Below the pieces are notes generated by a model that saw nothing but the letters and a program-made list of their open reading frames with translations, searched no databases and was not told the origin of the DNA. The translations under genes and the position numbers were made by a program. This document shows, piece by piece, positions 1-64,000 of a stretch of DNA of 64,000 nt (positions within the stretch are counted from its first letter, which is position 1; the number at the start of each line of letters is the position of its first letter). Origin of the DNA: an uncultured Clostridia bacterium. Lineage in GTDB: Bacteria; Bacillota; Clostridia; TANB77; CAG-508. The DNA is taken from NCBI GenBank assembly GCA_949482135.1, contig CASYFC010000007.1:1-64000 (forward strand), written 5' to 3'.

Positions 1-60
1 AAGTATACCATAACTCTTTTTTATTATGGTCTACTAAACGGGGTGCATTTCAATTATTCA

Positions 61-714
61 TCACTTTTTTTTATATTGTGAAAATTTTGCTTTCGTATAC
101 CCCAAGTCTAATGCTTTATATAAGTATCTTGCTGCAACAGATGAGTATTTTCCCCATTTTTTACATTTGTTTATTATCGATTTTTTATCTGTTTTATTTG
201 TATTATATAGCCAAGAATATGCTTGAATAAAGGCCATATCTTCGTAGGGCAAAACATCATTTTTTCCAAGAACAAAGATTAAATACATTTTAGATGACCA
301 TTTTCCTATTCCTTTTATTTTTTGTAAACTTTGTTCTATTTCCAAATTATTTTTTGTAGTAAAAGATTCAAAATCTATTTCATTATTCAATACAGAATTT
401 GTTAAGTTCATAATATAGATTATTTTGGAATTTGAAATTCCAATGTTTTTTAATTCTGAATAAGATAATTTGATAACTTTTTCAGGAGAAACATGACCTT
501 TACATAAATCTAAAAGTCTATTGCTAATAATATCTGCTACTTTATTAGATAACATTTGACCTATAATAGTATTGACTAAGAATTCATATGAATCAGTATA
601 TAAAGTATATGATATTTCTCCTATTAAATTAAACAATATTTTCAAATGAGAATCTTTTTTTAAAAGATATTGAATTGATTCAGAATTTTCATTTAATATA
701 ATTGTATTACCCAT
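61..714 (-). CDS. AlkA-like DNA-3-methyladenine glycosylase (HhH-GPD)
   Basis: Base-excision repair glycosylase that would remove alkylated bases. The 217-aa protein has the helix-hairpin-helix motif KGIGKWS at residues 134-140, followed by the DVLPYED segment whose Asp159 sits where the AlkA catalytic Asp lies, and an upstream IIGQMLS segment typical of the family. GGAGG lies just before the ATG at 714. At 217 aa it has the HhH-GPD core but not the full E. coli AlkA N-terminal domain. It is divergent from the restriction island that starts at 867. A related HhH-GPD glycosylase is the main alternative; the fold is fairly certain, the substrate is inferred. Confidence 0.8.
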   Translation of the reverse strand: MGNTIILNENSESIQYLLKKDSHLKILFNLIGEISYTLYTDSYEFLVNTIIGQMLSNKVADIISNRLLDLCKGHVSPEKVIKLSYSELKNIGISNSKIIYIMNLTNSVLNNEIDFESFTTKNNLEIEQSLQKIKGIGKWSSKMYLIFVLGKNDVLPYEDMAFIQAYSWLYNTNKTDKKSIINKCKKWGKYSSVAARYLYKALDLGYTKAKFSQYKKK

Positions 715-803
715 AATTCCTCCATTTTAAGAAATAAAATATCATAAATAAATAGAAAAAGCAATATTGAAATTTGTATTTGCATTGAATATATTAAATA
801 ATG

Positions 804-818
804 CAAACATACAGTTTG
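804..818. promoter_or_regulatory. Possible operator upstream of XRE regulator
   Basis: The inverted repeat CAAAC-5 nt-GTTTG lies in the 150-base divergent gap, about 50 bases ahead of the XRE gene. A TTGACA box at 826-831 follows it, but no convincing -10 was found at the right spacing. A controller-protein operator is a guess based on position only. Confidence 0.25.
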
Positions 819-866
819 TTTATTTTTGACAATAAATAAGATAAGCTGGTCAAAAGGAGGAAGTAT

Positions 867-1097
867 ATGGATAGTAAACATTCAGAGAAATATATCAGAA
901 TAGGATTAAATATTTCATTACAAAGAAAATTAAAAAAGATGACACAGTTTGAATTAGCAGAAAAAATAGGCATTAGTAGAACACATATGAGTAATATAGA
1001 AGCTCCGAATATGATAACACCAGTGTCTTTAGAAGTAATTTTTGATATATGTGATGTTCTAGATATATCTCCAGAAATATTGTTTAAGATTAGTTAA
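867..1097 (+). CDS. XRE-family helix-turn-helix regulator (putative controller protein)
   Basis: A 76-aa protein that is almost entirely one Cro/CI-type helix-turn-helix: TQFELAEKIGIS then RTHMSNIE gives the two helices, at about residues 26-47. It has no sensor domain, matching the size and shape of the C proteins that set expression timing in restriction-modification loci. AAAGGAGGA precedes the ATG. It is the first gene of the island, 20 bases before a restriction-endonuclease-like gene and on the same strand, so control of the downstream nucleases is a reasonable inference. Autoregulation is suspected from the upstream inverted repeat but not shown. Confidence 0.85.
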   Translation: MDSKHSEKYIRIGLNISLQRKLKKMTQFELAEKIGISRTHMSNIEAPNMITPVSLEVIFDICDVLDISPEILFKIS

Positions 1098-1116
1098 TTC
1101 ATATATGTAGAAAGAT

Positions 1117-1677
1117 ATGAAGCAAGTTAAAGTAAAATTAAAAGATGGAACGATTGTTATAGGCGATGAATTTGATATGGAAGATTATAAAAAGTTTAAG
1201 CAAATTTTTCGTAAATGGACAAATATAAATTTAGATTTAAAACAATTTGGTGGAAGGAATTTAAATGTGCCAGATGTGTTTAGTGAAGCTTTATATTGTA
1301 TTTTCTTTAATGCAGTTAGAACAAATGGTACAGCACACTCATATGATGCAGTAGATAAAACTACAGGTGAGGGAATTCAAATAAAATCAGCTTCTATAAA
1401 AACTGATTGTACTTCATTTGGACCTACTTCAACTTGGGACAAGTTGATTTTTGCAGATTTAGCTCCATCTGGAAAAGTGGATGGTAATGTGTGGTTTTAT
1501 GAGATAGATTCAACCAATATATATAATATAATTTTAAATAGTAAGAAAAATGAGACTTTTAGAGACCAGCAAGAACAAGGAAGACGACCAAGACTTTCAA
1601 TAAAAGATAAAATAATTATCCCATTAGGTTTAACCCCAATAAAGAAGATTAACTTAATGGAGGATAATGATGAGTAA
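1117..1677 (+). CDS. Bsp6I-like type II restriction endonuclease (putative)
   Basis: A 186-aa protein whose middle resembles the Bsp6I restriction endonuclease family as I recall it. It has a PD-(D/E)XK-like core: SYDAVD (Asp77/Asp80), then GIQIKSAS (Gln88-Ile-Lys90), with a conserved-looking VFSEAL helix (Glu57) upstream and a TSFGPTSTWD segment after it. Bsp6I cuts GCNGC, but the known Bsp6I partner is a C5-cytosine methylase, while the methylase here is N6/N4 type, so the specificity cannot be transferred. The stop overlaps the start of the next nuclease-like gene (ATGATGAGTAA), implying translational coupling. The nuclease fold is likely; the family assignment is moderate. Confidence 0.6.
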   Translation: MKQVKVKLKDGTIVIGDEFDMEDYKKFKQIFRKWTNINLDLKQFGGRNLNVPDVFSEALYCIFFNAVRTNGTAHSYDAVDKTTGEGIQIKSASIKTDCTSFGPTSTWDKLIFADLAPSGKVDGNVWFYEIDSTNIYNIILNSKKNETFRDQQEQGRRPRLSIKDKIIIPLGLTPIKKINLMEDNDE

Positions 1678-2800
1678 TGATGTTATAGTTAATATAGAGG
1701 ATATTAAAAAAGCAGTTTATTTTATATCAAACTTAACTCAGATGCAAGGAAATAGGCCAATGAGAGGAGCTTTAAATTCAAAAGGTGATTATATGGGAGG
1801 AATATTTGATAGATGGATAAATATTATTCCAGAAGGTGTTGTTTTTAATAAAATTATTCTTCCAAAGATAGCTGATAAGAAAGATGTTAAAGTAATTACT
1901 GATTATTATGATTATGATCCAAAACAGGTGGGTATTGCTCCAGATGTGATAGGAATAAGTGTAAATAAAAAAGCAATACCATTTGTAAAATTTGATGAAA
2001 AATGGATGCCTGTGAATGGAAAGCCACAAATTGAAGTAAAAACATTTAAGAAAAATCAAAAAATGGTTTCATTAAGAAACCAAGGATATGATAATAAATA
2101 TTTAGTTCTAGCAGAAACTAATTTTAGAGTAGATTATTTAGTACCTTTAATAAATGAAGAAATTTATTCTGACGACATATATAATGAATTATATATGAAT
2201 GATGATGTATTTATAGTTTCTAATGAAAATCAAATGATAGCACAATCTAGAAAGATAGATATGGAAAGAAAAGATATTGGAACAATAAGTCTTTTAGGAA
2301 TAACTACTGCTAGCGAATTTATGAATAAAGCAACTAAGTGTGATGCAGGTGTAAGTGTTGAGTATTTTGCAGAAGTAGAAGAAAATCAAAGTAAAAGAAG
2401 TATAACTGGTTCTGTTGGAATGTTAAAAGATTACTGTTCGATAAATAATGATGGCCTTTTAAAATTAAATAATAATTGGTATGATAAAATTGATTTTGAT
2501 GGAATGACATATAAATATAACAAAAAGATAAAAACATTGGATTTTTTTGTTAGTGATATTGAAGCAATAGAAATTTTAAAAATGTGTAAAAGTAAAATAA
2601 CTATTAAAGTGCATAAAGATTGTATATGGGAAGATACAAAATTAGAAAAAGGAAAGAATTATGATATTACCATAAAAAATTTAGATAGAAGTGGCTCTAC
2701 CGGTGAAGAATATTTTCTTTTGAAAACTTCAATTTCTAAATTAAAAAACGAAGAAGATAAACTATTATTTGATTTGAAAAAAGTAATTGATAATAATTAA
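1670..2800 (+). CDS. Second PD-(D/E)XK nuclease-like protein
   Basis: I do not recognise a named family. The 377-residue open frame has two adjacent ATGs (1667 and 1670); GGAGG at 1659-1663 fits 1670 better. In full-frame numbering, APDVIG (Asp93) and PQIEVKT (Glu123-Val-Lys125) form a textbook PD...ExK active site, followed by KNQKMVSLRNQG, which resembles the helix after the catalytic lysine in restriction enzymes. The C-terminal 150 residues have no motif I can name and could be a DNA-recognition domain. It overlaps the end of the Bsp6I-like gene. It may be the real partner of the N6-type methylase, a heterosubunit, or an additional effector. Confidence 0.55.
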   Translation: MSNDVIVNIEDIKKAVYFISNLTQMQGNRPMRGALNSKGDYMGGIFDRWINIIPEGVVFNKIILPKIADKKDVKVITDYYDYDPKQVGIAPDVIGISVNKKAIPFVKFDEKWMPVNGKPQIEVKTFKKNQKMVSLRNQGYDNKYLVLAETNFRVDYLVPLINEEIYSDDIYNELYMNDDVFIVSNENQMIAQSRKIDMERKDIGTISLLGITTASEFMNKATKCDAGVSVEYFAEVEENQSKRSITGSVGMLKDYCSINNDGLLKLNNNWYDKIDFDGMTYKYNKKIKTLDFFVSDIEAIEILKMCKSKITIKVHKDCIWEDTKLEKGKNYDITIKNLDRSGSTGEEYFLLKTSISKLKNEEDKLLFDLKKVIDNN

Positions 2801-2907
2801 AACAAATAAAATATAAGAATCGTAAAGTAAGAATATAATTAATGATTATATAGTTATTAATATAAATGATAAGTTAAGTAATAAAACTGTTGAAGGAAAT
2901 GATATGT

Positions 2908-3753
2908 ATGAAAAAAGAAGAATTATCTGAAACGGAAAACAAAATTATGGAAGATATAAAAATATTTACTCAAAAATTGGATAATGCATATAAAATAAGA
3001 TATGGAACATCGGAAATTGAATTTAGAAAATATATTTTAACTGATAGTGATTTTATATACTTGTTTTTCTTTATGTACATACAGTCAAAATTTTATAAAC
3101 ATGATAGTGAAGAGGATATAAAAATAAATAGAAAGATATCAGAACAATTGCAAAATATTATATTTGAAATGTATATTATCTTTGAATTTGATATTTTTGA
3201 TGAGTCAAATTTATTTAAAGAAGTATCAGAAAATGAATATGAGATGTTGTACAATTTAAATAAAACACAAAATCTTATTTTAAAAACTAGAATTTTATGG
3301 GAAAAAGTAATGAATTTTTCATATTTAATTATAGAAAGAAAAGAATTAGAAGCTTCAAAATCTAAAAAGAAAAAATTTAAAAGGTGGTGTGAACAAAAAA
3401 ATATTAATTTTTTTGACAGTGCTATAAATAAATTAGAAGCTTTTGATAGTGCTTTTAGAACAGGAGAAGTTCATGAATATTCTAAATTAAAAAAATATTT
3501 TATAATGGATGAAAATCAAAACATTAATTTGTATTGTTTAGATTTGTTATTTAAATTTTCTAATGAAACAATTTTAAATATTTTTGCATATATATGTGAA
3601 AAAGAAACTAATTATAAAATGTGGCAAAAACTACCAGACAATATTTCAGAAGAATTAAAAGAATTTACAAGAATTCCAGAATGGGTAACTAAATATTCTA
3701 AAGATAATGATATAGATATCAATCAAGATGGAGTAGTAATAAAAAACTTTTAA
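2908..3753 (+). CDS. Unknown protein with HEPN-like R-x4-H motif
   Basis: A 281-aa, highly charged, largely helical protein. FRTGEVHEYSKL, around residues 183-194, contains Arg184-x4-His189, the catalytic signature of HEPN RNases, and resembles Cthe-2314-type HEPN domains as I remember them. The start was moved from TTG 2890 to ATG 2908 because AAGGA at 2893-2897 is correctly spaced only for that codon. An 88-base gap separates it from the previous gene and 34 bases from the methylase. In this context it would be an RNA-cutting effector, but only the short motif supports this; a structural or scaffold role is equally possible. Confidence 0.45.
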   Translation: MKKEELSETENKIMEDIKIFTQKLDNAYKIRYGTSEIEFRKYILTDSDFIYLFFFMYIQSKFYKHDSEEDIKINRKISEQLQNIIFEMYIIFEFDIFDESNLFKEVSENEYEMLYNLNKTQNLILKTRILWEKVMNFSYLIIERKELEASKSKKKKFKRWCEQKNINFFDSAINKLEAFDSAFRTGEVHEYSKLKKYFIMDENQNINLYCLDLLFKFSNETILNIFAYICEKETNYKMWQKLPDNISEELKEFTRIPEWVTKYSKDNDIDINQDGVVIKNF

Positions 3754-3787
3754 ATTAAAGTTAAAAAATAAAACTATAGGTGAGAAA

Positions 3788-5230
3788 ATGGAAGAAGATT
3801 ATAGAAGTTTATGTCAAGTTTTTACACCATCTAAAAATGTTAAAGAATTACTAGATTGGTGTGATTATAGAGAAAATCTATATGGAAAAAAGATAATGGA
3901 AAATTCATGTGGTGATGGACATATTTTACAAGAAGTTGTAAGACGATATATAGAAGATTGCCTAAAAAATAAATTTTCGAAATGTAAGATAAAAAATGGT
4001 CTTAATAGGGATATATATGCTATAGAATATGATTCAGAACAATATGACAAATGTAAAAAAAATTTAAATATAATATTAAAACAATATAATATAGAAAATA
4101 TAAAGTGGACGAATGTAATAAATGATGATACACTAAAAAATGAAGATACACAAAAATTTGATTTTGTTGTTGGAAATCCACCATACATAAAATATAAATC
4201 TTTGTGTATTGAAGATAGAGATTATATAAAGAAAAAATTTAAGACATGCAAAACTGGAAAATTTGATTACTGCTATGCTTTTATTGAAAAAAGCATAGAT
4301 TCTTTAAATGATAACGGAATATTGGCATATTTAATACCAAGTAGTGTTTTTAAAAATGTGTTCGCAGAAGAATTAAGAAATTATATAAAACCACATATAT
4401 TAAAAATATATGACTATACTAGCATAAAATTATTTACGAGAGAAACAATTGATCAAGATAGATTAACATCTTCTTCTGTTATGATATTAAAGAAGAATAG
4501 TAATGAAGATAATATAGAATATATTGATATATCTAAAAACAATACATTAACAATACCAAAAAGTAATCTAGTGAAAAAATGGATTTTTAGAGAAAATGTA
4601 TTAGATGAAGATAAAGAGAATAAATTTAGTGACTATTTTTATGCTTCTAATACAATTGCAACTTTATACAATAAAGCATATGTAGTTAGTGGCTATACAG
4701 AAACAGAGAAATATATACGAACAAAAGATGGTTATGAGATAGAGAAGGAAATTTTACGCGATACTATAAGTCCAAAAAACTTTAAGAAGAATAAGAAAGA
4801 AAAAATAATTTTCCCATATTACTATGAAAATGGAGAGTTAAGAAGATATACGCAAGAAATTTTTGAACAGAGATATCCTAAAGCATGTAAGTATTTGAAG
4901 AAATATAACAATTTTTTAGAGAAAAGAATGTCTGATAAAAGTGCAAAATGGTTTGAATATGGAAGAAGTCAAGCATTACGTAATAGTAATAAACAAAAAA
5001 TATTATTATCTACTGTAATAACAAATGAAGTAAAATTAGAATTATTATCTGAAGATAATATACCATATTCGGGTATATATATTACTAAAAAAGGTAATAA
5101 AAGCTTGAAAGAAGCTGAAAAAATTCTAAAGAGTAATAAATTTTTAGAGTATATTCAAGCAAAGGGAATCAATGCAAGTGGTAATTCTCTTAGAATTACA
5201 TCACGAGATATTAATGAGTTTATGTTTTAA
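3788..5230 (+). CDS. N6-adenine-type DNA methyltransferase (Eco57I/TaqI-like)
   Basis: Transfers a methyl group from S-adenosylmethionine to DNA, most likely adenine N6. Motif X-like QVFTP is at residues 10-14, motif I ENSCGDGH at 38-45, an acidic IYAIEYD strand near 76-82, and the catalytic motif IV NPPY at 130-133, giving gamma-class order. The C-terminal half (to residue 480) is long enough to hold the target-recognition domain. AGGTGAG precedes the ATG. It should protect host DNA from one or both nuclease-like proteins upstream; recognition sequence cannot be read from sequence. No frameshift is seen, so the methylase appears intact. Confidence 0.88.
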   Translation: MEEDYRSLCQVFTPSKNVKELLDWCDYRENLYGKKIMENSCGDGHILQEVVRRYIEDCLKNKFSKCKIKNGLNRDIYAIEYDSEQYDKCKKNLNIILKQYNIENIKWTNVINDDTLKNEDTQKFDFVVGNPPYIKYKSLCIEDRDYIKKKFKTCKTGKFDYCYAFIEKSIDSLNDNGILAYLIPSSVFKNVFAEELRNYIKPHILKIYDYTSIKLFTRETIDQDRLTSSSVMILKKNSNEDNIEYIDISKNNTLTIPKSNLVKKWIFRENVLDEDKENKFSDYFYASNTIATLYNKAYVVSGYTETEKYIRTKDGYEIEKEILRDTISPKNFKKNKKEKIIFPYYYENGELRRYTQEIFEQRYPKACKYLKKYNNFLEKRMSDKSAKWFEYGRSQALRNSNKQKILLSTVITNEVKLELLSEDNIPYSGIYITKKGNKSLKEAEKILKSNKFLEYIQAKGINASGNSLRITSRDINEFMF

Positions 5231-5244
5231 AATAGGTGGTATAA

Positions 5245-7704
5245 ATGGAAAAAGTAGAATTTAGAGTTAGTGCAAAGGCAGCAAAATTAATAGGAAGAGA
5301 AAATATTTCGGCAGTAGATGGAGCTATAATAGAATTAGTAAAAAATGCATATGATGCTGATGCGGAATGTGTTTATATACAATATAATATGCCATTTCCT
5401 AATATATTAAAAAATACGACATATACATATTTAGAACACTATTTAAAAAAAGAAGAACTAAAGTTTGTGTTGAATTTTTATGAAGAAAAAAAAGATAGAC
5501 TTATAAGGAAAGACGAATTGACAGAGGAAGAAATTAACTCGTTGCAATCAGTATTATTTTCTAAAAATGAAATTATTATCATTGATAATGGTACAGGAAT
5601 GACTAAAAATACAATGAAAACTACATGGATGAACATAGCAACTAGCGATAAAGAAAAGAATATGTATAGTCAAAAAGGAAGAGTAAAAACAGGAGCTAAA
5701 GGAATAGGTAGGTTTGCCTTAGAAAAATTATCATTAGAAACAGAAGTATATACAAAAAATGTTAATGATAAGTTAATTAATTGGAGTATTGATTGGAAAC
5801 AATTTGATAATGTAGAATTACTAAATGAGATAAGAGCTAACTTAGATGAAAAAGACAAATTCTCATATGTTGATGTTATTAAAGAAAAAATTGGAGATAT
5901 GGCTTTTGTGGAAATTAGCAAATTTAACTGGAATACGGGAACAATGATTATATTAAAACCTACAAGAGAAGAGTGGACAGATAGATTGTTTAAAAAGGTT
6001 AACAATAATATCCAAAGTATCAACCCAATAGGAAGTGTAGATACTTTTGAAGTACATATAGATAATGAATATAATAAAGAATTTAGCTATGTTACAAAAA
6101 ATATTGATATAGAAGATTATGATTATAGAATAAAAGCAGATTATGATGGAAATAATAACCTAAAAATATTATTAAAAAGAAATGAAGTTGATATAAATAA
6201 AAAAGATATTAGTATTAAAGTAGGTGATAACACATATAATTTTTCATTAAATGAATTTTGGAAAAGAGAAGCCTTTAAAAAAATTAATTATACAAGAGAT
6301 AGCTATGAAAGTGAAATAGAAATTAATCTTTGTGTAGATAAATTTGTAAAAGATTATGAAATTGAAAAAATTAGACAAGTTGGTCCATTTTCGAGCATTA
6401 TGTATTTTATGAAATCTGGAAATGGAGAAATAGGTATAATAAAAAAAGTTAAGGTTAAAACAAGAAAAGAGTTGTTGAATAATTTTTCAGGAATAAAATT
6501 ATATAGAGATAATTTCAAGGTTAGACCTTATGGAGAAATGGATGATGGAATGTTTGACTGGTTAAATATGGGGTTGAGAGCACAAAAAAGTCCAGCAGGT
6601 ATTAGCCATAAAAGTGGAAATTGGAGAGTTTTACCATATCAATTAATTGGTTGGATTAATATAGGTAGAAAAGAAAACTATAAACTTGTTGATATGGCAA
6701 ATCGAGAAGGATTAGCAACAAATGAACAGTATTACATATTCATAGAAATAATACAAGAAATATTAAGCACTTTTGAGTTTGACAGGCAGTATATATATAG
6801 AGAATATGCTAAATGGATAGATTTAAAAACTGATGAAATTGATAAAAAAAATAAAATTATAGAATCTGTATATAAAGAGAGAGAAAAAAAGGATAGTTCT
6901 TATACAGAAAAAGAAGATGAATATTCTAAAAAAGATTATAGAGAAACAGTTTTTGAATTGGCAAAAGAAAAAAGTGAAGAACAGAAAACAAAAGAAATTT
7001 TAATGTCATTTGGAACAGCAGGAATTATAACAAATACATTTTCCCATGAATTAAGAGGAATAGAAAATGAAATGGGAACTAGAATGCAATATATAAGACA
7101 TACAGTAAAAAAATTACTAAATGGTAATGAATATGAAGGAGATGAAGATCTTAATCCTTTTATGTTTATTGATGAAGCAGAAAAAACTGATAAGTTGCTT
7201 AATAGTTGGATATCAGTAGTAATTGATGGAGTACAGAAAAATTCATTTGAAAAAGAAGAAATTAATATGTTAAAATTTGTAGAAAATATTATTAATGAAT
7301 GGACACCATTAATGGAGAAAAAACATATATTTTTCAATAAACCAGAAATTGAAGATATAAAAATTGATATAGAAAAAGTAGATTTATATGCAATATTCAA
7401 TAATTTCTTTTTAAATTCTGCTTGGTTTTTAGAAAAATTACAAGGGAGAAGAAGAGAAATTAATATTAAAATTCTTAAAAAAGATACTATTGAAATATAT
7501 CTTGAAAATAATGGGCCAATTTTAGATAATAAATATAAAGATAATCCAGACAGAGTTTTTAATGCAGGAGAAACAAGTAAAGGTGATAAAGGAACTGGAC
7601 TAGGATTATGGATAATGAGAGAAGTAATAAATAAAAATGATGGAGAAATACATATAATGCAAAAAGAAGATGGCTTTGGAATAAAAATTAATATCCCCAT
7701 ATAA
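5245..7704 (+). CDS. Dual-GHKL ATPase: MORC/HSP90-like N-terminus plus histidine kinase C-terminus
   Basis: An 819-aa protein with two ATP-binding GHKL modules. The first has an N-box ELVKNAYDADA at 30-40, DNGTGM at 114-119 and GAKGIGRFALEKL at 150-162, the HSP90/MutL/MORC arrangement. A long middle region with charged coiled-coil character follows (about 520-590). The C-terminus is histidine-kinase-like: FSHELRG with candidate phospho-acceptor His601, N-box NNFFLNSAW near 719-727, and GDKGTGLGLW at 780-789. No membrane segment is visible, so it is cytosolic. It is followed 12 bases later by a receiver protein. MutL/MORC-type ATPases linked to R-M loci are known; this dual architecture with a cognate receiver suggests ATP- and phosphorylation-gated DNA sensing. 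Confidence 0.8.
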   Translation: MEKVEFRVSAKAAKLIGRENISAVDGAIIELVKNAYDADAECVYIQYNMPFPNILKNTTYTYLEHYLKKEELKFVLNFYEEKKDRLIRKDELTEEEINSLQSVLFSKNEIIIIDNGTGMTKNTMKTTWMNIATSDKEKNMYSQKGRVKTGAKGIGRFALEKLSLETEVYTKNVNDKLINWSIDWKQFDNVELLNEIRANLDEKDKFSYVDVIKEKIGDMAFVEISKFNWNTGTMIILKPTREEWTDRLFKKVNNNIQSINPIGSVDTFEVHIDNEYNKEFSYVTKNIDIEDYDYRIKADYDGNNNLKILLKRNEVDINKKDISIKVGDNTYNFSLNEFWKREAFKKINYTRDSYESEIEINLCVDKFVKDYEIEKIRQVGPFSSIMYFMKSGNGEIGIIKKVKVKTRKELLNNFSGIKLYRDNFKVRPYGEMDDGMFDWLNMGLRAQKSPAGISHKSGNWRVLPYQLIGWINIGRKENYKLVDMANREGLATNEQYYIFIEIIQEILSTFEFDRQYIYREYAKWIDLKTDEIDKKNKIIESVYKEREKKDSSYTEKEDEYSKKDYRETVFELAKEKSEEQKTKEILMSFGTAGIITNTFSHELRGIENEMGTRMQYIRHTVKKLLNGNEYEGDEDLNPFMFIDEAEKTDKLLNSWISVVIDGVQKNSFEKEEINMLKFVENIINEWTPLMEKKHIFFNKPEIEDIKIDIEKVDLYAIFNNFFLNSAWFLEKLQGRRREINIKILKKDTIEIYLENNGPILDNKYKDNPDRVFNAGETSKGDKGTGLGLWIMREVINKNDGEIHIMQKEDGFGIKINIPI

Positions 7705-7716
7705 TAGGAGGTCTCA

Positions 7717-8379
7717 ATGAATAAGTATATAGTGGGTATAATTGATGATGAACAAAATATTATTAGAAAAATTAGGGGAACAATAAAGGAAAATAGGCCA
7801 GAAGATATAGAATTAGATTTTAAAACATATTTTTTAGAGAATGAAAATGGTATTTCAATAAAAAAAATGTCTAAAGAAATATTAGAGGATATAAAAAACA
7901 ATAAAATTAATACGTTAATTATAGATCAAAAAATTATTATGAATGCTGGCGAAGTAGAAGGAATAGAAATATTTAAAAACATAAAAGATGTGGTTGATAA
8001 ATTTCCTGTAATAATGCTTACTAATGTTGCAGATGAGTGTATAAAAGATGATTTTGTAGATCCTGATAAGGTATATAAAAAAAGTGATTTTTTTGCTATT
8101 GATGAGGAAAAATCAAAAGAATTAGTAAGAAAAATATTTATCAATGCAAAAAAATATAATGATAATCGAATGCAAATTGAAGCAAAAATAAGAGTATTGC
8201 AAGATAAAATTTCTAAAAATGGAAATAATGCGGAAATTGTTAGTGAAATAATAGATAATGAAGAAAAACTTAGTGAGTTGAAACCAACAGATTATACACA
8301 AATTGAGAAAATTGTAAATCCACAAAAAATAAAAGATGTATTAGATTTATTAAATGAAGTAAATAATTTATTGGAGTAA
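7717..8379 (+). CDS. Response-regulator receiver protein with coiled-coil tail
   Basis: A 220-aa protein with a CheY-like receiver domain: acidic pair Asp10-Asp11 (IIDDE), predicted phospho-acceptor Asp70 in LIIDQK, Thr102 in MLTN and Lys121/Lys122 in VYKKSDF. The tail from about residue 145 is heptad-rich and has no DNA-binding domain, so it is not a usual transcription factor. It sits 12 bases after the histidine-kinase-containing ATPase, with AGGAGG before its ATG, and 3 bases before an HNH nuclease gene. The likely job is to relay phosphorylation from His601 of the upstream protein to a partner, perhaps the nuclease. The partner is inferred from order alone. Confidence 0.8.
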   Translation: MNKYIVGIIDDEQNIIRKIRGTIKENRPEDIELDFKTYFLENENGISIKKMSKEILEDIKNNKINTLIIDQKIIMNAGEVEGIEIFKNIKDVVDKFPVIMLTNVADECIKDDFVDPDKVYKKSDFFAIDEEKSKELVRKIFINAKKYNDNRMQIEAKIRVLQDKISKNGNNAEIVSEIIDNEEKLSELKPTDYTQIEKIVNPQKIKDVLDLLNEVNNLLE

Positions 8380-8382
8380 GAA

Positions 8383-9000
8383 ATGAAATATGATGAATTT
8401 AGAGATTTTAAAATAGAAAGAACATGCAATAAAGAATATAAACATTATAAAAGTTATAAAAAATTTTTAAAAAAAGATTTCCACTGTAGATGTGCTTATT
8501 GTAATACTTGGGATTTCATAATTGAACCATTAGGATTTGCAATTGATCATTATGTACCAAGAAAGATATTTAAAAATATAAATAAAACGTTTGATAATAA
8601 TTATAATAATTTAATGTACGTTTGTCCTAAATGTAATAGAGAAAAGTCGGACAAGTTTAAAGGAAATACTGATAATTTAGAAATAAAAAATGAATTATTC
8701 TATAATCCAGTTGAAAAAAATTATAATGAAATATTTTTTAGAAATGAATTTGGTGGAATAGATTCAAAAGATAAAAAAGCGAGAGAAATTATGAAGGAAT
8801 TAAAATTATATAGACCATTATATAATTTTGCTTGGTTGCTTGAAAAATTAATAAATACAAGAGAAAAAATAAAATCTAAACTAGAAGAGCCAGAAATATC
8901 TTCTGAAAAAAAAGAAAAATTAGAAGAGTGTTTGGCTAAAACAAATGATTATTACATAGATATGGAAAAACTATTTAAGAAGAGTTATAAAATGAAGTGA
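8383..9000 (+). CDS. HNH endonuclease
   Basis: A 205-aa HNH-family nuclease. The zinc-binding pair Cys37-x2-Cys40 (CAYC) is followed by the catalytic IDHYVP segment (Asp55-His56), an NNL turn at 75-77, and the second pair CPKCN at 81-85 with REKSD, a complete HNH/zinc-finger order. The C-terminal half is helical and charged. The gene starts three bases after the receiver gene and ends the island with a TGA, followed by a hairpin. It is probably the effector of the ATPase/receiver pair, or an additional restriction nuclease. The nuclease call is strong; the role is inferred. Confidence 0.85.
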   Translation: MKYDEFRDFKIERTCNKEYKHYKSYKKFLKKDFHCRCAYCNTWDFIIEPLGFAIDHYVPRKIFKNINKTFDNNYNNLMYVCPKCNREKSDKFKGNTDNLEIKNELFYNPVEKNYNEIFFRNEFGGIDSKDKKAREIMKELKLYRPLYNFAWLLEKLINTREKIKSKLEEPEISSEKKEKLEECLAKTNDYYIDMEKLFKKSYKMK

Positions 9001-9052
9001 TTTACTTGTGAGTTATTAACGAATAATAGTAAAAGTTATAAATAAAATGAAG

Positions 9053-9078
9053 AAGGCGAGAATTAATCTCGCCTTTCT
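9053..9078 (+). terminator. Terminator of the restriction/signalling island
   Basis: Perfect 9-bp stem AAGGCGAGA / TCTCGCCTT with a five-base loop, 53 bases after the HNH stop codon. The following T tract is short (TTTC), so efficiency is uncertain. Confidence 0.7.
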
Positions 9079-9102
9079 GATGCTTAAAGTGCAATTTTAT
9101 AT

Positions 9103-9131
9103 TTTTAAAGTGCAAATTTTGCACTTTAAAA
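9103..9131 (-). terminator. Palindrome at the end of the small minus-strand gene
   Basis: A 14-bp perfect inverted repeat with a single central base, made of TTTTAAAGTGCAAA and its complement, overlapping the stop codon at 9126. Half of the unit (TAAAGTGCAA) also occurs at 9085-9094. Read on the minus strand, the stem ends in T residues, so a terminator is likely; convergent transcription could use it from both sides. Confidence 0.5.
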
Positions 9132-9431
9132 TGGAATGTTATTTTCTTCACACCCTTTAATCAGTTGTACACCATCAACAAACCCATTCCTATAATACTT
9201 TTCTCTCCAATAACAAATATAATCAAGAAAATTATCATCAATCTTATCGAACTGTTTCTTAACATATTTTTTGTTTTGATTAGGAACATTCCTTAAAATA
9301 TTTTCAAAAAACTCATCAAAGTAAATATCATGTTTTTTATCTTCATTATTGGTAAAAGGAAAAAGTGTAGACTCTCTACATTCTATCCATTCTTTTAAAA
9401 TATCATCATTAACTTCTCTAAAATTATTCAT
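9126..9431 (-). CDS. Small hypothetical protein (mobile-element type)
   Basis: A 101-aa acidic protein I cannot name. The frame is open back to 9500, but GGAGG at spacing 8 ahead of ATG 9431 decides the start. It has a helical middle (FDEFFENILRNV) and a C-terminal YRNGFVDGVQL segment that resembles small DUF6809-type proteins often found in clostridial integrated elements; that resemblance is from memory and weak. It lies alone between two accessory patches, opposite in strand to both. Confidence 0.5.
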   Translation of the reverse strand: MNNFREVNDDILKEWIECRESTLFPFTNNEDKKHDIYFDEFFENILRNVPNQNKKYVKKQFDKIDDNFLDYICYWREKYYRNGFVDGVQLIKGCEENNIPF

Positions 9432-9811
9432 TGTTAAAACCTCCATTTTTATAAATTTCAAATTAAGCACATCAAAACACAATAAAACCTGCAAAAACAA
9501 ATTTAAAAATTCATTGAAATTTCATGTATTTGATGCCTCAAAAAACTGGGGACAAACTGGGGACAATTGTTGAAAAAATAGACCATTTTTAACCTAATTC
9601 ATAATCATACCAATTTGCTATAACCCAATTAAAACTAATAAAAACTCAAGTTAACAAAATTTCTCAAAAATCTCAATCAAATTCTCATAACCCGAAAGTA
9701 TAATTTTAGTATTATAGTCAAAAAATTAACAAAAAAATTTACAATAACAATTGATATTTATATGTAAGATATAGTAATATCAAAATATAATAAATTAAAT
9801 TATAAAGTGAG
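9432..9811. other. Gene-free stretch with tandem 11-mer
   Basis: A 380-base gap with no supportable gene. It holds two back-to-back copies of ACTGGGGACAA at 9545-9566, much more G-rich than the surroundings, followed by very AT-rich sequence to the next start. No integrase gene is nearby. The tandem repeat could be a scar of an integrated element, but nothing else supports that. Confidence 0.5.
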
Positions 9812-10162
9812 ATGAAATTAATGATTAATGAGAAGTTAGGAAGAGATCTAAAAGTTCAAAGAATTTATAAAAGAGTATCACAAGAAAAAATGGCAGAAGA
9901 TTTGAATATAAGTAGATCAAAAGTTTCTAGTTGGGAGACAGGAAGAAGAGAAATGAGCTTATTAGATGCAGTAATAATTAGTGACTATTTTGATGTAAGT
10001 ATGGACAATTTATTTAATAAAAAAGCATTAAATTCAGAACAGTTTTTAAAAATTGCAAAAAGGTATTTTGAAGAAGATAAAATAACATTAGATGAAAAAA
10101 AGAGAACATTAAAAAAGATGTTAGATTATAAAAACGAGAGTGAAGCAAAAGAATTATTATAA
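9812..10162 (+). CDS. XRE-family transcriptional regulator
   Basis: A 116-aa protein with an N-terminal Cro/CI helix-turn-helix (SQEKMAEDLNIS, then RSKVSSWETGRREMS, about residues 23-50) and a C-terminal helical extension of about 45 residues that may dimerise. A second ATG nine bases downstream (9821) is an equally plausible start; only a weak GTGAG lies upstream. It precedes a HEPN gene by 170 bases and is likely its regulator, by position. Confidence 0.8.
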   Translation: MKLMINEKLGRDLKVQRIYKRVSQEKMAEDLNISRSKVSSWETGRREMSLLDAVIISDYFDVSMDNLFNKKALNSEQFLKIAKRYFEEDKITLDEKKRTLKKMLDYKNESEAKELL

Positions 10163-10297
10163 TTTTAGATAATGATACATAATGACTCGGTAATACTAAT
10201 ATATTATAATTTTCTCGTCATATTTGATATAGAATTAGATGCAATAATTAATTTATAATGATTATATCAGGTACTTGAATATATGAGAAAGGAGCGT

Positions 10298-10345
10298 ATG
10301 AAGTCTAAGAAAGAATACATCATACAATATAAATATGAAAACTAA
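10298..10345 (+). CDS. 15-codon leader ORF overlapping the HEPN gene
   Basis: AAAGGAGCGT is ideally spaced before ATG 10298, which opens a 15-residue frame (MKSKKEYIIQYKYEN) ending in TAA at 10343-10345. It overlaps the first 11 bases of the HEPN gene, whose own ATG at 10335 has no visible ribosome binding site. The simplest reading is a translated leader peptide that couples or limits HEPN translation. Confidence 0.55.
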   Translation: MKSKKEYIIQYKYEN

Positions 10346-11051
10346 AGAAATAAAAAATGAATTAAATAATTTAATAAATCAAGGAGTAAATCTTGCACAA
10401 GCTATATTAGAAAATAATTTAAAAATAATTATGTTAGATTATGAATGTTGGTATAGTAAAAGCTTAATTTATATAAAGAAACTTAATAAAGATAGGGTAA
10501 ACGATTTTAAAAGTTTGTATAAATTAGAAAAAAGGAAAGAAATAAGATATTCAACTTATACAATTTCAGACGCATTAAATGGAGTATGTATACCGAGTGA
10601 AGAACTTGAACCATCAAGTGCTTATTCAAAAATGATACAACAGATTAGTATTTTAAAGGCGACTAAAGAATTATTAGAATCTAAAATTTATCAATTACAA
10701 GAATTATTACAAGCAGATATATTTGATTCAGAACTAAATAGTGCAAAAGAGTTGAATAATAAAGGGTTTTATAGAGCTGCTGGAGCAATATGTGGGGTTA
10801 TTCTTGAAGAACATTTTTCTCATGTTATTAAAGAACATGGACTTGTTTCAAATAAGAAAAATTTAACTATAAATGATTATAATGAACTTTTGAAAAATAA
10901 TTCTATAATTGATACTCCAACTTTTAGACATGTTCAATTATTAGGAGATATTAGAAATTTATGTGATCATAAGAAAAGTGATGATCCAAAAAAAAAGCAA
11001 ATTGAAGATTTGATATCTGGGACAGAAAAAATAATAAAAACAGTTTTTTAA
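10335..11051 (+). CDS. HEPN-domain protein with RNxxxH motif
   Basis: A 238-aa protein. The C-terminal 100 residues look like a HEPN/DUF4145-type domain: AKELNNKGFYRAAGAICGV is the usual paired helix, and DIRNLCDHKK carries Arg217-Asn-x3-His222, the RNase signature. The N-terminal 130 residues are helical with no motif I know. Translation appears coupled to the leader ORF because there is no Shine-Dalgarno at its own ATG. With the upstream XRE gene and the downstream DUF2971-like gene it forms a small stress or defence cassette; the target RNA is unknown. Confidence 0.65.
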   Translation: MKTKEIKNELNNLINQGVNLAQAILENNLKIIMLDYECWYSKSLIYIKKLNKDRVNDFKSLYKLEKRKEIRYSTYTISDALNGVCIPSEELEPSSAYSKMIQQISILKATKELLESKIYQLQELLQADIFDSELNSAKELNNKGFYRAAGAICGVILEEHFSHVIKEHGLVSNKKNLTINDYNELLKNNSIIDTPTFRHVQLLGDIRNLCDHKKSDDPKKKQIEDLISGTEKIIKTVF

Positions 11052-11082
11052 ATATAGTATTATAAATGAGAGGAGATAAAAT

Positions 11083-11837
11083 ATGGAACAGAAATATCCA
11101 GAATATTTATATCATTATACGAGTATTGACAATTTAGCTTTGATATTAAAAAATAAAACAATTAGGTTTAATAGTTTAATTAATGTTGATGATCCTGATG
11201 AAATAAAAACTATAGATACAGAAGGAATAGGAAAATATTGTTATTGCAGTTGTTGGACTGATAAAGAGGAAAGTATTCCATTTTGGAATATGTACACTAA
11301 AGATATGCATGGAGTAATGCTTAAAATGATAAAATTTCCATTTGATAGTTATAAAGAATTTTTGCCGTATTATGCGGGAGGAGAATTTGTAGATACATAT
11401 ATTCCAAAGTATATATATATGACTCAAATAGATTATATACTATTCCAACAATACCATTTTTGAGAAAAGTTAAGTATGTGGATAATCCAAATATTAAAAT
11501 TTTTGATTATGTGGAGAAAAATTACGATGGGTCTTTTAATGCAGCAGGTAATATGAATAAGGTAGGAGAATATAAAACTTTAGCTTGGTCATTTCAATCT
11601 GAATGGAGATATTCAATGGTATTATTACCACATACTATAGATGGAAAACTGGACATAGACGTGTCAAACCAAAATAAAGGAATGTTACAAAATTATTATG
11701 ATATTAAAATTAACGATAATGCTTTTAAGGATATGGAAATTGTAACTGGGCCTAAAATGAACGCAGGAGAAAAATTATTATTAGAAGCAATATGCCAAAA
11801 ATATGCACCAAGTGTAAAAATTTCAAATAGTATTTAA
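11083..11837 (+). pseudogene. DUF2971-like gene split by a frameshift at a (TA)n tract
   Basis: Two consecutive frames, 11083-11463 and 11460-11837, read as one protein. The first starts with YLYHYTSIDNLALILKNK and FNSLINVDDPDE, typical of DUF2971 proteins, and the second supplies the FQSEWRYSM half. Frames differ by two bases. The switch can be placed exactly at TATATATATAT (11410-11420): removing one TA gives YIYDSNRLYTIPTIPFL and a 250-aa protein. AGAGGAG precedes the ATG. Either it is a recent pseudogene or expression is switched by tract length. The function of DUF2971 is not known to me beyond association with defence-like loci. Confidence 0.65.
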
Positions 11838-11874
11838 AAAATACGTTAAAAATGCTACAAGAATAATAAACAAT

Positions 11875-11904
11875 AAAGTCCATATTTATATGGACTTTGT
11901 ATTT
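11875..11904. terminator. Bidirectional terminator
   Basis: Stem AAAGTCCATAT / ATATGGACTTT (11875-11885 and 11888-11898) followed by GTATTTTT. It lies between convergent genes, overlapping the last codons of the minus-strand flippase. Confidence 0.75.
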
Positions 11905-13223
11905 TTCCTCCCATACACCCTCCTTACCAATTGCCACAAACTCACAGCAAAATTAAGAGTTTCACTAATGTAGATAGAAATGATATAGCCGATAAGGCCA
12001 AGTTTAGGAACGCAGAAGTATATAAAACTTGTGCTAATAACAAGATCGCAAATATTAACAATCATAACACCAACTTGAGCATCTAAGCCTCTAAGGACGC
12101 TGTCAACAACAGTGTCAACGTAAATTAGAGTGGCAAGAGGGGCAAAGATTTTAATATAAAAACCAATGCTAGAATCTTTGTAAAGTAGATTACCTAAAGT
12201 GTCTGCGAAAATAAATAAAATAACGCTAAGTAAAATGGCAGCACCAAAAATAACCACAAGGAGAAGTGTTGTCATTTGTTTTGTACGTTTGTAATCTTTT
12301 TTTGCATGATATCTTGAAAATTCTGGTATTAGTAAGCTTGCAAAAGACTTTACTAAAATGTCTGGAAACATTATTACTGGCAGGGCCATTCCGTTTATTA
12401 TTCCATACTTTGAAAGTGATTCACTACAGTGAATTCCACTTTTTTCCAAACTTGATGGAATTATCAATTGCTTGAAAGTTGATAATCCTGAACGTATGTA
12501 AGATGTGATTGCTATAGGAATTGAAATTCTTAAAACCTTGTGAGTGTAATGATTGCTTTTTGCAAGTTCTGCTTGATGATTATATTTCCTTTTGTCAAAA
12601 ACATATACAACATAAATAAAAATAAAAGAGATTATTTCTGAAATTAAATCTCCTAAAATAAGTGCAAAGCAACTATAAGTTAATCCTGATGGTAGATATA
12701 AACTAATTAAATATGCTGAAATAACAACTTTTGCAACATGCTCTATAAACTGACCTATGGCATTTTTGTAAATTCTACGGACACCTGCTAAATATCCAGA
12801 AATTGCGGATGACATTGCTATCATAGGGAGTGCAAGTGAAAAAAGATAAATAACAGATTTGTCTACTTTGTTATGAAGACATTTTTCAATTATGAAATCA
12901 GTATTTGCAAAAAATATTAAACTAGTTGAAATGCTTGTAATTAATGTTATATAGAGACATCTTTTCATTACTTTTTTGATTCCACCTAAGTTGTCTAAAG
13001 CAAGTTCTTCAGATACAACACGAGTTACTGCAAGATTGATTCCAGAAGTTGCAAGAGTAATTCCAAAAAGATATACAGTCATTACTAATTGATAAACTCC
13101 AACCATTTCAGAACCAATTTTTCTTGATATGTATGCTGTAAAATATATATCAATTGCTCTAAAAATTAGAGATGTAATTATAAGAAATGATGTATTAAAA
13201 ATAAAAAATTTAAAACGTTTCAT
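11886..13223 (-). CDS. Polysaccharide/lipid flippase, MATE-like MOP superfamily (SpoVB-like)
   Basis: A 445-aa polytopic membrane protein with about 12 hydrophobic segments. The N-terminal IISRKIG-like turn after helix 1-2 (TAYISRKIGSEMVGVYQL), SGINLAVTRVVSEE, and the later SLSKYGIINGMALPVIMFP segment are typical of SpoVB/MurJ-type members of the MOP superfamily. It would flip a lipid-linked saccharide across the membrane. TAGGTGG precedes the ATG. It is transcribed divergently from the capsule operon, which has its own Wzx-like flippase, so this one may serve a different lipid-linked substrate. Substrate unknown. Confidence 0.8.
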   Translation of the reverse strand: MKRFKFFIFNTSFLIITSLIFRAIDIYFTAYISRKIGSEMVGVYQLVMTVYLFGITLATSGINLAVTRVVSEELALDNLGGIKKVMKRCLYITLITSISTSLIFFANTDFIIEKCLHNKVDKSVIYLFSLALPMIAMSSAISGYLAGVRRIYKNAIGQFIEHVAKVVISAYLISLYLPSGLTYSCFALILGDLISEIISFIFIYVVYVFDKRKYNHQAELAKSNHYTHKVLRISIPIAITSYIRSGLSTFKQLIIPSSLEKSGIHCSESLSKYGIINGMALPVIMFPDILVKSFASLLIPEFSRYHAKKDYKRTKQMTTLLLVVIFGAAILLSVILFIFADTLGNLLYKDSSIGFYIKIFAPLATLIYVDTVVDSVLRGLDAQVGVMIVNICDLVISTSFIYFCVPKLGLIGYIISIYISETLNFAVSLWQLVRRVYGRKNTKSI

Positions 13224-13396
13224 AAGCCACCTAAAAAGTATTTTTTTAGATTATATGAAGAGAATTTAAAAATAGAATAGGTAAATTTATCTCGCATCAC
13301 TCTTGTATATACAAGCTTATATATTATTAGTGTATAAAATTAACATTATCTTCTAAACATGGGATAAAAAACTTGAATAAAAAATGTCTAAATGTG

Positions 13397-13425
13397 TTGA
13401 ATCCGTACTTATGTTGTGTTATAAT
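13397..13425 (+). promoter_or_regulatory. Sigma-A promoter of the polysaccharide operon
   Basis: TTGAAT (13397-13402), 17-base spacer, TATAAT (13420-13425), preceding a 5' untranslated region of about 100 bases. The 308-base gap 13224-13531 holds this promoter and otherwise no gene. Confidence 0.75.
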
Positions 13426-13531
13426 TTAAAATGATTATTGCAAAAAGTAATGCGATATTACATGTAATCAAATGAAAACATAGAAAGAACATATAAAGGC
13501 ATAAAAAAATTAATTTTTGGGGGGATTAATT

Positions 13532-14893
13532 TTGAAAGGAAATGAATTATCAATTCCATTTGATATTGATGTTTTACAAGAAAGCTTATTACATAAAATA
13601 TATAGAAAAGTAATAGCTTTATTAAAGGCATCATTCAAAAGGATTATAGAAATTTTTATATCATTAATAGGAATTATTTTATTAATTCCATTATCAATAG
13701 TTGTATTTTTTCAAAACTTAAAAAATCATGATAATGGTCCAATATTTTATGTTCAAGATAGAATTGGCAAAAATGGTAAAATTTTCAAAATATATAAATT
13801 TAGGACAATGGTAGATAACGCTGATGAGATATTATCAGCTATGCTTCAAGATAATAAAATAAAAGAAGAATATGAAAAGTATAGAAAATTTATTAATGAC
13901 CCAAGACTTACTAAATTTGGAAAGACTTTAAAAACAACAAGCTTAGATGAATTTCCACAATTTATAAATGTATTAAAGGGAGAAATGAGTATAGTAGGAC
14001 CAAGACCATATTTACCAGAAGAAAAAGAGAGAATGAATTCATACTATAATTATATAGTTCAACATAAACCTGGAATTACAGGTGTTTATCAAATATCAGG
14101 GAGAGAAAGAGTTGAATTTATAGATAGACTTGATATGGATATGAGATACCACTATAGCAGAACTATTTTATTAGATATAAAAATCGCCTTAATTACAGTG
14201 TTAGTTACTTTTAAAAGAAAGAAAACTTACAACGTAAAAGAAATAATTTTAGATACAACACATTATGTTGGAAGACAGCTTACTTTTTTGGCAAAAAGAG
14301 TGATAGACATTATGGGAGCTATAGTAGGAATGCTAATATTAATTCCACTTACAGTTGCTGTATGGATAGGAAATAGAATTTGTGGTGATAGAGGACCTGT
14401 ATTCTATTCTCAAGATAGAATAGGAAAAGATGGTAAAAACTTTAAAATGTATAAATTCAGAAGCATGGTAGTTGGAGCTGATGAAATTTTAAAAGAATTA
14501 TTAGAAAATGATGAAGAAGCAAGGGAAGAATATAAAGAATATAAAAAATTAAAACATGATCCTAGAGTTACAAGAGTGGGAGAATTTTTAAGGAAAACAA
14601 GTTTAGATGAATTTCCACAATTTATAAATGTATTAAAGGGAGAAATGAGTATAGTAGGACCAAGAGCATATCTTCCAAGAGAGAAAGATGATATGAAGGA
14701 TGCATATGAAAGTATAATTAGATGCAAACCTGGAATTACAGGTTTATGGCAAGTAAGTGGAAGAAGTGACGTATCTTTCAGAAATAGATTAGATATGGAT
14801 ATTGAATATTATGAAAAATACAATCTTGGGCTAGATATAGAAATTTTATTTAAGACAGTAGCTACTGTTTTAAATAAAGAAGGAGCTGCATAA
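13532..14893 (+). CDS. Tandem-domain undecaprenyl-phosphate sugar phosphotransferase
   Basis: Starts polysaccharide repeat-unit assembly by moving a sugar-1-phosphate to undecaprenyl phosphate. Unusually, two complete monotopic phosphoglycosyl transferase domains are fused. Each has a membrane helix (FISLIGIILLIPLS; GAIVGMLILIPLT), GPxFYxQDRIGKxGKxFKxYKFR, the TSLDEFPQ Asp-Glu dyad, GEMSIVGPR and HKPGITG/CKPGITG. A single-domain enzyme of this class is about 200-220 aa; this is 453. The frame is open from TTG 13517, but GGGGGGA at 13519-13525 places the start at TTG 13532. A 63-base segment is identical in both halves. The first domain has GVYQISGRERVEF where the second has GLWQVSGRSDVSF. Confidence 0.88.
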   Translation: MKGNELSIPFDIDVLQESLLHKIYRKVIALLKASFKRIIEIFISLIGIILLIPLSIVVFFQNLKNHDNGPIFYVQDRIGKNGKIFKIYKFRTMVDNADEILSAMLQDNKIKEEYEKYRKFINDPRLTKFGKTLKTTSLDEFPQFINVLKGEMSIVGPRPYLPEEKERMNSYYNYIVQHKPGITGVYQISGRERVEFIDRLDMDMRYHYSRTILLDIKIALITVLVTFKRKKTYNVKEIILDTTHYVGRQLTFLAKRVIDIMGAIVGMLILIPLTVAVWIGNRICGDRGPVFYSQDRIGKDGKNFKMYKFRSMVVGADEILKELLENDEEAREEYKEYKKLKHDPRVTRVGEFLRKTSLDEFPQFINVLKGEMSIVGPRAYLPREKDDMKDAYESIIRCKPGITGLWQVSGRSDVSFRNRLDMDIEYYEKYNLGLDIEILFKTVATVLNKEGAA

Positions 14894-16005
14894 TGAAAAT
14901 AGCAATGATTGGACATAAAAGAATTCCATCAAGAGAAGGCGGAGTTGAAATCGTTGTTGAAGAATTGGCAACAAGATTAGTAAAAGATAATTATGAAGTA
15001 GATGTCTACAATCGAAAAGGAAATAATGTAGCAGATAAAAATATAAAAACTAAAAAGCTAAAAAAATATAAAGGAGTTAATATAATTACAATACCAACAA
15101 TAAATAAAAAAGGAATTGATGCATTATTATATTCATTTTTGGCTACAGTAAGAGCAATATTTTGTAAATATGACTGCATACATTATCATGCAGAGGGAAG
15201 TTGCGGAATGTTATGGATTCCGCATTTGTTCCGAATTAGGACAGTTGTTACTATTCATGGGCTAGATTGGCAACGATCAAAATGGGGCGGATTTGCTACA
15301 AAGTATATAAAATTTGGAGAACGTGTAGCAGCAAAATATGCTGATGAAATAATTGTATTATCAAAAGGGGTACAAAATTATTTTAAAGAAACTTATAATA
15401 GAGATACACATTTCATTCCAAATGGAGTAAACAAACCAGTTGAAAAAGAACCTAAAATAATAAAAGAAAAATATAACTTAGATAAAGATAATTATATATT
15501 GTTTTTAGCAAGAATTGTACCAGAAAAAGGATTAGACTATTTAATTGATGCTTATAAAAAAATTAATAGTGATAAAAAGTTAATTATTGTAGGTGGAGCA
15601 AGTCACACAAATGGTTATTATGAAGAAATAAAAGAAAAAGTAAAAGAAGATGAAAAAATAATTATGACAGGTTTTATTCAAGGTGAAGAACTTCATGAAT
15701 TATACAGTAACTGTTATTTATATTGTCTACCAAGTGATGTTGAAGGTATGCCTATCAGTTTAATGGAGGCTATGAGTTATGGAAGAAACTGTTTAGTAAG
15801 CAATATAGAGGAGAATACTCAAGTTACAGGAAAATTTGCAACTACTTTTGAAAAAAGTAATGTTGAAGATTTAAAACAAAAACTAGAAAATTGTTTAAAT
15901 GCAAAAAATAGATTTAATGAAAAAGAAATTTCTGATTATATTTTAGGAAAATATGATTGGGATAAAATTGTTAAAGAGACTGAAATATTATATAAGAAGG
16001 GATAA
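14893..16005 (+). CDS. GT4-family glycosyltransferase
   Basis: A 370-aa GT-B retaining glycosyltransferase. The N-terminus (MKIAMIGHKRIPSREGGVE) has the glycine-rich loop, VVTIHGLDWQRSKW is the middle signature, and the C-terminal domain has FLARIVPEKGLDYLIDAY and the DVEGMPISLMEAMSYG nucleotide-sugar motif. It begins at the last base of the upstream gene, so it is co-translated. It should add the second or third sugar of the repeat unit in the cytoplasm. The sugar cannot be predicted. Confidence 0.9.
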   Translation: MKIAMIGHKRIPSREGGVEIVVEELATRLVKDNYEVDVYNRKGNNVADKNIKTKKLKKYKGVNIITIPTINKKGIDALLYSFLATVRAIFCKYDCIHYHAEGSCGMLWIPHLFRIRTVVTIHGLDWQRSKWGGFATKYIKFGERVAAKYADEIIVLSKGVQNYFKETYNRDTHFIPNGVNKPVEKEPKIIKEKYNLDKDNYILFLARIVPEKGLDYLIDAYKKINSDKKLIIVGGASHTNGYYEEIKEKVKEDEKIIMTGFIQGEELHELYSNCYLYCLPSDVEGMPISLMEAMSYGRNCLVSNIEENTQVTGKFATTFEKSNVEDLKQKLENCLNAKNRFNEKEISDYILGKYDWDKIVKETEILYKKG

Positions 16006-16015
16006 GAAAGTCAAG

Positions 16016-17236
16016 ATGAAAATATTGTTAGTAAACAAATTTCATTACTTAAAAGGTGGAAGTGAAAAATATTATTTTGAATTAGCAAAATTATTAAAAG
16101 AGCATGGACACCAAGTAGCCTTTTTTTCAATGCAAGATGAAAAAAATATTACAACAGGAGATAAAGAATATTTTGTTGAAAAAATCGATTTAAATACTGG
16201 AAGCAAATTAAAAGCCTTAGATGTAATTTTTTCAAAAACAAATTATGAAAAAATGAAAGAAGCTTTAGAAGATTTTAAACCAGATATTGTACATATTAAT
16301 AATTTTCAAAGACAATTATCGGCTTCAATAATAAAAGCTATTAAAGAAAAAAATATTTCTATTGTATTTACAGCACATGATGTACAAGCTATTTGCCCAG
16401 CAATAACAATGATGGATAATAACAAGAACATTTGCGAAAAATGTATTCATGGGAAATATTTAAATTGTATTAAGAAAAAATGTAATAAAGATTCAACTTT
16501 AAAAAGTGTAATTGGAGCTATTGAAGGTTACTATTATAGAATAAATAAAATATATACTAAAAAAATAGATTATATTATTACACCAAGTGAATTTTATAAA
16601 ATTAAATTAATTGAAGATGGAATATCAGGAGATAAGATTGAAGCAATTCATAATTTTGTAGAATTGAGTAAATATGATTTAAAGACTTTAGATGAAGGAT
16701 ATGCATTATATTTTGGAAGACTATCAAAGGAAAAAGGAATTTTAAATTTAATAAATGCATTTTCTAAAATGGATAGAGGAGCTTTATATATAGCTGGCGA
16801 AGGACCGGAAAAAGAAACTATTGAAAAAATTATTAAAGAAAATAATATGCAAGATAGAGTAAAATTGCTAGGTTTTTTAAATTCAGATGAAATGAAAGAG
16901 TACATTAGAAAATGTAAATTTGTTGTTGTTCCATCAATATGGTATGAAAATTGTCCATACTCAGTAATGGAAACTTTAGCTATTGGTAAACCAGTTATAG
17001 GAGCTGATATTGGAGGAATTCCAGAACTTGTTAGAAACAATGAATGTGGATTAATATATGATTATGATAATACTACTGAGCTTTATGAAAAAATGAAAAG
17101 AATGTTTGAAGATAAAGAACTAACTGAAAAGTTTGGAAAAAATGCTAAAAAGTTAGCTATAAATTTATATGGAAAAGAATTATATTATAAAAAGATATTT
17201 AATATTTATGAGAAGTTAGTTAAAGGAGATAAATAG
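16016..17236 (+). CDS. GT4-family glycosyltransferase
   Basis: A 406-aa GT-B enzyme. MKILLVNKFHYLKGGSEKYYFELAKLL is the start region, with the loop KGGSEKY; VFTAHDVQAICPA and a cysteine-rich insert (CEKCIHGKYLNCIKKKC, near residues 140-157) follow; the donor domain has YFGRLSKEKGILNLI and PSIWYENCPYSVMETLAIGKP. The frame extends back to 15953 inside the previous gene, but ATG 16016 matches the family start. The Cys cluster, common in one branch of GT4 proteins, probably binds metal. Part of the capsule operon. Confidence 0.88.
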   Translation: MKILLVNKFHYLKGGSEKYYFELAKLLKEHGHQVAFFSMQDEKNITTGDKEYFVEKIDLNTGSKLKALDVIFSKTNYEKMKEALEDFKPDIVHINNFQRQLSASIIKAIKEKNISIVFTAHDVQAICPAITMMDNNKNICEKCIHGKYLNCIKKKCNKDSTLKSVIGAIEGYYYRINKIYTKKIDYIITPSEFYKIKLIEDGISGDKIEAIHNFVELSKYDLKTLDEGYALYFGRLSKEKGILNLINAFSKMDRGALYIAGEGPEKETIEKIIKENNMQDRVKLLGFLNSDEMKEYIRKCKFVVVPSIWYENCPYSVMETLAIGKPVIGADIGGIPELVRNNECGLIYDYDNTTELYEKMKRMFEDKELTEKFGKNAKKLAINLYGKELYYKKIFNIYEKLVKGDK

Positions 17237-17239
17237 AAT

Positions 17240-18415
17240 ATGGCTGAAAAGAAATTAAATGGTACTGTTATAGTTACATATAGATGTAATGCAAGATGTA
17301 CAATGTGTAATAGATATAAGGCACCGTCAAAACCAGAAGAAGAAATTAGTCTAGAAACTATAAAAAAATTACCAAAAATGTATTTTACTAATATTACAGG
17401 TGGAGAACCATTTATAAGAGAAGATTTAGCAGATATAGTAAGGGAATTATATAAAAAATCTGATAGAATTGTTATTTCTACAAATGGTTTTTTTCAAGAT
17501 AGAATTATAAAATTATGTGAAGAATTTCCAAATGTTGGAATTAGAATTTCAATAGAAGGGCTAGAAGAAACTAACAACAAAATAAGAGGGTTAGAAGATG
17601 GGTATAATAAAGGATATTCAACATTAAAGAAATTGGTCGAAATGAAACATCCTGATGTTGGATTTGGAATGACTGTTCAAGATGCAAATGCTAAAGATTT
17701 AGTAGCATTATATGAAAAAGCAAATGAATTAAATATGGAATTTGCAACTGCATCACTTCATAATAGTTTTTATTTTGTAGAAGCTAAAAATATAATAAAA
17801 GATAGAATGATGGTTGCTAAAGAATTTGAAAATTTAGTAAATAAATTATTAGAATCGAATTCACCCAAAAAATGGTTTAGAGCATATTTTAATCATGGAT
17901 TAATTAATTATATATTTGGACAAAAGAGATTACTTCCATGTGATATGTCTTTTGATACTTTCTTTATTGATCCATATGGAGATGTAATGCCATGTAATGG
18001 AACAAAAGATAAGGAAGTAATGGGAAATTTAAATAATCAAACATGGGAAGAATTATGGAATTCTGAACAAGCAGAAAGAGTTAGAAAAAGTGTTAGACAT
18101 TGTGATAGAAATTGTTGGATGATTGGTTCTGTTTCTCCTGCAATGCATAAATATATTTGGAAACCTGCTTTTTGGGTAATTAAACACAAGTTTTTAAGAT
18201 TCTTTAAAAAAGAAAAATATTCTATGTTTGAAAACAAAATTGTTAGAGATTTAAGAGATGGAAAAGTTACTAAAGAAGAACTTGATAGATGTTCAACCTG
18301 TGATATGAATGCAAAAATAAATAATGGATTATCTGAGGAATCAATGGAACAATTAAAAGGGAAGACTGGTGAAGAAATTGTTGATGCAGATATAAAAAAG
18401 CAAATGGAGAAATAA
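17240..18415 (+). CDS. Radical SAM/SPASM-domain protein in polysaccharide operon
   Basis: A 391-aa radical S-adenosylmethionine enzyme. Cys16-x3-Cys20-x2-Cys23 (YRCNARCTMC) binds the [4Fe-4S] cluster, NITGGEPFIRED is the GGE motif, and STNG follows. The C-terminus has SPASM-like cysteines: LPCDMSFDTFFIDPYGDVMPCNG, then HCDRNC, then CSTCDM near the end. It lies three bases after a glycosyltransferase and five bases before a pyruvyltransferase. It probably makes a radical-based modification of a sugar or polyprenyl intermediate; no peptide substrate gene is visible. Substrate not predictable. Confidence 0.85.
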   Translation: MAEKKLNGTVIVTYRCNARCTMCNRYKAPSKPEEEISLETIKKLPKMYFTNITGGEPFIREDLADIVRELYKKSDRIVISTNGFFQDRIIKLCEEFPNVGIRISIEGLEETNNKIRGLEDGYNKGYSTLKKLVEMKHPDVGFGMTVQDANAKDLVALYEKANELNMEFATASLHNSFYFVEAKNIIKDRMMVAKEFENLVNKLLESNSPKKWFRAYFNHGLINYIFGQKRLLPCDMSFDTFFIDPYGDVMPCNGTKDKEVMGNLNNQTWEELWNSEQAERVRKSVRHCDRNCWMIGSVSPAMHKYIWKPAFWVIKHKFLRFFKKEKYSMFENKIVRDLRDGKVTKEELDRCSTCDMNAKINNGLSEESMEQLKGKTGEEIVDADIKKQMEK

Positions 18416-18419
18416 GTTA

Positions 18420-19532
18420 ATGAAGATTGATATAATAACAAGACATTCGGTTCCAAATTATGGATCATTGTTACAGAGTTATGCAACTCAAAAGGCGATA
18501 GAAAAGATTGGGCATGAATCTGAAATAATAAATTATACGAGATATGAAGAAAGATATGAAAATTTAGCTACTACATTGATAAAAGGCAAGAAGTGGGACA
18601 AAAATATATTATTGAGAATGATATATAAGTTAATTCAAACTCCTAATTATGCTAGAATGTATAAAAAATTTGCTACGTATAGAAAAGAATTTTTAAAAGA
18701 AACCAAAAACGAATATGGAAATATAGAAGAATTAAAGAAAAATATACCAGAGGCAGATGTATATTGTTCTGGAAGTGATCAGATATGGGGAAAAATAGGA
18801 ACAGAAGATTATGATCAATCTTACTTTTTAGAATTTGCTAAAGGAAAAAAATGTATATCATATGCTTCTAGTTTTGGAAAAACACAGTTAAACGAAAATT
18901 TAAATAAAAATTTAGATCGATTACTTGGAAAATATACTAAGATTTTAGTTAGAGAGGATTCTGCTAAGAAAATATTAAGTGATAGAAATTTTGATAATGT
19001 AGAACAAGTATTAGATCCAACATTGCTACTTTCAATGAATGAATGGAGTGAATTAGCTAATAAATCAAATAAAAAAATCCCCACCAAATATGTATTAATT
19101 TATCAACTGCATGATAACAAGTTATTTGATAAATATGCAGAAAAATTTGCAAAAAGTAAGAATTTGAAATTATTAAGGATAAGTCCTTCATTATATCATA
19201 TTACAAGAAGTGGAAAATTAGTATATTTACCAACGCAATATGATTTTTTAAAATATTTTTTAAATGCAGAATATATTTTAACAGATTCTTTTCATGCAAC
19301 TGTTTTCTCAATTATATTTAATAAAAAATTTATTGATGTGTTACCAGAAAATAAAACAGGCACTAGAATTGAAAGTATTTTAAATTTATTTGGAATAAAT
19401 AATAGAATTTTAAAAAGTTATGAAGATATGAGTTTAATTGAAACGGATATTGATTATGAAAATGTTAATAATAGATTAGTTGAAGAGATGGAAAAATCAT
19501 TGAAGTGTTTAAAAGATGCAATAGAAAAGTAA
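18420..19532 (+). CDS. Polysaccharide pyruvyl transferase family protein
   Basis: A 370-aa CsaB-type protein. MKIDIITRHSVPNYGSLLQSYA is the usual N-terminal Rossmann loop, DVYCSGSDQIWG is the family's central motif, and EYILTDSFHATVFSIIFNKKF is the C-terminal signature with the conserved SFHA. Family members transfer pyruvate from phosphoenolpyruvate to sugars, making ketals. It pairs with the FrhB-like gene 18 bases downstream, a combination common in clostridial capsule loci. Confidence 0.88.
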   Translation: MKIDIITRHSVPNYGSLLQSYATQKAIEKIGHESEIINYTRYEERYENLATTLIKGKKWDKNILLRMIYKLIQTPNYARMYKKFATYRKEFLKETKNEYGNIEELKKNIPEADVYCSGSDQIWGKIGTEDYDQSYFLEFAKGKKCISYASSFGKTQLNENLNKNLDRLLGKYTKILVREDSAKKILSDRNFDNVEQVLDPTLLLSMNEWSELANKSNKKIPTKYVLIYQLHDNKLFDKYAEKFAKSKNLKLLRISPSLYHITRSGKLVYLPTQYDFLKYFLNAEYILTDSFHATVFSIIFNKKFIDVLPENKTGTRIESILNLFGINNRILKSYEDMSLIETDIDYENVNNRLVEEMEKSLKCLKDAIEK

Positions 19533-19550
19533 TTATGAAAGGTTGATAAA

Positions 19551-20732
19551 ATGAACAATATATCAAAACTTGATAAAAATAATTGCACAGGTTGTAGAAT
19601 GTGTGAAAAAATTTGTCCTGTAAATGCTATAAATATGATTGAAAATGAAGAGGGATTTATAGAACCTAAAATCGATGAAAAATTATGTGTAAATTGTGGA
19701 TTATGCTATAATAAATGTCCTCAAATAAACAAAATAGAAAATTATAGAATGGATAATGTTGAAACATATGCAGCTAAAAATGTTAATTATAAAGAATTAA
19801 AGGAAAGTTCTTCTGGAGGAATTTTTTCGGCTTTATCAAATTTTATATTAGATAAGAACGGTGTAGTATATGGATGTGCTTTTAATAATGAGCTAGTTGC
19901 TGAGCATATTAGAGTTGACAATAAAGAAAATTTATACAAGCTTCGTGGTTCAAAATACGTTCAAAGTAATACTCAGAATACGTTTGTAGAAGTTAAAGAA
20001 GATTTATTAAAAGATAAATATGTTTTATATTCAGGAACCCCATGTCAAATTGCTGGATTAAAAGCATATTTGGAAAAGGAATATGAAAAATTAATAACTG
20101 TAGATTTAGTTTGTCATGGTGTTCCTAGTCCAAAATTATTTAGGAAGTATAAAGAAAATTTAGAAAAAAGATATAATTCTCAGATAAAAAATTATGAATT
20201 TAGAAATAAAGAAAAAAATGGATGGGGGCTAAATGCAAAAATAACATTCAAAAATGGAAAGATTATATATTGTCCAGTGAATTTAGATTCTTATTATAAG
20301 TCATTTTTAAAATCAATTAATTATAGAGAGGTATGTTATAAGTGCAAATATTCAAATATAAAAAGAATATCTGATATTACTTTAGCTGATTATTGGGGAG
20401 TTGAAAATGTTCATCCAGATTTTTATGATGAAATGGGGGTTTCTGCAATTATAATAAATACATTAAAAGGTAAAAATATATTATTTGAAATAGAAAATAC
20501 AATTTTACTAAAAAATACAGATTTATTAAAAATAATTGAAAGAAATAGAAATCTAGAAAATAGCTCAATAAGAATTAGTCAAAGAAATCATATTTACAAT
20601 GAAATAGATACACTATCATATAAAAAATATGAAAAGAAAAAATTATATTTTAAAAAAAATATCAAAGATATCATAAAGAATTTGATACCTTTAAAAGTAA
20701 AAAAGAAGTTAAAACAAATTATAAAATCTTAA
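19551..20732 (+). CDS. FrhB-like ferredoxin-type protein (coenzyme F420 hydrogenase beta family)
   Basis: A 393-aa iron-sulfur flavoprotein-like protein. Two 4Fe-4S clusters at the N-terminus: CTGCRMCEKICP (about 14-25) and CVNCGLCYNKCP (about 47-58). Then SSSGGIFSAL, FSGTPCQIAGLKAYL-like SGTPCQIAG and VDLVCHGVPSP, all FrhB/FdhB family features, plus CYKCKYS and ITLADYWG. Despite the family name it is unlikely to use F420 here; in capsule clusters such proteins accompany pyruvyltransferases and may reduce a sugar or polyprenyl substrate. Function is inferred. Confidence 0.85.
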   Translation: MNNISKLDKNNCTGCRMCEKICPVNAINMIENEEGFIEPKIDEKLCVNCGLCYNKCPQINKIENYRMDNVETYAAKNVNYKELKESSSGGIFSALSNFILDKNGVVYGCAFNNELVAEHIRVDNKENLYKLRGSKYVQSNTQNTFVEVKEDLLKDKYVLYSGTPCQIAGLKAYLEKEYEKLITVDLVCHGVPSPKLFRKYKENLEKRYNSQIKNYEFRNKEKNGWGLNAKITFKNGKIIYCPVNLDSYYKSFLKSINYREVCYKCKYSNIKRISDITLADYWGVENVHPDFYDEMGVSAIIINTLKGKNILFEIENTILLKNTDLLKIIERNRNLENSSIRISQRNHIYNEIDTLSYKKYEKKKLYFKKNIKDIIKNLIPLKVKKKLKQIIKS

Positions 20733-20757
20733 TACAAATATTGCGAAAGAGGATAAA

Positions 20758-21669
20758 ATGGAAAAAGTTGTAATATTAATGTCAACTTATAATGGAAGTA
20801 AATATTTAAAAGAGCAATTAGATAGTCTAATTAATTTAAAAAAAGATAATTTTGAAATTTTTATAAGAATTAGAGATGATGGTTCTCGTGATAATACACA
20901 AGAAATTCTCCAAGAATATTGTAATAATTTTAAAAATATAGAGTGGTATCAAGGGGAAAATCTTGGACCAGCACATAGCTTTTTAGAATTACTTTCTAGA
21001 GAAAATAATTATGAATATTATGCTTTTTGTGATCAAGATGATGTTTGGGAAAATACTAAAATTATTAAGGCAATAGAAAAAATTAGAAAATATAGCAATA
21101 AACCAACATTATACTTCTCTGCTGTAAATTTAGTTGACAAACAATTGAATTTTTTATCTAAACGTGAGCCATTAATGAAAATTACATTTGAAAATAGCTA
21201 TATTTTAAATCCTGTAGTTGGATGTACATTAGTTTTTAATGATAAATTAAAAATTGATTTTGAGAAAATGAAAATATCAGGAGAAATTGGAATGCATGAT
21301 TCATTTATATATAGAATGGCTCAATCAACAGATGCTAATATAATATATGATGAAAATGCTTATATAAAATATAGACAACATGAAAATAATGTTTTAGGAA
21401 TAAACTCTAAAAAAACAATAAAACAATATTTTAATTATCTTATGAAACCAAGAAAGAAAGTTATTGCTAATGTTGCTAGATTAATATTAGAAGCTTATAA
21501 CTATAGTCTTTCTGATTACAAAAGAAATACATTAAAAGAAATCAGTAATCTTCTAGATAAAAAAAATATAAGAGCAAAATTAAAAATAATATTCAGTAAA
21601 AGATTTAACAGTGGGAATTTTAAACAAGATTTGAAATTTAAATATGATGTATTATTTAATAGAAGATAG
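20758..21669 (+). CDS. GT2-family glycosyltransferase
   Basis: A 303-aa GT-A enzyme. MSTYNGSKYLKEQLDSL is the N-terminal nucleotide-binding region, RDDGSRDNT the first acidic motif and FCDQDDVW the metal-binding DxD, typical of rhamnosyltransferase-like WcaA-type proteins. A positively charged, probably membrane-contacting tail follows. Located in the middle of the capsule operon; the sugar is unknown. Confidence 0.9.
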   Translation: MEKVVILMSTYNGSKYLKEQLDSLINLKKDNFEIFIRIRDDGSRDNTQEILQEYCNNFKNIEWYQGENLGPAHSFLELLSRENNYEYYAFCDQDDVWENTKIIKAIEKIRKYSNKPTLYFSAVNLVDKQLNFLSKREPLMKITFENSYILNPVVGCTLVFNDKLKIDFEKMKISGEIGMHDSFIYRMAQSTDANIIYDENAYIKYRQHENNVLGINSKKTIKQYFNYLMKPRKKVIANVARLILEAYNYSLSDYKRNTLKEISNLLDKKNIRAKLKIIFSKRFNSGNFKQDLKFKYDVLFNRR

Positions 21670-21704
21670 ATACAAAAGAAAATTAATTAAAACGGAGGAA
21701 AAAT

Positions 21705-23048
21705 ATGGCTTATTTTATATTTGGGATAATTATTCTAATAGCTGTAATATTAATGATGGTAAATAAAAATTATTTACTATATTATTTTTGTTTTTTATAC
21801 CCAATATTGCCAGAATATTTGGCAATTAATATATCTGATTCATTACCATTATTCACAGCATCTAGGATTTTACTTGTGATCTTAATAATTTCTTTGATAT
21901 TAAAATCACCTAGAATCAAACTATTGAAAAAATTGGGGAGTTTTAAAAGTGCATTATTTATTTTTTTCTTATGTGAAACTTTAGTTTTTTTGGCTCATAT
22001 AAAAAATATTGATTCAGTAAAATCATATATAAATATTATTATTGAAAATATATTATTATTATTGGTTTTATACAACTTAATTGATAGTAAAGAAAAATTA
22101 TATAAGTGTATTACAGCGTTATGTTTTGCATCATTCTTTGTTTTTTTTATGGGAGTACTGGAACCAATAACTAAAGTAAACTTAGCGTCTACATATTTAG
22201 ATACTGGAGAAAGAAGTAATTTATTAATGAGTACATATGAAAGATATGGAAGTATTAGAGCTACATTTTCATTTGGACATGCAATTGCATTAGCTGTATA
22301 TTGTATTGCAATGTTACCTATAATAATGTATAAAATGAATGAAACTAAGAAAAAGATATATTTTATTGGTTATGAATTAGGCTTTGCTTGTTTAATAATG
22401 ACAATGGCAAGAGGAACAATTCTTGTTTTTGCTGTAGTGTTTATATTTTCATTATTAATTATAGGAAAAAAGCAAAGAAGAGATCTTATGAAATTTATTA
22501 TAATAACAATGTTGATTGCATTTGTGGCTGTTCTTATAATACCAGAAGTATTTTCAATAGTTAAAACAACAGTTTTAGCATGTTTTAATGCATTGGGAGC
22601 AAATTTTGAAATAAGTGGTTCTAGTGGAAATGAAAAAGCTATTTTATCTAGAACAAGTCAGTTTTCTATGCTAAACCAAGTATTACCTAATTTTCCTCTA
22701 TTTGGTGGTGGAACTGGATATATATTTAAAAATAATGTTTATGTTAATACTGGAGATAGAGTATTTAAAGCTGTATCAATTGATATAAATTATTTAAGCT
22801 TGCTAATTAATAAAGGAATTATAGGATTTTTAGGAAATGTTATTTTGTATATTTCACTTTTAAAAATAACATGGAATAATAAACGAAACGATAAAAATTC
22901 TATAAGTTTAACATTTTTCTTATCATTCTTAAGTATTTTTATGGCTTACTTTACAGTTGCAGAATTAACAACAGGTTCTATATTATGGATACTGATTAGT
23001 ATATATGTGTGTTATAATAAATTAAAAATTGAAGAAAAAGAGGATTAA
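21705..23048 (+). CDS. Wzy-like O-antigen/capsule polymerase
   Basis: A 447-aa membrane protein with about 10-12 hydrophobic helices and a large extracytoplasmic loop in the C-terminal half (about 290-350) containing LSRTSQFSMLNQVLPNFPLFGGGTGY, which resembles the Wzy_C/ligase region. It should polymerise lipid-linked repeat units outside the membrane. GGAGG precedes the ATG. Sequence conservation of Wzy proteins is poor, so the call rests on topology, the loop and position between glycosyltransferases and a flippase. Confidence 0.8.
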   Translation: MAYFIFGIIILIAVILMMVNKNYLLYYFCFLYPILPEYLAINISDSLPLFTASRILLVILIISLILKSPRIKLLKKLGSFKSALFIFFLCETLVFLAHIKNIDSVKSYINIIIENILLLLVLYNLIDSKEKLYKCITALCFASFFVFFMGVLEPITKVNLASTYLDTGERSNLLMSTYERYGSIRATFSFGHAIALAVYCIAMLPIIMYKMNETKKKIYFIGYELGFACLIMTMARGTILVFAVVFIFSLLIIGKKQRRDLMKFIIITMLIAFVAVLIIPEVFSIVKTTVLACFNALGANFEISGSSGNEKAILSRTSQFSMLNQVLPNFPLFGGGTGYIFKNNVYVNTGDRVFKAVSIDINYLSLLINKGIIGFLGNVILYISLLKITWNNKRNDKNSISLTFFLSFLSIFMAYFTVAELTTGSILWILISIYVCYNKLKIEEKED

Positions 23049-23051
23049 TAG

Positions 23052-24224
23052 ATGAGAATAGGAATTTTTGGTGTAGAACTATTGTCAACAAATTATGGAT
23101 GTGCAGCTTTAGGAATATCACAATTAAAATTTTTAGAAGAAGTTTGTACAAAAAATAATGTAGAAATAGAATATTATATTTTTTCAAATGATGATATTAA
23201 TAAAATTAGCAATATAAAAAAAATATTAGACATAAAATCAAATATTGAAATAAAGGGATTAATAAACTTCAAAGGTGGACTTAAAGGATGGAAAAAAATA
23301 AGTTCTGAAATAAATAAATGTGATTATATAATAGATTTAACTTATGGTGATAGCTTTAGTGATATATATGGATTTAAAAATTTTTTAATATATACAATTC
23401 CAAAATTAATTACTATTTATAACCAAAAATGTTTAATAATTGCACCACAGACTATTGGTCCATATCAAAAGTTTATTACAAAAATAATGGCTAAAAAAGT
23501 TTTAAAAAAAGCAAAATTTATTTGTGTTAGAGATGAAAAATCATTAAAGTTAGCAAAAGACTTATCTCAAAGAGATGATATGTTATTAACAAGTGATTTG
23601 GCTATGGAGTTACCATACCAAAAAAAAGAAATTAATAATGAAAAATTTAATGTAGGAATAAATGTTTCGGATTTACTTTATACAAATACAAACGAAGAAA
23701 ACAAAAATAAGTATGGTATTGTAATTAATTATAAAGAATTAGTAAAAAAAATAATAGATAAATTTAGTAATGAAAAGTATCAAATACATTTAATTACGCA
23801 TGTTTTTTCAAGAGATGATACAAAAGGAGAATTTGCATTAGCAAAGAAAATTCATGAGGAATATCCTAATACAATTTTAGCGCCTAAATTTGATAGTCCA
23901 ATAGAAGCTAAAAATTATATGTCAGGGTTAGATTTATTTTTTGGAGCTAGAATGCATGCAACAATGGGAGCATTTTCATCAGGAGTTCCAATAATACCAA
24001 CATCATATAGTAGAAAATTTGAGGGATTGTATGGTTCATTAGGATATAATTATGGAATTAATTTAAGAGAAACAACAGTTGAAGAAGCAATGAAACATAT
24101 AGACTATTGTTTAGAAAATTATGATAAAGTTGAATATGATAGAAAAAAAGCTTTTGATGAAGCCTTAAAAAGAAATGAAAATTATCATAAATTATTAGAA
24201 AAAATAATTGATAAAGGAAAATAA
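23052..24224 (+). CDS. Polysaccharide pyruvyl transferase family protein (second copy)
   Basis: A 390-aa CsaB-like protein: NYGCAALGISQLKFL loop at the N-terminus, IIAPQTIGPYQ in the middle, and LFFGARMHATMGAFSSGVPIIP as the C-terminal signature with Arg-Met-His. It differs strongly from the copy at 18420 (SFHA versus ARMHA), so the two are not a recent duplication. It starts four bases after the polymerase stop and is followed by a second FrhB-like gene, repeating the module. Confidence 0.85.
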   Translation: MRIGIFGVELLSTNYGCAALGISQLKFLEEVCTKNNVEIEYYIFSNDDINKISNIKKILDIKSNIEIKGLINFKGGLKGWKKISSEINKCDYIIDLTYGDSFSDIYGFKNFLIYTIPKLITIYNQKCLIIAPQTIGPYQKFITKIMAKKVLKKAKFICVRDEKSLKLAKDLSQRDDMLLTSDLAMELPYQKKEINNEKFNVGINVSDLLYTNTNEENKNKYGIVINYKELVKKIIDKFSNEKYQIHLITHVFSRDDTKGEFALAKKIHEEYPNTILAPKFDSPIEAKNYMSGLDLFFGARMHATMGAFSSGVPIIPTSYSRKFEGLYGSLGYNYGINLRETTVEEAMKHIDYCLENYDKVEYDRKKAFDEALKRNENYHKLLEKIIDKGK

Positions 24225-24225
24225 T

Positions 24226-25437
24226 ATGAAAGATTTAGTTGAAACAGTTGTTAAAAATAACAATTGTGTTGGTTGTGGATTATGTTCTAAATTATATCAA
24301 AATTGTTATGGAATGCAAATTAGTGAAGATGGATATTATAGACCTAAAAAGTTTAGAGATAACCATAATTCAGAATTAAATGAAAAATTTAAGCAATTAT
24401 GTCCAGGAATGGTAAGAAGAGAAAAATTAAAAAGCGATAATGAAATAGGTATATGGGGAAAGTATGAAAAAGTTTGTACAACATATGCGTCTAATGAAGA
24501 TATAAGATATAAGGCTTCTACAGGTGGCTCTTTAACTGCTATATTAGTATATTTATTAGAAAATAATATTGTTGATGGAGTTTTACAGGTAAGAACAAAT
24601 GAAAAAGTACCATATATATCACAATATGAGATTTCTAAATCTGTTGAAGATGTTATAAATTCTATTGGATCAAGATATGAGCCGACTAGTATTTTTTCTA
24701 AATTAAATGAAGTGAAAAATTTTGAAGGTATGCTTGCTATTGTTGGAAAACCATGTGATATTGCATCATTTAAAAGGTATATACAAAAGTATGATTTGGA
24801 AGAAAAAATATATTGTTATATATCATTTCTTTGTGGAGGAACTCCAAGTATCAATGCAACTTTAGATATATTAAAAGAAAATAATGTAGATAAATCAGAA
24901 ATAACAGAATTGAAATATAGAGGTGAAGGTTGGCCAGGATATTTTAAAGTAAAAAAAGAAGAAGAAGAAGTTATAAAAATTTCTTATACAGAATCTTGGG
25001 CCCAAAAATTATCTAAAAAAGTACAACAATCTTGTAGAATTTGTACAGATGGTATAGGAGAAATGGCTGATATTGTTTTTGGAGATGCTTGGAACTTAAA
25101 TGAAAATGGTAAAATAGATTTTTCAGAATCTGATGGACTTAATATTACTTTAGTTAGAAGCAAAATTGGTAAAGATATTATAGATAATGCAATTAAAAAA
25201 GATTATATCAAAATTGATACAGAACATTTAGATGAAAATACTTTGAATAAAATGCAACCATTTCAAGCTATGCATAGAAAACAAGTTTATTATAAAATTT
25301 TAGGTAAGAAGTTAAGCATGAAAAATGTACCATATTTTCCTAAAAAACTATTTAAAAACTTTTCTAAAAATCAAAGTATAGTAAAAAGAATAAAATTAAT
25401 ACTATCTTCAGTAAAGAAAGAAATAAAAGGGGTATAA
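24226..25437 (+). CDS. FrhB-like ferredoxin-type protein (second copy)
   Basis: A 403-aa protein of the same family as 19551 but with a degenerate N-terminal cluster region: CVGCGLCSKLYQNC is followed by a single distant LCPG instead of a second full cluster. KASTGGSLTAIL, VGKPCDIASFKRYI and SFLCGGTPS are the family core, and SCRICTDGIGEMADIVFGDAW is the C-terminal motif. The frame opens at 24208, inside the previous gene, but AAAGGA and ATG 24226 fit better. It pairs with the pyruvyltransferase at 23052. Confidence 0.82.
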   Translation: MKDLVETVVKNNNCVGCGLCSKLYQNCYGMQISEDGYYRPKKFRDNHNSELNEKFKQLCPGMVRREKLKSDNEIGIWGKYEKVCTTYASNEDIRYKASTGGSLTAILVYLLENNIVDGVLQVRTNEKVPYISQYEISKSVEDVINSIGSRYEPTSIFSKLNEVKNFEGMLAIVGKPCDIASFKRYIQKYDLEEKIYCYISFLCGGTPSINATLDILKENNVDKSEITELKYRGEGWPGYFKVKKEEEEVIKISYTESWAQKLSKKVQQSCRICTDGIGEMADIVFGDAWNLNENGKIDFSESDGLNITLVRSKIGKDIIDNAIKKDYIKIDTEHLDENTLNKMQPFQAMHRKQVYYKILGKKLSMKNVPYFPKKLFKNFSKNQSIVKRIKLILSSVKKEIKGV

Positions 25438-26981
25438 TGGAAAATTCAAGAACCAAAAATACATTACGAAATGTTGGAACAGGACTTATTGTTCAATTAA
25501 TTAATAAGATGATGGCATTTGTAGTTAGAACTGTTTTCATAAAGATATTAAATTCTGAATATTTAGGGGTAAATGGTTTATTTACTAATATTTTAACAAT
25601 GCTATCTTTTGCAGAACTTGGAATTGGAACTGCTATAATATTTAATATGTATAAACCTGTTGCAGAAGATGATAAAGAAAAAATAAAAAGTTTGATGAAA
25701 CTTTATCAAAAATCATATAATACAATTGGTTTGGTAATATTTATATTAGGATTATGCGTAATTCCTTTTTTTGATATTATAATTAAAGATATTCCTAACA
25801 TTAAAGAAAATATATATTATATATATTTTCTATTTTTGATAAATACTTCATTTTCTTACTTTTATACTTATAAAAAATCTATAATTTCAGCTTATCAACA
25901 AGAAAGTGTTATAAATAAAATTGATAGTTTGTTTTATTTAGGAAAAAGTATTTTTGAAATTATATTCTTAATTATAACTAAAAACTACATTGTATATTTA
26001 ATTATACAAATTTCAGGAACAATTTTAGAAAATATAATTATAGCACGTAAAGCTGATAAAATGTTTCCATATTTAAAAGAAAAAAATGTACTTAAGTTAT
26101 CAAAAGAAGAAACTAATGGTATTTTTTCTAATGTCAAATCTTTAATTGTATATAAATTAGGAACTTCAATACTAAGTGGAACGGATAATATATTAATATC
26201 AGCATTAGTTAATGTTTCAACTGTAGGTCTATGCTCAAACTATTCAATGATTATATCATCAGTAAATGCGCTATTAGTTTCAGCATTAAATGGTGTTACT
26301 GCTAGTGTTGGAAATTTAAATGCTATTGGAACTAAAGAACAAAAAGAAAAAATTTTTTATCAATTAACATTTATTTGTTTTTGGATATATGCTTTTTGTG
26401 GTATTGCTTTAATGATACTATTAAATCCATTTATTGAAATTTGGCTGGGAAATGAATATATATTATCGCTAGGTGTTTCAGTAGCTTTAGTATTAAGTTT
26501 TTATGTGTGTGGAATAAGAATACCAGCATATACTTATAGAGTTACATTAGGTTTATTTGAAAAAGGAAAAATAACGCCATATATTGGAGCTGTTACCAAT
26601 ATTATACTATCAATTATATTATGTAAGTTTTTTGGAGTGGCTGGAATTTTTATAGCAACTTCTATAGCACAATTAGTTTCATATTCTTGGATAGATCCAT
26701 ATTTGATACATAAATATGAGTTTAAAACTTCTGCACTAAAGTATCTAAAGAAATATGTAAAATATTCTATTGTATTTATAATTGTGTATGCAATTTGTTA
26801 TTATATAACATCAAAAATAATTATTACAGGATTAATTGGTTTTATTATAAAAGGAATATTAGTTTGTATAATTACAAATACATTATTTATAATACTTTTT
26901 TACAAAACAGAAGAATTCTGTGAGTTAAAGGATAAATTAAATAATATGTTAAAAAATAAATTGAAATATAAAAAAATATAA
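25437..26981 (+). CDS. Wzx-like polysaccharide flippase
   Basis: A 514-aa polytopic protein with about 14 hydrophobic helices. RNVGTGLIVQLINKMMAFVVRTVFIKILNSEYLGVNGLFTNIL is the standard N-terminal region of the Wzx/RfbX branch, with NSEYLGVNGL as its signature loop. It moves finished lipid-linked repeat units across the membrane for the polymerase at 21705. The start codon overlaps the stop of the previous gene (TAATG), indicating coupled translation. Confidence 0.88.
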   Translation: MENSRTKNTLRNVGTGLIVQLINKMMAFVVRTVFIKILNSEYLGVNGLFTNILTMLSFAELGIGTAIIFNMYKPVAEDDKEKIKSLMKLYQKSYNTIGLVIFILGLCVIPFFDIIIKDIPNIKENIYYIYFLFLINTSFSYFYTYKKSIISAYQQESVINKIDSLFYLGKSIFEIIFLIITKNYIVYLIIQISGTILENIIIARKADKMFPYLKEKNVLKLSKEETNGIFSNVKSLIVYKLGTSILSGTDNILISALVNVSTVGLCSNYSMIISSVNALLVSALNGVTASVGNLNAIGTKEQKEKIFYQLTFICFWIYAFCGIALMILLNPFIEIWLGNEYILSLGVSVALVLSFYVCGIRIPAYTYRVTLGLFEKGKITPYIGAVTNIILSIILCKFFGVAGIFIATSIAQLVSYSWIDPYLIHKYEFKTSALKYLKKYVKYSIVFIIVYAICYYITSKIIITGLIGFIIKGILVCIITNTLFIILFYKTEEFCELKDKLNNMLKNKLKYKKI

Positions 26982-26993
26982 AGAGGATTCAGT

Positions 26994-27635
26994 ATGAAAA
27001 AGATTATAGTATTGCTTTATCCGCATTTATCTAACAGACTTAAAATATTAGCAGAGAAATTTTTGAAAAAGTTTGATGGTGGAGAGTATTGGTCAGATAG
27101 TTTGAGAAAAATATATAAAAAAAATTATGATATATCAATTGGGACTGGAACATATGGAGTATTTAAACAGGGAAAATATAAATATATTAATTTTGGAAAT
27201 TACTGTTCTATTGCTAATGGATTAGAATATTTTCCAAGAAATCATCCTAAGAATTTTGCAACGACACATCCTGTATTTTACAATGATAATTTAGGACTAG
27301 TAAAAAATTCACCAATAGAATTTTCTAAGTTAATAATTGAAAATGATGTTTGGATAGGAAAGAATGTAATGATAACTAGCAAATGTGATTATATAGGAAA
27401 TGGAGCAATTATAGGTGCTGGAAGTGTTGTTACTAAAAATGTAGAACCATATACTATTGTGGCTGGAAATCCAGCTAAAGTTATAGGTATGAGATTTGAT
27501 GAAAAAATTATAGATTTATTAGAAAAGAGTAAGTGGTATGAATTATCAATAAATGAATTGAAAAAATATATTAGATATGTTGATAATCCTGAAAAATTTG
27601 CAAATAAAATAATTGAAAGTAGAATTTTACATTAG
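26994..27635 (+). CDS. CatB-like hexapeptide acetyltransferase
   Basis: A 213-aa left-handed beta-helix acyltransferase of the xenobiotic/CatB type. Repeats include NFGNYCSIANGLEY, FATTHPVFY (with the His that acts as general base in this family) and the C-terminal DVWIGKNVMITSK, GNGAIIGAGSVVTKNVEPYTIVAGNPAKVIGMRF coils. It probably O-acetylates a sugar of the repeat unit. It is the last gene of the operon; no strong terminator directly follows it. Confidence 0.88.
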   Translation: MKKIIVLLYPHLSNRLKILAEKFLKKFDGGEYWSDSLRKIYKKNYDISIGTGTYGVFKQGKYKYINFGNYCSIANGLEYFPRNHPKNFATTHPVFYNDNLGLVKNSPIEFSKLIIENDVWIGKNVMITSKCDYIGNGAIIGAGSVVTKNVEPYTIVAGNPAKVIGMRFDEKIIDLLEKSKWYELSINELKKYIRYVDNPEKFANKIIESRILH

Positions 27636-27790
27636 TTAAATAAGTAGTGAAATTCGCTATATAATAAATAAGTATAAAAATAATATAAATTTATTTATAA
27701 ATTAAAGTTACTATTTTTTGATGAACAAAACAATAAAATTCTTGGGATTTTTTTATACAAATCTTATTGTCAATATATCAGATATAACTG

Positions 27791-27821
27791 CCAATCATAA
27801 TTAAAAAAAAATTATGATTGG
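27791..27821. repeat. Inverted repeat after the polysaccharide operon
   Basis: CCAATCATAATT and its exact complement, separated by seven A residues. There is no T tract on either side, so it is not a standard terminator; it could be an mRNA 3'-end stabiliser or the edge of a lost element. Confidence 0.4.
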
Positions 27822-27853
27822 ACAAAATATAGCAGAATATACACTTTTAAAAA

Positions 27854-28264
27854 GTGATGAAAGGAAAGATAATTTTAGTACATTCTTATGTTTTCGAAAT
27901 ATTAATACTATGTGGTATGCCAAAGAACAGGACTATCAAAAATGGAGAAATTTCATTAAATTTAGCAAAGGAGATTTTAGAAAAATCAAAAATAACATTT
28001 AAATATTTATCAGATTATAATATTAATGACATTAATTTTAGAAATATATATTATATAAATCAGATGATATTACAATATGATATTTGACAAATTATAAAGG
28101 ATAATAAAGAACTATTGAAATTATTGTTTAAAATATTCGAAAAAGATTTGAACGAATTTAGTACTAATATTAATCTTATGCAAAATAAGGGATATAAAAA
28201 TCATAATATTGCTGAATTACTAGAATTACAAGAAATTTATTTTAATAATATCAATGATGAATAA
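27854..28264 (+). pseudogene. Degenerate ORF with internal TGA
   Basis: A frame runs from ATG 27854 (after AAAAGTG, weak signal) to TAA 28262-28264, interrupted only by TGA at 28085-28087. The product would be about 135 residues, helical and charged, with NLAKEILEKSKITFKYLSDYN before the stop and NKELLKLLFKIFEKDLNEF after. I recognise no family. Other genes in the window end in TGA, so recoding is unlikely; this is probably a decayed gene. The rest of the 698-base gap 27636-28333 holds only the inverted repeat at 27791. Confidence 0.4.
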
Positions 28265-28333
28265 AAACATTTTTGTATTTTTTCCCATTTTCTACACACA
28301 ATACTTTTATAAACCAAATTATAGGAGGAATTT

Positions 28334-28705
28334 ATGAGAGAAGAAGGAATGCAAGAATTATTAGACATTTTCAAAAATCATATGTACGTAAAAGACATGA
28401 AAGATATAGTCGAAGATTTAAATACGGTACAAGACCTAATAGAGCACAAATTTTATGACAAAGAACTAGTAGTAGAACTAGAATCTAAATATTCAATAGA
28501 AATTGCGTTTTTTGTTAATTTAGAACGAGAAAATGACATTATTCTAAATGATAAAATTGAAGATGCAGGATTACAAGTATTAATGAATTTAAGATATCGA
28601 TTATATAGAATTGGTGTTTATAAAATTATGAAAGAAAAAGGAAAAGAAATTACTAAAGAAATTATAAAAGGAAATTACAAAGATTTAGTAGAAATGCTAA
28701 AATAA
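28334..28705 (+). CDS. Hypothetical helical protein
   Basis: A 123-aa protein, all predicted helix, rich in Glu and Lys, with no motif I know. AGGAGGAATTT gives a strong start at ATG 28334. The last 11 codons (GNYKDLVEMLK) are duplicated, slightly mutated, at 30526-30561, where they are not part of any gene, so a second copy once stood there or the 3' end was copied during an insertion. A strong terminator follows at once. Confidence 0.6.
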   Translation: MREEGMQELLDIFKNHMYVKDMKDIVEDLNTVQDLIEHKFYDKELVVELESKYSIEIAFFVNLERENDIILNDKIEDAGLQVLMNLRYRLYRIGVYKIMKEKGKEITKEIIKGNYKDLVEMLK

Positions 28706-28742
28706 AGAATCAGCGCTGAAATTATCTGCGCTGATTCTTTAT
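28704..28742 (+). terminator. Strong terminator after 123-aa gene
   Basis: A 13-bp perfect stem AAAGAATCAGCGC / GCGCTGATTCTTT with an 11-base loop, starting within the stop codon region. Confidence 0.75.
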
Positions 28743-28849
28743 TTATAAGAGATAAAATTAATAAATAGAAAAAGGTTGACTAATAGAACAAAAGTATGTA
28801 TAATATTTTTGTCAGTCGATATGATCAACTGCTAAAAAAAGGGGGGAAT

Positions 28850-29576
28850 ATGTTTTCCTACAGTAATTATGTAAAAATTGAAAAAATACATGAAAAAACA
28901 GAAATTGAAAAAGTAAAATATACATTATATTATTATAGAATGGTTAATGGAGAAAATGAAAAAGACATAAATGACATAGAAAATATTCTAAAAGATAATG
29001 GAATGTATATATCAAATTTATCAAGATTAAAATCAAACATGAAGAAGTCTAATGATTTTAAAGTTGGAAGTAAATTAGGAACATACACATTATCAAGTAG
29101 TTGTTTAAAAAAGTTAGGTGAAGTTATATGTTTGAAGGATACAGATTATATAGAAACAGAAGGAGTATTACTAGATGAAAATTGTTTTATTGGAAAGAGA
29201 GACTTTTTAGATAAATTAATTTTACAAGCTAATAATTGTTATGAAAATAACTGCTATGATGCTTGTGCAACAATGCTTAGAAGAATTTTAGAAATTTTAT
29301 TAATATTATCTTATAGAAATTTAGGAATAGAAGATGATATAAAAGATTCTTCAGGAAATTACTTTATGTTAGAAAAAATTTGTACAAATGCTAAAGGAAA
29401 TAAAACTCTAGGTCTATCGAGAATAAAAAATGATTTGGATGTGTTTAGAGATATTCGGAAATTATGCTGCACATAGAATTGAATATAATACAACCAAAAA
29501 GGATTTAGATGAAATAAAAGTAAAATATAGAGTAATATTAGAAGAACTATATTATAAATCTGGGTTAAAGAAATAA
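28850..29576 (+). pseudogene. HEPN-like gene frameshifted inside its RNYAAH motif
   Basis: The frame from ATG 28850 (GGGGGGAAT just before) runs to TAG 29474-29476, ending DIRKLCCT. Dropping one A from AAA at 29459-29461 restores DIRNYAAHRIEYN and the frame continues to TAA 29576, giving about 241 residues. RNYAAH is the classic HEPN Arg-x4-His motif, and CYENNCYDACATMLRRILEILL is the typical preceding helix pair (compare the intact gene at 10335). The N-terminal 90 residues are a separate, unknown domain. It may be a true loss-of-function mutation, a programmed shift, or an assembly error in a short A run. It is followed 15 bases later by an unknown gene. Confidence 0.7.
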
Positions 29577-29591
29577 AAATGGAGGATTAAA

Positions 29592-30488
29592 ATGGGAGAA
29601 AATAAATTAAAAATAAAAATAGGAAATGTTGAATTTGAGGCTGAAAGCGAAAACTGTGAATTTATTTCAAATGAAAGGGAAAAATTTTTTGCATCACTTC
29701 CTAATGTTATGGCAGCATTTCCAAGTAATTATTATAATGAAACAAATGTACAAGAAGAGGTAGTAAAAGAATTACCAGAAAAAAGATATGTTGAAAAAGA
29801 CAATATACCTTTTTCTAATTTAAGTTCTTTTATCCAAGAAAAAGGATTTGCGAGTGATACAGATTTGACGATAGGAACAATATATTACTGTAATTGCAAA
29901 GAAAATTTAGAATACTTTTCAACTAATGATATAAAGGACAAAATTAGAAGTGCAAAGAAAAAATTACCTAATAATATTTCTCAATGCTTTACTAATTTAG
30001 TTTCAAAAGGATTTATTCAACCAGATAATAATGTAGATGGGAAAAAAGGTAATTTTTATTCTATTACTTTAGAAGGGATAGACTTTGTTGAAAAATATGT
30101 AAAGAGAGAAAAAAGTAAAAAAGTAATAAAAACTAAAAAAAATAGTAATATTAATTTAAGATATAATGATTATACAAGAGATGAGTTTAATGTAGATAAT
30201 TATCCATCAATTGTTTCTTTAAATAAAAATAGTGATAAAGCAATACTTGTAATGTATATAGCTATGAAAGAAAAAGAAATTGAATATATGGAACCTAGAG
30301 AACTACAGAATTTATTACTAAAAATATTTAATGTTAATTTAACTGATGCGACTATAAATGGAATATTTAAAAATCATAAAACTCTTTTTTATAAAAGAAA
30401 TTCAGAAAATAATAAAGGAAGTAAGGAACTTAAGTTGGTTAGTGAAGGAATAAGATATGTAGAAGAGAACATTCTTGAATGTAAATAA
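29592..30488 (+). CDS. Unknown protein with winged-helix-like segments
   Basis: A 298-aa protein I cannot name. It starts with a short beta-strand region (KIKIGNVEFEAES), then two regions that look like winged helices: IKDKIRSAKKKLPNNISQCFTNLVSKGFIQPDN...FYSITLEGIDFVEKYV at about 115-170, and RELQNLLLKIFNVNLTDATINGIFKNHKTLFYKR to the end. GGAGG precedes the ATG. It forms a pair with the frameshifted HEPN-like gene and could be its DNA- or RNA-binding partner or regulator. The pairing is positional only. Confidence 0.5.
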   Translation: MGENKLKIKIGNVEFEAESENCEFISNEREKFFASLPNVMAAFPSNYYNETNVQEEVVKELPEKRYVEKDNIPFSNLSSFIQEKGFASDTDLTIGTIYYCNCKENLEYFSTNDIKDKIRSAKKKLPNNISQCFTNLVSKGFIQPDNNVDGKKGNFYSITLEGIDFVEKYVKREKSKKVIKTKKNSNINLRYNDYTRDEFNVDNYPSIVSLNKNSDKAILVMYIAMKEKEIEYMEPRELQNLLLKIFNVNLTDATINGIFKNHKTLFYKRNSENNKGSKELKLVSEGIRYVEENILECK

Positions 30489-30525
30489 TAATTTATATGG
30501 AAGTAACAAACATAATGGAGTTATA

Positions 30526-30561
30526 GAAATTACAAAGACTTAGCAGAAATGTTAAAATAAA
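30526..30561 (+). repeat. Remnant copy of the 123-aa gene's 3' end
   Basis: 36 bases match 28671-28706 with 3 differences, including the last 11 codons and the TAA. It has no upstream coding frame. Together the two copies bracket the HEPN-like/winged-helix pair (28707-30525). Confidence 0.7.
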
Positions 30562-30566
30562 ATTTG

Positions 30567-30593
30567 AGTTGTCTCTTTTGAGGCAACTTTTTT
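30567..30593 (+). terminator. Rho-independent terminator
   Basis: Stem AGTTGTCTC / GAGGCAACT (one G-U pair), TTTT loop, then a T run to 30593. Confidence 0.75.
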
Positions 30594-30647
30594 CATATTT
30601 CATAAATTCTCACATAAAATTAAATAAAAAACTTTTTGGAGGAATTT

Positions 30648-31244
30648 ATGATAAAAATGATAGAACTTCCATATAGCTTAGATGCTTTGGAACCATTTTA
30701 TTCAAAGGAAACTTTGGAGTTGCATTATAATATTTTGTATAAAGGATATGTAGATAAAACAAATAGTAGTTTATTAAATCTTGAATTAGCAAGAGCTAGA
30801 AATGATTTTAAAAATATAAAATGTTTAGAAAAAGAGCTATCTTTTCAAGGATCAGGTACTATACTACATGAGATGTTTTTTCAGAATATGAAACCAGCAT
30901 CAGAAATATCTAGAATTGATTGTAAGTTAGTTCAAAAGATAATAGAAGACTTTGGAAGTTTTGAAGCTTTTAAAAGACAATTTTCAGAAGCAGCGACTGC
31001 CATTGAAGCTTCTGGATGGTGTTTATTAGTGTGGGTTCCTAGTTTCAAGAAACTAGAGATTTTACAATGTGAAAAACATCAGAATTTAACATTGTGGGGA
31101 TGTAAACCACTTTTGGTATTAGATATGTGGGAACATTCTTATTATTTACAATATAAAACGAAAAGACCAGATTACATATCTGCTTTTTGGAATATAATTA
31201 ATTGGGAAGAGATAAATAGAAGATTTTTGGAAATTGAATTCTAA
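30648..31244 (+). CDS. Fe/Mn superoxide dismutase
   Basis: Converts superoxide to oxygen and hydrogen peroxide. In the 198-aa product from ATG 30648 (GGAGGA upstream; the frame extends back to a TTG) the four metal ligands are present: His26, His74, Asp159 and His163 (DMWEHSYY), and Tyr34 is kept. The usual HxxHHxxYV segment is HYNILYKGYV, so the second-sphere His30 is Leu, and the normal NN/AAQxWNH region is shortened to GSGTILH. A Gln in the CEKHQN segment suggests the Mn-type position. No signal peptide. The divergent active-site surroundings are unusual; activity is probable but metal preference is uncertain. Confidence 0.8.
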   Translation: MIKMIELPYSLDALEPFYSKETLELHYNILYKGYVDKTNSSLLNLELARARNDFKNIKCLEKELSFQGSGTILHEMFFQNMKPASEISRIDCKLVQKIIEDFGSFEAFKRQFSEAATAIEASGWCLLVWVPSFKKLEILQCEKHQNLTLWGCKPLLVLDMWEHSYYLQYKTKRPDYISAFWNIINWEEINRRFLEIEF

Positions 31245-31248
31245 TAAA

Positions 31249-31289
31249 ACACTACAAGCATTGGTATCATCTACCAGTACTTGTAGTGT
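31249..31289. terminator. Hairpin between convergent genes
   Basis: Outer stem ACACTACAAG / CTTGTAGTGT with inner stem TGGTA / TACCA. No long T tract; it separates the dismutase gene from the minus-strand lipoprotein ORF. Confidence 0.5.
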
Positions 31290-31297
31290 ATATAGAA

Positions 31298-31450
31298 CTA
31301 TTTTGCAACTTTGGAATTATCTCTGTGCTCAATCATTGTGTAAAACTTTTTTTGCTTTTCTGGAATTGGAGTCAGTTCAGCAGAACAAGAGCACATGAGC
31401 AAACAGATGATTAACAGTAGTGCGAATGGATTCATACATCTTTTTTTCAT
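31298..31450 (-). CDS. Small putative lipoprotein
   Basis: A 50-aa protein from ATG 31450: MKKRCMNP, a hydrophobic run FALLLIICLLM, then Cys-Ser-Cys, giving an LLMC lipobox, and a short charged tail. The frame stays open upstream to 31603 but the signal peptide sets the start. No good ribosome binding site is seen. A lipid-anchored peptide is the best reading, but chance ORF cannot be excluded at this length. Confidence 0.4.
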   Translation of the reverse strand: MKKRCMNPFALLLIICLLMCSCSAELTPIPEKQKKFYTMIEHRDNSKVAK

Positions 31451-31603
31451 AGTAACTTCACTAAAATTGTACTGGAGGTACAAAACCTCCAAACATATTA
31501 TGCCTACAGGTTTTATATATAAATAAATCGAATGCATTATATAATGAGAACGCTTGAAAATCAATTGCTTTACGATATAATTGGTAAGATAAAAAATATA
31601 CAA

Positions 31604-31631
31604 TTGACAATAATAGTATACATGATATAAT
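31604..31631 (+). promoter_or_regulatory. Promoter of the YHYH/Ig-like surface protein
   Basis: TTGACA (31604-31609), 16-base spacer, TATAAT (31626-31631), 40 bases before the start codon. Confidence 0.7.
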
Positions 31632-31670
31632 TGAACTCAAATATAGATATATCAATAACTGGGGGATAAG

Positions 31671-32612
31671 ATGAATAAAAAAATGAAACAAAAAAGAGTA
31701 GTTGTATTTTTTGTTGTTCTTATTATGGCTGTACTTTTACCATTAAATTGCATAGCTCATTCTGGAAGAACAGATTCACATGGAGGGCATAAAGATAATA
31801 AAAATGCAAGTGGACTTGGTTCATATCATTATCATTGTGGAGGTAATCCACCACATTTACATGATGGAGGAGTATGTCCTTATTCTAGTACTGCACAAAC
31901 TACTACTTCATCTGATCAAGTAGAACAGACAAAAACAACTAAATCACAAACTACAACATCAACAAAGAAAGCAGAACCTAAGACTATAGTAGTTAAGGAA
32001 ATAAAAACTAGTAAAGAGAATGTAGAAATATTATGTGGAACAACAGAAAGAATAGAGTATACAATTACTCCTGAAAATGCAACAGATAAATCAGTTACAT
32101 GGGAAAGTTCAGATATAAATGTTGTATCAGTAAATTCAGAAGGTATAATAAGCGCTAATAATGTAGGAGAAGCTGATATAACATTAAAAAGTTCAAATGG
32201 TAAAAATGCAATAGTTCATATTAGTGTTCAACCAATAAAAGTAACAAGAATCGAAATAAATACTCCTAATATAATTACTAAGGAGGGAGATAAGGTTAGT
32301 ATTTCAGCTTCAGTAATCCCTTCAAATGCAACTGATAAAACATTAGAATGGAAAGTCGAAAATCCAGAGGTTGCAAGTATTGAGGATGGAATTATTATAG
32401 CAAAATCTGTGGGTAAGACTAAAGTTTTTTGTTCTTCAAAAGATGGAGTAGTTTCAGAAGCAGATATAACTGTTGAAAACAAAAGTACTGGCAAAGAAGT
32501 AAATAATGATTCATCAGCAGACAGTTCATTAATTGGAGGTGTTGCAATAACAAGTATTGTTGCAATAGGTGCTTATAAATTAGGTAGTAAAAAAAGAAAT
32601 AAAGAAATATAA
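31671..32612 (+). CDS. Secreted YHYH-domain protein with two bacterial Ig-like (Big2) domains
   Basis: A 313-aa surface protein. Residues 1-25 are a signal peptide (KRVVVFFVVLIMAVLLPLNC). A His/Cys-rich domain follows: HSGRTDSHGGHKDNK and GSYHYHCGGNPPHLHDGGVCPY, the YHYH pattern, likely metal-binding. After a Thr/Ser/Gln linker come two Big2 repeats (YTITPENATDKSVTWESSD and ASVIPSNATDKTLEWKVEN). The C-terminus has LIGGVAITSIVAIGAYKLG then KKRNKE, a membrane anchor without an LPxTG motif. Cell-surface, function unknown. Confidence 0.8.
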   Translation: MNKKMKQKRVVVFFVVLIMAVLLPLNCIAHSGRTDSHGGHKDNKNASGLGSYHYHCGGNPPHLHDGGVCPYSSTAQTTTSSDQVEQTKTTKSQTTTSTKKAEPKTIVVKEIKTSKENVEILCGTTERIEYTITPENATDKSVTWESSDINVVSVNSEGIISANNVGEADITLKSSNGKNAIVHISVQPIKVTRIEINTPNIITKEGDKVSISASVIPSNATDKTLEWKVENPEVASIEDGIIIAKSVGKTKVFCSSKDGVVSEADITVENKSTGKEVNNDSSADSSLIGGVAITSIVAIGAYKLGSKKRNKEI

Positions 32613-32614
32613 AT

Positions 32615-32647
32615 AAAAAAAGCCTTATTTTATATAAGGCTTTTTTT
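32615..32647. terminator. Bidirectional terminator
   Basis: A 14-bp stem AAAAAAAGCCTTAT / ATAAGGCTTTTTTT, serving both the surface-protein gene and the convergent GH30 gene. Confidence 0.9.
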
Positions 32648-33971
32648 ATTTCACTACATAACTCACAATAGCATGGCTATCCAAATTATCATGAAAAGTC
32701 ACATCATTTAGGCAAATAGTATATTCCTTATTAAAATTATTTCTATTCATCAAAACAACAGCAATACTATTATCAGGATTTTTAAAAGCAGTCACTTCAA
32801 TATCTGAAGTATATTTACTAAAAGCAATTCTTTTGGCGCCTGGCATAATAAATTTACTGAAATGGCCAATATAATAATAAGTTAGGTTTTTAATGTAATC
32901 AGTTTTATTTGAATTTATCATAATAGGAGCGTTGCAATAATTTAATTTATGGTTAGGACCTCCTTTGTTGTCTAAAACTAAGTTCCAATCAATATATCCA
33001 TTTGAACCTGCATTTAAATCACCTAAAATGTCATGACCATAAATTTCTCCATTTTGAACTTCTTCATTTGGATTAAATTTTGAGTATCCAGTGCATCCTT
33101 CTGTATGTAATAAAATTTTTCCAGGGAAGGCATCATGAGTTAAGGCTATATTTTCAAAATGGTCACCAGAATAATAGTGATATGCAATTCCACTAATTGC
33201 TTCTAATGCTTTATTATTAATTAATTCCTGCTTACTTCTTGTAAACAATTTTTCTTTGTTATGATCCCAAATTAAAATTTTTGTTTGAATATTGTTTGAA
33301 CGTAAAGTAGGGTATAAGTAGTTTACTGCAAAAGACATTTCTTCTTCTGAATTGTATAAACAGGATTCCCAGACTTGAATTGCATTTGGCTCATTTTGTA
33401 CAGTTACATATTTTATATCAATTCCTTGATTTTTATATTCTTTTATATATTTGACAAAATAATTTGCCAGAGTTATTTTGTGTTTTTCAATAAGCTTTCC
33501 ACCTAATACTAGCATTTTGTTAGACTTCATGAATTTTGGTGGACTCCAAGGTGATGATAAAAATTGCAAATTAGGATTAATTTCTAAGGCAGATTTGACG
33601 ACTGGCAAAATATATTCTTTATCTTTTTCTATACTAAAATCAGATAAATCTTCTTTGTAAGAATATGAATAAGATTTTGGAGAAAAATCTGTGCTTCCAA
33701 TTGGTAATCTTCCAAGAGAGTAATTAAGTCCTTCTTTTGAAAAATAATCATTTAATATTTTATTTTGCTTTTCTTGAGATAATTGTTTTATTGCATAGCC
33801 AGTAGCTTCTGTGAAAGCTCCACCAAATCCTAAAAAAGTTTGATATGTAATTTCAGGATAAATATTTATAACTTGATTTTCAATTTTTTCTTGATATTTT
33901 TTGGGATTTACTTTTGATTTGCTAAAAAATAATTTTCTTTTATAATTAGTTTCAATTTTTGTAATTTCCAT
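32646..33971 (-). CDS. Glycoside hydrolase family 30 (glucosylceramidase-like)
   Basis: A 441-aa retaining beta-glycosidase. GFGGAFTEATG (48-58) is the family's N-terminal signature, SSPWSPPKFMKSN (139-151) lines the active site, Glu194 in TVQNEPNA is the acid/base and Glu291 in LLHTEGC the nucleophile. A C-terminal beta domain ends the protein. There is no signal peptide, so it acts on imported saccharides or glycosides. ATG 33971 has no close ribosome binding site; CTCCTT (34004-34009, AAGGAG on the coding strand) is 30 bases away and would fit an ATT codon in frame eight residues upstream, so the start is uncertain. Confidence 0.88.
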   Translation of the reverse strand: MEITKIETNYKRKLFFSKSKVNPKKYQEKIENQVINIYPEITYQTFLGFGGAFTEATGYAIKQLSQEKQNKILNDYFSKEGLNYSLGRLPIGSTDFSPKSYSYSYKEDLSDFSIEKDKEYILPVVKSALEINPNLQFLSSPWSPPKFMKSNKMLVLGGKLIEKHKITLANYFVKYIKEYKNQGIDIKYVTVQNEPNAIQVWESCLYNSEEEMSFAVNYLYPTLRSNNIQTKILIWDHNKEKLFTRSKQELINNKALEAISGIAYHYYSGDHFENIALTHDAFPGKILLHTEGCTGYSKFNPNEEVQNGEIYGHDILGDLNAGSNGYIDWNLVLDNKGGPNHKLNYCNAPIMINSNKTDYIKNLTYYYIGHFSKFIMPGAKRIAFSKYTSDIEVTAFKNPDNSIAVVLMNRNNFNKEYTICLNDVTFHDNLDSHAIVSYVVK

Positions 33972-34108
33972 ATAAATTTGTAAGATATGTTTAATATCTT
34001 AAACTCCTTATAGAATTTTTATAGAGAGAATCTATAAATCTACTAATATTATATTACAAAAAATCAATAATATATATTAAAAAATTCTTAAAATTAAAAA
34101 CATATGGC

Positions 34109-34137
34109 TTGATTTAAAATATACTTAAATGTATAAT
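34109..34137 (+). promoter_or_regulatory. Promoter
   Basis: TTGATT (34109-34114), 17-base spacer, TATAAT (34132-34137). It rules out any start codon at 34129 for the next gene. Confidence 0.75.
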
Positions 34138-34164
34138 TCAACTATAATAGATATGGAGGAGCTT

Positions 34165-34311
34165 ATGGCTGAAAATGATAGAAAAATAAAGCTTGATGAA
34201 GTTGCAATTCTTGCAGAAACTTTGTCTGCTAAAGAAATAAGTAATGCAGAAGGTGTTTTTATAAAAGCATCTAAAGATAAAGATAAAACTCATGAAGAGG
34301 AAGAAAAGTAA
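34165..34311 (+). CDS. Small acidic hypothetical protein
   Basis: A 48-aa protein (MAENDRKIKLDEVAIL at the start, DKDKTHEEEEK at the end). TGGAGGAGCTT places the start at ATG 34165, not the earlier in-frame ATGs. No domain recognised; a helical middle with an acidic tail. It is 14 bases upstream of a 155-aa gene whose paralogue at 61408 is also preceded by a small companion gene. Confidence 0.6.
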   Translation: MAENDRKIKLDEVAILAETLSAKEISNAEGVFIKASKDKDKTHEEEEK

Positions 34312-34325
34312 ACAAAGGAGAAATT

Positions 34326-34793
34326 ATGATAAGTACAAAATATAGTGAAGCAATTGTGGATGTTTTAGATATTTTGGCTCATATGGAGGAAGAAGATCAA
34401 GAAAGAGTACCACAAAAGTTTATAGATATATTAAAAGAAAATGCTTCCCCAAATTATATATCTAATTTAGATTATTCCAAAAGATTAGTTGAAATGGACT
34501 TAAGTGATGAAGCTAGAAGCATTTTAGGTGTAATGTATAGACATTATTGGTGTCCAGAAGATAAGAAAGCTGATTTTGAAAAAAGAGTTACTCAAAATGA
34601 AATTGAGTTTCAAAAAATTATAAGAGAAAAATATAATCCTGATGAAATATTTAAAAATACAGGAAGTATTGTTGCTGAAGAAAAAATAATTAATGATTTA
34701 AATGAAGAATCTGATTTAGTTGAAGTTAAAAAGGAATCTATTTTTAAAAGAATTATTGAAAACATAATTTTTATGTTTAAAGATAGATTTTAA
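34326..34793 (+). CDS. Lineage-specific hypothetical, paralogue of the 61408 gene
   Basis: A 155-aa cytosolic protein, helical, with YRHYWCPEDKKADF and IIREKYNPDEIFKN, matching YWCEDEKRKQEL and QMREKYSVEKLFDN in the protein at 61408-62010. Both also share a VPxKFIDIL/VPPKMIEFF segment early on and end in an amphipathic, basic-hydrophobic helix (ESIFKRIIENIIFMFK here) that could bind membranes or a partner. I know no family name. AAAGGAG precedes the ATG. Confidence 0.65.
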   Translation: MISTKYSEAIVDVLDILAHMEEEDQERVPQKFIDILKENASPNYISNLDYSKRLVEMDLSDEARSILGVMYRHYWCPEDKKADFEKRVTQNEIEFQKIIREKYNPDEIFKNTGSIVAEEKIINDLNEESDLVEVKKESIFKRIIENIIFMFKDRF

Positions 34794-34798
34794 AAAAG

Positions 34799-34877
34799 TG
34801 AAATTTAGGGACGTTCCTTAAATTTCATTTTGCAAATTTAACTGATTTTGAAATTTAAAGAACGTCCCTAAATTTCA
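34799..34877. repeat. REP/MITE-like palindrome
   Basis: Two 29-base arms (34799-34827 and 34849-34877) are inverted copies with one mismatch, around a 21-base centre. The arm core GGGACGTTC is like REP elements associated with Y1 (RAYT) transposases. It also sits where a terminator for the 155-aa gene would be and could serve as one. Confidence 0.65.
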
Positions 34878-34895
34878 GATTCAGAAAGGAATTAT

Positions 34896-35717
34896 ATGAA
34901 GAAATTTTTAAAAATTATAGGTGTTATTCTTGGTTTGATAATAGTAATATATTTATCTGTTGTAATTGGTAAAAATGTTGTTGCAAGTAAAATTAAATCT
35001 AATACAGCTAATACAAGTACAAATGTTGCTATACCAAAAACAAATGAGATAGATAACTCAGTTATTGATGAAGAGGATAAGAGTGCAAAAAAAGTAGATG
35101 ATGCTAAAGATTATGTATATGAAAAAGAAGTAAAAGAAATTAATGAAACTTATGATAAAGAAAATAATTATACTTTTGAAGATAAAATAAGATTGCCATA
35201 TATAAACATTAATTCAGAAGATGCAGAAAGAACAAATAGTAAATTACAAGAAAAATATAATTCTGCCAAAAATTCTATGAGAAAAGAAGAATATGGTTTT
35301 AATTTTACAAGAATGGATTATGAAGAACATATTGTATCTGATAAGTATATCGGTTTAAGTGTGTGTGAAATGCCAGTTCATGTTCCAGGAGGAGACTTTC
35401 TAGAAGAATATACACTTTATAATTTTGATCTTCAAGATGGGGGAAAGAAATTAACTAAAAGAGAAGTTATTGAAAAGTTTAATTTAACTCCAAATGAATT
35501 AGAAGAAAAAGTAAAAGAAGCTTTAAAGAAAAATTATGATGAATATGATTATGCAGTTGAAGAATTTGGAACTTTTGATGTATATATGAGTAATTCAAAA
35601 TATTATTTTGAAAATTTGCAAGTATTGATTACTGGTGAAAAAACTTTAGATGTGTATTTGGAATTTCCAGTAGGACCAGAAGGTGTTAGAATGGGAGTTT
35701 TATCTATTGATACATAA
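34896..35717 (+). CDS. Membrane-anchored protein with RsiV-like (DUF3298) C-terminal domain
   Basis: A 273-aa protein. Residues 5-27 form one transmembrane helix (IIGVILGLIIVIYLSVVIG), followed by a low-complexity Asn/Thr/Asp/Lys spacer to about residue 80. The extracytoplasmic domain has LPYININSEDAERTNSKLQEKYNS, then YTLYNFDLQDGGKKLTKREVIEKF, the order seen in DUF3298/RsiV-type domains that sense lysozyme in some species. No sigma-factor gene is adjacent, so an anti-sigma role is not supported; it is an exported binding domain of unknown ligand. Confidence 0.65.
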   Translation: MKKFLKIIGVILGLIIVIYLSVVIGKNVVASKIKSNTANTSTNVAIPKTNEIDNSVIDEEDKSAKKVDDAKDYVYEKEVKEINETYDKENNYTFEDKIRLPYININSEDAERTNSKLQEKYNSAKNSMRKEEYGFNFTRMDYEEHIVSDKYIGLSVCEMPVHVPGGDFLEEYTLYNFDLQDGGKKLTKREVIEKFNLTPNELEEKVKEALKKNYDEYDYAVEEFGTFDVYMSNSKYYFENLQVLITGEKTLDVYLEFPVGPEGVRMGVLSIDT

Positions 35718-35742
35718 ATTTAACAAAAATTCCTTATAATGC

Positions 35743-35771
35743 TTGACTTTTAATTACATTTGTATTAAAAT
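35743..35771 (+). promoter_or_regulatory. Promoter of rplM-rpsI
   Basis: TTGACT (35743-35748), 17-base spacer, TAAAAT (35766-35771). Confidence 0.75.
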
Positions 35772-35799
35772 AATAAAGCATTATGTGTAATAGGATAAA

Positions 35800-35845
35800 A
35801 AAGCTTGTATAATAACTTCTCCCCGGTGGTTATGTACAAAATAAT
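35800..35845 (+). promoter_or_regulatory. Probable L13 ribosomal-protein leader
   Basis: A hairpin in the 130-base 5' untranslated region pairs TTGTA with TACAA and ATAAC with GTTAT, closing a TTCTCCCCGGTG loop that is strikingly G+C-rich for the region. Leaders ahead of rplM that bind L13 for feedback control are known in Bacillota; identity with that family is inferred from position. Confidence 0.5.
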
Positions 35846-35908
35846 TTTATTCAAGTTGCATAAGAGATAAAAAATATTTTAAAAATTGAAATGGAGGGTA
35901 TTAATACC

Positions 35909-36346
35909 ATGAATAATACTACATATAGCCCAAAAGCAGGCGAAATCGAAAGAAAATGGTATGTAATAGACGCTGCAGATAAATCTTTAGGTAGAGTAGC
36001 TACTGAAGCAGCTAGACTATTAAGAGGAAAACACAAACCAACATATACACCAAACCAAGATACTGGTGATTATGTAATAGTAATAAATTGTAAAGACGCT
36101 GTTTTAACAGGTCATAAATTAGATCAAAAAGTTTATAGACATCATTCTGGATATATTGGAGGAATGAAAGAAACATCAGCTAGAGTTATGATGGACAAAA
36201 CTCCTGAAAAAGCTATGTTCTTAGCTATAAAAGGAATGCTTCCTCATACAAGATTAGGAAACAAAATGGTTAAAAAATTAAGAGTTTATGCAGGTAGTGA
36301 ACACGAAAATGCAGCTCAAAAACCAGAAGTTTGGGAGGTAAAATAA
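35909..36346 (+). CDS. rplM: 50S ribosomal protein L13
   Basis: A 145-aa protein of the 50S subunit with [32 protein letters not shown] at the N-terminus and the [20 protein letters not shown] signature near the end. Residue count matches L13. The frame extends back to ATG 35891, but GGAGGG at 35894-35899 sets the start at 35909. It overlaps no gene and is followed two bases later by rpsI, the standard pairing. Confidence 0.97.
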
Positions 36347-36348
36347 GA

Positions 36349-36753
36349 ATGGCAAAGAAAACAGAAAATATAGTATTCCAAGGAACTGGAAGAAGAAAAG
36401 AATCAATTGCTAGAGTTAGATTAATGGCTGGTAAAGGTGAAATAGTTGTTAATGGAAAAAAATTAGATGAATATTTTGGTTCTGATATATTAAAAGTTAT
36501 AGTTAACCAACCATTTGCTGTAACAAACACAGTTGGAAAATACGATGTTGTTGTTAAAGTTGTTGGTGGTGGATTAACAGGTCAAGCCGGAGCTATTAGA
36601 CACGGTATTTCAAGAGCTTTAGTAGAAGCTAACAATGAATTTAGACCAGCTTTAAAATCAAACGGATTTTTAACAAGAGATCCAAGAATGAAAGAAAGAA
36701 AAAAATACGGTCTTAAAAAAGCTAGAAAAGCTCCACAATTCTCAAAAAGATAA
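36349..36753 (+). CDS. rpsI: 30S ribosomal protein S9
   Basis: A 134-aa protein of the 30S subunit: [14 protein letters not shown] at the start, [19 protein letters not shown] in the middle and the basic tail [17 protein letters not shown], whose last residues reach the P-site tRNA. GGAGG lies in the end of rplM; ATG 36349 is the conserved start rather than TTG 36331. Confidence 0.97.
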
Positions 36754-36790
36754 TTGGAATTTGCTTTTCGGAATTATTAGAAAAGATAGT

Positions 36791-36828
36791 AAAAACCTTA
36801 TGTTTTATAAAAAACATAAGGTTTTTTT
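36791..36828 (+). terminator. Terminator of rplM-rpsI
   Basis: A 16-bp stem AAAAACCTTATGTTTT / AAAACATAAGGTTTTT with an ATAA loop and a T run. Confidence 0.9.
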
Positions 36829-36840
36829 GTTTATATATAA

Positions 36841-36871
36841 AAAGGGAAGGGGGCTCTTTTTTTGAGCCCCC
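36841..36871 (-). terminator. Terminator of the stalk-domain gene
   Basis: GGGGGCTC / GAGCCCCC stem with a seven-T loop; on the minus strand it is followed by CCCTTTTT. Confidence 0.8.
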
Positions 36872-36881
36872 TCATTACTAT

Positions 36882-38183
36882 TTACCTGTTAATTGTTACA
36901 ATCTTGACATCGTCAGAACCATCATAACCGACATTGTAGCCGAATGCTTCTGCAACAAAACGAATCGGAACCATTGTACGATTATTCATGATTTGTGCAG
37001 GCACATCCATGGTCTTACGAACACTGTCGATAGTGTAGTAGTTTTTGCCGATGTAAAGAATCAACGTGTGATAGTTGTTGGTTATTGTGACAATGTTTTC
37101 TCCCCAAGAGACATTCCATCCAAGGGATTCAGAAACAGCACGGATAGGAATCATTGTGCGGTTGTTAAGGATGATAGGCTGCTGATCAGGGAAGTCGATA
37201 AGAGCTGTGTCAAGATAAATCTCAATTGGTGTTACACCAGTGTTGGTCAGATAGACACGATTGTCCTTCTGAATATAGGTGTATCCAAAATTGTAGGTCC
37301 ATTGCTTGAGCTCGATAGTCCCAATAACAGTAGGGAACGAAATATTTTTGGTTTCGTTCGGGAAAATTTTCTTGATTTCAGAATAGTTCGAAACCACAGG
37401 TTTTCCATAGCTATTAAGGGTAACAGATACGTCCTTGATGAGTATACCATTTACATATACCTTAACATTTTCTGGATTGGTAGGATTGCTTGGAGTGCTG
37501 GGCTGATTAGGTTTGCTCGGTTCACCAGGAATAGTAGGTTCATTGGGAACGCTCGGGGTTCCAGGATCAGAGGGCTTATTAGGAATGTTCGGCTTTTGTG
37601 GAGTATCATTTTCTTTCGTCAAATACACATTGAAGCCGTCTACAACCATTTTGTAGTCAAAGTCAGTTGCCCAACTTTTAAGACGAGTGGGTTCTTTCAC
37701 AGAGGGAAGATACATGCCTTTGGTTTCTTCGGGAAACACTTTGAAAACATCAGAATAACTTTCAAGCCAAACAATGTCATTTTCGAGATAAGCGTTAACT
37801 CCTTTTACACGGACATTGTTAACATATACTCTGAGATTTTCAGGAACAGTGACAATATTATCTCCATTGGAAAGATAAACAGCGTCGTTTGTGATCTTTA
37901 AGGTGTAGTCAAAACGTATGGCCCAATTTTTGAGCGAGCTTGCTTCTTGCACAGCAGGAAAATTGAAATTGCGGGTTTCTTCAGGGAAGATGATGTAGAG
38001 CTGGGAGTAGTTTGCTACCCATGCAATGTTGTCGTCAACGTAAACGTCGGCTTCCACCAACTTGTTGTTAACGTAGACATCAACATACTGGTGCGTCTCA
38101 TTGTTGGCAGCAAAGGCTGTAGTAGTAGGGACGAGCATCAGCACGCACAGGAAGAGCATGAACAGATTCCGCAAGGTTTTCAT
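36882..38183 (-). CDS. Secreted stalk-domain (copper amine oxidase N-like) repeat protein
   Basis: A 433-aa exported protein. Residues 1-25 are a signal peptide ending AFA. Two complete repeats of about 80 residues follow (VYVNNxLV..., IFPEETRNFNFP / VFPEETKGMYLP, LKNWAIRFDY / LKSWATDFDY, VYLSN / VYLTK), then a Pro-rich linker (about 205-240, PxxPxxP repeats), a third repeat (IFPNETKNISFP, LKQWTYNFGY), and a C-terminal double copper-amine-oxidase-N/stalk module (RTMIPIRAVSESLGWNV, RTMVPIRFVAEAFGYNV). No sortase or membrane anchor is seen, so it is secreted or wall-bound. Codon use and G+C are clearly higher than neighbours, suggesting transfer. Confidence 0.82.
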   Translation of the reverse strand: MKTLRNLFMLFLCVLMLVPTTTAFAANNETHQYVDVYVNNKLVEADVYVDDNIAWVANYSQLYIIFPEETRNFNFPAVQEASSLKNWAIRFDYTLKITNDAVYLSNGDNIVTVPENLRVYVNNVRVKGVNAYLENDIVWLESYSDVFKVFPEETKGMYLPSVKEPTRLKSWATDFDYKMVVDGFNVYLTKENDTPQKPNIPNKPSDPGTPSVPNEPTIPGEPSKPNQPSTPSNPTNPENVKVYVNGILIKDVSVTLNSYGKPVVSNYSEIKKIFPNETKNISFPTVIGTIELKQWTYNFGYTYIQKDNRVYLTNTGVTPIEIYLDTALIDFPDQQPIILNNRTMIPIRAVSESLGWNVSWGENIVTITNNYHTLILYIGKNYYTIDSVRKTMDVPAQIMNNRTMVPIRFVAEAFGYNVGYDGSDDVKIVTINR

Positions 38184-38381
38184 AGTAATACTTCCTTTCC
38201 ATAAAACATAAGAGTGTTATATGTGAACATAACATAGATTGTAAAATCTATATTATGATTAACTATACTATGACCCTAGTAGAGTTTCATAGTATATAAT
38301 ATATATAAAATATACAAACGTATATGCATCTATTATAGCATAAAAATACTAATATTTCAATGAATTTAAGGTTCAAATTAG

Positions 38382-38424
38382 AACAAGAAACGGACACTGA
38401 ATTTGCAAGTGTACGTTTCTTGTT
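38382..38424 (-). terminator. Terminator of first zinc-ribbon gene
   Basis: Nearly perfect 17-base arms AACAAGAAACGGACACT and AGTGTACGTTTCTTGTT around GAATTTGCA. The loop-proximal CACT-TTTGCA-AGTG resembles the terminator at 38715. Confidence 0.7.
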
Positions 38425-38428
38425 TGAA

Positions 38429-38647
38429 TTATAGGTGGCTTTCACATATATTGCCACATCTGGAGCATTTCCAGAATTTGGGACGGTCGTCAGAGACTTT
38501 GGCTACAAGCAGATATGCGCCTAATGTTGCAAGAGCTGCTGCTCGGTCAAATTCTTTTTCAAAAAGACTTTTTGCAGCTTTTCCCTTATAAATCTGTTCC
38601 GTATAGTTCATACATTTTCTGCAGTACCGTATTTGAGTTCTTGCCAT
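38429..38647 (-). CDS. Small zinc-ribbon membrane protein
   Basis: A 72-aa protein with two Cys-x2-Cys pairs (CRKC near 9-12 and CSRC near 61-64) flanking a hydrophobic stretch (AAALATLGAYLLVAK). The layout is an N-terminal half-ribbon, a helix and a second half-ribbon. It is a paralogue of the protein at 38759 (shared NYTEQIYKGK, DDRxKFWxCSxCG). GGAGGG precedes the ATG. Function unknown; Zn binding is inferred from Cys pairs. Confidence 0.7.
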   Translation of the reverse strand: MARTQIRYCRKCMNYTEQIYKGKAAKSLFEKEFDRAAALATLGAYLLVAKVSDDRPKFWKCSRCGNICESHL

Positions 38648-38714
38648 ATAATATCCCTCCTAATATTGCGATGTTTCCATATACATATATTATATCATAA
38701 TTTACATAAAAAAT

Positions 38715-38757
38715 CAAAAAAACTGGGCACTGCTTTTGCAAGTGCCCATTTTTTTTA
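38715..38757 (-). terminator. Terminator of second zinc-ribbon gene
   Basis: GGGCACT / AGTGCCC stem extended by A and T runs on both sides (38715-38757), so it could work in either direction. Confidence 0.8.
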
Positions 38758-38758
38758 C

Positions 38759-38977
38759 TTAGTCGTGGGTTTTATGAATGTGCCCACATTTAGAACATTG
38801 CCAGAACTTTTTGCGATCATCAAAGATCGCAGCGAAAATCAACCACAAGCCGCTGGTAACCAGAGCAAGCATTATGTGCATGAATTTATCCTCTTTGGAT
38901 AGGGGTTCTTTTCCTTTATAAATCTGCTCTGTGTATTCTCCGCATTTCTTGCATTTCCGGATATATGTTCTTGCCAT
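38759..38977 (-). CDS. Small zinc-ribbon membrane protein (paralogue)
   Basis: A 72-aa protein: CKKCGEYTEQIYKGK at the N-terminus, hydrophobic IMLALVTSGLWLIFAAIF in the middle, and FWQCSKCGHIH at the C-terminus. Same length and layout as 38429-38647, each unit with its own similar terminator, so a whole transcription unit was duplicated in tandem. AGGAGG precedes the ATG. Likely an inner-membrane protein with a cytosolic zinc ribbon. Confidence 0.7.
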   Translation of the reverse strand: MARTYIRKCKKCGEYTEQIYKGKEPLSKEDKFMHIMLALVTSGLWLIFAAIFDDRKKFWQCSKCGHIHKTHD

Positions 38978-39067
38978 AAAATGTCCTCCTAATATAATTT
39001 TTGTTTAAAAGGTAGAAATATTATAACATACTTTACATAAAATTGCAAAGGATATAAAATAATAATT

Positions 39068-40354
39068 TTATCGTTCTTGTTTAGATGTATCATATATATT
39101 ATTGGTTAATGAATACATATCTTGAATAATGTTGCCAGTAATATCCGACTTACTTTTTATAGGTGGGATAGATAGATGTAGTAAACTGTCTGCATCTCCA
39201 GGATAACTTAATACTTTTCCACTAGGATAATGAGATAATAGTCGTTTTACAGTGTATAAAAGCCTTTCAGTTTTAATTTCACTAATTGTATCTTGTTTAT
39301 TATAATTCATTCTTAAATATTGGTCGTCTCTTTGATAAGCTTTTGGGCATTTTTGTATTTTTTCTTCAGTCCATTCTTGGTCGAATTGAGCTTTTGCCTG
39401 TATGCTTCTTTTTGTATGATAATCATAATCTAGAACAAGCATGCCAGGGACTTCGATTTCTGAGATACCTTCTTTACTTAGGAAATTCATAAAAATACTA
39501 AGTGATAATAATTTAAGAGGTTCAACTTTTTCTATATAATTTTCTCTTCTTAAGGGACCTTTATTAAAATCTGCTCGAATACTTTTTATAGGTCCAAGCA
39601 AATTACTATCAGTAATATCATCAAATTTTTTGTCTTGAATAGATCCTATATGACATATTTTTTTTCCATCTTTTTCATAAATTCCGTATCTGACAACTGG
39701 CAAAGTATAGTGCGCTTTATTAAAAAGGTTTTTATTATCATATTCTGATTTATTATAAATAGTAATTTGAAATTCTCTTGAAGTTTCATCCCAAGTTCTA
39801 GCAACTTTATTTTGTACACATATAGGATGGTTTCCAAGTTTACTTAAATTACCAATATAGGTTTCTTGATTATATTTATCAAATGTAGTATCTTTTATCA
39901 TTGCAACTTGTTTTCTTAAAAATTGCTCAGGGTCAGAGAATTCTTCAGGGGTTGCTCTTAGCCAAATTTGTTCGAAACAATTAGTTTGTTCATAACAAGG
40001 AAATCCAGAGGCATCAGTTCTTTGAAAATACAATTCAATATCTTTTTCATAGAATTGTCTTAGCAATTCAAAGAAATCTTGATAATTATGTATTATCATT
40101 ACAGGTTTTTCGTTATCAAAATTTTTAGAACGTATATGTTCTACTATGTGTGAAGCTTCTTTATGATAAAAATTGTATTTCATGCAATATCTTTTTAAAA
40201 TATATTCTATAAAATTTATTGCTTCAGGCTCTCTGAAATCAAAATTAAAATTTGGCAAAGTTTCATCAAATATCAATTTATACATTGTATTAGTGATAAA
40301 TTTTTCAGTTACATTTTTGATAGTGGGCTTTAATTTTTCACCAATTGTTCCCAT
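39068..40354 (-). CDS. Unknown 428-aa protein
   Basis: No family recognised. The protein is soluble (no signal peptide or membrane helix), acidic to neutral, with short signatures such as PVMIIHNYQDFFELLRQFYEKDI, YFQRTDASGFPCYEQTNCFEQIWLRAT and SYPGDADSLLHLSIPP. AAGGAG precedes the ATG. It is monocistronic between the zinc-ribbon genes and ruvA. Base composition matches the host, so it looks like a resident, lineage-specific gene rather than a recent arrival. Confidence 0.65.
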   Translation of the reverse strand: MGTIGEKLKPTIKNVTEKFITNTMYKLIFDETLPNFNFDFREPEAINFIEYILKRYCMKYNFYHKEASHIVEHIRSKNFDNEKPVMIIHNYQDFFELLRQFYEKDIELYFQRTDASGFPCYEQTNCFEQIWLRATPEEFSDPEQFLRKQVAMIKDTTFDKYNQETYIGNLSKLGNHPICVQNKVARTWDETSREFQITIYNKSEYDNKNLFNKAHYTLPVVRYGIYEKDGKKICHIGSIQDKKFDDITDSNLLGPIKSIRADFNKGPLRRENYIEKVEPLKLLSLSIFMNFLSKEGISEIEVPGMLVLDYDYHTKRSIQAKAQFDQEWTEEKIQKCPKAYQRDDQYLRMNYNKQDTISEIKTERLLYTVKRLLSHYPSGKVLSYPGDADSLLHLSIPPIKSKSDITGNIIQDMYSLTNNIYDTSKQER

Positions 40355-40540
40355 AAATACTCCTTTACAAATATAATTATCTAATTATACATTATGTAAA
40401 CGATAAAATCAAGATAAAAATAATCAATTTATTTTTCTAAATCTCTTGCAAAATAATAATTTTGTGATAGAATATAGCAAAAAGATGTTCGCTATAAGTT
40501 GAATATCAAAATCGATTATAATTTAAATAGGAGAGGAACA

Positions 40541-41143
40541 ATGTTTGCTTATATAAAAGGAAGTTTAGAAGAAAAAGCTACAAACTATGTTGTTATAGAT
40601 GTTGGAGGAATCGGATATAAAATATTTATGTCTAATATTTCAATAAATGAAATTGGAGAACTTGGAAAAATAGTAAAAGTACATACTTATTATTATGTAA
40701 GAGAAGATAATATTAGTTTATATGGATTTTTACACCATGATGAATTAAAAATGTTTGAATTGTTACTATCTGTTAGTGGTATAGGTGCAAAATCTGCAAT
40801 AGCAATGCTTTCAAACATAACTCCAGCAGGATTCGCCTGTGCAATTATTTCAAATAATGTAGCTCTTTTAAAGAAAATTCCTGGGATTGGTCCCAAAACA
40901 GCACAAAGAATTATATTAGAATTACAAGATAAATTAAAATCAGAAGAAGAGCTTACTAAAAATGATAAACAAACAGAAATTAGTTTCGTGTCTAATAGTG
41001 AGAATGTTAATGAAGCTGTACAAGCGCTTCAAATATTAGGATATAATAAAAAAGAAATTGATAAAGCATTTGAAAAAATTGCAAATACAGATGTATCAGT
41101 TGAAGAACTTATTAAAAAAGGACTATCAATTTTATCAAGGTAG
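40541..41143 (+). CDS. ruvA: Holliday junction branch migration protein RuvA
   Basis: A 200-aa protein that binds Holliday junctions and loads the RuvB motor. MFAYIKGSLEEKATNYVVIDVGGIGYKI is the OB-fold domain, two helix-hairpin-helix motifs follow (SVSGIGAKSAIAML and KIPGIGPKTAQRII), and the C-terminal RuvB-binding three-helix domain is NEAVQALQILGYNKKEIDKAF. AGAGGA sets the start at 40541. In many Bacillota ruvB follows; here rarA does, 12 bases later, and ruvB is not in the window. Confidence 0.95.
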   Translation: MFAYIKGSLEEKATNYVVIDVGGIGYKIFMSNISINEIGELGKIVKVHTYYYVREDNISLYGFLHHDELKMFELLLSVSGIGAKSAIAMLSNITPAGFACAIISNNVALLKKIPGIGPKTAQRIILELQDKLKSEEELTKNDKQTEISFVSNSENVNEAVQALQILGYNKKEIDKAFEKIANTDVSVEELIKKGLSILSR

Positions 41144-41155
41144 AAGGGGAGAATT

Positions 41156-42397
41156 ATGGATTTAAATCAACCATTAGCATATAGAGTAAGACCTAAATCT
41201 TTAGAAGAATTTGTTGGTCAAGAACATGTAGTAGGAAAAGATAAATTATTATATAGAACAATAAAAGCAGATAGATTATCTAGTTTAATTTTGTGGGGAC
41301 CTCCAGGATGTGGAAAAACTTCACTTGCAAAAGTTATAAGTGAAACTACAAAATATAAATTTACAAAATTAAATGCAGTAACATCAGGTGTTGGAGATAT
41401 AAAAAAAGCTATAGAAGAAGCTGATAATCCATTATTAAATCCAAGTGGAAAGTGTATATTGTTTATAGACGAGATTCATAGATTTAATAAATTACAGCAA
41501 GATGCATTACTTCCTTTTGTTGAAGATGGTACAGTAATTTTAATTGGTGCTACTACAGAAAATCCATATTTTGAAGTAAATAAAGCTTTAATTTCTAGAT
41601 CTATGGTTATAAAGTTAGAACCTTTAAAAACAGAAGATATTTTTAAAGTTCTAAAAAACGCAATTACAAATAAAGATGGTTTAGCAAGTTATAATATAAA
41701 GATTTCAGATGAAACTTTGCAAACAATTGCAGAAGTTTCTGGAGGAGATGTTAGAACAGCATTAAATGGTTTAGAAGTGGCTGTATTAACTACAAAAATG
41801 AACTCTGATGGGGTTATAGAAATTACTAATGAAATAGCAAGTCAAAGTTTAAATAAAAGAAAAGCAATGTTTGATAAAACAGGAGACAGTCATTATGATA
41901 ATATAAGTGCTTTTATAAAATCAATGAGAGGTAGTGATCCTGATGCAACAGTATTTTACCTAGCTAGGGCACTAAATGGAGGAGAAGATCCAGTATTTTT
42001 AGCTAGAAGAATAGTAATTGCAGCTAGCGAAGATGTTGGAATGGCAAATCCAAATGCATTGATTTTAGCTACATCTGCAATGCAAGCTGTAACAATGGTT
42101 GGGATGCCAGAGGCAAAAATTATTTTATCAGAAGCTGCTGTATATATTGCAACTTCTAAAAAATCAAATGCTTCATATAATGCAATAAATGCTGCTATGG
42201 ATGATGTTGCAAATAAAGATACAGGAACAATTCCAATGCATATTAGAAATGCGGTAGCAACAGGTATGCAAGATTTTGGATATGGTGAAGGATATAAATA
42301 TCCTCATAATTATCCAGGTCATTGGGTGGAACAACAATATCTTCCAGATAAAATGCTTGGAACTAAATATTATATAAAAGATGATACAATAGAATAA
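41156..42397 (+). CDS. rarA: Replication-associated recombination protein RarA (MgsA family)
   Basis: A 413-aa AAA+ ATPase acting at stalled forks. PLAYRVRPKSLEEFVGQEHVVG is the family start, Walker A GPPGCGKT is at 48-55, Walker B FIDEIHRFNK near 103-112, and the C-terminal tetramerisation domain has LARRIVIAASEDVGMANPNAL and the final YKYPHNYPGHWVEQQYLPD motif. Closely linked to ruvA, likely one transcript for recombination repair. Confidence 0.95.
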   Translation: MDLNQPLAYRVRPKSLEEFVGQEHVVGKDKLLYRTIKADRLSSLILWGPPGCGKTSLAKVISETTKYKFTKLNAVTSGVGDIKKAIEEADNPLLNPSGKCILFIDEIHRFNKLQQDALLPFVEDGTVILIGATTENPYFEVNKALISRSMVIKLEPLKTEDIFKVLKNAITNKDGLASYNIKISDETLQTIAEVSGGDVRTALNGLEVAVLTTKMNSDGVIEITNEIASQSLNKRKAMFDKTGDSHYDNISAFIKSMRGSDPDATVFYLARALNGGEDPVFLARRIVIAASEDVGMANPNALILATSAMQAVTMVGMPEAKIILSEAAVYIATSKKSNASYNAINAAMDDVANKDTGTIPMHIRNAVATGMQDFGYGEGYKYPHNYPGHWVEQQYLPDKMLGTKYYIKDDTIE

Positions 42398-42448
42398 AAT
42401 GTATTAGTAAATATGAATAATTAAATAAATTTAGCAAAAAATACTCTT

Positions 42449-42805
42449 ATGAAAAAGAGTATTTTTTTATGTATAATTGCAGGATTTTTAGCTGGAATAG
42501 TAAGTGGACTTTTTGGGGCAGGTGGTGGAATGATATTAGTTCCATTCATGACTCTTATTTTGAAGGAAGAAGAAGTTCCATCAAGAGCAACAACAATAAT
42601 GTGTATATTTTTTATGGTATTAACTAGTAGTTTCTTTTATTTTAAACAAGATTCTATTGAATGGAATACCTCAATAAAATGTGCTATTGGTGGAATTATA
42701 GGTGGAGTAATAGGTTCAAATTTATTAATAAAATTAAATAAGAATATATTAAAAATATTTTTTATTATATTTTTAATATATGCAGCTATAAAGATGATTA
42801 TTTAG
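42449..42805 (+). CDS. TauE/SafE-family permease half (TSUP)
   Basis: A 118-aa membrane protein with about four helices, corresponding to one repeat of the usual 240-260-aa TauE/SafE transporter: AGIVSGLFGAGGGMILVP is the family motif. The second half is encoded eight bases downstream. The pair would form one transporter for a sulfur-containing or organic anion; substrate unknown. Confidence 0.8.
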   Translation: MKKSIFLCIIAGFLAGIVSGLFGAGGGMILVPFMTLILKEEEVPSRATTIMCIFFMVLTSSFFYFKQDSIEWNTSIKCAIGGIIGGVIGSNLLIKLNKNILKIFFIIFLIYAAIKMII

Positions 42806-42812
42806 GAGAATT

Positions 42813-43196
42813 ATGGGAGAAATCATTATTGGAATTGTATCTGGAATGGTGGCAGCTCTTGGAATGGGTGGAGGAACTATTTTAATTTTATTACTTGGAA
42901 TATTTACTAATTTAAATCAACATTTAATTCAAGGAAGTAATTTAATATTTTTTATTCCTACATCAATTGTTGCAATTATTATGAATATAAAAAATAAGAC
43001 AATAAATTATAAAAAAGCATTTATTATAATTGTAGCAGGAGTTATAGGAGCAATCGCTGGATGTAAAATATCTTTTAATATTGAAAGCCAAAATTTAAAA
43101 AAATATTTTGGAATTTTTTTAATTGGAATAGCAATTTTTGAGATATATGACTTTTTTAGTCAGTATATAAAAAATAAAAAAGAAAACAATAGTTAA
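42813..43196 (+). CDS. TauE/SafE-family permease half (TSUP)
   Basis: A 127-aa membrane protein with the matching repeat motif GIVSGMVAALGMGGGTILILLL and about four helices. TAGGAG precedes the ATG. Both halves keep the glycine-rich turn, so separate genes forming a heterodimer are more likely than decay. A charged tail (YIKNKKENNS) ends the protein. Confidence 0.8.
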   Translation: MGEIIIGIVSGMVAALGMGGGTILILLLGIFTNLNQHLIQGSNLIFFIPTSIVAIIMNIKNKTINYKKAFIIIVAGVIGAIAGCKISFNIESQNLKKYFGIFLIGIAIFEIYDFFSQYIKNKKENNS

Positions 43197-43221
43197 TATA
43201 AATTAAAAGGGGGGTAAGCTT

Positions 43222-43365
43222 ATGAATTTTGCAAAAGGTGTTATGATTGGAACTTTAATCACAGCTGGAACTTTAATGATGTATTCAGAAAATCTAGATC
43301 AAAACAAGAAAAAAGTTATGAAAAAAGGAAGACAACTTGTTAAAAGAATGAAAAATGTAATGTAA
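43222..43365 (+). CDS. Small membrane-associated protein (47 aa)
   Basis: A 47-codon frame after GGGGGG: one N-terminal hydrophobic stretch (GVMIGTLITAGTLMMYS) then a Lys-rich tail (KKKVMKKGRQLVKRMKNVM). The layout resembles YtxH-type small proteins. It lies 25 bases after the permease pair and before a strong terminator. Confidence 0.6.
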   Translation: MNFAKGVMIGTLITAGTLMMYSENLDQNKKKVMKKGRQLVKRMKNVM

Positions 43366-43370
43366 AAAGT

Positions 43371-43424
43371 AAGGCACTAATTGTACTGATATAAAAGATA
43401 GTCAGTACAATTAGTGCCTTATTT
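43371..43424 (+). terminator. Terminator of the TauE-like operon
   Basis: A 19-bp perfect stem, AAGGCACTAATTGTACTGA with its complement at 43402-43420, followed by ATTTT. Confidence 0.9.
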
Positions 43425-43504
43425 TATAGGGATCTAATTTAGATTTCCTATTAATTTTATTGCTTACAAAGTTGTATTATAAATTTTTCAACTAAATTTT
43501 GTAA

Positions 43505-43915
43505 TTACTCTTCTTCTTTATCGAATAATACTTTTGGGCATGGCATTTCTTCTTTTTCACAACAAAGGTCAACACCTTTTAAGCATTTACCTTCATGTTC
43601 GCAAACTTTGCAAATTTTTACATGTTTTACTCTGTTTACCCAAATTTCAATTGCATATGATTTATGAGGGCAAAGAGGACCGAAAACAAATTCTCCTTCT
43701 TTATCAGTAAAAGTATGAGAAACTGGTTTTCTTTCATCTTTACATACTTCGATTAATTTAACAACAGCATCAGATACTGGTTCGCCACAAGAATCTTTTA
43801 CGATTCCGTATACAACATTTCTAATATCTTCAGGAAGTCTTAATTCTAAATCGAATTGTTTTCCTTTTTCTATTTTACCATCAACATCAACAATAACTTT
43901 TTTATCAAATTCCAT
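43505..43915 (-). CDS. Carboxypeptidase-regulatory-like domain protein with Cys-rich tail
   Basis: A 136-aa protein without signal peptide. VVYGIVKDSCGEPVSDAVVKLIEV and THTFTDKEGEFVFGPL-like residues (HTFTDKEGEFVFGPL) are a transthyretin-fold CarboxypepD_reg domain. The C-terminal third has six or more cysteines (CKVCEHEGKC, DLCCEKEEMPC), which could bind metal. Similar cytosolic proteins occur next to surface or stress genes, but I cannot assign a role. AAAGGAG precedes the ATG. Confidence 0.65.
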   Translation of the reverse strand: MEFDKKVIVDVDGKIEKGKQFDLELRLPEDIRNVVYGIVKDSCGEPVSDAVVKLIEVCKDERKPVSHTFTDKEGEFVFGPLCPHKSYAIEIWVNRVKHVKICKVCEHEGKCLKGVDLCCEKEEMPCPKVLFDKEEE

Positions 43916-44017
43916 AATAAATAAACTCCTTTCAAATTGTCTATATTAAAGTTTATGAATTTGTTATTAATTTTGTTAACATATTATCAATATAAATACT
44001 TATTTATTTAAACAAGT

Positions 44018-44208
44018 TTAATAAAAGGAATATGATATATATTAATTTTGTAACGCCGCGTAAGCGACCAAACGAACGAAGTGAGTGCGATTTGGAGCAA
44101 CTATCCTGCTACGGAAATTATGGAAAATTTATTTTCTGTAATTTCCAACTAGCGAGTTGCGACACCAAGGTGTGAAGAAATTAATATATATCATATCTCT
44201 TTTATTAA
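44018..44208. mobile_element. MITE-like element with 31-base inverted ends
   Basis: Arms 44018-44048 and 44178-44208 are inverted copies with only two mismatches (19 bases perfect), around a 129-base core that is far richer in G+C than the flanks and itself folds: GCAACT / AGTTGC and GGAAATTA / TAATTTCC pair, and it contains CGAACGAAGTGAGTG. There is no coding frame. A non-autonomous element or large structured RNA explains it; no clear target-site duplication was found. Confidence 0.55.
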
Positions 44209-44356
44209 GTTATTTAATATAAGGGAGAATTAGATATTGCTAATATTTACAAATTTAACAATTTGAAGTAAAATGTATAAGAAATTGAACAAATTTGCAT
44301 ATAATATATTGGTAAATTGTTTTTATTTATCAGAAAGTATGAAGGGAAAATTGATA

Positions 44357-45742
44357 ATGGATTTTTGTGAATTAAGAGAAAAATACCCTAAGTTTATATA
44401 TAATGATTACAAAATAGAAGAATTGCAAGACAAAATTGTTATAGAATATGATTTTGAAATAGAAGGATTAACAAAGTTTAATCCTAGAATTGAAATCTTA
44501 AAAAAAGATTTTAATTTTAAAAGTATAAATTCAAATGTTGTAAAAAATATAGTTTTTAATTTGGGAATGGTTGAGTCAATAAGTTATTTCAAATCTACAT
44601 GTTCTCCACAATTTTTTATAAAATGTGGAAAACTAGATGAGTTTCAAGAAAAATGGTTTAAAAAATTATTTTATTTAGGATTAGGTGAATTTAGATTTAT
44701 AAATAACATAAAAATTGAACAAAATGAATTAGTAGATTTTGTGTCAACTGGAGAAAGTATTGAAGTAGAACAAGTAGAGGATGCTTTATCAGGATGTGTT
44801 ATACCAGTTGGTGGTGGAAAAGATTCTAATGTAACTTTAGATTTATTAAAAGATTATAAAGATGATTCTCTTGCTTTTATGATTGGTGGCAAAAAAGTAT
44901 CTATAGATTGTGCAAAAGCTTTTGGGTATTCAGATAATCAAATTATTGAGCTAAAAAGAGTAATTGATAAAAATTTATTAGAGTTAAATAAAAAAGGATT
45001 TCTAAATGGTCATACTCCATTTTCTGCAATTGTTGCTTTTTTATCATATTTATGTTCATATCTTTTAGGAAAAAAATATATAACACTGTCAAATGAAGAG
45101 AGTGCAAATGAAAGTAATGTTGATGGAGAGAATATTAATCATCAATATTCAAAAACAATAGAATTTGAGAATGATTTTAGAGAATATGCACAAAAAAAGT
45201 TAAAAGCAAATGTTGAATATTTTAGTTTGCTAAGGCCTATAAGTGAACTTCAAATTGCAATGCTTTTTTCAAAAATAGAGAAATGTCACAATATTTTTAA
45301 AAGCTGTAATGTAGGAAGTAAAAGCCAACCATGGATTTGGTGCTGTAGTTGCCCTAAATGTTTATTTGTTTATACAATATTAAGTCCATTTTTATATAAA
45401 GAAAAATTAGTAAATATTTTTGGAGAAGATTTATTTGAAAAAGAAAGTTTATTAGAGACTTTTATAGAATTATGTGGATATGGAGAAACTAAACCATTTG
45501 AATGTGTTGGAACATATAGTGAGATAAGATTTGCAATTACAAAAACAATTGAAAATATGAAAAACCAAAAATTACCTTACTTATTAGAATATTATAAAAA
45601 TCATTTTGAATTATCTAAAGAACAATTACTTGAATTTTATAATGAAAATAATAATCTACCAGAACAATTTGAAAAGATTTTAAAAAATAAATTAAGAAGG
45701 AGAACATATGTTAAAAGAACTATTAGATTATTTAAAAGATAA
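44357..45742 (+). CDS. murL: UDP-MurNAc-L-Ala-L-Glu epimerase (MurL)
   Basis: Epimerises L-Glu to D-Glu on the UDP-MurNAc-dipeptide, using ATP, in the MurD2-MurL variant of peptidoglycan synthesis. The 461-aa product has the ATP-pyrophosphatase loop PVGGGKDSNV at 150-159, SNEESANESN in the middle and a WCCSCPKC cysteine cluster in the C-terminal half. The frame is open from 44273, but AAGGGA at 44343-44348 fits ATG 44357, nine bases on. The 35-base overlap with the MurD-type ligase downstream strongly supports the pair. The name rests on the motif set and this context. Confidence 0.75.
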   Translation: MDFCELREKYPKFIYNDYKIEELQDKIVIEYDFEIEGLTKFNPRIEILKKDFNFKSINSNVVKNIVFNLGMVESISYFKSTCSPQFFIKCGKLDEFQEKWFKKLFYLGLGEFRFINNIKIEQNELVDFVSTGESIEVEQVEDALSGCVIPVGGGKDSNVTLDLLKDYKDDSLAFMIGGKKVSIDCAKAFGYSDNQIIELKRVIDKNLLELNKKGFLNGHTPFSAIVAFLSYLCSYLLGKKYITLSNEESANESNVDGENINHQYSKTIEFENDFREYAQKKLKANVEYFSLLRPISELQIAMLFSKIEKCHNIFKSCNVGSKSQPWIWCCSCPKCLFVYTILSPFLYKEKLVNIFGEDLFEKESLLETFIELCGYGETKPFECVGTYSEIRFAITKTIENMKNQKLPYLLEYYKNHFELSKEQLLEFYNENNNLPEQFEKILKNKLRRRTYVKRTIRLFKR

Positions 45743-47063
45743 AAAAATTGTAATTTTAGGATTTGGTATGGAAGGAGAAGCAAGTTATAGATTTTTAAGA
45801 AGAAACTTTCCTGAAAAACAATTATTTATAGCAGATAGAAATATAAATTTGCTAGATAAAAAAATAGATTTGATGGAAGATGCAAATTTAGAAGTTTCCT
45901 TAGGGGAAAACTACTTAAATGGAATAGAAGAATATGATTTAATTTTAAAAGCTCCTGGAATATCTTTAAAAGATGTAGATATTTCAAAATATCAAGATAA
46001 AATTACAAGTCAACTTGAATTATTTTTAGAGTTTTTTGATATATGTAGTATAGGAATTACAGGAACAAAAGGTAAGAGTACAACAAGTTCTTTAATGTAT
46101 AAAATTTTAATTGATCAAAAAAAAGATGCTTATTTATTGGGAAACATAGGAGAGCCTATATTTAATGATATAGAGAGTTTATCTAAAAATAGTATTGTTG
46201 TAATTGAACTTTCTTCACATGCTTTAGAATATGTAAAACATTCAACTAAAATTGGTTTTATATTAGATATTTATGAAGAACACTTAGATCATTATAAATC
46301 TTTAGAAAAATATATTGAAGCAAAATTTAATTTGGCCAAATATCAAACTAATAATGATTATTTAATTTATAATTTTGACAACGAATTTATGAATAAATAT
46401 AAATTTTCATATAAAGAAAATGATTATGCTGTTTCTTTAGAAAGTATACCTAATGTGAAGAATAAGGTATTTTTAAGAGATAATTTCATATATTGTAATG
46501 AAGAAAAATATATGGATATAAATGAAAAAATGAACTTAAAAGGGATGCACAATATAAATAACATAATGTTCATTTTAGCAGTTTGCCAAATTTTGAAATT
46601 AGACATAAAACAAGTTATTACTTCAATAAAAGAATTTAAACCACTAGAACACAGAATGGAATTTGTTGCCAATATAAATGGTGTTGATTATTATAATGAT
46701 TCTATAGCAACAATTCCACAGTCAACTATTGATGCTATAAATGCAATAAAAAATGTGAATACAATTATTGTTGGAGGAAAAGATAGAGGAGTAAATTTAG
46801 AAGAACTTATAGATTTTTTGAAAAAAAGTGATATTGAAAATATTATATGCCTGCCAAAAACAGGAGAATATATAAAAGAGGGACTAGAAAATTCAAATAA
46901 AAATATTTATTTTACAAATGAGCTAGAAGAGGCTGTTAATATTGCAAAAAGAGTTACTAAAAAAGATACTGTTTGTTTATTATCTCCAGCAGCGTCAAGT
47001 TATGGATATTTTAAAAATTTTGAAGAAAGAGGAAGATTATTTAAAAAATTTCTGGCAAATTAA
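45708..47063 (+). CDS. murD2: UDP-MurNAc-L-alanine:L-glutamate ligase (MurD2-type)
   Basis: A 451-aa Mur ligase. KIVILGFGMEGEASYRFLRR is the N-terminal dinucleotide-like domain, GITGTKGKSTTSSLMY (about 115-130) the ATP-binding loop, HLDHYKSLEKYIEAKFN the middle domain and EHRMEFVANINGVDYYNDSIATIPQ the C-terminal domain, all MurD-like. Next to MurL, it should add L-Glu rather than D-Glu. GGAG lies within the MurL gene before its ATG. A normal murD may exist elsewhere in the genome. Confidence 0.82.
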   Translation: MLKELLDYLKDKKIVILGFGMEGEASYRFLRRNFPEKQLFIADRNINLLDKKIDLMEDANLEVSLGENYLNGIEEYDLILKAPGISLKDVDISKYQDKITSQLELFLEFFDICSIGITGTKGKSTTSSLMYKILIDQKKDAYLLGNIGEPIFNDIESLSKNSIVVIELSSHALEYVKHSTKIGFILDIYEEHLDHYKSLEKYIEAKFNLAKYQTNNDYLIYNFDNEFMNKYKFSYKENDYAVSLESIPNVKNKVFLRDNFIYCNEEKYMDINEKMNLKGMHNINNIMFILAVCQILKLDIKQVITSIKEFKPLEHRMEFVANINGVDYYNDSIATIPQSTIDAINAIKNVNTIIVGGKDRGVNLEELIDFLKKSDIENIICLPKTGEYIKEGLENSNKNIYFTNELEEAVNIAKRVTKKDTVCLLSPAASSYGYFKNFEERGRLFKKFLAN

Positions 47064-47169
47064 CATAATTGTAAATAGGTTGCAAATAATAAGAGGCAAT
47101 AAATATATTGAAATACTAGTGAAAAAAATAGAATATCGTAATAAAAATGGAAAAATATCCAATTTTATG

Positions 47170-47198
47170 TAGACAAAAAATAAAAAATATGGTATACT
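47170..47198 (+). promoter_or_regulatory. Promoter of the SSB-like gene
   Basis: TAGACA (47170-47175), 17-base spacer, TATACT (47193-47198). Confidence 0.7.
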
Positions 47199-47281
47199 AT
47201 ACTTGTTTTTAGGTTAAAAAACGAGAAAAGATAAACATTATATGAAGAATACAGTAGATAAATATTAAGGAGGAAACAAAA

Positions 47282-47956
47282 TTGAATACAAATTATTCAG
47301 AAAACAATCACTTAGTATTAGTAGGAAAGGTAGTAAGTGAAAAAAGTTACAGTCATGAAATTTATGGAGAAAAATTTTATGTGTTTAATCTAGAAGTAAT
47401 TAGATTAAGTTCAACTGTTGATATAATACCTATCACAGTATCTGAAAGACTACTTACAACACTAGATTTAGAAATTGGAAAAAAAGTAAAAGTTGAAGGA
47501 CAATTTAGATCTTACAATAATTACGAAAATGAAAGAAACAGATTAATTTTAACTGTATTTGCAAAAGAAATTATCGAACAAGAAGAAGTTGAAGAGGAAA
47601 AAGACGAAGTAACAAACGAAGTTACATTAGTTGGATACATTTGCAAAAAACCTATCTATAGACAAACACCTTTTGGAAGAGAAATTGCAGATATTTTATT
47701 AGCAGTCAATAGAGCTTATAATAAATCTGATTACATACCAAGTATTGCTTGGGGAAGAAATGCTAGATTTTGCCAAAATATGGAAGTTGGAACAGAAGTA
47801 AAAATTACAGGTAGAGTTCAATCAAGAAATTATGAGAAAAAATATGAAGATGGAACTGTAGAAACAAGAGTAGCTTACGAAGTTTCAATTGCTAGTATGG
47901 AAATAGCTAGTGAAGAAAATAATGAAAGTGAAGAACAAACTGAAGAAGTTGTTTAA
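47282..47956 (+). CDS. Single-stranded DNA-binding protein with two OB folds
   Basis: A 224-aa protein starting at TTG 47282, with AAGGAGG at 47267-47273. Two OB-fold halves: NHLVLVGKVVSEKSYSHEIYGEKFYVFNLEV, ending KEIIEQ, and after an acidic Glu-rich linker (about 100-112) NEVTLVGYICKKPIYRQTPFGREIADILLAVNRAY with SIAWGRNARFCQNMEVG, the usual SSB core. Normal SSB has one OB fold per chain. The acidic tail lacks the DDDIPF motif that recruits partners, so it is an accessory SSB-like protein. It has its own promoter. Confidence 0.75.
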   Translation: MNTNYSENNHLVLVGKVVSEKSYSHEIYGEKFYVFNLEVIRLSSTVDIIPITVSERLLTTLDLEIGKKVKVEGQFRSYNNYENERNRLILTVFAKEIIEQEEVEEEKDEVTNEVTLVGYICKKPIYRQTPFGREIADILLAVNRAYNKSDYIPSIAWGRNARFCQNMEVGTEVKITGRVQSRNYEKKYEDGTVETRVAYEVSIASMEIASEENNESEEQTEEVV

Positions 47957-47994
47957 GATATAAATTAATTTTATATAAATTTTAGCAAATTATA

Positions 47995-48042
47995 TACGTT
48001 CATGTGCTAACTTAAAGTTGGTATGTGGACGTACTTTTTTTT
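47995..48042 (+). terminator. Rho-independent terminator
   Basis: A 17-bp stem TACGTTCATGTGCTAAC with GTTGGTATGTGGACGTA (several G-U pairs), TTAAA loop, then C and eight T. Confidence 0.85.
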
Positions 48043-48065
48043 GCAAATATAACAATCATAAGTTA

Positions 48066-48095
48066 TTGACAATGTTATTTACAAAATTATATAAT
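48066..48095 (+). promoter_or_regulatory. Promoter of the Na/Pi cotransporter gene
   Basis: TTGACA (48066-48071), 18-base spacer, TATAAT (48090-48095). Confidence 0.75.
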
Positions 48096-48135
48096 GCAAG
48101 AGAATGTGTATATAATAAAATAAGAGGTGATATAA

Positions 48136-49923
48136 ATGAATATAATAATATCTACTATAAAATTACTTGGTGGAGTTGCTTTATTAATTTATGGTATGAA
48201 AATATTAAGTACAAACTTAAAGAAAATATCAGGTGGAAAGCTCGAAAAAGTTTTAATATCAGCTACAGATAATATGTTAAAAGGGTTATTAACTGGTATA
48301 CTAATTACAGTAGCAACTCAGAGCTCATCTGCAACAACTTTAATTGTAGTAGGGCTGGTTAATTCAGATATTTTAAAATTAAAAAGCGCAATTCCAATAA
48401 TAATGGGAGCAAATATTGGAACTACAATAACTTCACAAATTCTTAGACTTACAAGTATAGATGCTGGTAGCATTATTTCATTATTTACACCTCAAACATT
48501 AGCACCAATTTTTATAATAATTGGTGTTATAATGATGGAAGCGAATAAAAATAAAAAAACTACTAATCTTGGTCAAATGATAATGGGGATTGGCTTATTG
48601 TTTACAGGTATGATTACTATGATTGATATGGCAAGTAGTTTTAGTCAATTACCAATATTATCAGAAATATTATCAACACTTTCTAATCCAATACTAGGAG
48701 TTCTTGCTGGGGCAACAATTACTGCACTTTTACAAAGCTCTGCAGCTACAGTGGGAATTTTACAGGCTATATCAACTTCTGGAATAATAACTTATGCTTC
48801 AACTCTTCCTATAATTTTAGGACAAAATATAGGAACTTGTGCTACTTCTATATTTGGATGTATTGGTGGATCAAAGAATGCCAAAAGAGCTGCTGCAGTT
48901 CATTTATATTTTAATTTAATAGGAACAATAATATTTTTAATTGTAATATATGCATATCAGTATTTTATAGGATTTCCATTTTGGAATTCAGCTATAGATA
49001 TGGGACAAATTGCAAACTTCCATACTATTTTTAATGTTGTATCAACAATAATACTATTTCCATTTATTAATCTTATAGAAAAGTTAACAATACTTACTTT
49101 CAGAGATAAGCCAGGTAGTGGAGATGATGACGAAGATGATGAGAGTGATTATGTATCTGTATTAAATTTATTAGATGAGAGATTTGTAAAAATGCCTAAT
49201 ATAGCAATTACAAATAGTAATACAGTTATAGAAAAAATGATTGAACTTGCAGAAAAAAACTATAGAAAATCTATGGAGCTTTTAGGAAAATTTGATAAAA
49301 AAAGACTTGAGAAAATGCAAAAAAGAGAAGATGCTATAGATAAAATCGAAGAAAAAGTTACAGGATTTTTAGTTGAAATTGGTAATTTAGATTTGTCAGA
49401 GCAAGAAGCAAAAACAGTTACAACATTGCTAAAAATTGAATCAGAATTTGAGAAAATTGGTGATTATTCATATAAATTTTCTAAAATAGTAGAAGATATG
49501 AATGATAAAAATGCAAAACTTTCAGAATCTGCTTATAAAAATTGTGAGAATATTTATAATATTACAGAAGAAGTAATTTTAAAAACAATACAATGTTTTA
49601 AAGAAAAAGATTATAAAATTGCTATAGAAATAGAAGCATTAAAAGAAGTTGCTGAAGTTCAAAAAGAAACTTATAGAAATGGACATATTCAAAGATTAAA
49701 AAATGGAAAATGTAATATTGAAAGCGGAATTGCATTTTTAGAGATTTTAACAATATGCGAAAAAATTATAGATCATTGCTCAAATGTTTCTATATTTACT
49801 ACAAATTATATGACCAATGAAAGCTATATTACAAAACATGAATTTTTCAATAAGATTTATCAAACAGAAAGTAAACTTTTAAAAGATAAATTAAATGAAT
49901 ATAATCATAAATATGCAATTTAA
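48136..49923 (+). CDS. Na/Pi cotransporter family protein with PhoU-like domain
   Basis: A 595-aa protein. The N-terminal 320 residues are a polytopic membrane domain with two inverted QSSSATT-type motifs (VATQSSSATTLIVVGL; ALLQSSAATVGIL) and GANIGTTIT / GQNIGTCATS, the NptA/YjbB signature. After an Asp-rich linker (GSGDDDEDDESD) a C-terminal PhoU-like helical domain follows (about 370-580, KIEEKVTGFLVEI...EFEKIGDYS). It takes up or exports phosphate; the PhoU domain suggests regulation by phosphate status. GAGGTG precedes the ATG. Confidence 0.9.
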   Translation: MNIIISTIKLLGGVALLIYGMKILSTNLKKISGGKLEKVLISATDNMLKGLLTGILITVATQSSSATTLIVVGLVNSDILKLKSAIPIIMGANIGTTITSQILRLTSIDAGSIISLFTPQTLAPIFIIIGVIMMEANKNKKTTNLGQMIMGIGLLFTGMITMIDMASSFSQLPILSEILSTLSNPILGVLAGATITALLQSSAATVGILQAISTSGIITYASTLPIILGQNIGTCATSIFGCIGGSKNAKRAAAVHLYFNLIGTIIFLIVIYAYQYFIGFPFWNSAIDMGQIANFHTIFNVVSTIILFPFINLIEKLTILTFRDKPGSGDDDEDDESDYVSVLNLLDERFVKMPNIAITNSNTVIEKMIELAEKNYRKSMELLGKFDKKRLEKMQKREDAIDKIEEKVTGFLVEIGNLDLSEQEAKTVTTLLKIESEFEKIGDYSYKFSKIVEDMNDKNAKLSESAYKNCENIYNITEEVILKTIQCFKEKDYKIAIEIEALKEVAEVQKETYRNGHIQRLKNGKCNIESGIAFLEILTICEKIIDHCSNVSIFTTNYMTNESYITKHEFFNKIYQTESKLLKDKLNEYNHKYAI

Positions 49924-49930
49924 ATTAAGA

Positions 49931-49990
49931 AAAGAAACTACTTGTTGAAGTGAACCCAATTTTGTTCACTTTATTGTTTAGTTTCTTTTT
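49931..49990 (+). terminator. Terminator of the Na/Pi gene
   Basis: Outer stem AAAGAAACT / AGTTTCTTT and inner GAAGTGAAC / GTTCACTTT, followed by T residues. Confidence 0.8.
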
Positions 49991-50082
49991 TATTTTTAAA
50001 TAAAATTTATATAAAGTGTATATTTTTTTTCTGTTATTTGATATAATCTGAAATATCTATAATCATAAGGAGTTTTATCAAT

Positions 50083-51840
50083 ATGGAAAAAGAAGAAATT
50101 TTAAAAAATGAGAGTATAGATTCAAAAGACAATCAAATTCTAGAAGATAATAATGAACAATTAGAAAAGGTAAAAAAAACAAGCAAAATGAAAAATATTA
50201 TATTTCATATAATTGCTGTAATATGTATTACTATATTTTGTTCTTGTTTAGCACCCAAAGTGCTTCAGAATGATACTTTTTATACAATTCCAATAGGAGA
50301 GTATATTTATAATAATGGAGTTTCAGATTTAACAACAGATAACTTTTCTTGGCATGAACTTCCATATACTTATCCTCATTGGTTATATGATTTGATGATG
50401 TTTGTGATATATAATTCTTTTGGTCAAAATGGAATTTATGCTTCAACAATGATTTTTACATCAATACTTGGAATTTCAATTTATGTTTTAAGCAATAAAA
50501 AATCAAAAAATAAACCAGTATCTTTTGTAATATCAATATGTGCAATATATTTAATGAAAGATTTCTTAGCTGCAAGGGCTCAACTTGTAACATTTATATT
50601 GTTTGTATGGGAAGTAATTTTTATTGAAAAATTTTTAGAAAAGGGAAAAATAAGATATGCAATACCATTAATTTTAATGGCTTGGCTAATAGCAAATTTA
50701 CATTGTGCTGTATTTCCATTTTATTTTGTATTATTCTTACCATATATAGCAGAATATCTTTTGATAACATTTGTAGATATAGATTTAGATTTAAGAGTTG
50801 TTTCAAGATTTTTAAAGATAAAAAATAAATTTACTAAAAAAGAAGAAAATAAAGAAAAGATTTCTAAAAAAATAGAAAATATAGAATTTGCTAGATTAGA
50901 AAGAAAAGGAAAGAGAGACATAATTAGAGCAAATCCTTATAAAATAACAGTTCAAAAAAATCATATAGTATTATTACTTATAGCAGTAATAGTAGTATCT
51001 ATATCAACAGGAATCTTAAACCCAGCAGGGGATGGTGCTTATACTTATTTAATAAAAACAATGCAGGGGAATACAATGGACTCAATAAATGAGCATTTAC
51101 CTCTTACTCTTGCAGAAAATTATGAATATGCAATTGCAATTATTGTATTTTTATTAATTTTAATATTTACAGATACAAAAATAAAATTGCCAGATTTATT
51201 TATGCTTACAGGTTTAACTATATTAACATTTTATTCAAGAAGACAAGAGTCAATATTTGCAATTATTTGCGGACCAATACTTGCAGGCTTAATAGGGGCA
51301 ATGGTTGAAAAATATGATAAGGAAACATTTAAAAAAATTGAGAGATTTGTTACAGGATGGTTTGGCTCTATTGTTATTATATGTTTATTTATAATACTAA
51401 GTACTAATATCATAAAGCCACATATTCATAGTGATTATATAGATAAGTCATCATATCCTGTAGATGCATCAGATTGGATTTTAAGCAATTTAGATGTAAA
51501 CAATATGAAATTATATAACGAATACAATTATGGAAGTTATTTACTATTTAGAGGAATACCTGTATTTATTGATTCTAGATGTGATTTATATTCACCAGAA
51601 TTTAATGAAGATAAAGAAAATAATATAGATGGTAGAGATATTTTCTCAGATGCATTAAATATACCAGCTATATCTGTGAATTATGAAAATAAATTTAAAG
51701 AATATGGTGTAACACATGTTATATTGTATTCAAATGCAAAACTTGCAATGATTTTAGAAGATGATTCAAATTATAAAACTATATATGATGAAGGAAACTT
51801 CAAAATTTTTGAAAGATTATCAGCAAAAGAAAGTAATTAA
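50083..51840 (+). CDS. Polytopic membrane protein, GT-C-like
   Basis: A 585-aa membrane protein with about 10-12 hydrophobic helices after a 35-residue acidic cytosolic N-terminus. NDTFYTIPIGEYIYNNGVSDLTTDNFSWHELPYTYPHWLYD is an extracytoplasmic loop with an Asp near the end of helix 1, as in GT-C glycosyltransferases. A charged insert (about 250-290, KNKFTKKEENKEKISKK) is cytosolic. The C-terminal periplasmic-like domain includes YNEYNYGSYLLFRGIPVFIDSRCDLYSPEF. I cannot name it; a lipid-linked-sugar glycosyltransferase for wall or protein glycosylation is a guess. TAAGGAG precedes the ATG by about ten bases. Confidence 0.65.
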   Translation: MEKEEILKNESIDSKDNQILEDNNEQLEKVKKTSKMKNIIFHIIAVICITIFCSCLAPKVLQNDTFYTIPIGEYIYNNGVSDLTTDNFSWHELPYTYPHWLYDLMMFVIYNSFGQNGIYASTMIFTSILGISIYVLSNKKSKNKPVSFVISICAIYLMKDFLAARAQLVTFILFVWEVIFIEKFLEKGKIRYAIPLILMAWLIANLHCAVFPFYFVLFLPYIAEYLLITFVDIDLDLRVVSRFLKIKNKFTKKEENKEKISKKIENIEFARLERKGKRDIIRANPYKITVQKNHIVLLLIAVIVVSISTGILNPAGDGAYTYLIKTMQGNTMDSINEHLPLTLAENYEYAIAIIVFLLILIFTDTKIKLPDLFMLTGLTILTFYSRRQESIFAIICGPILAGLIGAMVEKYDKETFKKIERFVTGWFGSIVIICLFIILSTNIIKPHIHSDYIDKSSYPVDASDWILSNLDVNNMKLYNEYNYGSYLLFRGIPVFIDSRCDLYSPEFNEDKENNIDGRDIFSDALNIPAISVNYENKFKEYGVTHVILYSNAKLAMILEDDSNYKTIYDEGNFKIFERLSAKESN

Positions 51841-51893
51841 ATTAAATTTTAATAATCGCAAGCAGTAATAAACAAAAGTTAGCGAGGGAATTA

Positions 51894-52340
51894 ATGAAAA
51901 ATAAAACAATAAAATTATTAGTTATTGTAGTAACAATACTAATTATAATTGATCAAGCAAGTAAAATATTAGTTACTAATATTTTAAAAGATGAATCAAT
52001 TGGAAATGATAATTTGGGGATAATAATAACATCAAATACAGGAATGGCATTTGGATTTAATGAAGGAAATGGGAAAAATATATTTTTGACAATATGTATT
52101 TTAGCAGTAATTTTTTCATTTATAAAAAATCAATTAGAAAGAATAGATACAAAAACTGCTATTGCTCTTTCTCTAGCAATAGCAGGAGGAATAAGTAATT
52201 TAATAGATAGAATATTTAGAGGCGGAGTATTTGATTTTATTAGAATATTTACAATTACTTTTAATTTAGCAGATGTGTTAATTGTATTAGGCTGGATTTT
52301 ATTAGTAATTTTCTTAATAGATTATTCAAGGAAAAATTAG
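51894..52340 (+). CDS. lspA: Lipoprotein signal peptidase II
   Basis: A 148-aa membrane aspartic protease that removes signal peptides from prolipoproteins. Four hydrophobic helices; conserved IIDQASK at the end of helix 1, SNTGMAFGF, and the two catalytic Asp in NLIDR and NLADV. Short for the family but complete. GCGAGGG lies just before the ATG. It begins a tight run of genes to 54762. Confidence 0.95.
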   Translation: MKNKTIKLLVIVVTILIIIDQASKILVTNILKDESIGNDNLGIIITSNTGMAFGFNEGNGKNIFLTICILAVIFSFIKNQLERIDTKTAIALSLAIAGGISNLIDRIFRGGVFDFIRIFTITFNLADVLIVLGWILLVIFLIDYSRKN

Positions 52341-52351
52341 AGGTGTATAAT

Positions 52352-53104
52352 TTGCGAAATACAGTTAGAATATTAGGAATAGATATAGATAATATTAATA
52401 TAGAAGATGCAGGAAATATAACAAAAAAATTAATTAAAAATAGTAATAAAAGTTGTAAAATTGTAGTTGCTCCAAATACGGAGTTTATTATGATGGCTCA
52501 AAAAGATAAAGAGTTTTTTGATATATTAAGAAAAGCTGAACTTGCAACACCAGATAGTGTTGGAGTTATGATTGGTGGAAAAAAGCAGAAAACACCATTC
52601 AAACAAAGAATACCTGGACAAGCTTATTTTAGGAAAATTTTAGAAGTGGGAGAAAAGGAAAACTGGACTTTTTATCTTTTAGGTGGAAAAGGTGAAGTAC
52701 CTAAACTGGCAGTAGATAATGTAAAAAAGAATTATCCTAATATAAACATAGTTGGATATCATGAAGGATATTTTGATAAAGAATCTGAGGAAGAGGTAAT
52801 TGCTGAAATTAATAGATTAGAACCCAATGTATTATTTGTTGCAATGGGTGCACCACTACAAGAAAAGTGGATTGCTAAACACCAACAAGAGCTTAAAGTA
52901 GATATTGCAGCTGGCCAAGGTGGAACTTTTGATTATGAGGCAGGAAAAATCCAAAGAGCACCAAAAGTATTTCAAAAGTTAGGAATAGAATGGTTATGGA
53001 GATTGGCTTTACAACCATCTAGATTTTTTAGAATGCTTGTGCTTCCAGTTTATCTAATAAAAATAACTTTTACAAAAGATATAACAAAAGGAAAATTTGA
53101 TTAG
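52352..53104 (+). CDS. WecG/TagA/CpsF-family glycosyltransferase (GT26)
   Basis: A 250-aa enzyme that adds a sugar to lipid-linked GlcNAc, as in teichoic acid or similar wall polymers. Features: APNTEFIMMAQKD, ATPDSVGVMIGGK, FYLLGGKGEVP, FVAMGAPLQEKWIAKH and GQGGTFDYEAGKIQRAPK, then the C-terminal GIEWLWRLALQPSRFFRM. The frame could start at GTG 52343, but AGAGGTG (52339-52345) then overlaps it; TTG 52352 is six bases after that site and preferred. No wall-teichoic acid genes are beside it. Confidence 0.88.
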   Translation: MRNTVRILGIDIDNINIEDAGNITKKLIKNSNKSCKIVVAPNTEFIMMAQKDKEFFDILRKAELATPDSVGVMIGGKKQKTPFKQRIPGQAYFRKILEVGEKENWTFYLLGGKGEVPKLAVDNVKKNYPNINIVGYHEGYFDKESEEEVIAEINRLEPNVLFVAMGAPLQEKWIAKHQQELKVDIAAGQGGTFDYEAGKIQRAPKVFQKLGIEWLWRLALQPSRFFRMLVLPVYLIKITFTKDITKGKFD

Positions 53105-53111
53105 GAGTAAA

Positions 53112-54041
53112 ATGTTGGAAAAAAATACTTATAAAATTGATGAATTAAATAAAGATCTAGTTGGATTAAGAATAGATAAAGCAGTTAGTCAAAAAGATAA
53201 AGAACTTTCTAGAGCGACAGTACAAAGAATGATAGAAGAAGCAAATATTTTAGTAAATAACAATAAAACTAAAGTAGCTTATAAAATTTCTTTAGGAGAT
53301 GAAATTACAATAATTAAGGAACAGCCAAAGGAAATAGAACTAAAAGCAGAAGATATTCCTTTGGATATTGTTTATGAAGATAATGATATATTAGTTGTAA
53401 ATAAGCAAAAAGGTTTAGTAGTTCATCCAGGAAATGGTAATCCTGATGGAACTCTAGTAAATGCAATTATGAATAAATGTAAAGATTCTTTATCAGGAAT
53501 TGGTGGAGAAATAAGACCTGGAATAGTACACAGAATTGATAAAGATACATCAGGTCTTTTAATTGTTGCCAAAAATGATAGGGCTCATATTAATATGAGT
53601 GATCAAATAAAAAATCATGAAGTTAAAAAAACATATATTGCTCTAGTTAGAGGAAAAACCAAAGAAAATCAGGCTACAATTGATATGCCAATAGCTAGAA
53701 GCAATAAAGATAGAACTAAAATGGCTGTTTCAAAAAATGGAAAAAATGCAATTACGCATTTTGAAGTTATTGAAAGATTTGATGATTATACATTGTTAAA
53801 GGTAGATATAGAAACTGGTAGAACACATCAAATTAGAGTACATTTATCTCAAATAGGTTATCCGATTGTTGGTGATTTTGTATACTCAAATGGAAAAAAT
53901 CCATTTGGAGTAGAAGGACAAATGCTTCATAGCTATAGATTAGAATTTAAGCATCCTATATCAGGAAAAGAAATGAAGCTTGAAGCAAATCTGCCAGAGT
54001 ATTTTGAAGAAGTACTAGAAAATTTAAGAAAGAAGGCATAA
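53112..54041 (+). CDS. RluA/RluD-family pseudouridine synthase
   Basis: A 309-aa enzyme making pseudouridine in 23S rRNA. An N-terminal S4 domain (VGLRIDKAVSQKDKELSRATVQRMIEE) is followed by the catalytic domain with HRIDKDTSGLLIVAKN, whose Asp is the nucleophile, and TGRTHQIRVHLSQIGYPIVGD. AGGAG fixes the start at ATG 53112. RluD-like by domain order; exact target uridines not determinable. Confidence 0.92.
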   Translation: MLEKNTYKIDELNKDLVGLRIDKAVSQKDKELSRATVQRMIEEANILVNNNKTKVAYKISLGDEITIIKEQPKEIELKAEDIPLDIVYEDNDILVVNKQKGLVVHPGNGNPDGTLVNAIMNKCKDSLSGIGGEIRPGIVHRIDKDTSGLLIVAKNDRAHINMSDQIKNHEVKKTYIALVRGKTKENQATIDMPIARSNKDRTKMAVSKNGKNAITHFEVIERFDDYTLLKVDIETGRTHQIRVHLSQIGYPIVGDFVYSNGKNPFGVEGQMLHSYRLEFKHPISGKEMKLEANLPEYFEEVLENLRKKA

Positions 54042-54042
54042 A

Positions 54043-54762
54043 ATGGAACTAATAAGACTTCAAAAATATCTTGCAACTGCAGGAATTGCTTCACGTAGAA
54101 AATGTGAGGAGTTAATTGAAGCAAGAAAAATAAAAGTAAATGGCCAAATAGCTACTCTTGGAACAAAAATAAATCCTGAAGAAGATATAGTTGAATATAA
54201 TGGAAAAGTTATAAAGCTTGAAAAGAAAAAGCATAAATACATACTACTAAATAAACCAATAGGTGTTGTAACAACAGCAGATGATCAATTTGATAGAGAA
54301 ACAGTTTTAGATTTAGTAAAAGTTAAAGAGAGAGTTGTTCCTGTTGGAAGATTAGATATGTATACATCTGGAGCATTAATTCTTACTGATGATGGTGATT
54401 TTGTATATAAAGTAACTCACCCCAAACATGAAATAACAAAACAATATACAGTTACACTTTCAGGAATTGTATCAAAAGAGGATATATTAAAGCTAGAAGA
54501 AGGTGTAAAAATAGATAATTCTTATATAACAAGACCAGCCAAAGCTAGAATAATGAAAATTGATGAAGAGAAAAATATCTCTCGTGTTGAAATTACAATT
54601 CATGAGGGAAAAAATAGACAAGTAAGAAAAATGTGTGAAGCAATAGGAAAAAAAGTTGTTGCATTGCATAGAGCAAAGATTGGAAATATAGGTGTTAAAG
54701 ATTTAAAATTAGGAACATGGCGATATTTAAGTGATAAAGAAGTAAAACAGATATTGAAATAA
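54043..54762 (+). CDS. RsuA/RluB-family pseudouridine synthase
   Basis: A 239-aa enzyme with an N-terminal S4 domain (RLQKYLATAGIASRRKCEELI) and the RsuA-type core: LLNKPIGVVTTADD, VPVGRLDMYTSGALILTDDGD with the catalytic Asp, and EGKNRQVRKMCEAIG. Starts one base after the RluD-like stop. RluB-like is the most probable assignment, given the size and Gram-positive context. Confidence 0.92.
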   Translation: MELIRLQKYLATAGIASRRKCEELIEARKIKVNGQIATLGTKINPEEDIVEYNGKVIKLEKKKHKYILLNKPIGVVTTADDQFDRETVLDLVKVKERVVPVGRLDMYTSGALILTDDGDFVYKVTHPKHEITKQYTVTLSGIVSKEDILKLEEGVKIDNSYITRPAKARIMKIDEEKNISRVEITIHEGKNRQVRKMCEAIGKKVVALHRAKIGNIGVKDLKLGTWRYLSDKEVKQILK

Positions 54763-54795
54763 ATATTTAAATTAATGTACGAAAGAGGAAATGAT

Positions 54796-55263
54796 ATGGA
54801 ATATCAAAAGGGGATTGAAGAAGGTTCTGTTGTAAAAGGAACTATTAAAAATATTAGAAAGTTTGGAGCATTTGTTGAAATAGAACAAGGACCTGTGGGG
54901 CTTTTACATATAGAAGATATTTCTGTTTCAAGAATAAAATCTCCAGAGGAAAGATTTTCTATTGGACAAAAGATTGATGTTATGATAAAATCAATAGACA
55001 AGCAAAACAACAAAGTTGTGTTAACATATAAAGAACTACTTGGAAATTGGGATGATAATGTAAAAGATTACAATGAAAAAACTGTTGTAGAAGGCATTGT
55101 TAAAGAACCAGATAAATTCAAAAATGGTATTTTTATTGAATTAAAACCTAATTTAGTAGGTCTTGCAGAATATAAGGAAGGCTTGGAATATGGACAAAAA
55201 GTAAATGTCTATATTAAAAAAATTATTAAAGACAGAAAGAAAATAAAACTTTTAATTGTCTAA
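54796..55263 (+). CDS. S1 RNA-binding domain protein
   Basis: A 155-aa protein with two S1-type OB folds. The first is canonical: GSVVKGTIKNIRKFGAFVEIEQGPVGLLHIEDIS; the second is degenerate: KTVVEGIVKEPDKFKNGIFIELKPNLVGLAEY. AGAGGA fixes ATG 54796; the frame stays open to 54775. Likely ribosome- or RNA-associated. It follows two rRNA-modifying enzymes on the same strand, so a role in translation is reasonable. Confidence 0.8.
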   Translation: MEYQKGIEEGSVVKGTIKNIRKFGAFVEIEQGPVGLLHIEDISVSRIKSPEERFSIGQKIDVMIKSIDKQNNKVVLTYKELLGNWDDNVKDYNEKTVVEGIVKEPDKFKNGIFIELKPNLVGLAEYKEGLEYGQKVNVYIKKIIKDRKKIKLLIV

Positions 55264-55283
55264 AAAAGGGAGGTTATTTAAAA

Positions 55284-56219
55284 ATGGTAGAAGATCAAGA
55301 AATTAAAACTACCGTTTCTCCATTCGCTATTAGAGAGGGAGAAATAAAAACATTTGATGGCAAGGATGGATATGTATCAATAAATCAAATTATCCATAAA
55401 ATTAACCTTGGTCATATTACAGATGTACATTTCAAAATACTAGATTTAGTAAATGAATTTGAATTTTTAACTTCAAGACAAATTTATCAGATACTAAAGT
55501 TTAAAGGAGAAGATATTAAGTCTCAAGACAAACTAAATACAAAATTAGAACAACTAGTAAAAACAAAAATTTTAACTAGATATTACTTTACTTCAGAAGA
55601 GGGAAAAGGAATATATAGAGTTTATTGTATGGAAAAAATGGGTAAATATTTACTTAATTCTAAAGAAGTAGAATGTAAATGGCAACCTACTGATAATACA
55701 AAACCAGTAGCTTTAATGAAAAAAAGATTAGCAGGAAATCAAGTAATTATTGCATATATGAGAAAATCTAAAAACTTTAATGGATATAAAGTAAAAACTG
55801 CAATTACAGCTAAAATGAATGGAAAAGCTTTTAAAGGACATGGAGAAGTAAGAATAGCCAAAGCAGGAAAAGCTTTAAGCCTAATATTTGAATGTGTAAG
55901 AAGAGAAGATGATTGGAAAACAAAATTTGTAGATAGAATGAGATTATACAAAGACTTTTTAGAAAACTTTGTTCAATTTGATTCAGGATTTGAAGCAAGA
56001 CCACAATTAATTCTAGTTTGTGAAGACGATAAACATATGGTAGAAACATTTAAAGAAGTTGTAAGAAACGGATTACAATTTGAAAAAATAAAGGTATATT
56101 ATACTACAGATTTAAAACAAAACGCAGATTCTCTTGATAAATCATTAACAGAATTTACTAAAAATGAAACAACAGGGAAATTTGAAGCTAAGAATATTGA
56201 ATTTAAAATATTAGAGTAA
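55284..56219 (+). CDS. Replication-relaxation family-like protein
   Basis: A 311-aa protein with an N-terminal winged-helix region (FKILDLVNEFEFLTSRQIYQILKFKGE...LEQLVKTKILTRYYF) and a C-terminal domain with LIFECVRREDDWKTKFVDRMRLYKDFL and RPQLILVCEDDKHM, which resemble the replication-relaxation (RepL-type) proteins of mobile elements. GGGAGG precedes the ATG. It ends at the terminator shared with the convergent VirD4-like gene. The association with a coupling ATPase suggests descent from a conjugative element, but no relaxase gene is visible. Confidence 0.6.
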   Translation: MVEDQEIKTTVSPFAIREGEIKTFDGKDGYVSINQIIHKINLGHITDVHFKILDLVNEFEFLTSRQIYQILKFKGEDIKSQDKLNTKLEQLVKTKILTRYYFTSEEGKGIYRVYCMEKMGKYLLNSKEVECKWQPTDNTKPVALMKKRLAGNQVIIAYMRKSKNFNGYKVKTAITAKMNGKAFKGHGEVRIAKAGKALSLIFECVRREDDWKTKFVDRMRLYKDFLENFVQFDSGFEARPQLILVCEDDKHMVETFKEVVRNGLQFEKIKVYYTTDLKQNADSLDKSLTEFTKNETTGKFEAKNIEFKILE

Positions 56220-56224
56220 TAAGA

Positions 56225-56256
56225 AAGGACTTAGTTTTTACTAAGTCCTTAAATTT
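56225..56256. terminator. Bidirectional terminator
   Basis: An 11-bp stem AAGGACTTAGT / ACTAAGTCCTT with a four-T loop, then AAATTTTATTTTTT on the plus strand. Confidence 0.85.
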
Positions 56257-58595
56257 TATTTTTTATTGTTATTATTTGAGTTGTAAGATGTTATTGCATC
56301 TTCATTATTAAATCTATATGGGCTATCAGATTGGTTCATTTGAATTGGATCCATATCATTTGGATTGTTTGGTTTACCATTAAAGTTTATATGTTTTAAA
56401 TCGAATCTGTTATCTGTTGATTCAGTATCTGAACTTTCATTAGATACTGAAGAGCCTTTTGCAAATCTACTAAAATTATATGTTTTTATTTTTTGTTTTT
56501 CTTTATATCTTGATTCTAAGAAGTCTATTTTTGCTTGACCAATTAAGCTCTTTCCTTTTAAATCTTTAGTTTTATAAATTACATATTTGAATTTTAAAGA
56601 CTGAACTTTACCAGCTTTATAATAAGGAATCCATGCCCATTTGATACCTTTATAGTTATCATCATATTTTCCTTGATCAGTATGGTAGTCATGTGTGAAT
56701 GTCCAACGTCTTTTTTCTCCAAGTTCTTTTTCCCACCACTCATTATCTTCTGGTGTGTTGTTACCAAATACAACTTTTGTTGTACAGTTTGCTAAAATTG
56801 TTTGTCTATAGTTTTCACCATTAACTGTACCAAATTGAGATAAGTTTTGAGAAGATATAATAGTTCCAACTCTGTATTTTCTATATAAAGTGAATATATC
56901 TTCAGTTGCTTTACAAACAAATGGAGGGAATTCATCAATATATAAGAAATGAGGAATTCTATTATTTTCATTACCTGGTCTAGATAAAACAGATTGTTGC
57001 ATTAATAGTAGGAAGAATAGACCAAAGGCTTTATGAACAGCAGCTCCTAAATCTCCTCTACGTGTACATACGAAAGTAACTGCACCATTTTCTAAAGCTT
57101 TATCATAATTAACATTATTTGTTCTATTACATAATATATTTCTAACTCCAGGATATCTAAGAAGATTTTCAAGTTGTGCTGCAGATGCTTGTAAATATTT
57201 TTCTGTTTCAGCAATATTTGATGCATCTTTATAGAATGTTTTCTTAAAATATCCTAATTGAATTCTATATTTTTCTGCAAGATCAGGGAAGGATTTCATT
57301 TGTTCAGCCATTTCTTCAATTAGGCTGAAATCATTTAATAAGTCTAATAAATCTTCTAAGTTTGGTAGTAATCCATCATGTAATCTTGGATAAGTTTCTT
57401 TTAATAGTAAAACTAAATTTTCTATTGCTTGAGTTACTATATTTCTCATAAAAGATTCATCTTGTGTTGAATATTCAGAAAAGTACATTCTTTTTAATAT
57501 AGAAGATATAGCAATTGATGTTTTTATTGGATCCTCATAAGTAAATGGGTTTAAACCAATAGATGCATTATCATTAGGATCTATTATATTATATTTTACT
57601 CCAAAGTTTTCAGCAATATCAATAACATGAGAAATTGATTCGTGATCTGGAGCTAAATATGTAATACCTAAATTTTTATAAACAGATTTTTCTCCATTGT
57701 ATTGGTAAAGTAATTTTGAAAAATAGGTTTTAAATACTTTTTCTCTACCACTTACAGGTGTAAGCATATTTAGTGTAAAGTTTTCATTTATAAATTCATT
57801 AGAATAAGGTGAATTCAAAGTTGCTATATTTGTTTTTAATGCTGTAAAACCTAATTCTTTTGCCGATTCTTTTAGGAAGTGCTTTTTCTCAATATCTCTA
57901 GCAATCATTGGTTCAAACATCATAGATGTTTTACCAGAACCAGATACACCAACAATTAAAGTTGCTTCGAATCTTCTTGTTTCTGGTGTTTTTATTGCTT
58001 TACCAGTTTCTCTATCTTTACATAGGAACATTTCACAAGTATAAGGACCCATACCAATAGATTTATCTGATAAATCTATACCAGTATAATCCCAAATTGA
58101 TTCTTTAATAAATAATGTATCATCAATTTTTGTATATAACCATTTAAATAATGGAAAGAATGTACAAACAGGAATGTACCATGCAAATGCTGAAAAGGCA
58201 GGTTTTATCAAATCCATAAATTCAGTTATTATGTGAGAATAGTTTGGTACTGAAAATAACATAAGCCATCCAAGTTGATTAATCCATTGTACAACCATTG
58301 ATACTACAACTATGTATAAAATTATAGTATATGTATAGAAAAATTGTAATTTTGTATTTTTATCTTCAACAAACTTTGAGGATGGTGAAAAATAGAAAGC
58401 AAAAACTACACAAGCCATTGCAGCAGTATATTTTATTGGTCCCCAATATGACACAGAAATACCCGAGAACATTATAAATAGAATCTCGGAAATTCTATCT
58501 ATAGTGATATATACCGAAATTAATGTTAATACATAAGTTGCAAAGGTATTTCTATCAGTTTTTAATTTCTTTAAAAACATATCTATATATTTCAT
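56256..58595 (-). CDS. VirD4/TraG-like coupling ATPase
   Basis: A 779-aa membrane ATPase of the type IV secretion coupling-protein superfamily. Three or four N-terminal helices lie within residues 20-155, then Walker A GVSGSGKTS at 216-224 and Walker B HFLYIDEFPPFV near 530-541, followed by ISSQNLSQF and NCTTKVVFGNNTPEDN, typical TraG/VirD4 motifs. The C-terminus is polar, low in complexity, rich in Asn/Ser/Asp. AAAGGGA precedes the ATG. No relaxase, integrase or other T4SS gene is in the window, and base use equals the host, so it is a resident orphan. It could drive DNA or protein transfer, or have been repurposed. Confidence 0.85.
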   Translation of the reverse strand: MKYIDMFLKKLKTDRNTFATYVLTLISVYITIDRISEILFIMFSGISVSYWGPIKYTAAMACVVFAFYFSPSSKFVEDKNTKLQFFYTYTIILYIVVVSMVVQWINQLGWLMLFSVPNYSHIITEFMDLIKPAFSAFAWYIPVCTFFPLFKWLYTKIDDTLFIKESIWDYTGIDLSDKSIGMGPYTCEMFLCKDRETGKAIKTPETRRFEATLIVGVSGSGKTSMMFEPMIARDIEKKHFLKESAKELGFTALKTNIATLNSPYSNEFINENFTLNMLTPVSGREKVFKTYFSKLLYQYNGEKSVYKNLGITYLAPDHESISHVIDIAENFGVKYNIIDPNDNASIGLNPFTYEDPIKTSIAISSILKRMYFSEYSTQDESFMRNIVTQAIENLVLLLKETYPRLHDGLLPNLEDLLDLLNDFSLIEEMAEQMKSFPDLAEKYRIQLGYFKKTFYKDASNIAETEKYLQASAAQLENLLRYPGVRNILCNRTNNVNYDKALENGAVTFVCTRRGDLGAAVHKAFGLFFLLLMQQSVLSRPGNENNRIPHFLYIDEFPPFVCKATEDIFTLYRKYRVGTIISSQNLSQFGTVNGENYRQTILANCTTKVVFGNNTPEDNEWWEKELGEKRRWTFTHDYHTDQGKYDDNYKGIKWAWIPYYKAGKVQSLKFKYVIYKTKDLKGKSLIGQAKIDFLESRYKEKQKIKTYNFSRFAKGSSVSNESSDTESTDNRFDLKHINFNGKPNNPNDMDPIQMNQSDSPYRFNNEDAITSYNSNNNNKK

Positions 58596-58772
58596 AAAAA
58601 TCTATCCCTTTTATAACAAAATTATACATCTTTATTATCTTACAAAATACGAAAAAAATCAAGTCTTTTCACGAAAAAAGCTTGTAAAATTGGCAAAAAA
58701 TATCTTAAGCATATAAATTCAACTTGGATAATACAATTTATTATTAAAATTTATAAAGATAGGATAATTAAT

Positions 58773-60341
58773 ATGAAAATAAATAAATTTTTAGAAGGCG
58801 TATTTTCTTTAATAATTTCTCAAATTTTTATAAAGATATTCGGTGTTGCATATAGCTTATATTTAACTAATAAAACAGGTTTTGGAGATCAAGGAAATGC
58901 GATATATATGAGTGGCTATCAAATATATGCACTTCTTCTTACAGTTTCTTCTATAGGGGTTCCAAATGCAATATCAAAATTAATTTCAGAAAAGAATTCT
59001 ATTGGAGACTATAAAAATGAAAATAGAATATTAAAAGTAGCAATTTTAATTTTTTCTTCTGTTGGCTTTATTGGAAGTTTATGCATTTTTTTATTTTCGC
59101 AATACATATCCGAAAACATTGTACAGATTCCAGAAGCTAATTTAAGTTTAAGGATTTTATCTCCAGCAATATTTTTTGTTTCAATAATTTCTGTTATGAG
59201 AGGCTATTTTAATGGAAAGGGAAAGATATATATAACTGCAAAATCTCAGTTTTATGAGCAGGTTGCAAAATCTATAATTACAATTGTTTTAGTAGAAATA
59301 ACTTCAAAAACATCAAATTATAATACAGAAGCAATGACCGCTGTTGCAAATTTATCAACTACTTTAGCTACATTTTATAGTCTAATATACATATACATAA
59401 AATATATAAATGAAAAAGAGATAGAAATAGGAAATGAATTTTATAAAGAAAGAATTTTAAGAATTGTTAGAAAGATTTTGTTTATATCTATTCCAATAAC
59501 AATAAGTTCTTTAGTAGGTAATTTAGGAAAAAACATAGATTCAATAACAATAGTAAGATTATTAAAAAATATAGTAGGAGAGGAGAATGCCAAAAGAAGA
59601 TATGGAATTTTGAGTTCTAAAGTAGATATATTAGTCGCATTGCCACTTTCATTTAATGTAGCATTTTCAACAGCATTAGTTCCTGAAATTTCAGAAAAGA
59701 AAGCAAAAAATGATTTGGATGGCATTGTAAATAAAATAAATTTTTCTTTTTACAGTACATTTTTAATTGGAATTCCATGTACTTTTGGAATGTATTTTTA
59801 TTCACAAAGAATATTTAAATTGCTTTTTCCTAATGCTATTCAAGGATATCAATTATTATCTTTGGCATCTTTTAGTATAGTTTTTGCATTATTGATACAA
59901 ACTATAAGCGGAATTCTTCAAGGATTTGGAAAAACAAAAGTGCTTCTAATATCATCAATAATAGGAATAATTATAAAAACAATTTTAAATTTTATTTTAA
60001 TTCCTATTCCAGAAATTTATGAAAATGGAGCAATTATAGGGAATATAATTTCTAATATAATATCATTTATTATATTATATATATCTTTAAAAAAATGCAT
60101 AAATTTAGAGGAAAGTTTGCTAAAACATTCTATAAAACCAATTATTGCAAGTATAATAATGATTTTTATTTCGAATAAGTTATATTTCTATTTTCTTATC
60201 TTAAAACTACCAGAAACCTTTTGCATAATATTATCAATTATAGTGGCAATAATAGTTTATTTTATTAGTATATTAGGATTTAATTTTAAAAATATTAAAA
60301 AAATTATAAAAATAAAAATGCTTAAACCCCTTGAAAAATAA
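58773..60341 (+). CDS. SpoVB/MurJ-like flippase of the MOP superfamily
   Basis: A 522-aa protein with about 14 hydrophobic helices. FLEGVFSLIISQIFIKIFGVAYSLYLTNKTGFGDQGNAIYMSGYQIYALLLTVSSIGVPNAISKLISEKN is the SpoVB-type N-terminal region; RGYFNGKGKIYITAKSQFYEQVAK is the family's central motif. Candidate lipid II or related flippase. It differs clearly from the flippases at 11886 and 25437, so the window has three MOP-family genes. Divergent from the coupling ATPase. Confidence 0.85.
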   Translation: MKINKFLEGVFSLIISQIFIKIFGVAYSLYLTNKTGFGDQGNAIYMSGYQIYALLLTVSSIGVPNAISKLISEKNSIGDYKNENRILKVAILIFSSVGFIGSLCIFLFSQYISENIVQIPEANLSLRILSPAIFFVSIISVMRGYFNGKGKIYITAKSQFYEQVAKSIITIVLVEITSKTSNYNTEAMTAVANLSTTLATFYSLIYIYIKYINEKEIEIGNEFYKERILRIVRKILFISIPITISSLVGNLGKNIDSITIVRLLKNIVGEENAKRRYGILSSKVDILVALPLSFNVAFSTALVPEISEKKAKNDLDGIVNKINFSFYSTFLIGIPCTFGMYFYSQRIFKLLFPNAIQGYQLLSLASFSIVFALLIQTISGILQGFGKTKVLLISSIIGIIIKTILNFILIPIPEIYENGAIIGNIISNIISFIILYISLKKCINLEESLLKHSIKPIIASIIMIFISNKLYFYFLILKLPETFCIILSIIVAIIVYFISILGFNFKNIKKIIKIKMLKPLEK

Positions 60342-60357
60342 AGTGTTTGGGGGATGT

Positions 60358-60392
60358 ACCTTTTGAAATGCTTGAAAAATAAAGGTTTTTTC
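60358..60392 (+). terminator. Terminator after the flippase gene
   Basis: ACCTTT / AAAGGT stem with a long AT loop and six T. A direct repeat TTGAAAAATAAAG occurs at both 60331 and 60373. Confidence 0.5.
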
Positions 60393-60493
60393 TAAAAAAA
60401 GAAGGATTTTAGCTTATTTTGGCGAATAAAAATATTGTAGAACAAAATAATAGATATTCTACATAACTTAAATCTATTAGGAGGGAAATTTAA

Positions 60494-60769
60494 ATGAACA
60501 AAGCTGAATTAGTAGCAGCAGTAGCTGCAAAAACAGGAGAAACAAAAAAATCTGCAGAAGAAGCTGTAAACGCATTTGTAGACGTTGTTACAGAATCTTT
60601 AACAAAAGGAGATAAAGTTCAATTAGTTGGATTTGGATCTTTTGAAGTAAGAAAAAGAGCTGCTAGAAAAGGAAGAAATCCACAAACTAAAGAAGAAATA
60701 AAAATACCAGCATCAAAAGCTCCAGTATTCAAAGCTGGAAAAGCTTTAAAAGATGTTGTTAACAACTAA
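60494..60769 (+). CDS. hup: HU-family DNA-binding protein
   Basis: A 91-aa histone-like protein that bends DNA and compacts the nucleoid. [30 protein letters not shown] is the helical half, and [45 protein letters not shown] the beta-arm region with the conserved RNPQT. AGGAGGG precedes the ATG. Confidence 0.97.
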
Positions 60770-60797
60770 TAAGATTCTTAATTTTATTAAATAGAAG

Positions 60798-60828
60798 AAG
60801 ATACGATTTTTGGTCGTATCTTTTTTTT
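60798..60828 (+). terminator. Terminator of hup
   Basis: AAGATACGA / TCGTATCTT stem followed by eight T. Confidence 0.9.
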
Positions 60829-60868
60829 GTGTGTATTAAAATTGTATCTAAAATGTAATATAAATGAT

Positions 60869-60898
60869 TTTGAAAAAAAATATTATTAATAATATAAT
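60869..60898 (+). promoter_or_regulatory. Promoter
   Basis: TTGAAA (60869-60874), 18-base spacer, TATAAT (60893-60898), 40 bases before the TTG start. Confidence 0.65.
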
Positions 60899-60938
60899 TA
60901 AAATGAAAAATTACAAAAGATAATAGGAGGGACTGCAC

Positions 60939-61379
60939 TTGGAACAGTTTGAGGTTATATTTTTAGATGATGATAGAAAAACAGTTTTAGATCATCAAAT
61001 GGTTAATGAAGGGCAACCTGTTAAATATAGTGGACAAATGCCAACAAAAGAACCAACAAATGGAATGTCATATACATTTATTGGTTGGATTGGTGAAGAA
61101 AAAATGGAAGCTGTTAGTGAAAGATTAGTATTAATAGCTAAATATTCAGCTGAGACTATTTCAGCAACAAAGGATGAAAATGCATTATTACAAGCATCTT
61201 TAGAAAATGCTGAAAATACAAATTTAAATGCGACAATTGAGGCTGGTCAAAAAGTTTCAGAGCAACAAAAAGCTTTAGCTAAAGATACAAGAACAGCAGA
61301 ACAAATTGTTAATGAAGTTTTAGAAAATGGAAAAGCTGAGATTGGTCAAGAAGCCAATAAAGATAATATAGAAAGATAA
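60939..61379 (+). CDS. InlB-B-repeat-like cytosolic protein
   Basis: A 146-aa protein starting at TTG 60939 (AGGAGGG eight bases upstream). Residues 4-70 look like one InlB-type B repeat: VIFLDDDRKTVLDHQMVNEGQPVKYSG, PTKEPTN, FIGWIGEE, RLVLIAKYSAE. The rest is a Glu/Ala/Gln-rich helix, probably coiled coil. Such repeats are normally on the cell surface, but no signal peptide is present. It pairs with the 200-aa gene 28 bases downstream. Confidence 0.65.
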   Translation: MEQFEVIFLDDDRKTVLDHQMVNEGQPVKYSGQMPTKEPTNGMSYTFIGWIGEEKMEAVSERLVLIAKYSAETISATKDENALLQASLENAENTNLNATIEAGQKVSEQQKALAKDTRTAEQIVNEVLENGKAEIGQEANKDNIER

Positions 61380-61407
61380 TACTAAAGAAAGATATGGAGG
61401 ATTACAA

Positions 61408-62010
61408 ATGAGTGTTGTAATTACATTAGAAGATATTCAAGCATATGCAGAAGTTGATTATATTATACATCACATGAATCAAAGATATATAGATAAAGTT
61501 CCACCCAAAATGATAGAATTTTTTGAAAGTTATAAGGATCCAAATCATGAAATTCATATAAATCCTTATGTTCCACTTCAAAATCAAGGTTTGAAAAGAT
61601 ATACATTAGAAATTATTGCTTTGTTACATTTAAAATATTGGTGCGAAGATGAAAAAAGAAAACAGGAACTATACAATATAATGCTTAGTAATCAACATAA
61701 ATTAGAAGAGCAAATGAGAGAAAAATATAGTGTAGAAAAATTGTTTGATAATGCATCTGCAACAGTTGTAACCAATGAAGAAGATTTAGAAAAACAAGAT
61801 TTTTCAAAACCTAGAGCTGTACAAAGATATGAACAATATACTCAAAATAATCCTGATATTCAAGATTATACAGATGTAGCCTATGAGGATACATCAAGTA
61901 CAGATACATATTATTCAAAAAATTTACCAGTAAATGAAAGTACAACACCAGTAGGAATTTTTCAAAAGATAAAAAATAAATTTCTTTCTATATTCAGTAA
62001 AACAAAATAA
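61408..62010 (+). CDS. Lineage-specific hypothetical, paralogue of the 34326 gene
   Basis: A 200-aa protein with VPPKMIEFFESYKDPNHEI, LKYWCEDEKRKQEL and QMREKYSVEKLFDNASATVV, matching the 155-aa protein at 34326-34793. After a polar spacer (about 130-180) it ends in an amphipathic helix, GIFQKIKNKFLSIFSKTK. GGAGG precedes the ATG. No known family. Both paralogues sit behind a small acidic or coiled-coil gene, suggesting a conserved two-gene module. Confidence 0.65.
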   Translation: MSVVITLEDIQAYAEVDYIIHHMNQRYIDKVPPKMIEFFESYKDPNHEIHINPYVPLQNQGLKRYTLEIIALLHLKYWCEDEKRKQELYNIMLSNQHKLEEQMREKYSVEKLFDNASATVVTNEEDLEKQDFSKPRAVQRYEQYTQNNPDIQDYTDVAYEDTSSTDTYYSKNLPVNESTTPVGIFQKIKNKFLSIFSKTK

Positions 62011-62021
62011 TATATAATATT

Positions 62022-62047
62022 AAACCTCTTTATCAAGAGGTTTTTAA
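62022..62047 (+). terminator. Terminator
   Basis: AAACCTCTT / AAGAGGTTT stem with a TATC loop and T run. Confidence 0.9.
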
Positions 62048-62076
62048 TTTTTTTATTAATAAATATAATAAAAATC

Positions 62077-62105
62077 TTGACAAAAGTTTCAAAAAGTAGT
62101 ATATT
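62077..62105 (+). promoter_or_regulatory. Promoter of infC-rpmI-rplT
   Basis: TTGACA (62077-62082), 17-base spacer, TATATT (62100-62105). Confidence 0.85.
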
Positions 62106-62109
62106 ATTT

Positions 62110-62248
62110 ATGTTTTAAGAAGAAGTATCCACTTCTCACCTTATCTTAAGTGTGAGCATAAGGTTAAATTTCAATAATATAATGGAATTTAGTATGTGGA
62201 TTTGGCTTTTTAAAATAAGTCAAATTTTTTTTTTGGAGGTGTTTTACT
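62110..62248 (+). promoter_or_regulatory. infC leader with transcription attenuator (L20-leader type)
   Basis: A structured 5' region. CCTTAT pairs with ATAAGG; AGTATCCAC near 62125 can pair with GTATGTGGAT near 62193-62202; and ATTTGGCTT / AAGTCAAAT (62200-62223) forms an intrinsic terminator with nine T directly before the ribosome binding site. The exclusive pairings are those of a leader where L20 or a similar ligand promotes termination. The mechanism is inferred from position and structure. Confidence 0.7.
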
Positions 62249-62758
62249 ATTAAACAAGAATTGCCTATAAACGGACAAATTAGAGAAAAAGAGGTTCAAT
62301 TAATTGGTGCAGAAGGAGAAAAAATAGGTATTGTTCCTATTGAAAAAGCATTAGAATATGCTGAAGAAAAAAACTTAGATTTAGTTTTAGTTGCTCCTAA
62401 TAGCAAACCAGTAGTTTGTAAATTAATGAATTATGGAAAATACAAATTTGAACAAGCTAAAAAAGAAAAAGAGTCTAGAAAAAATCAGAAAACTGTTGAA
62501 TTAAAAGAAATTAGAGTTACACCAAATATTGGTGATCATGATTTTTCTTTTAAAAGTAAGAATGCTAGAACTTTTTTAGAATCTGGTAATAAAGTTAAAT
62601 TTACAGTTAGATTCAGAGGAAGAGAGCTAAATAATACAAAAGCAGGAGAAATTGTTTTAAATAAGTTTGTAGAAGACTTATCAGACATATCAACAGTTGA
62701 GAAAAAGCCATTCTTAGAAGGTAAAACAATGTTTGTAATTTTAACAAAAAAAATATAA
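62249..62758 (+). CDS. infC: Translation initiation factor IF-3 (AUU start)
   Basis: A 169-aa factor that checks start-codon pairing and keeps ribosomal subunits apart. GGAGGTG at 62235-62241 is followed seven bases later by ATT at 62249, and the frame reads KQELPINGQIR, the family's N-terminus; ATT is the known self-regulating infC start. Annotation from TTG 62261 would cut four residues. NSKPVVCKLMNYGKYKFEQ, KEIRVTPNIGDHDF and VRFRGREL are the family motifs. Confidence 0.95.
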   Translation: MKQELPINGQIREKEVQLIGAEGEKIGIVPIEKALEYAEEKNLDLVLVAPNSKPVVCKLMNYGKYKFEQAKKEKESRKNQKTVELKEIRVTPNIGDHDFSFKSKNARTFLESGNKVKFTVRFRGRELNNTKAGEIVLNKFVEDLSDISTVEKKPFLEGKTMFVILTKKI

Positions 62759-62787
62759 TAAATTAAAAAATGAAGGGAGATTTCAAA

Positions 62788-62991
62788 ATGCCAAAATTAA
62801 AAACAAATAAAGCTGCAAAGAAAAGATATTCTTACACAGCTACAGACAAAGTTAAAAGAACAAAAGCTAATAGAAGACATCGTTTAGCAACAAAAACAAC
62901 AAGACAAAAGAAATCAGGAAAAATCCAAGATGCATACGCAGACAAAACTGTAGTAGCAGGAATTAAAAAATTATTACCATATGGTAACTAG
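62788..62991 (+). CDS. rpmI: 50S ribosomal protein L35
   Basis: A 67-aa basic protein: MPKLKTNKAAKKRYSYT, RTKANRRHRLATKTTRQKK, and GIKKLLPYGN at the end. AAGGGAG sets ATG 62788. Middle gene of the infC-rpmI-rplT operon. Confidence 0.97.
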   Translation: MPKLKTNKAAKKRYSYTATDKVKRTKANRRHRLATKTTRQKKSGKIQDAYADKTVVAGIKKLLPYGN

Positions 62992-63024
62992 AATGAAATT
63001 TAGAATAGAAGGAGTTGAAAATAA

Positions 63025-63375
63025 ATGGCAAGAGTAAAAACAGCAAGAACAACAAGAGCAAGACATAAAAAAGTATTAAAACTAGCAAAAGGATACTATG
63101 GTGCAAAACACTACAGATACAGAAATGCTAAACAAGCAGTTATGAAATCTGGAATGTATGCATATGTAGGAAGAAAAGATAAAAAATCTGATTTTAGAAA
63201 ATTATGGATAGCAAGAATTAATGCAGCAGCAAGAATGAACGGATTAACATATAGCAGAATGATAGCTGGATTAAAAAAAGCTAACGTAACAATAAACAGA
63301 AAAATGTTAGCTGAAATCGCTGTTTCAGATAGCAAAGCATTTGCTGAATTAGCTGAAATTGCAAAAAAAGCTTAA
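63025..63375 (+). CDS. rplT: 50S ribosomal protein L20
   Basis: A 116-aa rRNA-binding assembly protein: [70 protein letters not shown] and the [14 protein letters not shown] tail. It may also repress its own operon through the leader. AGAAGGAG precedes the ATG. Confidence 0.97.
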
Positions 63376-63397
63376 TTTAATTATAAAGTGTAAAAGG

Positions 63398-63426
63398 AGA
63401 ATATGGTAAACATATTCTTTTTTTAT
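63398..63426 (+). terminator. Terminator of the infC operon
   Basis: AGAATATG / CATATTCT stem followed by seven T. Confidence 0.85.
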
Positions 63427-63473
63427 TTAGTAAAATTTGTATTTTGTAATTATCATATCGTCCACTTTGGTTC

Positions 63474-63502
63474 TTGAAATATAAAACTCAACGTGCTATA
63501 AT
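63474..63502 (+). promoter_or_regulatory. Promoter of the truncated membrane protein gene
   Basis: TTGAAA (63474-63479), 17-base spacer, TATAAT (63497-63502). A small hairpin AACTAGC / GCTAGTT follows at about 63539-63557 in the 5' untranslated region. Confidence 0.65.
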
Positions 63503-63611
63503 TCTATTAAAGAATTATTTTATATAAAGTTCCTTTATAAACTAGCAACGCTAGTTGTATTTATATATGTTACTATAAACCAAATAATTTTGGAAAGGAA
63601 AAGGTGAATGC

Positions 63612-64000
63612 ATGTTTTGGATTAAACTAGTTTTTCTGCTGTTAACACTGGGGAGTATTTTGGCAAGTCGGATATTTTATGAAGACAAAAGAGGTTTTTC
63701 TCTTAAAAGCAATATTTTTGCGATAATTGCAGGAATATTTGGAATTACATTTTGTATAATGGTAGCTAATACTCATTGGAATGTAATGCTTATTCCTAAA
63801 ATATTGTTTTTCATTGCTGCATGTGTTTATGTTGTCTTTAAAGAGTGGGACGAAGAATGCGTTGAATCTTACATTGTTATTTTTATTGCAGTAGTTGCAT
63901 TTATTATTACAGGAATTATATATATATGCAACATGGAAGAAGCTAGTGATCCAGGTGTTGTTACAACATCACGGAATATATTGTGTGCGAAGGATGGATC
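63612..64000 (+). CDS. Membrane protein, truncated by the window edge
   Basis: A frame from ATG 63612 stays open to the last base (129 complete codons), so the C-terminus is missing. The start MFWIKLVFLLLTLGSILASRIFY is a membrane helix; two or three further helices follow (IFAIIAGIFGITFCIMVA; ILFFIAACVYVVF; VIFIAVVAFIITGIIYIC). No family recognised. GAAAAGGTGA lies before the start. G+C is somewhat higher than nearby genes. Confidence 0.65.
   Translation, partial: MFWIKLVFLLLTLGSILASRIFYEDKRGFSLKSNIFAIIAGIFGITFCIMVANTHWNVMLIPKILFFIAACVYVVFKEWDEECVESYIVIFIAVVAFIITGIIYICNMEEASDPGVVTTSRNILCAKDG

Follow-up and report, generated by a model that had tools for sequence, protein, structure and literature searches.

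Phosphorelay from a histidine kinase to a receiver is reportedly used for phage defence by the Detocs system, whose components are DtcA, DtcB and DtcC; its sensor and effectors are of other kinds, and it is not known to include a methylase. GHKL ATPases are described in several related settings: i) passages of a 2021 paper (Bellieny-Rabelo, PMC8011034) report dual-GHKL kinases with receivers beside restriction-modification (R-M) genes, link these HEF_HK pairs to paraMORCs and mention HNH_2 neighbours as well as N6/N4 methylases; ii) passages on paraMORC1 (Iyer 2008, PMC2292703) describe, in an R-M context, operons of a GHKL ATPase with a conserved C-terminal extension and sometimes HNH neighbours; iii) passages on VcSduA, a paraMORC3 Shedu protein (PMC12137116), describe a GHKL ATPase fused to a PD-(D/E)xK nuclease, which protects against phage and for which both activities are needed.

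The window analysed here is a stretch of 64,000 nucleotides from an uncultured Clostridia bacterium. A preliminary description of its positions 867 to 9000 proposed one defence locus of eight genes (g1 to g8), all in one direction and closed by a hairpin, in which a kinase and a receiver would control an HNH nuclease.

Two systems side by side

All eight open reading frames (ORFs) are real and lie on the plus strand, with ATG starts except for g4 (TTG). They are not a single locus: g5-g8 form a unit, g1-g3 make up one end of another R-M cassette, of the Bsp6I type, and g4 is an orphan between the two systems. Within the cassette, g1 (867..1097) is the XRE controller that had been proposed (HTH_3, 4.1e-9), and g2 (1117..1677), noted earlier as nuclease-like, is a type II restriction nuclease of the Bsp6I family (PF09504, 1.9e-14; PADLOC REase_II, 7.5e-29). 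The other protein called nuclease-like, g3 (1667..2800), matched no family but does carry a PD-x29-ExK string, which is also found in both g3 homologues (spacing 29 and 31); elsewhere g3 stands beside C5-methylase cassettes. An HhH-GPD glycosylase (61..714, minus strand; PF00730, 2.6e-11) belongs to the same cassette. The gene order around g2 is the same in loci L171 and L173, and in L173 the glycosylase occupies the same place, between the C5 methylase and the XRE gene. In the window's own genome a C5 methylase (PF00145, 1.7e-73) lies at the end of a separate contig, C15, where the genes are ordered as in L173, and we infer that C15 joins the contig of the window.

For g4 (2890..3753; 287 aa), which had been called HEPN-like, no credible family match was obtained, and a search of 191 genomes of the order turned up no copy but its own. 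One RTGEVH string occurs within it; the HEPN label found no support.

The idea that all eight genes make up one defence system draws on their common strand and short gaps. On the other hand, phmmer (E ≤ 1e-3) over 8349 ORFs from the kinase loci and the window returned no homologues of g2, g3 or g4 and, for g1, only two weak, general XRE matches; moreover, in the related genome G455 the same g1-g3 cassette is accompanied by a C5 methylase and then by different cargo. We therefore discarded the eight-gene unit, which has become scarcely credible. The place is a site whose cargo differs between related genomes, and a 103-aa gene flanking it in the window (9126..9437, minus strand) recurs in G455 at the equivalent site, next to different cargo. 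A hairpin does lie 3' of g8 (9053..9075); in the scan, however, its T-tract scored on the minus strand, as that of the convergent gene, and the hairpin may serve both convergent units.

Kinase, receiver and HNH nuclease

The core opens with g5 (3788..5230), an Eco57I-type N6-adenine methylase (PF07669, 1.3e-22) with the expected NPPY motif, predicted to be the modification and specificity module. It is followed by g6 (5245..7704), whose 819-aa product has the two GHKL domains claimed for it (HATPase_c_3, 8.7e-11; HATPase_c, 7.6e-10); both domains were found in 50 of 50 kinase relatives. The N-terminal part carries MORC/MutL-like ATPase residues (N34, D114, G116, G118, G150-G155), and the C-terminal part comprises a DHp with His601 and a CA domain with N720, N724, G757 and G783-G787. 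His601, the predicted phospho-acceptor, proposed earlier, lies within FSHEL (codon 7045..7047, plus strand, computed from the g6 start) and is invariant in all 148 aligned kinases, i.e., 80/80 from loci with the kinase-receiver-HNH trio and 68/68 others. Since the kinase loci were selected for resemblance to the window kinase and for the N-terminal motifs, conservation of those motifs is partly by construction. In PDB comparison the family profile matched sensor kinases (1.1e-23), MORC3 (1.5e-5 and 1.6e-5) and MutL (1.8e-5), MORC3 and MutL being the N-terminal matches among the best 60 of 68. The hydropathy maximum of g6 (0.83) does not suggest a membrane segment. Neither g6 nor g7 matched a PADLOC model at E ≤ 1, and the matches among the 50 relatives were to GHKL-type REase_II models (30 and 14), MzaB (4), PDC-M43B (4) and TmtA (1).

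The receiver gene g7 (7717..8379) encodes a receiver domain and a C-terminal tail. Its Response_reg match (7.5e-4) falls below the cut-off, D10-D11, D70, T102 and K122 are all in place, and the family profile matches the PhoP receiver (6.8e-8). Asp70, named earlier as the acceptor, lies in LIID (predicted phospho-acceptor codon 7924..7926, plus strand); it is kept in 80/80 receivers, and an Asp is found in 58/59 next-gene products of the wider family. T102 is T in 78 and S in 2 of 80, K122 is K in 66 and R in 8 of 80, and positions conserved at 93% or above are D10, D70, G82 and T102 only. Judged by sequence, the pair bears the hallmarks of two-component signalling (H-box His, N and G boxes, Asp, acid pair, T/S and K).

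Being genuine by sequence, kinase and receiver might be thought to regulate transcription at promoters, a reading we consider improbable. No DNA-binding output domain was found in g7, and among 63 receivers any given helix-turn-helix family matched one at most; furthermore the kinase has a MORC-type ATPase as its input and no membrane segment, and the genes for receiver and HNH abut or overlap and diverge together.

That gene, g8 (8383..9000), encodes the HNH nuclease announced earlier (PF01844, 2e-6), which resembles PtuB and retron HNH proteins (PADLOC PtuB, 7.9e-15) and is the predicted effector. C37, Y39, H56, N76, C81, N85 and K88 are each kept in 80/80. The HNH also matches a PtuA1 model that carries a fused HNH part.

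Conservation of the unit and a proposed phosphorelay

In 66 testable genome loci (the best relatives), an HNH gene adjoined the kinase in 64 and a methylase in 62, a methylase counting as adjacent, with all ORFs considered, when it lay up to 300 nt ahead of the kinase or up to 2500 nt past the kinase end; two loci were without recognised receiver and HNH genes, and four without an adjacent methylase. A receiver-sized gene missed by the receiver profile is present in L082 and L085, and the HNH was not recognised in L087 and L093. Spacing is tight: the median kinase-receiver gap is 2 nt, receiver and HNH genes overlap by a median of 1 nt, and each gap is ≤20 nt in 73/75. In viral loci the trio was found in only 11 of 63 testable cases. 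Conservation as neighbours in other genomes, which the preliminary description had expected of all eight genes, thus fails for g1-g4 and holds for g5-g8. The expected defence context of the trio was found as well, in the form of an adjoining DNA-modification gene and some defence genes nearby; in the comparison of neighbours of the kinase loci (138, with 37 proteins of one genome as control), many of the matched PADLOC models overlap, describing the same handful of proteins. A modification gene lies within 5 kb in 77/80 trios (N6) and in 51/68 other loci (N6, C5 or SspD).

Kinase, receiver and HNH nuclease co-diverge, while the methylase is swapped. Correlations were 0.89 for kinase-receiver, 0.89 for kinase-HNH and 0.81 for receiver-HNH. 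Those with the methylase were 0.57 (kinase), 0.45 (receiver) and 0.47 (HNH), based on 73 of 76 methylases, whose larger distances lower the correlation by that alone. Permutation maxima were ≤0.20 throughout. The NPP columns are kept in 74/76 methylases. Exchange is seen directly in pairs of loci (pairs with fragments, L077 and L023, being left out): in L066/L083 the methylases are 79% identical and the kinases 27%, and in L038/L068 the kinases are 46% identical and the methylase match is partial, at about 20%. Some related loci have a C5 methylase or Ssp phosphorothioation genes in place of the N6 methylase, and some an MBL-fold protein in place of the HNH.

These data bear on a conventional type II system, in which the HNH nuclease would cut the specific sequence that the methylase recognises, and kinase and receiver would be accessory. 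Methylase and nuclease are indeed neighbours in the majority of the testable loci; against this, they share less history than kinase and HNH do, close methylase relatives occur beside distant HNH proteins, and the only families that Pfam gives for g8 are HNH ones. We regard this alternative as very unlikely.

Abortive infection deserves more weight, and we hold it to be a minority possibility, roughly one to be expected in a handful of such cases. The phosphorelay would then sense infection and the HNH would attack host DNA or tRNA, as some retron-linked PtuB-type HNH proteins do, with the methylase either protecting the chromosome until triggering or acting as a co-sensor. Consistent with this, the closest solved relatives of g8 are PtuB (8ee7, 9e-7 with the family profile) and the retron Ec78 HNH, the model TIGR02646 ("retron system putative HNH endonuclease") matches at 2.5e-7, under its cut-off, and another effector type exists at related loci. 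On the other hand, an indiscriminate killer would need no methylase, and the regular presence of one next to the kinase counts against it.

The unit is rare. Matches were found in two of 398 genomes of the phylum, one of them over the N-terminal third only; in the own order nine of 56 genomes matched, at full length only the own genome and G045, and the rest partially, mostly over the kinase part. The window kinase had no match among 50,697 phage records, the Pantoea kinase gave six partial matches to phage records, and a distant blastn search with the Pantoea kinase found no E. coli homologue in 20,395 records. We read g5-g8 as a self-contained unit that moves horizontally between very different bacteria.

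We favour, with somewhat better than even confidence, the reading of g5-g8 as a restriction system run by phosphorelay. The g5 methylase would mark host DNA and, as the part open to exchange, define which sequence counts as "self". The MORC/MutL-like ATPase of g6 would sense DNA or a methylase-DNA complex, possibly by clamping DNA as proposed before. Foreign DNA lacking the modification, or a signal from a phage, would alter this ATPase such that the C-terminal kinase autophosphorylates His601, and the phosphate would pass to Asp70 of g7. Because no DNA-binding output can be recognised in g7, this receiver would act on g8 through protein contact, and the released HNH would cut nucleic acid. 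The features from which we reason are read from the sequences directly: the conserved unit, the intact catalytic and phospho-acceptor residues, co-divergence, methylase swapping and the other effector in related loci. From them we infer the phosphate transfer and its sense (an activating one, not the lifting of an inhibition), as well as signal, substrate and phage protection.

More tentatively, and with slightly less than even confidence, the loci may represent a general class of "phosphorelay restriction". In it, one MORC-kinase/receiver core would tell self from non-self by interchangeable DNA marks (N6-methyladenine, 5-methylcytosine, phosphorothioate) and trigger interchangeable effectors (HNH, MBL-fold, receiver-fused), so that cutting would be decided by signalling and the modification module would lend the system its sequence specificity. 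If so, restriction need not be hard-wired into a DNA-reading enzyme: "foreign" would be worked out by a histidine kinase and acted on by a generic nuclease, and the swapping of methylases without host death would be explained. Two-component signalling would then have a direct role in the innate immunity of bacteria, and MORC-type GHKL sensors, which also occur in animals and plants, would become testable via single His or Asp substitutions in a four-gene plasmid.

Comparison with known systems

With Septu and retron PtuB proteins g8 shares the HNH fold and motif, and PtuB is its best match in both PADLOC and PDB. Septu pairs PtuA with PtuB; no PtuA-type ATPase was recognised in g6, and the partner of the PtuB-like g8 is a kinase/receiver pair. 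VcSduA likewise has a GHKL ATPase, whose middle domain is predicted to resemble a clamp and which is proposed to control a nuclease; it is a single polypeptide, and the passages concerned (PMC12137116) do not describe a histidine kinase, receiver, methylase or HNH for it. In the paraMORC1 text (PMC2292703) the word "receiver" does not occur. A description of the four-gene unit was not found in the main texts of open-licence PubMed Central papers, and we came across no phosphotransfer, cleavage or phage assay of a member.

The closest architecture is that of HEF_HK (PF19191) and Response_reg_2 (PF19192), given in passages of PMC8011034 as a soluble kinase of HATPase_c_3, DHp and HATPase_c with an adjacent receiver in an R-M neighbourhood. 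The window has the same arrangement in g6-g7, a dual-domain kinase next to a receiver gene in R-M context. The novelty that had been claimed is thus reduced, as a GHKL kinase/receiver pair by R-M genes was already in print there, but the window pair falls outside the corresponding domain models. PF19191 had no match in g6 at E ≤ 1 and at most one in 50 kinase relatives (among 25 of 26 families listed); PF19192 had none in g7 at E ≤ 1 and at most one in 63 relatives (among 25 of 70 families listed). As both models failed, g6 and g7 were not filed under these families although the architecture is the same. At three loci that do match PF19191, the receivers, assigned by position, are 555-637 aa long, C5-methylase-like genes lie beside two (by eye), and the HNH and N6-methylase profiles recognise no protein. 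In comparison with the HEF_HK pairs, g6-type loci regularly partner an HNH gene of ~200 aa and an N6 methylase.

Window genes and a split Bsp6I-type cassette

An ORF check confirmed the eight genes g1 to g8 (867-9000) at the positions of the preliminary description, in a genome of 22 contigs (2.0 Mb) where base 1 of contig C7 is the window start. Domain searches identified g1 as an XRE protein, g2 as a Bsp6I restriction endonuclease (PF09504, 1.9e-14), g5 as an Eco57I methylase (1.3e-22), g6 as HATPase_c_3 plus HATPase_c, g7 through a weak Response_reg match and g8 as HNH, and assigned no family to g3 (377 aa) or g4 (287 aa). The N-terminal GHKL part of g6 also matched NF050001 (BbrUII/HgiDII family restriction enzyme) at 3.5e-9, far under the cut-off.

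The eight genes had been proposed to form one locus; they proved to be two systems. Among 8349 ORFs of the kinase loci and the window (phmmer, E<=1e-3), g2, g3 and g4 had no homologues and g1 had two weak XRE matches. Within the order, g4 was found in its own genome only (191 genomes), and g3 homologues in two other genomes (143 searched). In G455, from a different genus within the family, the genes are arranged as a 158-aa gene, a C5 methylase, an HhH-GPD glycosylase (other strand), XRE, the Bsp6I nuclease and g3, and this stretch matches window 64-2060 at 79% DNA identity. Moreover, the end of C15, another contig of the window genome, carries a C5 methylase (PF00145, 1.7e-73) and a 158-aa gene. 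Thus the simplest reading of g1-g3 is the right-hand portion of a Bsp6I-type R-M cassette severed by a contig break; the cassette is apparently split over C7 (window 61-714) and C15 (83-1788), with an HhH-GPD glycosylase between the C5 methylase and the XRE gene, and gene order leads us to infer that these contig ends join. Like Vsr, the glycosylase may help to repair deaminated methylcytosine. By eye the two contig ends are similar, as if a repeat insertion had interrupted assembly.

In G455 the cargo 3' of g3 comprises a 287-aa protein (sub-threshold DUF5677 match), proteins of 79 and 330 aa and a 1297-aa protein (AAA_22/NACHT matches slightly under cut-offs), followed by a gene related to window 9126-9437 (73% DNA identity over 257 bases). 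Therefore window g4-g8 occupy a place that in a related genome is taken by other genes.

The minus-strand gene at 9126-9437 encodes 103 aa. Of 53 genomes of the genus, 32 have at least one match to this protein, and 12 of the 32 have two or more; its neighbours differ among the loci inspected, and it could mark a defence hotspot. Further on (10335-11837) lies a 238-aa protein that contains RNLCDH, looks HEPN-like by eye and has no Pfam match; behind it are two short frames that overlap and may represent a single broken gene.

The g5-g8 unit and its predicted phosphorelay residues

An alignment of four kinases used to scan genome_contigs gave at least 588 motif matches and at least 522 relatives, of which 80 were kept; an IMG/VR scan gave 69 loci. 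After removal of genome loci without a kinase ORF of 400 aa (2), with partial kinases (6) or with <1500 bases downstream (6), 66 were left. The predicted co-occurrence of the dual-GHKL gene with receiver and HNH genes held in 62 of these; two others (L082, L085) had an HNH gene and a receiver-sized gene missed by the receiver profile, and in L087 and L093 neither partner was recognised. A methylase lying no more than 300 nt ahead of the kinase or 2500 nt past its end was present in 62/66, after the kinase in 37 and before it in 25. The closest relative found, G045 (74% kinase identity), has all four genes g5-g8. The genes are tightly packed, with a median kinase-receiver gap of 2 nt and a median receiver-HNH overlap of 1 nt (each <=20 nt in 73/75). 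Among 63 testable viral loci of 69, 11 had the trio of kinase, receiver and HNH, and in 52 HNH was unrecognised, mostly with a longer next gene as judged by gene length. By record title, hosts of the genome loci include Bacillota, Bacteroidota, Pseudomonadota, Desulfobacterales, Gastranaerophilales, TM6 and Planctomycetes, and kinase loci also lie on plasmids of Bacteroides, Salipiger, Deinococcus and Ensifer.

Several individual loci were also inspected. The G045 quartet adjoins a DpnII-type-looking cassette (by eye). At L087:12120-13933 a kinase-receiver pair precedes a 208-aa protein resembling endonuclease III/HhH glycosylases by eye, in the position of HNH. Plasmid records matching the window kinase were Campylobacter in 41 of 59; on one of these plasmids (L016) the kinase's partners are a receiver of 340 aa and a cytosine methylase in convergent orientation. 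Genes annotated glucitol/sorbitol PTS adjoin the loci on both a Klebsiella (L209) and an Enterobacter (L017) plasmid, which may point to a common hotspot; the kinase of L209 is split into several annotated pieces and probably broken.

His601 as the H-box histidine of g6 and Asp70 as the receiver aspartate of g7 were located as claimed, and both were invariant (80/80 each) in complete trios (84 minus 4 with incomplete genes), in which receivers were 13-54% identical to that of the window. In the receiver, D10, D70, G82 and T102 alone were conserved at >=93%, K122 was lysine in 66 and arginine in 8, and N720, N724, G757, G783, G785 and G787 of the kinase CA domain were each 80/80; the N-terminal ATPase motifs were intact, but partly preselected by the search patterns. 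In 68 further kinases, from loci not tallied as complete trios, the histidine (68/68) and the tested ATP-site residues (68/68, except G783: 64 G, 4 S) were retained, and the aspartate occupied the aligned column in 58/59 next-gene products (exception L154); the receiver profile found 24 of the 59 at E<=1e-3, so that the remainder rest on alignment. Against solved structures, the kinase profile matched sensor kinases over DHp and CA (1.1e-23) and, at its N-terminus, MORC3 and MutL; the receiver profile matched PhoP and the HNH profile PtuB. A 19-residue hydropathy >1.6 occurred in 2/80 kinases. Each HTH family matched at most one of 63 receivers, which makes a role as transcription factor less likely.

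Flanking proteins (138 of 207 candidates) matched 232 PADLOC families at E<=1e-10, including mad2 (4 proteins), type IIG (4), mad5 (3) and many type I specificity subunit models (3 proteins each); the tally is by family, with many redundant models hitting the same proteins, and yields no fraction. As control, 37 proteins from the far part of the window, a smaller set from one genome, matched 2 families. This defence context is modest support.

Methylase exchange and alternative predicted effectors

Tree distances agreed closely for kinase-receiver (0.89), kinase-HNH (0.89) and receiver-HNH (0.81), and less for the methylase with kinase (0.57), receiver (0.45) or HNH (0.47); over 73 loci, permutation maxima were <=0.20. 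L066 and L083 have methylases 79% identical over full length and kinases 27% identical, while L038 and L068 share 46% in the kinases and ~20% over a partial alignment of the methylases. Methylases have thus passed between trios. The kinase tree shows 5 changes of methylase position (shuffled mean 24.6); it is mostly inherited within clades, yet mobile. Were the nuclease to have a matching site of its own, it should track the methylase; it tracks the kinase instead, suggesting a generic nuclease, with specificity from the methylase or from a kinase sensing DNA state.

A modification gene lay within 5 kb in 77/80 trios (N6) and 51/68 other loci (N6, C5 or SspD). An MBL-fold protein stands where HNH is expected in L019:4358-9492 (annotation), L134:5912-10995 (PF00753) and, by layout, L141 and L158; in L211 (Pseudanabaena), annotated MBL pieces after the receiver flank an IS982 transposase. 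Four of these five loci have an N6-type methylase in front. In three loci matching PF19191, the published HEF_HK kinase family, the kinase has 785-1003 aa and the gene after it encodes 555-637 aa; two of these loci adjoin C5-methylase-like genes (by eye). The trio-family kinase profile matched all three, and its receiver, HNH and N6-methylase profiles matched none.

On a Chlorohelix plasmid (L018:416-13299), SspB- and SspD-type genes (PADLOC) and a cysteine desulfurase, together a phosphorothioation module, surround the kinase and the 714-aa product of the gene after it; in L208:4765-9882 a gene resembling the L018 SspD (by eye) precedes the kinase. In both, a kinase with a long receiver-like protein sits among Ssp-type genes, as if phosphorelay had supplanted the usual restriction part.

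Relation to known systems

In open-licence PubMed Central we found no description of a family outside PF19191/PF19192 with regular HNH and N6-methylase partners, of methylase/effector exchange around a constant kinase/receiver core, or of an SspB/SspD-linked kinase/receiver variant. Components of the arrangement are known: R-M operons can encode paraMORC GHKL ATPases, in some cases together with HNH genes (Iyer 2008, PMC2292703), and a kinase/receiver pair and its R-M link have been described (Bellieny-Rabelo 2021, PMC8011034). Furthermore, VcSduA, in which a nuclease is fused to a GHKL ATPase, gives phage protection (PMC12137116), histidine kinase genes lie next to SspE in 211 Acinetobacter strains (PMC7464106), and the last figure legend of DefensePredictor lists, for predicted but not yet validated systems, domains that include HATPase and REC.
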